Below are positions 1-35,236 of a DNA stretch of 35,236 nucleotides, piece by piece; the first letter of the stretch is position 1; every line of letters starts with the position of its first letter. Source of the stretch: Lachnospiraceae bacterium (GTDB lineage Bacteria > Bacillota > Clostridia > Lachnospirales > Lachnospiraceae); assembly GCA_017532145.1 (NCBI GenBank), contig JAFXJR010000022.1:1-35236 (forward strand). The letters are read 5' to 3'. Both the position numbers and the translations under genes were made by a program. The notes below the pieces were generated by a model. That model was not told where the DNA came from, searched no databases, and worked only from the letters and a program-made list of their open reading frames with translations.

Positions 1-113
1 GCAGACCTACTGAATAGTTAGCTTTATTCTACCAGATAAAACAGGGGTTGGCAATTAGATAGACGGAAGAGAGAGTATCAGCTGCCAGTAGAAGAAAGGA
101 TGAAAGGAACGAA

Positions 114-2123
114 ATGGGAAAAAAAAGAAAGACCAGAGTATTTAGTATGGTATTGGGTATAGCTCTTACTATGATGCCTTTCCAGGTACAGGGAGCCATA
201 CGCAGTTCACCGGGAGAGAATACAGTCTCCAGGACAGAAAGCTTATTTTCGAATAAAGAGGAGTATTTCTATGCGGATTCCCTGTTGCAGGAGACAGATA
301 CAGCTTCTTTTGACAGGGAGGTAAAGGCGTTAAACAGTACGGCTAAGCTAAAAGGCTTTATGTTATTGGATTCTAATAAGGGATTAAACGATTATATAGG
401 AAATTGGAGCCGTCTGACCCATTCCTATCTGTTAGAAGAAGACAATGGGCTTTATCTCAGGGTACAGTATGCAGAGGGAGAGGTATATATTGAGAGATAT
501 CAAAAGGATTTCACCCTGCATTCTCATTTGAACCTAGCACAGGAACTGCCAAAATTTGGAGGCTTCCATGATGATGGAAGCAACTATTATCTGGTATTTG
601 GGCAGGATAACCCAAAGGAGAGCAATAGCTGTGAGGTATTGCGTATCGTAAAATATTCCCATGACTGGCAAAAGCTAGGAACAGCATCTGTGTATGGTTC
701 TAATACATATACTCCTTTTTTTGCTGGTACATTAAGAATGGATTCTCACAAGGGAAATCTGTATTTAAGACTGGCCAGAGAAATGTATAAAAGTTCTGAT
801 GGTTATCATCATCAATCCTGTATGACAGTAAAGATTCAGACTTCCGATATGACAGTGGCAGATATTGCCAGTAGTATTCAGGATAATACAGCAGGATATG
901 TGAGCCATTCTTTTAACCAGTTTATTCGGGTAGATGAAGATGGTACGCTGATAGCCCTGGATCATGGAGATGCTTATCCAAGGGCAGCTGTATTGTCTAA
1001 GTATACAGGAAGCAAGCTGGGAACCTGGGGAACAGTATCCACCATTCATACACTGACTTATGCCGGCAGTAGAGGTCAGAACTATACCAATGCTACTGTG
1101 GGAGGTCTGGAAATTTCTAACACAGCCTATCTGACTGTAGGAAGCTCAGGAGTACAGGAAGGCAGTACAAGCCAGGGAAGCAGAAATATCTATCTGACAG
1201 CTACACCTAAGGGTACTTTTACCCAGGATGCCACCAGATTTACCTGGATTACTAACTATACAGGAAGTGTAACTAGCTGCAGTAATCCCCAGCTGGTAGA
1301 AATCAACAAGGATCGTTATCTCTTGCTTTGGATGGAGAAAAACTACAATAACCAGGGAAAATTACGATATGTATTTGTGAGCGGAAGTGGTGGATTGATT
1401 AGTGAAATCTATACTGCTGACGGGCAACTGTCAGACTGTCAGCCAATTTATGATGGCAGTCGGGTAGTATGGTATGTATCGGATGGGGAAGATTTGACTT
1501 TTTACACGATAACGGAGACAGGAAATCTGAACAAGCAAAGGGCAGTCAGCCCCGCTTTGTTCGAGGATATTCCGGTTCATCTGGGAAATTGGAGATTTGA
1601 AAGCAGCAGATATGTGGCTTTTCGGGGATTAATGAATGGGGTGGGAGGTAGCAGTCTGTTTATGCCTGATAGTCCCCTGACCAGAGCCATGTTTGCCACA
1701 GTATTGTATCGTATGGCAGGTGAACCGACGATGAATTATTATGCTGCTTTTTCTGATGTAGAAGCAGGGAAATGGTATACCAATGCTATTCTATGGGCCA
1801 ATCAAAAAGGAATTGTATCAGGCTTTCAGGATGGCCGATATGGAATCAACGAAAATATAACCAGAGAACAGATTGCCAAAATGCTGTATCTATTTGGAAA
1901 TACTCAGGGGTATTCTATGAGTGGATCAGCTTCTTTGGATCATTTTACCGATCTGTCCCGTGTCAATATCTGGGCCTTTGGTTATCTGCAGTGGGCAGTG
2001 GAGGCAGGGATTATCAATGGAAAGCCTAACGATGGAGGAGGATATCGCTTGGATCCATCGGGAGAAGCGACTCGGATAGAATGTGCTGCTATGCTGATGC
2101 GATTCCAGAATAAATATCAATAA
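114..2123 (+). CDS. Secreted SLH-domain surface protein
   Basis: A 669-residue exported protein. Residues 1-28 form a signal peptide: a basic KKRKTR start, a hydrophobic core, then VQGA. Residues about 60-480 are rich in Tyr, Gly, Ser and Thr and in beta-strand-like segments such as YLRLAREMY and YLLLWMEKN. This could be a beta-propeller-like ectodomain, but I do not recognise a named family. Residues about 490-669 are three S-layer homology repeats, with LTRAMFATVLYRMAG, ITREQIAKMLY and ATRIECAAMLMRF as anchors. SLH repeats normally bind pyruvylated secondary cell-wall polymer, so the protein should sit on the cell surface. The ATG has AAAGGA a few bases upstream. The stop lies only 7 bases before the -35 box of the riboflavin promoter and no terminator of its own is visible. 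The SLH assignment is firm; the function of the N-terminal part is unknown. Confidence 0.85.
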   Translation: MGKKRKTRVFSMVLGIALTMMPFQVQGAIRSSPGENTVSRTESLFSNKEEYFYADSLLQETDTASFDREVKALNSTAKLKGFMLLDSNKGLNDYIGNWSRLTHSYLLEEDNGLYLRVQYAEGEVYIERYQKDFTLHSHLNLAQELPKFGGFHDDGSNYYLVFGQDNPKESNSCEVLRIVKYSHDWQKLGTASVYGSNTYTPFFAGTLRMDSHKGNLYLRLAREMYKSSDGYHHQSCMTVKIQTSDMTVADIASSIQDNTAGYVSHSFNQFIRVDEDGTLIALDHGDAYPRAAVLSKYTGSKLGTWGTVSTIHTLTYAGSRGQNYTNATVGGLEISNTAYLTVGSSGVQEGSTSQGSRNIYLTATPKGTFTQDATRFTWITNYTGSVTSCSNPQLVEINKDRYLLLWMEKNYNNQGKLRYVFVSGSGGLISEIYTADGQLSDCQPIYDGSRVVWYVSDGEDLTFYTITETGNLNKQRAVSPALFEDIPVHLGNWRFESSRYVAFRGLMNGVGGSSLFMPDSPLTRAMFATVLYRMAGEPTMNYYAAFSDVEAGKWYTNAILWANQKGIVSGFQDGRYGINENITREQIAKMLYLFGNTQGYSMSGSASLDHFTDLSRVNIWAFGYLQWAVEAGIINGKPNDGGGYRLDPSGEATRIECAAMLMRFQNKYQ

Positions 2124-2130
2124 AATATAC

Positions 2131-2159
2131 TTGCATATCACAATAGAAAGAGTTATAAT
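2131..2159 (+). promoter_or_regulatory. Sigma-A-type promoter of the riboflavin operon
   Basis: TTGCAT at 2131-2136, a 17-base spacer and a perfect TATAAT at 2154-2159. The predicted start, near 2166, lies just ahead of the FMN aptamer. The -35 box begins 7 bases after the stop codon of the upstream SLH gene. Confidence 0.8.
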
Positions 2160-2179
2160 GCAGTAGTAAAACAGATAAA

Positions 2180-2292
2180 GTCTTCGGGGCAGGGTGAAAT
2201 TCCCTATCGGCGGTAAAGCCCGCGAGCCGAAAGGTATGATCCGGTGAAATTCCGGGGCCGACAGTATAGTCTGGATGGAAGAAGAGAAAAGG
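2180..2292 (+). ncRNA. FMN riboswitch (RFN element)
   Basis: The conserved RFN blocks appear in order: TCTTCGGGGCAGGGTGAAAT, then TCCC, ATCGGCGGTAAAGCCCGCGA, GATCCGGTGAAATTCCGG, GGCCGACAGTATAGTC, and TGGATGGAAGAAGA closing the P1 helix. These match the class that senses flavin mononucleotide. It sits in the leader of ribD and ends about 120 bases before its start codon. When FMN is plentiful the aptamer should close and let the downstream terminator form, shutting off ribDEBAH. Confidence 0.96.
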
Positions 2293-2347
2293 ATGAGCTT
2301 GCAGGATAGATATGCTGCAGGATATCGTCTATTGCTTGTATGATATG

Positions 2348-2379
2348 CTCCGGGATAGGGAACTATACCGGAGTTTTTT
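2348..2379 (+). terminator. Riboswitch-controlled intrinsic terminator
   Basis: CTCCGG at 2348-2353 pairs with CCGGAG at 2368-2373. An inner ATAG/CTAT helix is capped by a GGAA tetraloop. Six T follow at 2374-2379. It lies between the FMN aptamer and ribD, where the expression platform is expected. Just upstream, around 2299-2327, a TGCAGGATA segment occurs twice and could take part in the alternative antiterminator fold; that part is inference. Confidence 0.85.
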
Positions 2380-2415
2380 GTTGGTAAAATCTGTTAAATC
2401 AGGAGAAAGAGTAGA

Positions 2416-3513
2416 ATGACAGACCATGATTATATGAGACGTGCCATAGAGCTGGCAAAAAAAGGAGTAGGGTGGACCAGTCCCAATCCCCTGGTAGGAG
2501 CAGTCATTGTTAAAGAGGGGAAAATTATTGGAGAAGGCTGGCATGAATGCTATGGACAGTGGCACGCAGAAAGAAATGCACTAGCCTCCTTGCAGGAATC
2601 GGCAAAAGGTGCCACTATCTATGTAACGCTGGAACCCTGTTGCCATCAGGGAAAGACGCCTCCCTGTACAGAAGCCATTCTGGAACATCAGTTGGCAAGG
2701 GTAGTGATTGGCTCCAGAGATCCTAATCCTATGGTGGCAGGAAAGGGGGCTGCTTTTTTGCGACAGGCCGGACTGCAGGTGGATGAAGATTTTATGCGGG
2801 AGGAATGTGATAAATTGAATCCCGTATTTTTCCACTATATCATAACAAAAACTCCCTATGTGGTAATGAAATATGCGATGACTGCTGATGGAAAGATTGC
2901 CACAAGGACAGGGGCATCCAAGTGGATTACCGGAGAGAAATCTCGGGAAGAAGTGCAGTATATGAGGCATCAATACCGGGGAATTATGGTGGGAATCGGC
3001 ACTGTTTTGGCAGACGATCCTATGTTAAATGTACGATTGTCTAATAAAAGAAGCCCCGTACGGATTATTTGTGACAGTCGTTTAAGGATTCCTTTAGACA
3101 GTCAAATTTGCCAAACCGCGAAAGAATATTCTACAATTGTAGCCTGTGCAGAAGATCCTTGCAGAAAGAAAGAAGCATTGGAAGGATTGGGCATAGAAGT
3201 AGTTTGCTGTCCTAATGGGCAAGGCAGGGTAGATTTGGTACAATTAATGAATCACTTAGGAAAACAGGGTATCGATAGTATTTTGCTGGAGGGTGGAGGT
3301 ACCTTAAACGACAGTGCCTTACAGCAGGGTATCGTACAAAGAGTAATGGTGTTTCTGGCACCTAAGCTATTTGGAGGAGAAATGGCACAGACTCCGGTAG
3401 CAGGCAGTGGAGTTGAATTGCCTGCTGAATCAGCTCTTTTGCAGCTTGTGGATATCAGACAACTGGAGGGAGATTTACTGCTGGAATATGAAGTAATTAA
3501 GCAGATGAAATGA
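2416..3513 (+). CDS. ribD: Bifunctional riboflavin deaminase/reductase RibD
   Basis: Cytoplasmic enzyme for the second and third steps of riboflavin synthesis: deamination of the pyrimidine from GTP cyclohydrolase II, then NADPH-dependent reduction of the ribosyl side chain. Residues 1-145 are the deaminase, with the zinc site HAERNAL and PCCHQGKTPPC. Residues about 147-365 are the RibD C-terminal reductase, with KYAMTADGKIAT, SKWITG, GIGTVLADDPMLNVR and LLEGGGTLN. Its 365 residues are normal for the fused enzyme. An AGGAGA site precedes the ATG by 9 bases. It is the first gene after the FMN riboswitch, and ribE follows 16 bases downstream. Confidence 0.96.
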   Translation: MTDHDYMRRAIELAKKGVGWTSPNPLVGAVIVKEGKIIGEGWHECYGQWHAERNALASLQESAKGATIYVTLEPCCHQGKTPPCTEAILEHQLARVVIGSRDPNPMVAGKGAAFLRQAGLQVDEDFMREECDKLNPVFFHYIITKTPYVVMKYAMTADGKIATRTGASKWITGEKSREEVQYMRHQYRGIMVGIGTVLADDPMLNVRLSNKRSPVRIICDSRLRIPLDSQICQTAKEYSTIVACAEDPCRKKEALEGLGIEVVCCPNGQGRVDLVQLMNHLGKQGIDSILLEGGGTLNDSALQQGIVQRVMVFLAPKLFGGEMAQTPVAGSGVELPAESALLQLVDIRQLEGDLLLEYEVIKQMK

Positions 3514-3529
3514 AAAGGGGTGGGGTGGA

Positions 3530-4195
3530 GTGTTTACAGGTATTGTTGAAGAAATAGGAATAATTAAAAGGCTGTCCGTGCAGGGAAGCTCTGGACAGAT
3601 TGCCATTGGAGCTAAGAAGGTACTGGAGGGAACCAGAATTGGTGACAGTATTGCAGTCAATGGAATCTGTTTGACGGTTACTTCTTTGCAAAAGGATGGA
3701 TTTACAGCGGACATTATGGCAGAAACAGTCAGACGCAGCAGTCTTTCTCAGTCGGGAAATGGAGACTATGTCAATTTGGAAAGGGCTATGGCAGCAGATG
3801 GTCGTTTTGGAGCCCATATTGTGTCCGGTCATATTGATGGAACCGGAAGGATTCTTTCTTATCGCAGGGAAGAAAATGCGGTCTGGGTAGAAATAGAAAC
3901 TCCTCCGGAGATTCTCCGGCTAATTGTGGAAAAGGGTTCTATTTGTATTGATGGGATTAGTTTAACGGTGGCTCTGGTGGGCAGTACTTCCTTTCAGGTT
4001 TCGATTATTCCCCATACAGGGGGAGAAACCACTCTGCTAAAGCGTAAAGTGGGAGATTTGGTTAATCTGGAAAACGATGTAGTGGGAAAGTATGTAGAAC
4101 GGTTATTGGGGCAGGAACAGACAGGAAATTCTTCCTCTTTAGAGGGAAAGCCCAGTTCTGGTCTGACGATGGAATTTTTGGAAACTTATCTGTAA
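3530..4195 (+). CDS. ribE: Riboflavin synthase alpha chain
   Basis: Converts two molecules of 6,7-dimethyl-8-ribityllumazine into riboflavin and the pyrimidine precursor. The 221 residues form two tandem lumazine-binding barrels. The first starts MFTGIVEEIG and contains VNGICLTV; the second contains GHIDGTGRI and IDGISLTV. The start is GTG at 3530: MFTGIVEE is the usual first segment of the family, and AAGGGG at 3515-3520 lies 9 bases upstream. The last 20 or so residues (SSSLEGKPSSGLTMEFLETYL) form a short tail typical of Firmicutes versions. It lies between ribD and ribBA under FMN riboswitch control. The gene is also called ribC or ribB in other naming systems. Confidence 0.95.
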   Translation: MFTGIVEEIGIIKRLSVQGSSGQIAIGAKKVLEGTRIGDSIAVNGICLTVTSLQKDGFTADIMAETVRRSSLSQSGNGDYVNLERAMAADGRFGAHIVSGHIDGTGRILSYRREENAVWVEIETPPEILRLIVEKGSICIDGISLTVALVGSTSFQVSIIPHTGGETTLLKRKVGDLVNLENDVVGKYVERLLGQEQTGNSSSLEGKPSSGLTMEFLETYL

Positions 4196-4233
4196 AAGTA
4201 GTTTGGAAAAGATAACATAAGAAGGAGAAGAAG

Positions 4234-5463
4234 ATGAAAGGAGAGCAGTATATGGAACAGCAATATAGTACAATAGAGGAAGCATTGGAGGAACTTCGGG
4301 CAGGAAGAATTATTTTGGTAACGGATGACCCGGATAGGGAAAATGAAGGGGATATGATTTGTGCTGCCGAGTTTGCCACACAGGAGAATATTAATTTTAT
4401 GGCTTGCCATGCCAAAGGCTTAATCTGTACTCCAATGAGTGCAGAAATTGCAGGAAAACTGGGATTGCCTCAGATGGTAGCAGACAATACAGATAATCAT
4501 TCTACGGCTTTTACCGTATCCATCGATCATATAGATACTACCACAGGCATTTCAGCAGCAGAAAGATCCTACACCGTGATGAAGTGTGTGGATGAGGCGA
4601 CTAAACCGGAGGATTTACGTCGTCCGGGACATGTATTTCCTCTGGTAGCGCAAAAAGGAGGGGTACTGGTACGCAATGGCCATACAGAAGCAACTACCGA
4701 TTTGATGCGGCTGGCAGGATTAAAGGAATGTGGTATCTGTTGCGAAATCATGGAGGAGGATGGAACCATGATGCAGACTCCCAATCTTTGGAAGCTGGCA
4801 GAAAAATTTCAGCTTAAGTTTATTACGATTAAGGATTTGCAGGATTACTGCAGGATTCATGAAAAGCATGTAATAAGAGAGGCCAGTGCAGAAATGCCCA
4901 CAAGAAGTGGTGACTTTAAAATTTATGGTTATGTGAATGATATTACCGGAGAGCATCATGTGGCACTGGTAAAGGGAAAAATTGGCGATGGAGAAGATGT
5001 ACTTTGCCGGGTACATTCGGAATGTTTGACAGGAGATACCTTTGGTTCCCGGCGATGCGACTGTGGAGAACAGCTGCAAAAGGCCATGGAACAGATTGAG
5101 AGAGAAGGCAGGGGGGTATTGCTTTATATGAGGCAGGAAGGACGTGGTATTGGTCTGATTAATAAATTAAAGGCTTATCAGCTGCAGGAAGAAGGCCTGG
5201 ATACGGTAGAGGCTAATATTAAGCTGGGCTTTGCTGCCGATTTAAGAGAGTATTGGATTGGGGCACAGATTCTTTCCGATTTGAGAGTAAAGTCTTTAAG
5301 ACTTCTGACGAACAATCCAGAGAAGGTCTATGGTCTGGAGGGCTTTGGACTAACCATTAGGGAGAGAGTACCGATTGAGGTTGAACCTCAAAGTCATGAT
5401 ATTCGGTATATGAGAACCAAGAAGGAAAAAATGGGGCATATTTTCAATTACATTCATGTATAA
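4234..5463 (+). CDS. ribBA: Bifunctional DHBP synthase / GTP cyclohydrolase II
   Basis: Makes both precursors of lumazine: 3,4-dihydroxy-2-butanone 4-phosphate from ribulose 5-phosphate, and the pyrimidine from GTP. Residues about 7-205 are the RibB domain, with [11 protein letters not shown] for metal and substrate and [11 protein letters not shown]. Residues about 210-405 are the RibA domain, with the zinc site [15 protein letters not shown], the [13 protein letters not shown] motif and TNNPEKV near the end. Two ATG codons compete. The one at 4234 has AAGGAG 6 bases upstream. The in-frame ATG at 4252 has AAAGGAG 8 bases upstream and gives [12 protein letters not shown], nearer the usual family start. 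The sequence alone cannot decide between them. ribH is 207 bases downstream. Confidence 0.95.
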
Positions 5464-5499
5464 AGACAGATGAGTCAAGGAAGCCCCATATTTTAAGTA

Positions 5500-5619
5500 C
5501 ATTCAGTGCAAGCTAGTACGTTGAATATTAATTGTGATTTCCATAGTACACATGTACTTGAAAAGCTATATCCTCAACCAAGGTATCGGTTATTCATTCT
5601 TCAATGTACTAGCAGAATG
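5500..5619. repeat. Imperfect inverted-repeat element inside the rib operon
   Basis: GCTAGTACGTTGAA at 5512-5525 pairs with TTCAATGTACTAGC at 5600-5613 over 14 positions with one G-U. An outer CATTC (5500-5504) and GAATG (5615-5619) extend it after a bulge. Inside, AGTAC at 5545-5549 pairs with GTACT at 5554-5558. It fills the 207-base gap between ribBA and ribH, while every other gap between rib genes is under 40 bases. It could be a small palindromic repeat or mobile relic, or a structured element affecting ribH. No run of T follows, so it is not a standard terminator. Confidence 0.6.
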
Positions 5620-5670
5620 CTAAACAGTTATCTTATAAAAAAGCGAAAAATAAGAGAAGGAGATATCACA

Positions 5671-6144
5671 ATGAGAGAGATTCAGATAATCGAAGGAAAA
5701 GTAGTGGCAAAGAAGGAGATGAAGGTAGGTATTGTAGCCGCTCGTTTTAACGAAATCATCGTAAACAAGCTGTTGGGAGGTGCGGTAGATGGACTGGTAC
5801 GTCATGGCGTGGAAGAAGAAAACATTACAGCAGCCTGGGTGCCGGGAGCCTTTGAGATTCCGGTAGTAGCTGCCAAGATGGCTCAGTCAGGAAAGTATGA
5901 TGCAATAATTTGTCTGGGTGCCGTAATCAGAGGAGATACTACCCATTACGATTATGTATGTAGTGAAGTATCCAAGGGAGTAGCTCAGGTAGGGCTAAAT
6001 ACCGGATTGCCGGTTTTATTTGGAGTCATTACTACAGAAAATATTGAACAGGCTATTGCCCGTGCAGGAAGTAAGGCAGGAAATAAAGGCTATGACTGTG
6101 CAATTTCTGCTATTGAAATGGTAAATTTGATGGAGCAGCTATAG
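5671..6144 (+). CDS. ribH: 6,7-dimethyl-8-ribityllumazine synthase
   Basis: Condenses the two riboflavin precursors into lumazine, the substrate of RibE; the enzyme usually assembles into 60-mer or pentameric shells. The 157 residues match the family length. Recognisable parts are [14 protein letters not shown] near residue 25, [12 protein letters not shown] for the ribityl site, [16 protein letters not shown] with the catalytic His, and [15 protein letters not shown]. The ATG at 5671 has AGAAGGAGA upstream (GAAGGAG, then 8 bases). The reading frame extends further upstream to a GTG at 5506, but those residues look unlike any RibH N-terminus and cover the inverted-repeat element. The next gene begins one base after the stop, so they are translationally linked. 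Confidence 0.95.
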
Positions 6145-6145
6145 G

Positions 6146-6805
6146 ATGAAAAAGCCTCTACTTATTTTTGATTATGATGGAACACTACACAATACCATTC
6201 TTATCTATGAAAAAGCCTTCCGCCAGTGTTACGCATGGCTGGTGGAAGAAGGCCATACAAAACAGGCAGTAATTCCCAGAGAACGGATAGAAGGCTGGCT
6301 GGGGATGAATAGTCGGGATATGTGGAATTCCTTTCTTCCTCAGCTTCCGGAAAGCGTAAAAAAGGAGGCTGGAAATCGGATTGGGACTGCTATGGTGGAG
6401 CAGATTCGTCATCATCAGGCTCAGTGGTATCCAGGAGCTGAAAAGGTATTAAATCAGCTAAAGGAAGAAGGATATCCCATGATAATTTTAAGCAACTGCA
6501 AGATTGCCTACCGTCAGATTAACTGGCAGGAATTTGGTATGGAGCGATGGTTTATGGACTTTTTTGACTGTGAATCCTTCGATTTTCGTCCCAAGACGGA
6601 AATTATTCAGGAGATAAAAAAGGCATTATCACCACCCTTTATTGTTATTGGTGATAGATATAGTGATTTAGCCTGTGCCAGAGCCTGCCAGAGTCCCTTT
6701 ATTGGGTGCCAATATGGATTTGGAGAACCGGGAGAATTGGAAGAAGCAGATGTACTGGTTGATTCTGTAGAAAAGTTACCAGCTGCTATTGCTTCCTGTT
6801 GCTAA
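6146..6805 (+). CDS. HAD-family phosphatase in the rib operon
   Basis: A 219-residue HAD-superfamily hydrolase. Motif I is FDYDGTLHNT at residues 8-17 (nucleophile and acid-base Asp), motif II is IILSNCK, and motif IV is IVIGDRYSDLACA. The cap is the helical C1 type between motifs I and II. The ATG overlaps nothing but is only one base after the ribH stop, so it is the last gene of the FMN-regulated unit. That position suggests it may be the phosphatase that removes phosphate from 5-amino-6-(5-phosphoribitylamino)uracil, the pathway step between RibD and RibH. HAD enzymes do this in other bacteria, but the substrate here is inference. Phosphoglycolate or general nucleotide phosphatase are alternatives. 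Confidence 0.82.
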   Translation: MKKPLLIFDYDGTLHNTILIYEKAFRQCYAWLVEEGHTKQAVIPRERIEGWLGMNSRDMWNSFLPQLPESVKKEAGNRIGTAMVEQIRHHQAQWYPGAEKVLNQLKEEGYPMIILSNCKIAYRQINWQEFGMERWFMDFFDCESFDFRPKTEIIQEIKKALSPPFIVIGDRYSDLACARACQSPFIGCQYGFGEPGELEEADVLVDSVEKLPAAIASCC

Positions 6806-6811
6806 CAAATA

Positions 6812-6887
6812 AAATCCGTCAGTTATGAACTATACAGAAATCCTGAAAAAGGTAAGACTGTAGGCTCTGCTGATGGATTTATTTTTG
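6812..6887 (+). terminator. Likely terminator of the rib operon
   Basis: AAATCCGTCAG at 6812-6822 pairs with CTGATGGATTT at 6870-6880 (11 positions, one G-U), followed by the T-rich ATTTTTG. The 47-base loop is long, which lowers confidence. The remaining 6888-7197 stretch is AT-rich with no gene. A weak promoter candidate there is TTGGCC, 17 bases, TATTGT, near 7076-7104. Confidence 0.55.
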
Positions 6888-7197
6888 TTTGATAAGTAAA
6901 ATGTATAACAATCCGATATATAAAATAGGATAATGAGTTTTCTAAAAGGCAGCAAAATATTATGGTAAATCAAAAATATATAAATTAGATTGCTGAATCC
7001 TACTCCAAAACATAAAATAAATCTATACAAATCCTATAAAATATGATACTGTTTTATTGTTCATTCTTAATGCTTTGGCCAATATATTTAGAATGGATAT
7101 TGTATATTAAGGGGAATTGTAACAAAAATAAACAAGAATAAATTCAAAAGAAGAAATTTGCAAAACGAAACACAAGAAAACAGAAAGGAAGCAGAAA

Positions 7198-9774
7198 ATG
7201 ATGAAGAAAAAACGAATGGGTATCATGTGTTTAGCATTAGTACTATCCGGAAGCAATTTTTATAGCAGTTCAGGACAATTCTATCAGGTATATGCCAATG
7301 AAGTAAATACACAGACCCAGATAACCCAAATGGGGGCAATGGATTTTTTAAAGCTTTGTGATCCCAGTACCTTAATTGATGTTACTGTGACGGAAGAACA
7401 GGCAGCAGAAATGATGAAGGTTATCAATGAAGTCACTAAAGGTGTAACTAAAGAGTATGACAAGGCGAAGGCTATCTATACCTGGGTTTCAGAAAATATT
7501 GTATATACAGCTGACCAAAGTATCAGTATTGCCTCTGAACCCTATCAGGTGTTCAAACAGAAAAGGGCAGTTTGTGGAGGATTTTCCAATCTGATTAAAG
7601 AAATGCTGAACCTGGCTGGTATTCCTGCTGTTGCCTTGATTGGATACTATGGCGGAAATTTAAGTATTGGAGTAGCTCACCAATGGAATGCAGTATATGT
7701 AGATGGTGAATGGGTCTATGCGGATGGAACAGCCAAAGGATTCTTTGATCATGATAGTATTCCTACTACTCATCAGGTAAAGCAAATTATGGATGCAACG
7801 ATAACTGCTGGAGATTTGGAATTAGGATTTTTTAGTGGTTTAGCTGTAATAGGCTGTAGTAGTACTTCTGTTCATATTCCTGATAAGTATGAAGGGTATC
7901 CTATTACTTCCATATCCTATTCTTTATTTAGTGAAAGATACAATGTACAAGAATTATATATTAACGAAAATATTACCAGTGTGGAAGAATCCACATTAAG
8001 CAGTTCTCCTAAAATTAAGTCTATTACTGTTGCAGAAGGCAATACAACATATTCCTCTCATGAAGATGCTCTTTTTACTGCTGATTTAAGTTGCCTTCTG
8101 GTATATCCCTGCGCAAAGGAAGACACAGACTTTACTCTGCCTAAAGAAACTAGTATTTTCGATATTAAAGAAGCTTTCAATAATCCAAAGTTACAGAATA
8201 TCCATGTGGAAGAGGGAAATACTACCTTTGCCTCTTATGAAGGGGCTGTATACAATGCTGATAAAACGCAGTTGCAGCTGGTTCCTCCTGGAAAAACCAC
8301 CTTAATTGTCTATGGGGATGCCGCTATTTCGGATATTGCTTTTGCCAACGTAGATACCAGTAAACTAACGATTATTGCAAAAGCAGGTTCCCCTGCAGCA
8401 GCTTATGCTAAAATGTATCATATAAATCTTCGGGAAGAACCTGAAATCAGTCCTCAGGGAGGTGAGTATGAGAATACTCAGCAAATTACCATTACTGCAC
8501 ATTCAGATAAGGCAAAGATTTACTATACTATAGATGGTAAAGACCCTACAAGAGAAAGTACTCTATATACAGGACCATTTACCATTGACAGTGATACTAC
8601 TATTAAGGCGATTGCTATAGAGGATGGACAAGCTGATAGCGCCATAGTTACCCAAAAGTATACCATTAAGAAACCAACAGAGGTAACCGAAGCTCCCTCT
8701 ATCAGTCCTGCAGGAGGCGAGTATAAGGAAGCTCAGCAGATTACCATTACCGGTAAGTCAAAGCAGGCAAAAATTTACTATACGACAGACGGAACAGACC
8801 CTACAGATAAAAGTACACCATATACTGCGCCTTTTACCATCGACAGCAATACTACAATCAAGGCGATTGCCATAGAGGAAGGAAAGGAAAAGAGTGCCGT
8901 AGTCAGTCAGGAGTATAAGATTACCATTTCTGATTCTGTAGAAAAGCAACAGGTGACTGCTCCTGTTATCCGTCCAGAGAGTGGTGCATTTACTTCGGCT
9001 CAGGAAATTACGATTGTCAGTGCTACTAAAGATGCGGTGATTTATTATACGACAGACGGCTCTCAGCCTACCACACAGAGTACTAAGTATACTGCTCCTG
9101 TGAAGCTTGCTAAAAGTGCCACAATCCGGGCAATTGCAGTAAAAAACGGTTGGGAGGATAGTGAGATAACGACGGTAGCCTATACCATAGAAAAGCCCTG
9201 GGTTTTTACTGATGTAACCCCTAATGGAGGATGGAAACATCTGGCAGTAAAGTATGTGTATAACAACGATATTATGGGGACAGTAGGTGCCAGTCAGGAG
9301 TTTCAGCCGGATCATTCACTAACCAGAGCTATGTTTGCCACTGTGCTTTATCGAATGGCAGGCTCACCGGAAGTGGCCTATACATCAGTATTTGAGGATG
9401 ATCCTCAAGGTAAGTGGTTTAGTGATGCTGTCATTTGGGCATATCGAAACAAGATTGTAAGTGGTGTGGGTGATGGCAGCTCCTATGGTATTGATTTGAA
9501 GATTACCCGTGAACAGATTGCAAAGATGCTTTGTGAATATGCTAACACCTGCAAGTACGATACCACATCAGTAAAATCACTGGATGATTTTACCGATGTA
9601 GATAGTGTCAGCAGTTGGGCGGTAAAATATATGCAATGGGCTGTTGCGGTAGAAATGGTTACCGGTAAACCTAATGATGATCAAAAGACCTGGCGCATGG
9701 ACCCTAAGGGAAATGCCACCAGAGCTGAGTGTGCGGCAATGCTGCAGCGTTTTGCAAACCGTTATATGCAGTAG
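7198..9774 (+). CDS. Transglutaminase-like, chitobiase-C-repeat, SLH surface protein
   Basis: An 858-residue exported multidomain protein. The N-terminus is a signal peptide (MMKKKRMGIMCLALVLSGS). Residues about 60-200 are a transglutaminase-like cysteine peptidase fold with the triad Cys126 (RAVCGGFS), His161 (AHQWNAV) and Asp176 (YADGT). Residues about 205-410 are BspA-type leucine-rich-like repeats (IPDKYEGYPITSI, VAEGNTTYSS, VEEGNTTFAS). Three tandem chitobiase C-terminal-like repeats follow at about 415-490, 500-575 and 598-665, each with the pattern ISP.GGEY, IYYT.DG.DPT and TIKAIAIE. Three SLH repeats fill about 670-858. AAGGAAG precedes the first ATG; a second ATG follows directly. 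Its SLH module closely resembles that of the protein at 114-2123. Likely role: wall or peptide processing at the S-layer; the substrate is unknown. Confidence 0.9.
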   Translation: MMKKKRMGIMCLALVLSGSNFYSSSGQFYQVYANEVNTQTQITQMGAMDFLKLCDPSTLIDVTVTEEQAAEMMKVINEVTKGVTKEYDKAKAIYTWVSENIVYTADQSISIASEPYQVFKQKRAVCGGFSNLIKEMLNLAGIPAVALIGYYGGNLSIGVAHQWNAVYVDGEWVYADGTAKGFFDHDSIPTTHQVKQIMDATITAGDLELGFFSGLAVIGCSSTSVHIPDKYEGYPITSISYSLFSERYNVQELYINENITSVEESTLSSSPKIKSITVAEGNTTYSSHEDALFTADLSCLLVYPCAKEDTDFTLPKETSIFDIKEAFNNPKLQNIHVEEGNTTFASYEGAVYNADKTQLQLVPPGKTTLIVYGDAAISDIAFANVDTSKLTIIAKAGSPAAAYAKMYHINLREEPEISPQGGEYENTQQITITAHSDKAKIYYTIDGKDPTRESTLYTGPFTIDSDTTIKAIAIEDGQADSAIVTQKYTIKKPTEVTEAPSISPAGGEYKEAQQITITGKSKQAKIYYTTDGTDPTDKSTPYTAPFTIDSNTTIKAIAIEEGKEKSAVVSQEYKITISDSVEKQQVTAPVIRPESGAFTSAQEITIVSATKDAVIYYTTDGSQPTTQSTKYTAPVKLAKSATIRAIAVKNGWEDSEITTVAYTIEKPWVFTDVTPNGGWKHLAVKYVYNNDIMGTVGASQEFQPDHSLTRAMFATVLYRMAGSPEVAYTSVFEDDPQGKWFSDAVIWAYRNKIVSGVGDGSSYGIDLKITREQIAKMLCEYANTCKYDTTSVKSLDDFTDVDSVSSWAVKYMQWAVAVEMVTGKPNDDQKTWRMDPKGNATRAECAAMLQRFANRYMQ

Positions 9775-9780
9775 TAAAAA

Positions 9781-9821
9781 GAGGAACTATTGGCAGAAGG
9801 TCAATGGTTCCTCCACTTTTT
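9781..9821 (+). terminator. Intrinsic terminator after the transglutaminase-SLH gene
   Basis: GAGGAACTATTG at 9781-9792 pairs with CAATGGTTCCTC at 9802-9813 (12 positions, one T-G), with a 9-base loop, followed by CAC and a run of T. Confidence 0.85.
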
Positions 9822-9882
9822 TATAATAGTTTTCCCAAAGCTCTAATATACTGTACAAAATCCAATGCAGCAGGAGTTATTA

Positions 9883-10701
9883 ATGATAAAGTATAGGATA
9901 AATAATAAAAAAGCTTTTGGACTTCTTTTATTACTGACTGCCATGTTCTTTTTGGGACAGGGAGCAGGCTATGTGGTTAAACAGCTCCCAGTAACCGCTT
10001 CCTCCATTCTTTCCTCTGAAAACTGGGGATTGGGTGGATATGGAGATGAAATACAACCCACTGGAATTGTTTCCAGTGAGGAACTGAAAAAATATAATAC
10101 TTATTATGTAGGAGGAAACCAGGAAAAGATAATCTATCTTACCTTTGATGCCGGATATGAAAATGGTAACACAGCTCCGATTCTGGATGCGTTAAAAAAG
10201 CATAATGCCACAGCTACTTTCTTTGTCGTAGGACACTATCTGGAATCTGCTCCAGAACTGATTAAAAGAATGGTGGAAGAAGGGCATACTGTAGGAAATC
10301 ATACCTATCATCATCTGGATATGTCTCAAATTTCTGATATAAGTACCTTTCAAAAAGAAATGGAGGATGTAGAGACTCTCTTTCAGGAACTTACAGGCAA
10401 GGAACTGACCAAATATTATCGTCCTCCTCAGGGAAAGTATAGTCTGGAAAATCTAAAAATGGCAAAAGAAATGGGATATCATACCTTCTTTTGGAGTCTG
10501 GCTTATGTAGATTGGTATCAGGATAAGCAGCCCTCTCGGGAGGAAGCCTTGGAAAAGTTGACCGGAAGAATCCATCCTGGTGCCATAGTCCTACTCCATA
10601 GTACCTCCCAGACCAATGGAGAGGTAATGGATGAACTATTGACCCAATGGGAAAATATGGGATATACCTTCCGTCCTTTATCAGACCTTATTCGTCCATA
10701 G
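9883..10701 (+). CDS. PdaA-like polysaccharide deacetylase
   Basis: NodB-fold metal-dependent de-N-acetylase of the PdaA group, which in Bacillus removes acetyl from muramic acid during cortex muramic-lactam formation. The start is set at 9883 because AGGAG at 9872-9876 lies 6 bases upstream; the upstream ATG at 9865 has no such site. That gives 272 residues with an N-terminal membrane anchor or signal segment (AFGLLLLLTAMFFLG). Motif 1 is TFDAGYENGNT, the metal His pair is NHTYHH, motif 3 is YYRPPQGKYS, motif 4 SLAYVDWYQD, and motif 5 is IVLLHSTS. TFDAGYEN rather than TFDDGP is the PdaA signature. It should act outside the membrane on peptidoglycan. Whether this organism sporulates cannot be seen here. 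Confidence 0.88.
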   Translation: MIKYRINNKKAFGLLLLLTAMFFLGQGAGYVVKQLPVTASSILSSENWGLGGYGDEIQPTGIVSSEELKKYNTYYVGGNQEKIIYLTFDAGYENGNTAPILDALKKHNATATFFVVGHYLESAPELIKRMVEEGHTVGNHTYHHLDMSQISDISTFQKEMEDVETLFQELTGKELTKYYRPPQGKYSLENLKMAKEMGYHTFFWSLAYVDWYQDKQPSREEALEKLTGRIHPGAIVLLHSTSQTNGEVMDELLTQWENMGYTFRPLSDLIRP

Positions 10702-10793
10702 AAGCATGGTAGAGAGTCCCAAAGAATAAAGTATCCTACCTTGGCATAGGCTGTTTAAAATGGCATCTGTACAATTGGAAGGGGAAAACAAAA

Positions 10794-11204
10794 ATGGGAA
10801 ATATTTCTACCGACCAGAAATTACAGTTAATACAAATGCTTCGAGCAGAAAATCATAACAATCGGATGGCTATGCGCAGCAGAGAACGACTGCTTTATGA
10901 TGCTAATCCGGGGGGAGGAATGGGAACAGGAGGTAATTTTTTTCCCGAAAGAGAGCTATATGCTTTAGAACAGCCACAACAAAAAGTACAAGGTAGTATC
11001 TTTTCTTCTTTTCGTCTCAGACTCGTTCTGTCTGTCTTTCTTTTTGGAGCATTTTTAATATTGGATGCAGGATATGGAGAGTTAGCCGGGATTTCTACTG
11101 AAGAGCTGAGGACAGAGATTAATCGGGATTTTAATCTGGGATTGAATGGGGCTTTTTTTGATTTTGAAAATAATTTTCCTTATACCCTATTTTATCCAAA
11201 GTAA
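10794..11204 (+). CDS. Small single-pass membrane protein, unknown function
   Basis: I do not recognise this 136-residue protein. The N-terminal 40 residues are charged and possibly helical (TDQKLQLIQMLRAENHNNRM, then RSRERLLYD). A short Gly-rich segment follows (GGGMGTGG). One hydrophobic helix lies at about residues 72-90 (LRLVLSVFLFGAFLILDAG). A 45-residue tail ends in aromatic-rich NNFPYTLFYPK and contains the acidic STEELRTEINRD. It is probably anchored with the basic N-terminus inside. GGAAGGGGAAAAC lies upstream of the ATG. It follows the deacetylase by 92 bases in the same direction, so the two could share a transcript. Coding use looks like the neighbours. Confidence 0.65.
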   Translation: MGNISTDQKLQLIQMLRAENHNNRMAMRSRERLLYDANPGGGMGTGGNFFPERELYALEQPQQKVQGSIFSSFRLRLVLSVFLFGAFLILDAGYGELAGISTEELRTEINRDFNLGLNGAFFDFENNFPYTLFYPK

Positions 11205-11379
11205 ACTGCTCCGACTTATTGAAGTAGAGAATTTCTTGCTTACAGTATATTAAAATAGCTCTGTTTCAAGTATATGGGAAATTAAACAGTATAGCGTATA
11301 ATGGATGTTAAGAATAAAAAAGAAAAATACAGAGATACTATCCTTTGTCAAACACTTGTATAGAGAAAGGAGAACACCC

Positions 11380-11586
11380 ATGAAATATGCAAATTGTCTG
11401 GCTTTAACTATTGTAATCATCGGTGCTGTCAACTGGGGACTGATTGGTCTGTTCAGCTTTAATCTGGTAGCATGGCTATTTGGAGATATGACTCTCCTGT
11501 CCAGAATTGTTTACAGCCTGGTTGGAATCTGTGGTTTATATCTGATATCCTTTTATGGACTTTTAAATAAGGAGGGGGCAGAATAG
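11380..11586 (+). CDS. DUF378 family small membrane protein
   Basis: A 68-residue membrane protein of the DUF378 (YuzA-like) type. It has two hydrophobic helices, CLALTIVIIGAVNWGLIGLF and RIVYSLVGICGLYLISF, and the family hallmark AVNWGLIG in the first. The start is taken at 11380 because AAAGGAGAA lies about 8 bases upstream and homologues begin with a short MK segment. The reading frame upstream to 11305 is Lys-rich and unlike the family. Its function is unknown. A strong terminator follows 33 bases after the stop, so this is probably a monocistronic unit. Confidence 0.82.
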   Translation: MKYANCLALTIVIIGAVNWGLIGLFSFNLVAWLFGDMTLLSRIVYSLVGICGLYLISFYGLLNKEGAE

Positions 11587-11619
11587 CGTTTGATATAAAC
11601 GACAGATATGACGAAATCT

Positions 11620-11662
11620 AAAATAACCGCTGCTGACCGTTGGTCGAGCGGTTATTTTGATT
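11620..11662 (+). terminator. Strong terminator with nested hairpin
   Basis: AAAATAACCGCT at 11620-11631 is perfectly complementary to AGCGGTTATTTT at 11647-11658. The 15-base loop contains its own GACC/GGTC stem. The stem ends in A on one side and T on the other, so it could work in both directions. Confidence 0.85.
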
Positions 11663-11675
11663 CATAAATATAGCG

Positions 11676-11704
11676 TTGCCATTAGTGAAGTTTTACAGTA
11701 TAAT
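11676..11704 (+). promoter_or_regulatory. Sigma-A-type promoter for the HD-hydrolase unit
   Basis: TTGCCA at 11676-11681, a 17-base spacer, and TATAAT at 11699-11704. It lies directly after the nested terminator and 57 bases before the RSH-type HD gene, so it should drive that gene and perhaps the radical SAM genes behind it. Confidence 0.75.
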
Positions 11705-11761
11705 CTTTTGATAGAAAAGGAAACTAAACTAAAAATGGATAGTTTCTAAGAGGAGTGGCAA

Positions 11762-12190
11762 ATGATTTATACTACAGACAGTAAAAAGGCATTACAGTTA
11801 TGTTTTGATGCCCATAAAAATCAAAAAGATAAAAGTGGTCTGCCTTATGTTTTTCACCCCTTTCATCTGGCAGAGCAGATGAAGGATGAGGCTTCTACAA
11901 TTACGGCTCTTTTACATGATGTTTTAGAGGATACCAGCTATACAATAGAGAATTTGCGTACTCTGGGATTTTCAGAACAAGTACTGGATGCACTGGAACT
12001 TCTGACTCATCAGCCGGAGATTTCTTATATGGATTATGTGGCTGGATTAAAGCACAATCCTATTGCTCGGGCAGTTAAGCTGGCGGATTTACAGCATAAC
12101 AGCAATCTTTCCCGGCTGGATGTAGTAACACCACAGGATGAAAAACGAGTCGAAAAGTATCGGGCTGCTATGGAATTACTAATGGAATAA
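11762..12190 (+). CDS. Stand-alone RelA/SpoT-type HD hydrolase domain protein
   Basis: A 142-residue protein consisting of the HD hydrolase half of RelA/SpoT enzymes. Visible motifs are YVFHPFHLAEQM, the metal-binding LLHDVLEDT (HD..ED) at about residues 53-61 and VKLADLQHN near 101-109, in place of the usual K.ADR.HN. There is no synthetase, TGS or ACT domain, so the enzyme could only break down, not make, (p)ppGpp or a related nucleotide, as small MESH1-like hydrolases do. The reaction is inferred from the family. GAGGAG lies 7-8 bases before the ATG. The gene has its own promoter and is followed by the radical SAM gene after 50 bases. Confidence 0.85.
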   Translation: MIYTTDSKKALQLCFDAHKNQKDKSGLPYVFHPFHLAEQMKDEASTITALLHDVLEDTSYTIENLRTLGFSEQVLDALELLTHQPEISYMDYVAGLKHNPIARAVKLADLQHNSNLSRLDVVTPQDEKRVEKYRAAMELLME

Positions 12191-12240
12191 ATGAATCAAT
12201 GGAGACTGATTTTAGATAAGGAAGGAGTACAGCTGTAAAC

Positions 12241-14103
12241 ATGGAAAAACTGGCTTTAAGCGATGAAATACTTTTAAAAATCGAAAAACCCGCCCGCTAT
12301 ATTGGAAATGAGATTAATTCTATCACAAAGGATAAGTCAGAGGTGGAAATTAGGATAGGAATGTGTTTTCCTGATGTTTATGAAATCGGCATGTCCCATT
12401 TGGGTATTCAGATTCTTTATGACATGTTTAACAGCTATCAGGATGTATGGTGTGAGCGAATCTATTCTCCCTGGATAGATTTAGACCGTATCATGAGACA
12501 GGAGCATATTCCTCTCTTTACTCTGGAATCCCAGGAACCAGTTCGGGAACTGGATTTTCTGGCTATTACCCTTCAATATGAAATGTGCTACACCAATATT
12601 TTACAAATCCTGGATTTATCTGGGATTCCTTTTTTGGCTGCTCAACGAACCTGGGAAGATCCGATTGTAATTGGCGGAGGTCCCTGTGTCTATAATCCGG
12701 AACCTATTGCAGACTTTTTTGATATTTTTTATATCGGAGAAGGGGAAACCCGGTATCGTGAACTGTTAGATCTTTATAAGGAGTGCAGAAAACGGGGAGA
12801 GTCCAGACAGGAATTTCTGCAAAAGGCTGCAGCTGTATCAGGGATGTATGTGCCGCAGTTTTATCAGGTCAGCTATAAGGAGGATGGAACTATCCTGTCG
12901 ATGAAGCCTGTACAGGAGGGGATTCCGGCTAAGATTACAAAAGAAATTGAAATGGATGTTTCTCATACTTATTATCCTAAAAAGCCAGTAGTTCCCTTTA
13001 TTAAAGTAACACAGGACAGAGTAGTGCTGGAGATTCAAAGAGGCTGTATCAGGGGTTGTCGTTTCTGCCAGGCGGGACAGATTTATCGTCCTGTCAGAGA
13101 GCGAGACGTGGAAATGCTGAAGGAGTACGCTGCCGTTATGCTGGAAAATACCGGTCATGAAGAAATTTCTTTAAGCTCCTTAAGCTCCAGTGACTATAGC
13201 AAGCTACCGGAATTAATTGATTTTTTGATTCAGGAATGCGGAAAAAAGAAGATTAATATCTCTCTGCCTTCTCTGCGAATCGATGCCTTTTCTTTGGATG
13301 TGATGAGTAAGGTACAGGATGTGAAAAAGAGTAGTCTCACCTTTGCACCGGAGGCTGGCAGTCAGCGGCTTCGGAATGTAATCAACAAAGGACTGACAGA
13401 GGAGGTTATTTTAAAAGGAGCAGCTATGGCCTTTGAAGGAGGATGGACGAAGGTAAAGCTGTATTTTATGCTGGGCTTGCCTACAGAGACAGAGGAGGAT
13501 ATTAGGGGAATTGCTGATCTTTGTAATAAAATTGCCGCTACCTTTTTTGAAACTGTTCCCAAGGAGAAGCGAGTAAATGGACGAGTTCAAATTGTAGCCA
13601 GTACCTCATTCTTTATTCCCAAACCTTTTACTCCTTTCCAATGGGCTGGTATGTGTTCTAAAGAGGAATTTTTGGATAAAGCCTATCTCACCAGAACAGC
13701 AATTAAGGAACAGCTAAACCAAAAAAGTATTAAATATAACTGGCATGAAGCAGATGTAAGTACACTGGAAGGCGTGTTGGCCAGAGGCGATAGAAAAATT
13801 TCTCAAGTCATCTTAAAGGCTTATGAAAAAGGATGTATCTTCGATGCATGGAGTGAATTTTTCCATTATGACTTATGGTTAGAGGCTTTTGCAGAATGTG
13901 GTATAGACATGGACTTTTACACGCTTAGAGAGAGGGCAAAAGAGGAGATACTCCCTTGGGATTTCCTGGATTGTGGTGTAACAAAGGAATTCCTCTGGAG
14001 AGAATGGCAAAAGGCTGTGGCAGAAACAGGAACACCAAACTGTCGGGTACAATGTCAGGGCTGTGGTGCCAGTCGGTTTGGCGGTGGTGTTTGTTTTGAA
14101 TAA
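12241..14103 (+). CDS. B12-binding radical SAM protein (TIGR03960 family)
   Basis: A 620-residue radical SAM protein. The first 200 residues form a cobalamin-binding-like Rossmann domain (CFPDVYEIGMSHLGIQILYD, VIGGGPCVYNPEPIADFFD). The radical SAM core begins with the [4Fe-4S] motif CIRGCRFC, Cys269, Cys273 and Cys276, followed by LTFAPEAGSQRLRNVINKG and a GLPTET motif. The C-terminus has the family's CRVQCQGCGA Cys cluster. In Firmicutes this gene is almost always followed by the DUF2344 gene and an RNase G gene, as here. The reaction is not established to my knowledge; the context points to modification of RNA or of the translation apparatus. No ideal ribosome site is close to the ATG: GGAG lies about 14 bases upstream. 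Confidence 0.9.
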   Translation: MEKLALSDEILLKIEKPARYIGNEINSITKDKSEVEIRIGMCFPDVYEIGMSHLGIQILYDMFNSYQDVWCERIYSPWIDLDRIMRQEHIPLFTLESQEPVRELDFLAITLQYEMCYTNILQILDLSGIPFLAAQRTWEDPIVIGGGPCVYNPEPIADFFDIFYIGEGETRYRELLDLYKECRKRGESRQEFLQKAAAVSGMYVPQFYQVSYKEDGTILSMKPVQEGIPAKITKEIEMDVSHTYYPKKPVVPFIKVTQDRVVLEIQRGCIRGCRFCQAGQIYRPVRERDVEMLKEYAAVMLENTGHEEISLSSLSSSDYSKLPELIDFLIQECGKKKINISLPSLRIDAFSLDVMSKVQDVKKSSLTFAPEAGSQRLRNVINKGLTEEVILKGAAMAFEGGWTKVKLYFMLGLPTETEEDIRGIADLCNKIAATFFETVPKEKRVNGRVQIVASTSFFIPKPFTPFQWAGMCSKEEFLDKAYLTRTAIKEQLNQKSIKYNWHEADVSTLEGVLARGDRKISQVILKAYEKGCIFDAWSEFFHYDLWLEAFAECGIDMDFYTLRERAKEEILPWDFLDCGVTKEFLWREWQKAVAETGTPNCRVQCQGCGASRFGGGVCFE

Positions 14104-14149
14104 TTTTGACTGATAGCATAAAGCTTGCCAGAAAGGAACAGAGATTAAG

Positions 14150-14851
14150 ATGAAGTTAAGGATCAAGTTTGCAAAGTCAGGAGTAATGCGCTTTATCGGA
14201 CATCTGGATGTGATGAGATACTTTCAAAAAGCTATTCGCAGAGCCGGTATTGATATTGCTTACTCTGAAGGATTTAGTCCCCATCAGATTATGTCCTTTG
14301 CAGCTCCTTTGGGAGTAGGACTGCAAAGTAGGGGAGAATATATGGATATTGAGGTATATTCCTGTACCAGCTCAAAGGAGATGACAGAAAGGCTCAATCG
14401 TGTGATGGTACCGGGTATGGAAATACTCAGTGTAACGATGCTGGAGGAACTGACAAAGAATGCCATGGCCAGTGTTGCGGCAGCCCGATATCTTGTACGC
14501 TTCCGGGAAGGATATGAACCGGAATTTGATTGGGTAGAGCAGCTGAAGGTCTTTTATCAAAGACCAGCTATTCCTATTCTGAAACAGACAAAAAAAAGTC
14601 AGCTGGAGGTGGACTTAAAGCCGGCTATCTATTCTCTGGATATTCAGGATAAGACCATTCATCTGTTTGTAGATGCCAGCAGCTCCGGTAACATAAAGCC
14701 CCGCATGATATTAGACGCTTTTCTGGCAGAGCATGGAAGAGTTCTTGAGGATGCTGCTCTGGAAATTATCCGGGAAGATACCTATACAGATATTGGTACA
14801 GACGGACAGCCTGAGTATGTTCCTCTGGATGCAGTGGGAAGGATTTTCTGA
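14150..14851 (+). CDS. Radical SAM-linked DUF2344 protein (TIGR03936)
   Basis: A 233-residue protein of the TIGR03936/DUF2344 family, which occurs next to, or fused to, the TIGR03960 radical SAM enzyme. Hallmarks are KFAKSGVMRFIGHLDVMRYF at the N-terminus, RAGIDIAYSEGFSPHQ, and FAAPLGVGLQSRGEY. The C-terminal part ends AALEIIREDTY. The family has been compared with tRNA-modifying folds but has no settled biochemical role. Its stop codon is followed one base later by the ATG of the RNase E/G gene, so the two are translationally coupled. Confidence 0.9.
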   Translation: MKLRIKFAKSGVMRFIGHLDVMRYFQKAIRRAGIDIAYSEGFSPHQIMSFAAPLGVGLQSRGEYMDIEVYSCTSSKEMTERLNRVMVPGMEILSVTMLEELTKNAMASVAAARYLVRFREGYEPEFDWVEQLKVFYQRPAIPILKQTKKSQLEVDLKPAIYSLDIQDKTIHLFVDASSSGNIKPRMILDAFLAEHGRVLEDAALEIIREDTYTDIGTDGQPEYVPLDAVGRIF

Positions 14852-14852
14852 A

Positions 14853-16076
14853 ATGGATAAAAAATGTATTGTTTTAAAAAAAGTTTTGAAAAAACAGACT
14901 AAGATTCTTACGCTGTTTTTTCATGGCAAACAGCTGGTAAAAGCTTCAGTAGAAGAAGAAACGGGTCGTCTCTTAGGAAGAATCTATCTTGCGAAGGTAA
15001 AGGATATAGTAAAAAATATTCAGGCTGCCTTTGTAGAAATCCAGCCGGGAGTCCGTTGCTTTCTCAGCCTTCAGGATATCTATGCTCCTTTTTTGCTCAA
15101 CCGAACCTATGATGGCCGTCTGCTGGTAGGAGACGAGCTGTTGGTACAGGTTAAGAAAGAAGCAATGGGAACCAAGCCTCCCTCGGTCACCTGTCAGCTT
15201 GCACTGGATGGAAAATATGGTGTGCTGTCCCTGGGAAAGCCTGGTATAGCCTATTCTTCCAGGTTGTCAGCCAAGGTCAAGACCAGAATAGGCACAGGAT
15301 TAGCAAATTATCCCCTGCAACAGCTGCAATCCTATGGCATAGTGATTCGTACTAATGCCAAGGAACTGGCAGAAGATATAACTCCTCTATGGGAGGAGCT
15401 TTGTGAGTTGGCACAAAGAATGGAGGAGCTGCAAAAGGCAGCTTCCTTCCGTACCTGCTTTTCTCTTCTCCATGAAAAGCTCCCTACCTATCTTACTGCT
15501 CTTCGTGATTTACAGGCAGAGGACTATAGTGAAATCATCACAGACAATTTGGATATCTTCCGAAAAATAGAAGATTTTTCTCAGAAACATCCCCAATTTG
15601 GTCTGCCCGCCCTTCGCCTTTATGAAGATAGCCTGTTGCCATTAGAGCAACTCTATGGAATCAGACATCGCCTGCAGGAAGCACTGAATCGGCAAGTATG
15701 GTTAAAATCCGGTGGATATCTGATGATAGAGCCAACAGAGGCACTAACAGTAATCGATGTAAATAGTGGAAAAATAGGAACCAAGAAGAAGCCTCAGGAA
15801 ACTTATGTTAAAGTGAATCATGAGGCTGCTGAAGAAATTGCCCGACAGCTTACGCTTCGGAATCTTTCTGGAATTATTATTATAGATTTTATCAGTATGG
15901 AACAGGAGGAAGAACGCCGGAAGCTATTGGCGTATTTTGGAGATTTATTAAAAAAAGACAGGATAAGAACGCAGTTAGTGGGAATGACTACCTTAGGATT
16001 GGTGGAAGTAACCCGGATGAAAATCAGCAGTCCTTTATGGGAACAGCTGGAGGGCTGGAATGCAGATATATCCTGA
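14853..16076 (+). CDS. rng: Short ribonuclease E/G family protein
   Basis: A 407-residue endoribonuclease of the RNase E/G family, which processes rRNA and mRNA from 5'-monophosphorylated ends. The S1 RNA-binding part is GRIYLAKVKDIVKNIQAAFV and FLSLQD at about 50-85. The DNase I-like catalytic part has Asp302 (LTVIDVNSGK) and Asp345 (IIIIDFISM), equivalent to the two metal-binding Asp of E. coli RNase E. The protein stops shortly after EVTRMKISSPLWEQ. The Cys pair of the zinc-link motif (CP.C.G) that holds the E. coli dimer together is missing, as is the small C-terminal domain. The start is at 14853, coupled to the stop of the upstream gene; a longer frame from 14733 runs inside that gene. 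Confidence 0.9.
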   Translation: MDKKCIVLKKVLKKQTKILTLFFHGKQLVKASVEEETGRLLGRIYLAKVKDIVKNIQAAFVEIQPGVRCFLSLQDIYAPFLLNRTYDGRLLVGDELLVQVKKEAMGTKPPSVTCQLALDGKYGVLSLGKPGIAYSSRLSAKVKTRIGTGLANYPLQQLQSYGIVIRTNAKELAEDITPLWEELCELAQRMEELQKAASFRTCFSLLHEKLPTYLTALRDLQAEDYSEIITDNLDIFRKIEDFSQKHPQFGLPALRLYEDSLLPLEQLYGIRHRLQEALNRQVWLKSGGYLMIEPTEALTVIDVNSGKIGTKKKPQETYVKVNHEAAEEIARQLTLRNLSGIIIIDFISMEQEEERRKLLAYFGDLLKKDRIRTQLVGMTTLGLVEVTRMKISSPLWEQLEGWNADIS

Positions 16077-16139
16077 ATAAACAGCAGTAGAATACAGGTG
16101 GGCAGGAAATACACAGACATAGAAAACAGAAAGGATAAA

Positions 16140-16703
16140 ATGATGCAATTAATAAAACTGGAAAAAGTAAAGGATGGAAAATACCTGAAAAACTATGAGC
16201 TTACCTATTTGAATAAAGCAGGGAAGGAAAAAAAGTATGAAATTGTCAGCCGAAGGGAACTCAATAGTGTAGAGGATATCGGCAAAAAGGCCAGTGGATT
16301 GTCTATTGCTGCTTTGAATGGAGACAGATTATTATTGCTGCGGGAATTTCGCATGGGAATCAATAAAAGCATCTACAATCTCTGTGCAGGGATGATGGAT
16401 GAGGAGGAAACCATTGAAGAATGTGCAGCCAGAGAATTATATGAGGAGACAGGCTTGAAGGTTAAGAAGATTATCGATATTCTGCCAGCTTCCTACGCTG
16501 CTGTGGCTATCTCTGATACGATGACTCATATTGTTTTTGCCCAGGTAGAGGGAAGCTTCCAAGATAACACCTCAGAAAATGAAAAGATTGAAGCGGGATT
16601 CTATACTCGGGAAGAAGTGGCAGATTTACTGGCTAACGCTCAGTTTAGCTCTCGGGCTCAGATGGTTGCCTATTTTTTTGCAAAAGGACTGTTTTTTGCT
16701 TGA
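16140..16703 (+). CDS. Nudix hydrolase, ADP-ribose pyrophosphatase type
   Basis: A 187-residue Nudix enzyme. The Nudix box GMMDEEETIEECAARELYEE plus TGL fits the G-x5-E-x7-RE-x2-EE-x-G pattern. Upstream strands (YEIVSRRELNSV, LLLLREFRMGINKSIYNL) resemble ADP-ribose or sugar-nucleotide pyrophosphatases, so the likely product is AMP plus a sugar phosphate; the exact substrate is inferred. The start is taken at 16140, where AAAGG lies 6 bases upstream; a second ATG follows immediately at 16143. The frame continues upstream to 16098 without a ribosome site. The stop codon overlaps the -35 box of the L21 promoter. It separates the RNase gene from rplU, which are often adjacent in related genomes. 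Confidence 0.88.
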   Translation: MMQLIKLEKVKDGKYLKNYELTYLNKAGKEKKYEIVSRRELNSVEDIGKKASGLSIAALNGDRLLLLREFRMGINKSIYNLCAGMMDEEETIEECAARELYEETGLKVKKIIDILPASYAAVAISDTMTHIVFAQVEGSFQDNTSENEKIEAGFYTREEVADLLANAQFSSRAQMVAYFFAKGLFFA

Positions 16704-16728
16704 CATGATAAAAAACAGATGATAAACT
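16700..16728 (+). promoter_or_regulatory. Promoter of the rplU-prp-rpmA operon
   Basis: A perfect TTGACA at 16700-16705, a 17-base spacer and TAAACT at 16723-16728. The -35 box contains the TGA stop of the Nudix gene, so the two units meet with no spare bases. Confidence 0.7.
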
Positions 16729-16730
16729 AA

Positions 16731-16830
16731 CGGAGTATGCCGCATAGATAGGCTGAAGTGCATTCTATATTCAGGATGCCGCCGACCCTAGCGAGTAAAG
16801 CAGTCATAGACTGTATCATCAGGAGGTGCA
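16731..16830 (+). ncRNA. Ribosomal protein L21 leader RNA
   Basis: The 100-base leader between the promoter and rplU contains GGAGTATGCCGCA, a hairpin GCATTC/GGATGC (with one T-G pair) around 16760-16779, and GCCGCCGACCCTAGCGAG just ahead of a TATCATCAGGAGG start region. Position and pattern fit the Firmicutes L21 leader, which is thought to mediate autoregulation by L21. I could not run a covariance search, so the class is assigned from memory of its shape. Confidence 0.65.
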
Positions 16831-16832
16831 AG

Positions 16833-17138
16833 ATGTACGCAATTATTGCCACAGGTGGAAAGCAGTATAAGGTTTCCGAAGGTGACATTATCCAGGTAGA
16901 AAAGCTGGATGCAGAACCAGGCAGCACAGTTACCTTTGATCAGGTAGTTGCCATTAGTGATAATGGATTGAAAGTTGCTGGTGATGTAGCTAATTCTACT
17001 GTATCTGCTACTGTTATGGAGCAGGGAAAAGGAAAGAAGGTCATCGTTTACAAGTATAAGAGGAAGACCGGCTACCACAAAAAGAATGGTCATAGGCAAG
17101 CATACACACAGGTGAAGATTGACAAAATCAATGCATAG
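16833..17138 (+). CDS. rplU: Large ribosomal subunit protein bL21
   Basis: The 101-residue bL21 of the 50S subunit, which binds 23S rRNA near L20. The sequence is canonical: [18 protein letters not shown] at the start, [19 protein letters not shown] in the middle, and [20 protein letters not shown] with YTQVKIDKI at the C-terminus. AGGAGG at 16821-16826 lies 6 bases before the ATG at 16833. The frame runs further upstream to 16758, but that part is the L21 leader RNA. The first gene of a tight operon with prp (3 bases on) and rpmA. Confidence 0.97.
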
Positions 17139-17141
17139 ATT

Positions 17142-17471
17142 ATGACTAAGGTTATTATTGACAAGACGGCAGATGGAGAATATAAGGGATTCAGTCTTTC
17201 TGGACATGCCGGTTTTGCCTCTAAAGGAAAGGATATTGTATGTGCTGCAATATCCATGCTGGTTATCAATACCATCAACTCCATGGAAGAACTGAGTAAA
17301 GAGAAGATGGAGACGATAGCCAATGAAAAGGCAGGTCGTATTACATGTCGTTTTAAGGAACAGCTTTCAGAAGGCGGAAGTCTTCTGATGGATTCCATGA
17401 TGCTCGGTCTGACCTATGTTGAACAACAGTATGGGAAAAAATATTTATCAGTTGAATTTAAGGAGGTGTAG
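17142..17471 (+). CDS. prp: Ribosomal-processing cysteine protease Prp
   Basis: A 109-residue protease (YsxB family) that trims the N-terminal extension of L27 in Firmicutes and related phyla. The catalytic pair is visible: His22 in LSGHAGFA and Cys34 in GKDIVCAAIS, at exactly the positions known for the Staphylococcus aureus enzyme. The C-terminal half (LLMDSMMLGLTYVEQQY) forms the dimer-side helices. It lies between rplU and rpmA, 3 bases from each, so it is made together with its substrate. The neighbouring L27 carries the matching cleavage site, which confirms the pairing. Confidence 0.96.
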   Translation: MTKVIIDKTADGEYKGFSLSGHAGFASKGKDIVCAAISMLVINTINSMEELSKEKMETIANEKAGRITCRFKEQLSEGGSLLMDSMMLGLTYVEQQYGKKYLSVEFKEV

Positions 17472-17474
17472 GCC

Positions 17475-17759
17475 ATGTTGAATATGAACCTTCAGTTTTT
17501 TGCTCATAAAAAGGGTGTAGGTTCCACCAAGAATGGTAGAGATTCTGAATCTAAGAGACTTGGTGCGAAGAGAGCTGACGGACAGTTCGTGAAAGCAGGA
17601 AATATTCTGTACAGACAGCGTGGAACAAAGATTCATCCCGGTCTTAATGTAGGAAGAGGCGGAGATGATACTTTATTCGCATTAGTAGATGGTGTACTTA
17701 GATTCGAAAGAAAGGGAAGAGATAAAAAACAAGCTTCCGTATATCCTGTAGAGAAATAG
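17475..17759 (+). CDS. rpmA: Large ribosomal subunit protein bL27, with Prp-cleaved extension
   Basis: The 94-residue bL27 of the 50S subunit, whose N-terminus reaches the peptidyl-transferase centre. It starts [20 protein letters not shown]. The first nine residues, ending LQFF, are the extension removed by Prp in Firmicutes, leaving AHKKG as the mature N-terminus. The rest is canonical: [31 protein letters not shown], and [18 protein letters not shown]. The AAGGAGGTG ribosome site lies inside the end of prp. A strong terminator follows. Confidence 0.97.
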
Positions 17760-17771
17760 TACGAACGAATC

Positions 17772-17808
17772 GGGCTTCAAACATACCCAATGTTTGAAGC
17801 CCTTTTTG
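17772..17808 (+). terminator. Intrinsic terminator after rpmA
   Basis: GGGCTTCAAACAT at 17772-17784 is perfectly complementary to ATGTTTGAAGCCC at 17790-17802, with a 5-base loop and then five T. No new promoter is obvious in the 40 bases before obgE, so some read-through probably serves obgE and the genes behind it. Confidence 0.93.
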
Positions 17809-17809
17809 A

Positions 17810-19135
<1,326 letters not shown>

Positions 19136-19162
19136 TTATTTATCAGAATGGAGCATGGAGCG

Positions 19163-19456
19163 ATGACAAGTAAGCAAAGAAGTTATTTAAAGAGTCTTGC
19201 AAACAACCTTGATCCAATTATACAAATTGGAAAATCCAGCCTGACACCGGAGGTTACTCAGGCAGTTTCTGAGGCTTTCAATACCCGTGAGCTGATTAAG
19301 CTTGCTGTATTAAAAAATTGTGCAGATGACCCCAGAGCTATCGCTGAGATGCTGGCAGAAAGGACGCACTCTCAGGTAGTACAGGTAATTGGAAAAAAAA
19401 TCATTCTCTACAAAGAAAGTAAGGAGCATAAGAAAATCGTTCTTCCTGTCACATAA
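19163..19456 (+). CDS. yhbY: CRM-domain RNA-binding protein YhbY
   Basis: A 97-residue CRM-domain protein that binds pre-50S ribosomal RNA; it is YhbY in E. coli and YqeI in Bacillus. It shows MTSKQRSYLKSLANNLDPII, the QIGKSSLTPEVTQAVSEA helix, ELIKLAVLKNC and VQVIGKKIILYKESKE, all typical. I place the start at 19163 because family members begin M-x-KQR and because GGAG at 19150-19153 is 9 bases upstream. An in-frame ATG at 19148 would add MEHGA but has no ribosome site. Confidence 0.93.
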   Translation: MTSKQRSYLKSLANNLDPIIQIGKSSLTPEVTQAVSEAFNTRELIKLAVLKNCADDPRAIAEMLAERTHSQVVQVIGKKIILYKESKEHKKIVLPVT

Positions 19457-19488
19457 AGCACTCACTATTCCCTGAAAGGAGTACAGCA

Positions 19489-20133
19489 ATGGAGCAAAAA
19501 AGAATTGGTATTATGGGAGGAACCTTCAATCCCATACATTTTGGACATCTTCTGCTGGCAGAGCAGGCCAGAGATAGCTTTGGCTTAGACCAGATTCTTT
19601 TTATTCCCAGTGGTCATCCTTATATGAAGGAACAGCAGATGGTAACTGACCGATATTTACGACTGGAAATGACCAGACTGGCTATCTGTGAAAATCCTTT
19701 TTTCCAGCTGTCTGATATGGAGGTAAAACGACAGGGACCTAGCTATACCTTTCAGACCTTAGCTGATTTAAAAGAACAAAGTCCGGAAACTGATTTTTAT
19801 TTTATTGCTGGAGCAGACAGTATTTTTGACATGGAAAAATGGAAACAACCAGCAGCTATTTTCAGAGATTGTACTGTCTTGGCGGCTGTCCGTGACCAGG
19901 CCGTTCACCCCAGTCTGGAGAAAGAAATTCTCCGCCTTCAACAGCAGTATAAGGCAAGAATTGAAACGATACCGATGAAAGAAGTTGGTATATCCTCCAC
20001 TGACATTCGCAACAGACTCAAGGAAGGCAGGTCGATTCGGTATATGGTTCCGGATCAGGTCATAGCTTATATAGAAAAAAATCATTTATATAGGGAAAAC
20101 GAATCAGGAAAGGAGTCGTCACGGGATGCATAA
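19489..20133 (+). CDS. nadD: Nicotinate-nucleotide adenylyltransferase
   Basis: Forms nicotinic acid adenine dinucleotide from nicotinate mononucleotide and ATP in NAD synthesis. The 214 residues carry the nucleotidyltransferase motif GGTFNPIHFGHLLLAEQ at 10-26 and the second ATP motif ISSTDIRNRLKEG near the C-terminus. FIAGADSIFDMEKWK lies between. AAAGGAG lies upstream of the ATG. The last 8 bases overlap the start of yqeK, so the two genes are translationally coupled. This pairing is standard in Firmicutes. Confidence 0.96.
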   Translation: MEQKRIGIMGGTFNPIHFGHLLLAEQARDSFGLDQILFIPSGHPYMKEQQMVTDRYLRLEMTRLAICENPFFQLSDMEVKRQGPSYTFQTLADLKEQSPETDFYFIAGADSIFDMEKWKQPAAIFRDCTVLAAVRDQAVHPSLEKEILRLQQQYKARIETIPMKEVGISSTDIRNRLKEGRSIRYMVPDQVIAYIEKNHLYRENESGKESSRDA

Positions 20134-20734
20134 ATCATCCAATCTAAGAAAAATCCGTAAATCCATGGAAAAAACACTGGATCCTAAGCGTTTTGAACAT
20201 ACTTTGGGGGTAGCCTATACTGCCGCTGCCCTGGCCATGCGCTATGGAGAGGATATGATAAAGGCAGAAACGGCAGGAATGCTGCATGATTGTGCCAAGT
20301 GCATGAGTAACGAAAAAAAAATTGCCATCTGCGAAAAGCACAATATCAATATTAATGATATTGAACATCAAAATCCGTTTTTGCTGCATGCTAAGGTAGG
20401 CAGCTACCTTGCCATGCAAAAATATGATGTACATGACAGTGATATTATTAATGCTATTTTGAATCATACCACAGGCAGACCTAATATGTCTATGCTGGAA
20501 AAAATTATATTTATTGCTGACTATATTGAACCAGGAAGGAAGCAGGCGCCCAATCTGAGTGAAATCCGCAGGCTGGCCTTTGAAGATTTGGATGAGGCAT
20601 TATTCAGGATTTTAGGTGATACCTTGGTCTATCTGGATTCTGTGGAAGGAGACATAGATCCCATGACCCAGAAGACCTACGACTTTTATAAGGAGTATAT
20701 AGAAAACAAAAGGAGGGAAAAAACGGATGAATAG
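20126..20734 (+). CDS. yqeK: YqeK-type HD phosphatase (Ap4A hydrolase)
   Basis: A 202-residue HD-domain enzyme of the YqeK family, whose members cut diadenosine tetraphosphate symmetrically into two ADP. The metal motif is MLHDCAKCMS, preceded by RFEHTLGVAYTAAALA and followed by HAKVGSYLA, AILNHTTGRPNMS and IIFIADYIEPGR. Together these fit YqeK. It overlaps nadD by 8 bases and rsfS by 8 bases, so the three genes are tightly coupled. GGAG at about 20110-20113 serves its ATG. Confidence 0.93.
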   Translation: MHKSSNLRKIRKSMEKTLDPKRFEHTLGVAYTAAALAMRYGEDMIKAETAGMLHDCAKCMSNEKKIAICEKHNININDIEHQNPFLLHAKVGSYLAMQKYDVHDSDIINAILNHTTGRPNMSMLEKIIFIADYIEPGRKQAPNLSEIRRLAFEDLDEALFRILGDTLVYLDSVEGDIDPMTQKTYDFYKEYIENKRREKTDE

Positions 20735-21089
20735 TATGGATAAAAGCAGAGAAATGACCAGACTGGCTATTCAGGCTTTAGAGGATAAAAAGGCCGAAGA
20801 TATTCAGATTATTGATATTAGTCAGGTTTCTATTCTGGCAGACTATTTCATTATTGCCAGTGGGACTAATCGCAGCCAGATTCAGGCGATGACAGACCAT
20901 GTCTCAGAGGCATTAGGAAGGTCGGGAGACATTCCCAAGCAGGTAGAAGGATATGATACTGCCAACTGGATTCTTATGGATTTTGGAGATATTATCGTCC
21001 ATATTTTTGATAAAGAAAACCGACTGTTTTACAATCTGGAACGTATCTGGCAGGATGGTAAACGGATGGAACCCTCAGAGTTTCAGTGA
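20727..21089 (+). CDS. rsfS: Ribosomal silencing factor RsfS
   Basis: A 120-residue RsfS (DUF143, Iojap-like) protein that binds L14 on the 50S subunit and blocks subunit joining when nutrients are scarce. It shows DIQIIDISQVSILADYFIIA, SGTNRSQIQAMTDHV and GYDTANWILMDFGDIIVHIF, all canonical. AGGAGG lies 9-10 bases before the ATG at 20727; a second in-frame ATG follows at 20736. It is the last gene of the obgE cluster. The livK promoter begins 26 bases after its stop. Confidence 0.95.
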   Translation: MNSMDKSREMTRLAIQALEDKKAEDIQIIDISQVSILADYFIIASGTNRSQIQAMTDHVSEALGRSGDIPKQVEGYDTANWILMDFGDIIVHIFDKENRLFYNLERIWQDGKRMEPSEFQ

Positions 21090-21114
21090 TAAAAAAGGCA
21101 TCAGAAAAATACTG

Positions 21115-21143
21115 TTGACAAATAAATTTCCTGAGAGTAAGAT
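21115..21143 (+). promoter_or_regulatory. Promoter of livK
   Basis: A perfect TTGACA at 21115-21120, a 17-base spacer and TAAGAT at 21138-21143. It lies 51 bases upstream of the livK start, with AAAAGGAGG in between. Confidence 0.7.
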
Positions 21144-21170
21144 AATTCAGAAAAAAGGAGGAAAGAAATC

Positions 21171-22343
21171 ATGAAAAAATACAAAAAGCTAATCAGCTTC
21201 GCTTTAGCATCTTCCCTGGCTGTTTCTTTATTGGCAGGCTGTGGAAAGGCTGCTGATGGCGGAAGTACAAGTAGTGGAGGAGATGTGTTTAAAATCGGAG
21301 GAATTGGTCCGATTACCGGTGACAATGCAGAATATGGAATGGCGGTACAAAATGCAGCTCAGCTGGCAGTAGATGAAATCAATGCCCAGGGTGGTATCAA
21401 TGGATACCAGATAGAGTTTAAATTTGAGGATGATGAAACGGATGCTGAAAAGGCAGTCAATGCCTATAATACCTTAAAGGACTGGGGGATGCAGATGCTG
21501 GCCGGAACCGTTACCAGCGGATGTTGTGTGGCAGTTGCTGAAAAGACAGTGGCAGATAATATGTTCCAGATTACTCCTTCCGGCTCCTCTGTAGACTGTG
21601 TAAAGCATGACAACGCTTTTCGTGTCTGCTTCTCGGACCCTAATCAGGGAATGGCTTCTGCTCAGTATATTGGAGAAAATGGTCTTGCTTCTAAAGTGGC
21701 AGTGATTTATAATAGCTCTGATATTTATTCTTCTGGTATTTATGAAACGTTTGCAGCAGAGGCAAACAATCAGCCTTTTACCATTGTATCAGCTGAAGCC
21801 TTTACCGCAGACAGTAAGACCGATTTCTCCGTACAGCTTCAAAAAGCCAAGGATGCAGGTGCAGAGCTGATTTTCCTGCCTATCTATTATTCAGAGGCTG
21901 CTTTAATTTTGTCCCAGTCTGCTACTTTAAATTATGCACCTTCCTTTTTTGGCTGTGACGGTTTAGATGGTTTGCTGGGAGTAGAAAATTTTGATACCTC
22001 TCTGGCAGAGGGAGTGATGCTTTTAACTCCTTTTGCGGCAGATGCACAGGATGAGCTGACTCAGAACTTTGTTAAGGCCTATAAGGAAAAGTTCGGAAAT
22101 ACCCCTAATCAGTTTGCAGCAGATGCCTATGATGCTATCTATGCAATTAAAATGGCCGCAGAGGATGCAAAGCTGACACCGGATATGGATGTTTCTCAAA
22201 TGTGTGAAGCAATGAAGGCTTCTATTGTAAAAATCACGTTGAATGGACTGACAGGTACAGGAATGACCTGGGAACCTTCAGGAGAGCCAAATAAGGAGCC
22301 AAAAGCAGTAAAGATTGTATCTGGTGCTTATACATCCATGTAA
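21171..22343 (+). CDS. livK: Branched-chain amino acid ABC substrate-binding lipoprotein
   Basis: A 390-residue Leu/Ile/Val-binding lipoprotein. The signal peptide ends in the lipobox LLAGC, with Cys24 as the acylation site, followed by a Gly/Ser linker. The type I periplasmic-binding fold starts FKIGGIGPITGDNAEYGMA. It contains INAQGGINGYQIEFKFEDDE, TSGCCVAVAEKT and QLQKAKDAGAELIFLPIYYSE. The residues SGSSVDC line the amino acid pocket of this group. It delivers ligand to LivHMGF, encoded 183 bases downstream. Terminator and promoter signals lie between them, so this gene can be expressed at a different level. Confidence 0.93.
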   Translation: MKKYKKLISFALASSLAVSLLAGCGKAADGGSTSSGGDVFKIGGIGPITGDNAEYGMAVQNAAQLAVDEINAQGGINGYQIEFKFEDDETDAEKAVNAYNTLKDWGMQMLAGTVTSGCCVAVAEKTVADNMFQITPSGSSVDCVKHDNAFRVCFSDPNQGMASAQYIGENGLASKVAVIYNSSDIYSSGIYETFAAEANNQPFTIVSAEAFTADSKTDFSVQLQKAKDAGAELIFLPIYYSEAALILSQSATLNYAPSFFGCDGLDGLLGVENFDTSLAEGVMLLTPFAADAQDELTQNFVKAYKEKFGNTPNQFAADAYDAIYAIKMAAEDAKLTPDMDVSQMCEAMKASIVKITLNGLTGTGMTWEPSGEPNKEPKAVKIVSGAYTSM

Positions 22344-22368
22344 TCACAGATAATATATTGAACATAGG

Positions 22369-22420
22369 AAAGTCCCCTGCTGTTTAGCATTTTATATGCT
22401 TAAGGCAGGAGACTTTTTTA
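22369..22420 (+). terminator. Terminator between livK and livH
   Basis: AAAGTCCCCTGC at 22369-22380 pairs with GCAGGAGACTTT at 22405-22416 (11 of 12 positions). Inside is an AGCAT/ATGCT stem. A T-rich tail follows. Confidence 0.82.
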
Positions 22421-22457
22421 GTTTTCTCAGTTTATATATTGAAATACTTATTCTTTC

Positions 22458-22486
22458 TTGATTCCCTGTAAAATTAATGCTATAAT
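22458..22486 (+). promoter_or_regulatory. Promoter of livHMGF
   Basis: TTGATT at 22458-22463, a 17-base spacer and TATAAT at 22481-22486, with a TGC extended -10 just ahead. The predicted start near 22493 leaves a leader of about 33 bases before livH. Confidence 0.8.
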
Positions 22487-22525
22487 TAAGTCTCATAGTG
22501 TACAATTTGACGAAGAGGTGTTTTT

Positions 22526-23410
22526 ATGAGCTTTATTTCTTATCTGATCAATGGTATCAGTCTGGGCAGTATCTATGCTATTATTGCTTTAGGCTATACC
22601 ATGGTATATGGAATTGCAAAAATGCTGAATTTTGCACATGGAGACGTTATCATGGTAGGTGCCTATGTGGTCTTTACTACGGTAAGCACTTTGGGATTAC
22701 CGCCTGCTCTGGGTATTGTGCTGGCTACTGTGGCCTGTACCCTGCTGGGTATCACCATTGAGAGAGTAGCTTATAAGCCATTGCGCAATGCAGTGTCTCC
22801 CCTGGCCGTATTAATTACTGCCATTGGTGTGAGCTATTTTCTCCAAAATGTAGCTCTGTTGGTGTTTGGAGCAGGAACCAAATCCTTTACCTCTGTAGTA
22901 CCTTTGGAGGCCCTGGAACTGGCAGGAGGAGAGCTTGTTATCTCGGGAGTTACCATTGTAACAATTATTACCGGTATAATTATTATGGTATGCCTCACTC
23001 TGTTTGTAAATAAGTCCAAAGCTGGTCAGGCTATGCTGGCTGTATCTGAGGACAAGGGGGCAGCACAGTTGATGGGAATTAATGTAAATGGAACCATTGC
23101 TCTTACTTTTGCGATTGGCTCTGCACTGGCGGCAGTAGCTGGTCTGCTTTTATGCTCTGCCTACCCTTCTTTGACTCCTTATACTGGAGCAATGCCCGGT
23201 ATTAAAGCCTTTGTAGCGGCAGTTTTTGGTGGTATTGGCTCCATACCGGGAGCAATGATAGGTGGTATTCTTCTGGGAATTATAGAAATATTGGGTAAGG
23301 CCTATATTTCCTCCCAGATGGCAGATGCCATTGTATTTGCAGTCCTGATTGTGGTTCTTCTGGTAAAGCCCACAGGTATTTTAGGAAAAAATATACAGGA
23401 GAAAGTGTAG
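22526..23410 (+). CDS. livH: Branched-chain amino acid ABC permease LivH
   Basis: A 294-residue inner-membrane permease with about eight hydrophobic segments. It starts with LINGISLGSIYAIIALGYTM, the usual LivH beginning, and contains the FAHGDVIMVGAYV segment and the EAA-like loop SEDKGAAQLMGINV that meets the ATPases. GIKAFVAAVFGGIGSIPGA near residue 240 is the family's second signature. It forms the heterodimeric pore with LivM, whose start lies 8 bases after the livH stop. The GAAGAGGTG ribosome site lies before the ATG. Confidence 0.95.
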   Translation: MSFISYLINGISLGSIYAIIALGYTMVYGIAKMLNFAHGDVIMVGAYVVFTTVSTLGLPPALGIVLATVACTLLGITIERVAYKPLRNAVSPLAVLITAIGVSYFLQNVALLVFGAGTKSFTSVVPLEALELAGGELVISGVTIVTIITGIIIMVCLTLFVNKSKAGQAMLAVSEDKGAAQLMGINVNGTIALTFAIGSALAAVAGLLLCSAYPSLTPYTGAMPGIKAFVAAVFGGIGSIPGAMIGGILLGIIEILGKAYISSQMADAIVFAVLIVVLLVKPTGILGKNIQEKV

Positions 23411-23418
23411 GAGCATCT

Positions 23419-24510
23419 ATGAAAAATTTAAAGTTAAATAAAATAAGGAATCATGATTTTATTACATACCTGATGGTGCTAATTGCCTTTCTTATTGCAG
23501 GAATCCTGTCAGTTACTGGACAGATGTCCAGTCTGATGGAAGGACTTTTAGTTCCTCTTTGTATCTATGTTATGTTGGCTATTTCTTTGAATCTTACGGT
23601 AGGTATTCTGGGCGAGCTTAGTCTGGGACATGCGGGCTTTATGTGTGTGGGAGCCTTTTCCGGAGCCTTCTTTTCTAAATGCTTAGATGGTGCTATACCG
23701 GATGGTCTTCGTTTCTTTATTGCTTTGCTGATAGGTGCGGCAGTAGCCGGCATGTTTGGTATTTTAATTGGTATCCCTGTACTAAGGCTAAAGGGAGACT
23801 ATCTGGCTATTGTTACTCTGGCTTTTGGTGAAATTATCAAGAATCTGGTGAATGTACTATACATAGGTAGAGATGAGGATGGCTTCCATTTTTCAATGAA
23901 GGATTCTATTTCTTTGAATTTAAAGCCGGAGGGAGAGGTAATTATCAATGGTGCTCAGGGTATTACAGGAACACCTAACGATTCCAGCTTTTTGATTGGT
24001 GCCATACTGATTTTTATTTCTCTTATTATCATTCTGAATCTGATTCATTCCAGGGATGGTCGGGCCATTATGTCTATTAGAGACAATCGGATTGCGGCTG
24101 AATCAGTAGGAATTAACATTACGAAATATAAGCTGATGGCATTTTCCATTTCAGCAGCCATTGCTGGTGTAGCCGGTGTTTTATATGCACATAACCTTTC
24201 TACACTGACAGCTTCTCCAAAGAATTTTGGCTACAATATGTCGATTATGATTCTTGTTTTTGTAGTATTGGGAGGTATTGGAAATATCAGAGGTTCCATT
24301 ATTGCGGCAGTAATTCTTACCTTACTTCCTGAACTGTTAAGAGGCTTAAGCGACTACCGTATGCTGATTTATGCAGTAGTTTTAATTGCCATGATGCTGT
24401 TTAACTGGAGTCCTGGTGCTATAGAATGGAAGGAGCGTATGAAAGAACAATATTTTTCCAAGTTTCCTTTCCGAAAAGATGATAAGAACATGAAAAAGGA
24501 GGTTAAATAA
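23419..24510 (+). CDS. livM: Branched-chain amino acid ABC permease LivM
   Basis: A 363-residue permease partner of LivH. The first membrane segments are YLMVLIAFLIAGILS and VPLCIYVMLAISLNLTVG, followed by the LivM signature GELSLGHAGFMCVGAF. The ATPase-contact loop is MSIRDNRIAAESVGINI, and VLGGIGNIRGSIIAAVILT lies near the end. Length is normal. The C-terminal 30 residues are highly charged and cytoplasmic. The AAGGAGG of livG lies inside the last codons of livM. Confidence 0.95.
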   Translation: MKNLKLNKIRNHDFITYLMVLIAFLIAGILSVTGQMSSLMEGLLVPLCIYVMLAISLNLTVGILGELSLGHAGFMCVGAFSGAFFSKCLDGAIPDGLRFFIALLIGAAVAGMFGILIGIPVLRLKGDYLAIVTLAFGEIIKNLVNVLYIGRDEDGFHFSMKDSISLNLKPEGEVIINGAQGITGTPNDSSFLIGAILIFISLIIILNLIHSRDGRAIMSIRDNRIAAESVGINITKYKLMAFSISAAIAGVAGVLYAHNLSTLTASPKNFGYNMSIMILVFVVLGGIGNIRGSIIAAVILTLLPELLRGLSDYRMLIYAVVLIAMMLFNWSPGAIEWKERMKEQYFSKFPFRKDDKNMKKEVK

Positions 24511-24511
24511 T

Positions 24512-25273
24512 ATGTCGTTACTGGAAGTCAATAATTTAACCATTTCCTTTGGAGGACTTCGGGCAGTGGACGGATTCCAGCTTCAGATAAAAAAAGGACA
24601 GCTTTATGGTTTAATTGGGCCTAATGGAGCAGGAAAAACTACCGTATTTAACCTGCTTACCGGTGTATATAAGCCAAATGAAGGAATTGTAAAGCTGGAT
24701 GGGCAGGATATTACAGGATTAAGGACGATAGAAATTAATAAAGCCGGTATTGCCCGAACCTTCCAGAATATTCGATTATTTAAGGAACTAACCGTACTGG
24801 ATAATGTAAAGGTGGGCTTACATAATCATTATCACTACAACACTATAGAGGGTATCCTGCGTCTTCCCAGATACCATAGGGTAGAGCGGGAAATGAATGA
24901 AAGAGCTATGGAGCTGTTGAAGGTTTTTGGTCTGGATAATGAGGCTGACTTCCTAGCTTCCAACCTTCCTTATGGTAAGCAGCGTAAGCTGGAAATCGCA
25001 AGAGCTCTTGCTACCAACCCAAAATTACTGCTGTTGGATGAACCGGCAGCGGGAATGAACCCTAATGAAACTGGTGAGCTGATGGATATGATTCGTTTTG
25101 TAAGAGACGAATTTCAGATGACTGTTTTACTGATTGAGCATGATATGAAATTAGTTTCAGGTATCTGTGAGGAGCTGACAGTACTTAATTTTGGCCGTGT
25201 ACTTACCCAGGGAGAAACAGCAACAGTCCTGAACGATCCACAGGTAATTACAGCATATTTAGGTGAAGACTAA
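24512..25273 (+). CDS. livG: Branched-chain amino acid ABC ATPase LivG
   Basis: A 253-residue ATPase. Walker A is GPNGAGKTT at about 37-45, the signature region is NLPYGKQRKLEIARAL, Walker B is LLLLDEPAAGMNP, and the switch His is in LIEHDMKLV. LPYGKQ in place of the common LSYG[QE]Q is a mild signature variant seen in LivG proteins. It starts one base after the livM stop and partners LivF to power LivHM. Confidence 0.95.
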   Translation: MSLLEVNNLTISFGGLRAVDGFQLQIKKGQLYGLIGPNGAGKTTVFNLLTGVYKPNEGIVKLDGQDITGLRTIEINKAGIARTFQNIRLFKELTVLDNVKVGLHNHYHYNTIEGILRLPRYHRVEREMNERAMELLKVFGLDNEADFLASNLPYGKQRKLEIARALATNPKLLLLDEPAAGMNPNETGELMDMIRFVRDEFQMTVLLIEHDMKLVSGICEELTVLNFGRVLTQGETATVLNDPQVITAYLGED

Positions 25274-25315
25274 ATAACAAATTGAATTATTTTTTTATTA
25301 AGGAGGAAGTTGGAA

Positions 25316-26029
25316 ATGGCTATGCTGGAAATCAGGGATCTGGAAGTATATTATGGTATGATCCAGGCAATTAAAGGCATTTCCTTTGATGTAAATGAGG
25401 GCGAGGTCATTGCCCTAATAGGAGCCAACGGTGCCGGAAAGACTACTACACTCCATACGATTACAGGTCTGCTTTCCGCTAAGGCAGGAAGTATCCGTTT
25501 TTATGATGAGGAAATTACCAAAACACCCGGATATAAAATTGTTTCCAAAGGAATGGCACATGTACCAGAGGGGAGAAGAGTCTTTGCACAGCTTTCCGTA
25601 CTGCAGAACCTCCGAATGGGTGCCTATACCCGAAAGGATAAGCAGGAAATAGAACAAACCCTGCAGATGATTTACCAAAGGTTTCCTCGTTTGGAAGAAC
25701 GACAAAATCAGATGGCCGGAACCTTAAGCGGAGGAGAACAGCAGATGTTGGCTATGGGAAGAGCATTAATGTCTCATCCTAAAATTATACTGATGGATGA
25801 ACCTTCCATGGGTCTGTCGCCTATTTTTGTCAATGAAATTTTTAATATTATCAAGGATGTAAGTGCAAGCGGAACTACTGTTCTTCTTGTAGAGCAAAAT
25901 GCTAAAAAAGCTCTCTCTATCGCTGACCGTGCCTATGTACTGGAAACGGGAAAAATCGTACTAGAAGGAAAGGCGAAAGAGCTTTTAAATGATGATTCCA
26001 TTAAGAAAGCCTATCTGGGAGAAGCTTAG
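25316..26029 (+). CDS. livF: Branched-chain amino acid ABC ATPase LivF
   Basis: A 237-residue ATPase. Walker A is GANGAGKTTT, the signature is LSGGEQQMLAMGRAL, Walker B is IILMDEPSMGLSP, and the switch region is LLVEQNAKKAL. The start is set at ATG 25316, 9 bases after a perfect AGGAGG at 25301-25306; the TTG at 25310 is too close to that site. The 42-base gap after livG contains only this ribosome site and an AT-rich stretch. Confidence 0.95.
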   Translation: MAMLEIRDLEVYYGMIQAIKGISFDVNEGEVIALIGANGAGKTTTLHTITGLLSAKAGSIRFYDEEITKTPGYKIVSKGMAHVPEGRRVFAQLSVLQNLRMGAYTRKDKQEIEQTLQMIYQRFPRLEERQNQMAGTLSGGEQQMLAMGRALMSHPKIILMDEPSMGLSPIFVNEIFNIIKDVSASGTTVLLVEQNAKKALSIADRAYVLETGKIVLEGKAKELLNDDSIKKAYLGEA

Positions 26030-26053
26030 AAAGAGCTGGAAGGAGGGAAATTG

Positions 26054-26689
26054 ATGAGTGGAAGAGTAGTCATAACCATAGCCAGACAGTATGGCAGTGG
26101 TGGTCGTACCATTGGAGAAATGTTGGCGAAAAGATTGGGTATCCATTATTATGATAAGGAGTTGCTGCGACTGGCTTCAGAAGAAAGTGGGATTAACGAA
26201 AGTCTGTTTGTCAATATGGATGAAAAGGTAAAGATGTCTCACTTATTTAAAATTGTTAAGAATGTCTATCATGGGCAGCTGATTCCTCCGGAAAGTGAAG
26301 AATTTGTTTCCGATGACAATCTTTTTAACTATCAGGCAAAAGTAATTAAGCAGCTGGCAGAAGAAGAAGCCTGTGTTATCATTGGACGTTGTGCTGACTA
26401 TGTATTAAGAGATAATGACCATGTATTAAGTGTATTTGTACATGCGCCCCTTGATTATTGTATTGAACAGGCTGCACAAAAGCTTAGTATGCCTTCCAAA
26501 GACCTGGAAAAATATATTATTAAAACAGATAAAAGGCGTGCGGAATACTATAGATACCATACAGGACGAGAATGGACAGATGCCCGTAATTATGATTTAT
26601 GCTTGGACAGCTCCAAGCTGGGAATGGAACGATGTGTAGAGGAAATTATTTCTTATATTAAGGTAAGATTTCCGGATTGGTCATCATAA
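26054..26689 (+). CDS. Cytidylate kinase-like protein
   Basis: A 211-residue P-loop protein of the cytidylate kinase-like (AAA_26/Cytidylate_kin2) group. It starts with VVITIARQYGSGGRTIGEML, a Walker A in which the last positions are GSGGRT rather than GKGK[ST]. IHYYDKELLRLASEESG follows, then ACVIIGRCADYVL and VFVHAPLDYCIEQ. The C-terminal DKRRAEYYRYHTGREWTD forms the lid. It is shorter and more divergent than Cmk proper, so true CMP phosphorylation is not assured. GGAGG lies 6-7 bases before ATG 26054. It follows livF by 24 bases and is probably cotranscribed; a role with transport is not evident. Confidence 0.82.
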   Translation: MSGRVVITIARQYGSGGRTIGEMLAKRLGIHYYDKELLRLASEESGINESLFVNMDEKVKMSHLFKIVKNVYHGQLIPPESEEFVSDDNLFNYQAKVIKQLAEEEACVIIGRCADYVLRDNDHVLSVFVHAPLDYCIEQAAQKLSMPSKDLEKYIIKTDKRRAEYYRYHTGREWTDARNYDLCLDSSKLGMERCVEEIISYIKVRFPDWSS

Positions 26690-26750
26690 TAGCCAATATC
26701 CTCTTTAGCAGAATCCATAGCAAGCAAGAAAAATAGATGAGAAGAATAAA

Positions 26751-26786
26751 CAAAAAACAGAAGGTATATAGCCCCTCTGTTTTTTG
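26751..26786. terminator. Bidirectional terminator between the cytidylate-kinase-like gene and lexA
   Basis: CAAAAAACAGA at 26751-26761 is perfectly complementary to TCTGTTTTTTG at 26776-26786. A further GG/CC pair inside follows one mismatch. A runs on the left and T runs on the right let it serve both converging genes. Confidence 0.88.
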
Positions 26787-26790
26787 TTTA

Positions 26791-27408
26791 TTAACGTAAG
26801 GTGCGAAATACACCAAATACCTTCCCCATAATCGAACAATCATCTACGATAATAGAATCCATACTATCATTTTCAGGCTGCAAACGAATATGTCCTTTTT
26901 CCTTATAGAATCTCTTTACTGTAGCAGAATCATCAATTAAAGCTACTACAATATCACCATTGGTTACATCACTGGTACAGTTGACAAAAATCCGGTCTCC
27001 GTCCATAATCCCGGCATTAATCATGGATTCTCCTTTTACCGTTAAGGCAAAAGACTCTCCTGAAGGAACAAACTCAGCAGGAATAGGAAAATAGCTTTCA
27101 ATATTTTCTTCTGCCAAAACAGGCTCTCCGGCAGCTACGTGTCCTACCAGCGGCAGGCTTACCATTTCTGTTCTAACCATTTGGAAGCCTTCGTCACAAA
27201 TTTCTATTGCCCGGGGCTTAGTAGAATCTCTTCTGATATATCCATTCTTTTCCAGCTTGGACAGGTGAGAGTGGACAGAGGAAGTAGATTTTAATCCCAC
27301 TGCTGCGCAAATCTCTCTAACTGATGGAGGATATCCCTTTTTTAATATTGATTCTTTGATATATTCTAAAATTTCTGACTGTTTTGTACTAATCTTTCCG
27401 TAACCCAT
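26791..27408 (-). CDS. lexA: SOS repressor LexA
   Basis: A 205-residue repressor of the SOS response that cleaves itself when RecA filaments form. The N-terminal winged helix-turn-helix is [20 protein letters not shown], at about 26-45. The cleavage site is Ala93-Gly94 in GHVAAGEP. The catalytic dyad is Ser128 in GESMINAG and Lys165 in SATVKRF. All key residues are present. GGAGG lies 6 bases before the ATG. It ends near the bidirectional terminator and is preceded by its own promoter; the recombinase gene lies upstream on the same strand. Confidence 0.96.
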
Positions 27409-27476
27409 CTGTTCCCTCCAAGTAAAATATTTATTGCTGATACAATACTGTACCAGATTGTGTCGACTTTCTCTTT

Positions 27477-27505
27477 ATTATAGCACAGGAATCGGGATAT
27501 AGCAA
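27477..27505 (-). promoter_or_regulatory. lexA promoter
   Basis: On the minus strand, TTGCTA (27505-27500), a 17-base spacer and TATAAT (27482-27477) with an extended TGC. The leader to the lexA ATG is about 60 bases. Confidence 0.75.
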
Positions 27506-27529
27506 ACAAATATACCAAATATTTGTTCG
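27503..27529. promoter_or_regulatory. Inverted repeat at the lexA promoter, possible LexA operator
   Basis: CAAACAAATAT at 27503-27513 and ATATTTGTTCG at 27519-27529 form an 11-position inverted repeat with one mismatch and a 5-base spacer. The outer half read on the minus strand is CGAACAAATATTTG, close to Gram-positive SOS boxes (CGAAC-N4-GTTYG) but with the second-half G replaced by A. It overlaps the -35 box. Autoregulation by LexA is inference. Confidence 0.5.
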
Positions 27530-27544
27530 TAATATATAAAAACA

Positions 27545-28612
27545 CTATGGTTTTCTTAGCTTTACCACATTGGCTGCCCTGCGTTTTCTTTCATCCTCTA
27601 AGGCTGCATAATGTTTTCTGGTCGTATTTACGTCTTTATGTCCCAGTACATCTGCTACCAGATAGATATCTCCGGTTTCCTGATATAGATTGGTTCCATA
27701 AGTACTTCTTAGCTTATGAGGAGTGATTTTTTTTAGTGAGGTGACAGTAGAAGAGTACTTTTTTACCAGATTTTCCACTGCTCTTACGGTGATTCTTCGG
27801 TTTTGGATGGATAAAAACAAGGCATGCTCATGTCCCTCCAGAGGCTGCATCCGCTTTCGTTGCTCCAGATATTTCTTTAAGGATGACTCTACCTCATCTC
27901 CAAAATAGATGGCTGTTTCATAACCACCCTTTCTCCGAATACGAATCCCATTATTTTTAAAGTCAATATCCTCTATATCTATCCCTACACATTCTGAGAC
28001 ACGAATACCGGTACCCAGCAGAAGGGTTAAAAGTGCCACATCCCTTACCTTGGTTTTTTCATGATATCGACGCTGCACCTTAGTTAGTTTGTTCCCTTCC
28101 TCTGCCTGATCCAACAATATTGCTACCTCATCTGCATCCAGTCGGACAATTTCCTTTTGATGGAGCTTGGGCATGGGAATCAGTATTACCGGATTCTTTT
28201 TAATTAGCTCTGCCTGGTAAAAATAATGATAAAAGCTTCGCAAAGAGGCTAATTTTCTGGATTTTCCTCTTTCTTCATTGGTTAGTTCCCGACTATCCTT
28301 CTGGTAATAGCTGATATATTCCAGATATTCTTCAATATCCATTCTGGTGATAGAATCCAGAATAGATAGGGGAAAGTCCTGGATTTGCATTTTTCTGCAA
28401 ACACTATTATTCTTTTTCAGATATTCAAAGAAAACCCTGAGATCATAGGCATAGGCCAGTCTGGTCTTTGGAGAAGTATTATTTTCTATTCCACGAAAAA
28501 ACTGTCGGCAAAAGGTGGGTAAATCTGCCAATACCGTTCTCATCTTCGTAATATTAATTTTATTTTGCTCATCATGATAGTTCTTTTTATTATCCATCCG
28601 GGTTTTCACCAT
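27545..28612 (-). CDS. XerC/D-like tyrosine recombinase
   Basis: A 355-residue site-specific recombinase. The N-terminal SAM-like core-binding domain (about 25-150) contains TRLAYAYDLRVFFEYLKK and ITRMDIEEYLEYISYY. The catalytic domain has the first Arg in LGTGIRVSECVGI, the Lys region RRKGGYETAIYFG, His-x-x-Arg in ITPHKLRSTYG, the second His in VLGHKDVNTT and the nucleophile Tyr in RKHYAAL. All catalytic residues are visible. No phage genes, att-like direct repeats or tRNA are nearby, so it looks like a resident chromosomal recombinase next to lexA, an arrangement I believe recurs in Lachnospiraceae. Its start overlaps the end of the TtcA-like gene by 7 bases; an in-frame ATG at 28597 is an alternative. 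Confidence 0.88.
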   Translation of the reverse strand: MVKTRMDNKKNYHDEQNKINITKMRTVLADLPTFCRQFFRGIENNTSPKTRLAYAYDLRVFFEYLKKNNSVCRKMQIQDFPLSILDSITRMDIEEYLEYISYYQKDSRELTNEERGKSRKLASLRSFYHYFYQAELIKKNPVILIPMPKLHQKEIVRLDADEVAILLDQAEEGNKLTKVQRRYHEKTKVRDVALLTLLLGTGIRVSECVGIDIEDIDFKNNGIRIRRKGGYETAIYFGDEVESSLKKYLEQRKRMQPLEGHEHALFLSIQNRRITVRAVENLVKKYSSTVTSLKKITPHKLRSTYGTNLYQETGDIYLVADVLGHKDVNTTRKHYAALEDERKRRAANVVKLRKP

Positions 28613-29325
28613 CCTTTCAGATTACTATTTTGTATAGCTGTAAATATTCTCTTTTTTACTCCTGGATTTTCCAGATTTAACTGTCGAAGAAGACCTTTCG
28701 CATACTCTCTTTTTGTATATCCATCCATAGGACAAGGACTTTTAACTACAGGCAGGTTATATTTTTTAACAAAGCCTTTAACTTCAGCTTCTCCCATATA
28801 AATCAGAGGACGAATTACCGTCAGCTCTGTTTTATCCAGGTGGGTTACTGGTACAAAGGTATGTAGTCTGCCCTCGAAAATTAATGACAGAAGAAACGTT
28901 TCTATGACATCATCCTGATGATGGGCATAGGCTACCTTATTGCATTCAGCAGCTTTCATGGCTTGATTCAATGCTCCCTTACGCATTTTGGCACATAGAG
29001 AACAGGGATTGGCAGTTTCAGAATGATTAGAATCCGGAAAGATAATTTGAGCAATTTCTGTAGAAAGTACAGTATATTCTATATGGAAGGAATGGCAAAG
29101 AGCCTTTATCTGTTCCAAATCCAGATTTCCAAAGCCTAAATCCACAGTCACTGCATGAAGTTGAAAAGGAATCGGATAAAAACGCCTGAGCTCATGGAGT
29201 GCATACAGGAGGGTAAGACTATCCTTTCCTCCGGAGATTCCTATGGCAATCCTGTCATCTTCCTGTATCATTTGATAATCGTCCACAGCCTTTCTAACCC
29301 GGCTGAGAAGTTGTTGAAGCTTCAT
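28606..29325 (-). CDS. TtcA-like tRNA sulfurtransferase
   Basis: A 239-residue ATP-dependent PP-loop enzyme of the TtcA/TtuA group, which inserts sulfur into a tRNA base (2-thiocytidine 32 for TtcA). The PP-loop is GISGGKDSLTLL. The Fe-S cysteines lie in NPCSLCAKMRKG, with a third in VVKSPCPMDGYT. VAYAHHQDDVIETFL is the second active-site segment. The start is set at ATG 29325 because homologues begin MKLQQLLSRVRKAV. A GTG at 29373 would extend it by 16 Lys/Asn-rich residues but would sit only about 11 bases from the predicted transcription start. The downstream recombinase overlaps its end. Confidence 0.85.
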   Translation of the reverse strand: MKLQQLLSRVRKAVDDYQMIQEDDRIAIGISGGKDSLTLLYALHELRRFYPIPFQLHAVTVDLGFGNLDLEQIKALCHSFHIEYTVLSTEIAQIIFPDSNHSETANPCSLCAKMRKGALNQAMKAAECNKVAYAHHQDDVIETFLLSLIFEGRLHTFVPVTHLDKTELTVIRPLIYMGEAEVKGFVKKYNLPVVKSPCPMDGYTKREYAKGLLRQLNLENPGVKKRIFTAIQNSNLKGW

Positions 29326-29390
29326 CGTTCCTGGTATTTCTCCTTTTTTATTCTTTCGATTTTTATTATTCACCGATAGTATTTGTGCAA

Positions 29391-29419
29391 ATCATACTAT
29401 AATTTTATAACATTTTCAA
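29391..29419 (-). promoter_or_regulatory. Promoter of the ttcA-like gene and recombinase
   Basis: On the minus strand, TTGAAA (29419-29414), a 17-base spacer and TATGAT (29396-29391). The predicted start near 29384 leaves a leader of about 59 bases to the ATG at 29325. Confidence 0.7.
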
Positions 29420-29621
29420 TAAAAATACCATGTTATTTTTCCTATCACAGGATTTTCCCCTCAGAAATCCGTTTTGTACATGAATATATAAGACCTAATG
29501 ATGACGTTTTTTAGCTAAATTTAGGAGTTTTATGACATTTTTGATAAAATTAGGAATATAACTTCTCTATGGTATATGATATAATAATCAGCAGGAATCT
29601 AAAGGAGAAGTCAAAAAAGAG

Positions 29622-30839
29622 ATGAATTTTAAAATTGATAAAAAATATATACGCTGGGGGATTACCGCCTTTCTGGTTCTGGTTGCCAGTATAAGCTTTT
29701 ATTATATTTTATTCCATGGAACCAATGTGTCCAGAGGATTAAAAAAGCTTCTGTCGGTCACAACCCCTATTTTAGATGGTTTCCTGCTGGCCTATTTAAT
29801 GAATCCTATTTTAAACTTTATTGAAAGAAGAGTAGTTATTCCTTTATTTCATAACCTTCATACAAAATATATTCGTCGAATTTCTATCTGTTTGACAGTA
29901 TTCCTCGTCGGCATATCCTTGTATGCTTTTTTTGCTGCAATTATTCCTCAGTTAATCGTCAGTATACGAAATATTGCTTTTCAATTTCCTATTTATGTCA
30001 ACAATCTTACCCTTTGGATAACGAAAATTCTGGAAGATAATCCCACCATTGAAGCAACCGTAATGGATTTATTGGGTAAATATTCTGAGGTAATAGATAA
30101 TTTTCTGAATGACAGTCTTTTGCCTCGGATGAATGAATTGATTCGCAATCTTTCAGCCAGTCTGTTCAGTCTTTTGGGCAGACTGTGGAATCTGGTGATA
30201 GGCTTTATTATTTCCATCTATATTTTGGGAAGTAAGGAAATTTTTGCAGGACAGACTAAGAAGATTCTCTATGCTTTGTTTGAAAAGAGAGTGGCCAACA
30301 CTATTTTGTCTAATGTGCATTTTACCCATAAAACCTTTAGTGGATTTATTATAGGAAAGGTCATTGATTCTTTGATTATTGGTATCATCTGTTTTATTGG
30401 TACCAGCCTTATGGGAACACCTTATGCCACACTGATTAGTGTAATTGTAGGCGTTACCAATATTATCCCATTTTTTGGACCATATTTAGGTGCCATTCCC
30501 AGTGCTTTACTTGTACTGATGGTCAGTCCCATCCAATGTCTATATTTTATTATCTTTATTATTATTTTACAGCAGTTTGATGGTAATATATTAGGTCCAA
30601 AGATTTTGGGCAATTCTACAGGGCTTTCCGGATTCTGGGTGATTTTTTCCATTACTCTTTTTGGTGGATTGTTTGGTATTGCAGGCATGGTTGTGGGAGT
30701 ACCTGTATTTGCTATATTTTATGCAGGTGTTAAATCAGTAGTGAATCATTCGCTTCGACAAAAAAATCTGTCTGCCAACCTGGAGGATTACTTGACTTCC
30801 ACTAATCATATTGAAAAAACAGAAAATACAAAGAAATAA
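29622..30839 (+). CDS. AI-2E family transporter
   Basis: A 405-residue polytopic membrane protein of the AI-2E/PerM family (PF01594). It shows the N-terminal pair of helices (WGITAFLVLVASISFYYILF and GFLLAYLMNPILNFIE) and a large soluble or amphipathic region around 130-190. The conserved core follows: FSGFIIGKVIDSLIIGIIC, then VGVTNIIPFFGPYLGAIPSA, then GLSGFWVIFSITLFGGLFGI. The family name comes from E. coli TqsA, an autoinducer-2 exporter; others are sodium-proton antiporters, so the substrate is open. AAGGAGAAG lies upstream of the ATG. It is divergent from the ttcA-like gene across an AT-rich gap of about 250 bases. Confidence 0.88.
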   Translation: MNFKIDKKYIRWGITAFLVLVASISFYYILFHGTNVSRGLKKLLSVTTPILDGFLLAYLMNPILNFIERRVVIPLFHNLHTKYIRRISICLTVFLVGISLYAFFAAIIPQLIVSIRNIAFQFPIYVNNLTLWITKILEDNPTIEATVMDLLGKYSEVIDNFLNDSLLPRMNELIRNLSASLFSLLGRLWNLVIGFIISIYILGSKEIFAGQTKKILYALFEKRVANTILSNVHFTHKTFSGFIIGKVIDSLIIGIICFIGTSLMGTPYATLISVIVGVTNIIPFFGPYLGAIPSALLVLMVSPIQCLYFIIFIIILQQFDGNILGPKILGNSTGLSGFWVIFSITLFGGLFGIAGMVVGVPVFAIFYAGVKSVVNHSLRQKNLSANLEDYLTSTNHIEKTENTKK

Positions 30840-31687
30840 CGTAATGGTGAAAAGCTGAACAGCTACAAATAGAAAGGATGATAAATTCTGTGTTTTGTCA
30901 TACAAAGAGTACAGGGAGTAGAGGTGTGGATAGGAAAAGAAACTGTAGGAAAAATCGGAAGAAGATGGTTCATGAGAATACAGGATAAAGAAATAGTTCT
31001 ATTTTTGTATTTGAGAAACCACAGGATACCCTAAAGGAGAGCAGTTTATCCGGTGAAATCTTTTGCAGGATGAATAAAATATTGAGAAATAGTGGAAAGT
31101 CTACTTATCATCATAATTGCTAATAAATAGGGAGATGATTGGTATGCTTTGCACAATAATTGTAAGGATCCCTGTTTAGATATGGACAAAATATCAGTGG
31201 AGATGTATAATTCTTTTATCTGAAAGGTAGGAGATACTGGATTCTCAGAAGATGGGATGTCTGTGTTTCCAGATGCTTGGAAGATGGAAACTGGAGGCTT
31301 TGGGCGATATCACTTTGAGAGGTATCCCAAAGAAGCATCTGTTTTAATGACAGAGCCGGTTTCGTTTCTGCCGAGTGGGATCAAGTATGTATTTCGACCC
31401 TTCTCCCATTTATTTTCGGGTGAAGGTATTTTCGTGTGAAAATATTCGTAATTATGAATGATAATATTTGCATTATGCGGGAGAGAGTATGTGTGCAGAG
31501 AGGGAACAGGTAAATTGCAGAAGGAGGAGAGTCTGAAAGGAAAGAGGAGGGTCTGAAAGGAAGGAGGGCAAGGGAAAAGCCATTGTTAGTGGGAATAATG
31601 GAGATTTTTTTGTCAAAGTCTTGCCATTGACAAATTAGTAAAGGGATTATTATTGGAGAGAATATGATATAAAAAGGAGGAAGAAGT
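30840..31687. other. Gene-poor gap of 848 bases with possible coding relics
   Basis: No convincing gene. Short stop-bounded stretches look protein-like in composition. One, at about 31130-31223, reads GDDWYALHNNCKDPCLDMDK. Another, at about 31240-31439, contains SEDGMSVFPDAWKMETGG. They are in the plus direction, broken by stops and without ribosome sites, so they may be remains of one or more decayed genes. Around 31531-31570 a Gly-codon-rich purine stretch repeats TCTGAAAGGAA. A TTGACA at 31627-31632 could be the -35 of the next gene, but its -10 (TTATTG at 17 bases) is weak. Confidence 0.4.
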
Positions 31688-34600
31688 ATGCACAAACGTA
31701 CATTGCGGTTAAGGAAAATCATGGCAGCGGTTCTTTCTGCTCTGCTGATAGTGGAAGGCTCAGCGGCATGGGGATTTCCCGTACAGGCGGCAGAAGCAGA
31801 ACGTGGGGGAACGCAGCTTGAGAGCAGGGAGGCTGTTGTATCGCATTCAGACAGAAAGCTGTCAGAATACTTGCCTGGTGTCCCGTCGGTTGGCACCGCT
31901 GCCTCACCGGCTGAAACAATGATATGGGATGAGGACAGGGAGCAGGTAGACCTGCCCAGATATTACAGCTCCAGGGAGCAGGGTTTTACTCCTGCGGTTA
32001 GGGATCAGGGATACTACAATACCTGCTGGGCACATGCAGGAACAGCCTGTATGGAGATCGGGATGATAAAGCATGGTATGCACCAGAAATATGCCAATAG
32101 TGCAGAGGAGTTTGCTTTGTCTGTGGCTCATGGGCTGTATTATTCCTTCAGACCGGTGGCAGACGCTTTTGGATTTACATCAGAGGATGTGGAGGTAAAT
32201 AAGAATAAAGGGGTGCCTGTTGAGACCATGGTGAACAAGGGGAGTTCCCCCCTGTCCATAGGCAGCGCAGTCCTGACATGGCAGGGGCCGGTACTGGAGA
32301 AGGATTTCCCTACAGTGACAGGACTGTATTCGGCAGAAGAAGATGCACTGAATAACAGGGAAAAAGCGTATGAGAACAGTGTCGCCATTGTGACAGAGGT
32401 GATCGAATATGATGAAAAGGACTATGAGGAGATAAAGAAGGCGATCCTCAAGCATGGGGCAGTAAGCACGGGATACAAGTCGGGCGGAAGCAGTTATAGC
32501 AGCAGGTACTATTCCCATTATTCGCCTGCTTCCGGGGATACCAATCATGCGGTAACTGTGGTGGGATGGGATGATGATTTCCCCAAGGAAAACTTTGTGA
32601 CTGAGGCACCGGAGGACGGAGCATGGCTCATCCGGGACAGCCGGGGAGCAAACCAGAAGGACGAAGGATATTTCTGGCTGTCATATCATGATGCAACCAT
32701 GGATGGGGCAATCTCCTTCCAGGTGGAAGAAAAGGATAAGTATGACAATCTTTATACCTACTACATGCCCCAAACCGGAGGCAGTGCAAGCTGGGTGAAT
32801 GCATCCATGGGCGTTTCCTTGGATGTGGCCAATGTGTTTCCCATACAAAATGAGCGGGAATTGATCAAGGCAGTACAGTTCCCCCTGTTTTTAAATAACT
32901 ATGAGTACAGCATTATGCTGTATAAAAATCCGGAGGAGGGAAATCCGGCATCCGGTGAAGAACTCCTGGAGCAGCCGATCACCGGACGCAGGCGCATGAA
33001 GGGAAGGTTTAAGGTGGATCTGGAGCAGCCCGTCTGGGTAGAGGCAGATGATAAGATCGCAGTATGCGTCACCCTGCGTGCCATTCCGGTGGAGGGAGCG
33101 CCGAATCTGGGTGTATATGTGGAAACGGACAGCCAGCGGGTATCCCATAAGGGGGAAAGTTACTATCGCAAAAACAATGAAGCCTGGATCGACTGCAGCA
33201 CGGAAGGAAATGGCAGCTTCAGCATCAGTCTGCTGACGGATACAGGGGATCCCTCTGTGCCGGTGCATGAACATGACTGGGCGGAAACATGGTCTTACAA
33301 TGGGGATTACCACTGGCACGAATGTACCGGTGACGGTACCTGTGATGCCCATCTTTCTGAACCTTTTAGGGGATATGAAAAGCACCACGGGGGAACTGCC
33401 AATTGTCAGTCCAGGGCAAAGTGTGACGACTGTGGACAGGAATATGGAATCTTCTCATCCAGGAATCATATAGGGGATGGGGTGTGCAAGATTTGCGGTG
33501 AGACCATATCTCCCAAGGATCGGCAGAGGGTCAAGAACCTGAAATATGACTTTACCGGAATGAATGACGAAATCGTGTCCTCCACAGTAGGCGACAAGCC
33601 CAGACTGCTGATTTTCTTTAGTGCAGGCTGTGGATACAGCAAGCAGACGATGACAAATCTGGTGGCGGAGCAGTTGCAGGGTGTGGATATTGTGGCCGTG
33701 GATATTGGGCTGAACAGTAAGGAAGAGGTACAGGAATTTATGGATGACCGTGCAAGTTATCCAGGAACGAAAGATATTACGTTCTGTTACGAAGGGAGAG
33801 ACAATAACCTCATAAGATATGACTACTCCAATCACTACAAAAAAACATTTCCTGATGCGGCAGACTCTCCGCTTCCCATCATGTATTACATAGATACGAA
33901 TGACGATATCCGGTATATGACCACAGGAGTAAAGACGCTGGCAGATATCAAAGAGAATCTTGAAACCTATTGCTGGGATTCAGGCAATGAACCCCTCATC
34001 GGGCTGAATCTGGAAAATCCGCGCAGCGATACCTTTACCACGATAGACGGAGACACTGTCTCTGCAACGGCAGAGAACGGCAGGCCTAAGGTGATCGTGT
34101 TCGGTATCACAACGAATAATAATGTGGCGGACACATTGCGGAGCTTTTCCGAAGATTATCCGGAAGGAGCGGATATATACTTTGTGGATTTCTGGGGAAT
34201 GCCGCAGGAAGAGGTTCGCAGCTTCAAGGATGGGATTCCTGGTTCCGAGGACATCACTTACTGTTTTGGCGGTGATCTGGGTGCGGTAGTGGAATACATG
34301 GAGAAGGGAGGTATTTCCCTCAATGGATACCAGATGCCAATAACCGTCTATATTGATGGAAATAATAGATTGCAGTATGTGGATGACGGTAAAAGCACGA
34401 GTGAGAAAATGTGGAGTATTTTAAAAGACTGCTGCTCTTATGGGGAAGAGGAGGTGCCAGAAGTCGTTACTCTGAAGGGAGTGACCATCACCAAGGCTCC
34501 CAGTAAGACGGAGTATGAAGAGGGAGAGAGCTTTGATCCGGCAGGAATGGAAGTGACAGCAGCCTACTCTGATGATAGTACAAAGACAGTAGACAGTTAC

Positions 34601-35236
34601 ACGGTGGAACCTTCCGGCGCACTAGCGGCAGACGTCACAGAGGTAACTATCCGCTACACAGAAGGTGGTGTGGAAAAGACTACCACACAGAAGATTACAG
34701 TAAATAAAAAAGAAACACCAAAGCCGGAAGTCGTGCTGGAGGGTATCTCCATTACCAAGGCACCTACCAAGACAGAGTATCAAGAAGGAGAGAAGTTCGA
34801 TTCCGCAGGAATGGAAGTGACAGCAGCCTACTCTGATGATAGTACAAAGACAGTGGACAGTTACACGGTGGAACCTTCCGGTATACTGGCGGCAGACGTT
34901 ACAGAGGTAACTATCCGCTACACAGAAGGTGGTGTGGAAAAGACCACCACACAGAAGATTACGGTAAATAAAAAAGAAACACCAAAGCCGGAAGTCGTGC
35001 TGGAGGGTATCTCCATTACCAAGGCACCTACCAAGACAGAGTATCAGGAAGGAGAGAAGTTCGATTCCGCAGGAATGGAAGTGACAGCAGCCTACTCTGA
35101 TGATAGTACAAAGGCAGTAGACAGTTACACGGTGGAACCTTCCGGCGCACTGGCGGCAGACGTTACAGAGGTAACTATCCGCTACACAGAAGGTGGTGTG
35201 GAAAAGACCACCACACAGAAGATTACAGTAAACAAA
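31688..35236 (+). CDS. Secreted C1 cysteine protease with thioredoxin-fold and Ig-like repeats (3' partial)
   Basis: Open to the window edge, with 1183 residues visible and no stop. AAGGAGG lies about 7 bases before the ATG. A signal peptide ends near VQAAEA (33-37). Residues about 95-335 are a papain-like (C1) domain with Gln107, Cys113 (QGYYNTCWAHA) and His287 (TNHAVTVVGW). The NSWG motif is DSRG, so Asp317 stands where Asn is expected. A lectin-like domain follows (about 340-520), then a Cys/His-rich module (527-605: DYHWHEC, CDDCGQEYG, CKICGE). A thioredoxin-like domain at about 615-762 has C648GYS and a cis-Pro-like SPLPIMYY. A second at about 780-918 has no active Cys but QMPITVYI. From 929 on there are group-3 Ig-like (Big_3) repeats. 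GC is higher than upstream. Its role is surface proteolysis or binding; the substrate is unknown. Confidence 0.88.
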   Translation, partial: MHKRTLRLRKIMAAVLSALLIVEGSAAWGFPVQAAEAERGGTQLESREAVVSHSDRKLSEYLPGVPSVGTAASPAETMIWDEDREQVDLPRYYSSREQGFTPAVRDQGYYNTCWAHAGTACMEIGMIKHGMHQKYANSAEEFALSVAHGLYYSFRPVADAFGFTSEDVEVNKNKGVPVETMVNKGSSPLSIGSAVLTWQGPVLEKDFPTVTGLYSAEEDALNNREKAYENSVAIVTEVIEYDEKDYEEIKKAILKHGAVSTGYKSGGSSYSSRYYSHYSPASGDTNHAVTVVGWDDDFPKENFVTEAPEDGAWLIRDSRGANQKDEGYFWLSYHDATMDGAISFQVEEKDKYDNLYTYYMPQTGGSASWVNASMGVSLDVANVFPIQNERELIKAVQFPLFLNNYEYSIMLYKNPEEGNPASGEELLEQPITGRRRMKGRFKVDLEQPVWVEADDKIAVCVTLRAIPVEGAPNLGVYVETDSQRVSHKGESYYRKNNEAWIDCSTEGNGSFSISLLTDTGDPSVPVHEHDWAETWSYNGDYHWHECTGDGTCDAHLSEPFRGYEKHHGGTANCQSRAKCDDCGQEYGIFSSRNHIGDGVCKICGETISPKDRQRVKNLKYDFTGMNDEIVSSTVGDKPRLLIFFSAGCGYSKQTMTNLVAEQLQGVDIVAVDIGLNSKEEVQEFMDDRASYPGTKDITFCYEGRDNNLIRYDYSNHYKKTFPDAADSPLPIMYYIDTNDDIRYMTTGVKTLADIKENLETYCWDSGNEPLIGLNLENPRSDTFTTIDGDTVSATAENGRPKVIVFGITTNNNVADTLRSFSEDYPEGADIYFVDFWGMPQEEVRSFKDGIPGSEDITYCFGGDLGAVVEYMEKGGISLNGYQMPITVYIDGNNRLQYVDDGKSTSEKMWSILKDCCSYGEEEVPEVVTLKGVTITKAPSKTEYEEGESFDPAGMEVTAAYSDDSTKTVDSYTVEPSGALAADVTEVTIRYTEGGVEKTTTQKITVNKKETPKPEVVLEGISITKAPTKTEYQEGEKFDSAGMEVTAAYSDDSTKTVDSYTVEPSGILAADVTEVTIRYTEGGVEKTTTQKITVNKKETPKPEVVLEGISITKAPTKTEYQEGEKFDSAGMEVTAAYSDDSTKAVDSYTVEPSGALAADVTEVTIRYTEGGVEKTTTQKITVNK
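34472..35236 (+). repeat. Three tandem 264-base Ig-like-domain repeats, the last truncated by the window
   Basis: Units begin at 34472, 34736 and 35000, exactly 264 bases (88 codons) apart. The last lacks its final 27 bases at the window edge. Units 2 and 3 are nearly identical in DNA sequence; unit 1 differs mainly in its first 80 bases. Each encodes KTEY.EGE.FD.AGMEVTAAYSDDSTK and ends in a KKETPKPEVV linker. More copies may follow beyond 35236. Confidence 0.95.

Follow-up and report, generated by a model that had tools for sequence, protein, structure and literature searches.

Papain-family proteases carry an Asn within an Asn-Ser-Trp-Gly motif, and the thioredoxin fold features a cis-Pro before its fourth strand. 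In Cwp84 of Clostridioides difficile, a C1A protease with a lectin-like domain (PDB 4ci7 and 4d59), the active-site residues include Cys116, His262, and Gln110 according to its authors, Asn287 lies outside of the site, and the protein is anchored by cell-wall-binding repeats of Pfam 04122 (PMC4089489). Etrx1 and Etrx2 of Streptococcus pneumoniae are surface-exposed proteins of the thioredoxin family, described as stand-alone lipoproteins with a redox partner (PMC3914529). A literature search reaching few subscription journals returned no paper on the combination when all terms were required together and otherwise none that addresses it by title and opening of the abstract, and the available part of PMC10380794 does not mention "thioredoxin". 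Here, we analyze a window of 35,236 nucleotides (the whole stretch of DNA under study), which named relatives suggest comes from a member of the Lachnospiraceae and which ends within a gene whose encoded parts are known and whose combination of parts is rare.

Results

The open reading frame (31688..35236, forward strand, as are all of its parts below) has 1183 codons and is open at the contig end. A putative signal-peptide-like N-terminus, recognized by eye on the translation (approximately residues 1–36; 31688..31795), precedes Peptidase_C1 (residues 90–334; 31955..32689) and Lectin_like (residues 377–513; 32816..33226) domains, which follow the order of Cwp84-like proteases and exceed their Pfam cut-offs (42.6 vs. 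20.7 and 55.1 vs. 27 bits). Next come a Cys/His-rich module (approximately residues 521–605; 33248..33502), which matches no Pfam family above cut-off, and two thioredoxin-fold domains, Trx1 (residues 613–769; 33524..33994; cis-Pro730) and Trx2 (residues 773–924; 34004..34459; cis-Pro884). The frame then enters tandem repeats of 264 bases (34485..35236; 2.8 copies, 94% matches) that encode Big_3 and are cut by the contig end; three stretches of the protein are above the Pfam cut-off for Big_3, the top one at residues 938–1004. Thioredoxin families score below the Pfam cut-off on the window protein itself, and both domains are assigned to the ResA/TlpA type of thioredoxin fold by structure prediction, with a low-confidence model of the pair, and by sequence profile. 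The layout given in the original prediction, a C1 protease with a lectin-like domain, a Cys/His module, and two thioredoxin folds, is therefore recovered by Pfam, profile, and predicted folds. So are its redox-site assignments: Trx1 has a CxxS motif (CGYS; Cys648 at 33629) and Trx2 has NNNV without a redox cysteine, such that the CxxC of thiol-disulfide oxidoreductases is absent from both. G+C content is 49.5% across the gene (31500–35236), 31–37% in the preceding 2.5 kb, and 41.6% in the whole window; the high value could reflect acquisition or a bias of surface proteins.

The protease head is closest to Cwp84, which is the top match among solved structures by sequence (E 5.6e-24) as well as the top Foldseek match (4d59; E 2.0e-24) of a model of residues 85–931 that was built on 30 sequences, two in its Trx part, and has a mean pLDDT of 76.9. 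In an alignment of relatives, Gln107, Cys113 (32024), and His287 (32546) of the window C1 domain are all conserved. The Asn of the Asn-Ser-Trp-Gly motif is missing, with Asp317 (32636) in its place. Among the 102 ungapped rows, which comprise domain segments of 79 relative loci, four loci of the same genome, and the window, position 317 is Asn in 98, Asp in 2, and Gly in 2, and position 319, Arg in the window, is Trp in 89 and Arg in 3. These residues are unusual for the family, and the window C1 domain is also the most divergent of the three proteins that share its layout (42% identity to its paralog and 43% to Roseburia protein L044, vs. 54% between the latter two), as would be expected of a decayed paralog with an inactive protease that functions solely as a surface adhesin or decoy. 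We consider such decay unlikely. Asp is the usual third residue in transglutaminase-type papain folds, the frame stays open across all 1183 codons, and Gln107, Cys113, and His287 are kept. Moreover, Cwp84 itself carries Ser at the column of Asp317, so Asp at this position does not exclude membership in a Cwp84-like subfamily, and because Asn287 is outside the active site of Cwp84 (PMC4089489), we refrain from classing the window protease as inactive.

A scan of genome contigs with the Trx pair of the window protein alone matched 40 stretches and no relative. A second scan, with an alignment of two proteins, identified 243 relatives in named genomes, and the best 79 loci were carried forward. 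Four phmmer candidates (L032–L035) were treated as chance matches; by eye, they resemble 4-alpha-glucanotransferases. A Trx profile found the module in 1 of the 79 kept loci (best 79 of 243 relatives), a fraction that may be low because some loci are cut by contig ends (e.g., the contig carrying L045 stops after the protease). The locus with the module, L044, comes from a MAG of Roseburia sp. (isolate RGIG7456) and repeats the layout; its Trx1 reads CGSC, and its Trx2 is devoid of redox cysteines. The paralog in the genome of the window (L021, contig C19) is 38% identical over residues 85–925 and lacks cysteines at both Trx redox sites. Across the window's own genome and the best 79 of 243 relatives, the layout is thus known in three proteins, which makes the joining of a C1 protease to tandem Trx domains rare. 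A further locus, L075 (5509–9789), encodes a C1-lectin protease; by eye, its C-terminal half resembles a serine protease of the subtilisin type, which would put two proteases in a single chain.

Sequences at other contig ends bear on how the protein may be anchored. Contig C71 opens with repeats 90% identical to those of the window, after which come three SLH domains and a stop, and repeats of the paralog are likewise found at the start of contig C66. The longest shared words are 113 bases between C117 (the contig of the window) and C71 and 137 bases between C19 and C66, compared with 17 when the pairs are crossed. Because the contig ends do not overlap exactly in either pair, these tails are likely but not proven. 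Contig C71 suggests an SLH anchor for the window protein; L044 has a closed reading frame with no SLH match in Pfam, so SLH anchoring is not general. Two further C1-lectin proteases of the genome (on C83 and on C66 near position 59,800) were not picked up by the Trx profile and carry Big_2 and SLH instead of a Trx pair, which makes the pair an exchangeable part of the stalk.

An alignment spanning the Cys/His module and both Trx domains matched at least 28 of 397 family genomes, with up to four candidates scored per genome; among the matches listed, the window's own genome is absent, and none in reading frames of more than 900 residues extends beyond position 142 of the 420-position model. The Cys/His module recurs without the Trx pair in large reading frames (780–2627 residues) of other family genomes. 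The Trx module is present in at least 17 of 397 family genomes at E ≤1e-12 and at least 41 at 1e-5, in 10 of 16 genus genomes at 1e-6, and in at least one of 391 class genomes at 1e-12, the window's own being the only one among the matches listed. The family and class scans scored up to nine candidates per genome. The Trx pair matched nothing in plasmid or phage collections. Among 13 weaker loci that were inspected (L140–L152), 12 contain CxxC and resemble typical redoxins, and one, L142 (G086), adds another surface-type protein, with CTYT.

The Trx module is a mobile surface module that is fused also to transglutaminase-like and CAP domains. Of the 33 module proteins, 25 were searched with Pfam, and the other eight (L027, L037, L038, L040, L041, L042, L160, and L183) were judged by eye to have no enzyme partner. 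Transglut_core is the partner in eight proteins (L022, L026, L028, L043, L156, L193, L194, and L195), three of which (L022, L043, and L195) also have SLH, and CAP is the partner in L153, L155, and L159 as well as in L193. The remaining scanned proteins have SLH, fn3, Ig-like, or no known domains. Protein L193 (3–5654, reverse strand) combines Transglut_core, a Trx module with CLNC, and CAP in one chain.

Redox motifs vary across the module. Among 41 domains from 32 proteins (33 were examined and L195 was dropped because its match is split in two), the cis-Pro is present in all 41, CxxC in 16, and CxxS/T in 16; an N-terminal Cys is retained in 32 and absent from nine, one of which, the third domain of L030, is an uncertain case since it aligned only from profile position 34. 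The survey was seeded by the window query, so the sample is not unbiased. CxxC occurs in 3 of 13 domains linked to C1 or transglutaminase and in 13 of 28 others, and we claim no link between its loss and the enzyme partner.

In a midpoint-rooted tree of the 41 domains, which has several long branches, the six C1-linked domains fall in one clade (96/96) together with transglutaminase-linked L193. Within it, the Trx1s group (89/77) apart from the Trx2s (94/81), and L193 joins the Trx2s, though weakly supported there (91/66). Most simply, the Trx pair would have formed once, before the three proteins diverged. The ancestor of Trx1 probably had CxxC, which is kept in L044 and has a counterpart in the CLNC of L193, and its cysteines would have been lost later. 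In each of the three known proteins, both cysteines are gone from Trx2.

Discussion

We infer that the gene encodes a secreted, probably wall-anchored Cwp84-like protease with a stalk whose Trx pair mainly binds and presents, a reading to which we give about equal weight for and against. The head of C1 and lectin-like domains would be catalytic, and the stalk would comprise the Cys/His module, the two ResA/TlpA-type folds, and the Big_3 repeats. The Trx pair would descend from a redox-active surface module and act as a binding, presenting, and spacing element that holds a substrate or partner near the protease. Cys648 would at most form mixed disulfides, as an optional thiol chemistry, rather than serve in catalytic disulfide reduction. 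A binding role is favored because the redox site was lost while the fold was retained, a pattern visible across the module in the contrast between an invariant cis-Pro (41/41) and a patchy CxxC (16/41).

Alternatively, as the original prediction proposed, Cys648 could capture substrates, or Cys113 of the protease, in mixed disulfides and thereby couple redox state to proteolysis. This is improbable in our estimation, even though 32 of the 41 module domains keep an N-terminal Cys and 16 are CxxS/T, Trx1 of L044 has CGSC, and a DsbD_TM protein is encoded in the genome (56.6 bits vs. a Pfam cut-off of 27.1). The latter (G000:C110:6144-6797; L198 1471–2880) has a C-terminal WCPPC stretch that is TlpA-like by eye, and electrons could thus in principle reach surface thiols. 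The same-genome paralog, however, keeps the layout without any redox-site cysteine, so the architecture does not need a redox site, which speaks against thiol chemistry of the CxxS domain as the reason for the architecture. Some relatives may nevertheless use the site, as the CGSC of L044 suggests.

A broader and quite doubtful proposal is that disulfide handling is built into surface proteases of this gut-bacterial lineage. A CxxC or monothiol Trx1 would open or capture disulfide-bonded substrates, a redox-dead Trx2 would bind them, much as in the a-b pair of protein disulfide isomerase, and a DsbD-type membrane protein would supply electrons, so as to feed a Cwp84-like protease. More generally, the module is attached to both C1 and transglutaminase-like enzymes, two papain-fold types with a catalytic thiol, and might there attend to their substrates or thiols.

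The window protein adds a rare stalk type to C1-lectin surface proteases. It also shows that a mobile surface module of thioredoxin fold can vary or lose its redox cysteines while the fold and cis-Pro stay. With CxxC, CxxS, or no cysteine at the equivalent site, the three natural proteins allow direct tests of what the redox site does.

Relative to known systems, the window protein shares with Cwp84 the C1 and lectin-like head but has Asp where Cwp84 has Ser at the usual Asn column, and its Cys/His module, two Trx domains, and Big_3 repeats stand where Cwp84 has Pfam 04122 repeats. Its Trx domains have the predicted fold, profile, and cis-Pro of ResA/TlpA-type thiol-disulfide oxidoreductases but differ in that Trx1 is CxxS, Trx2 is without a redox cysteine, and both are in tandem inside a protease. 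Structures of Etrx2 (2yp6 and 4hqz) are among their fold matches; yet, whereas Etrx1 and Etrx2 stand alone, the window domains are part of a protease stalk. The transglutaminase-like surface proteins (L022, L043, L026, and others) have the Trx module in common by profile, but each has a single Trx domain and an enzyme other than C1, whereas the window protein pairs a C1 protease with two.
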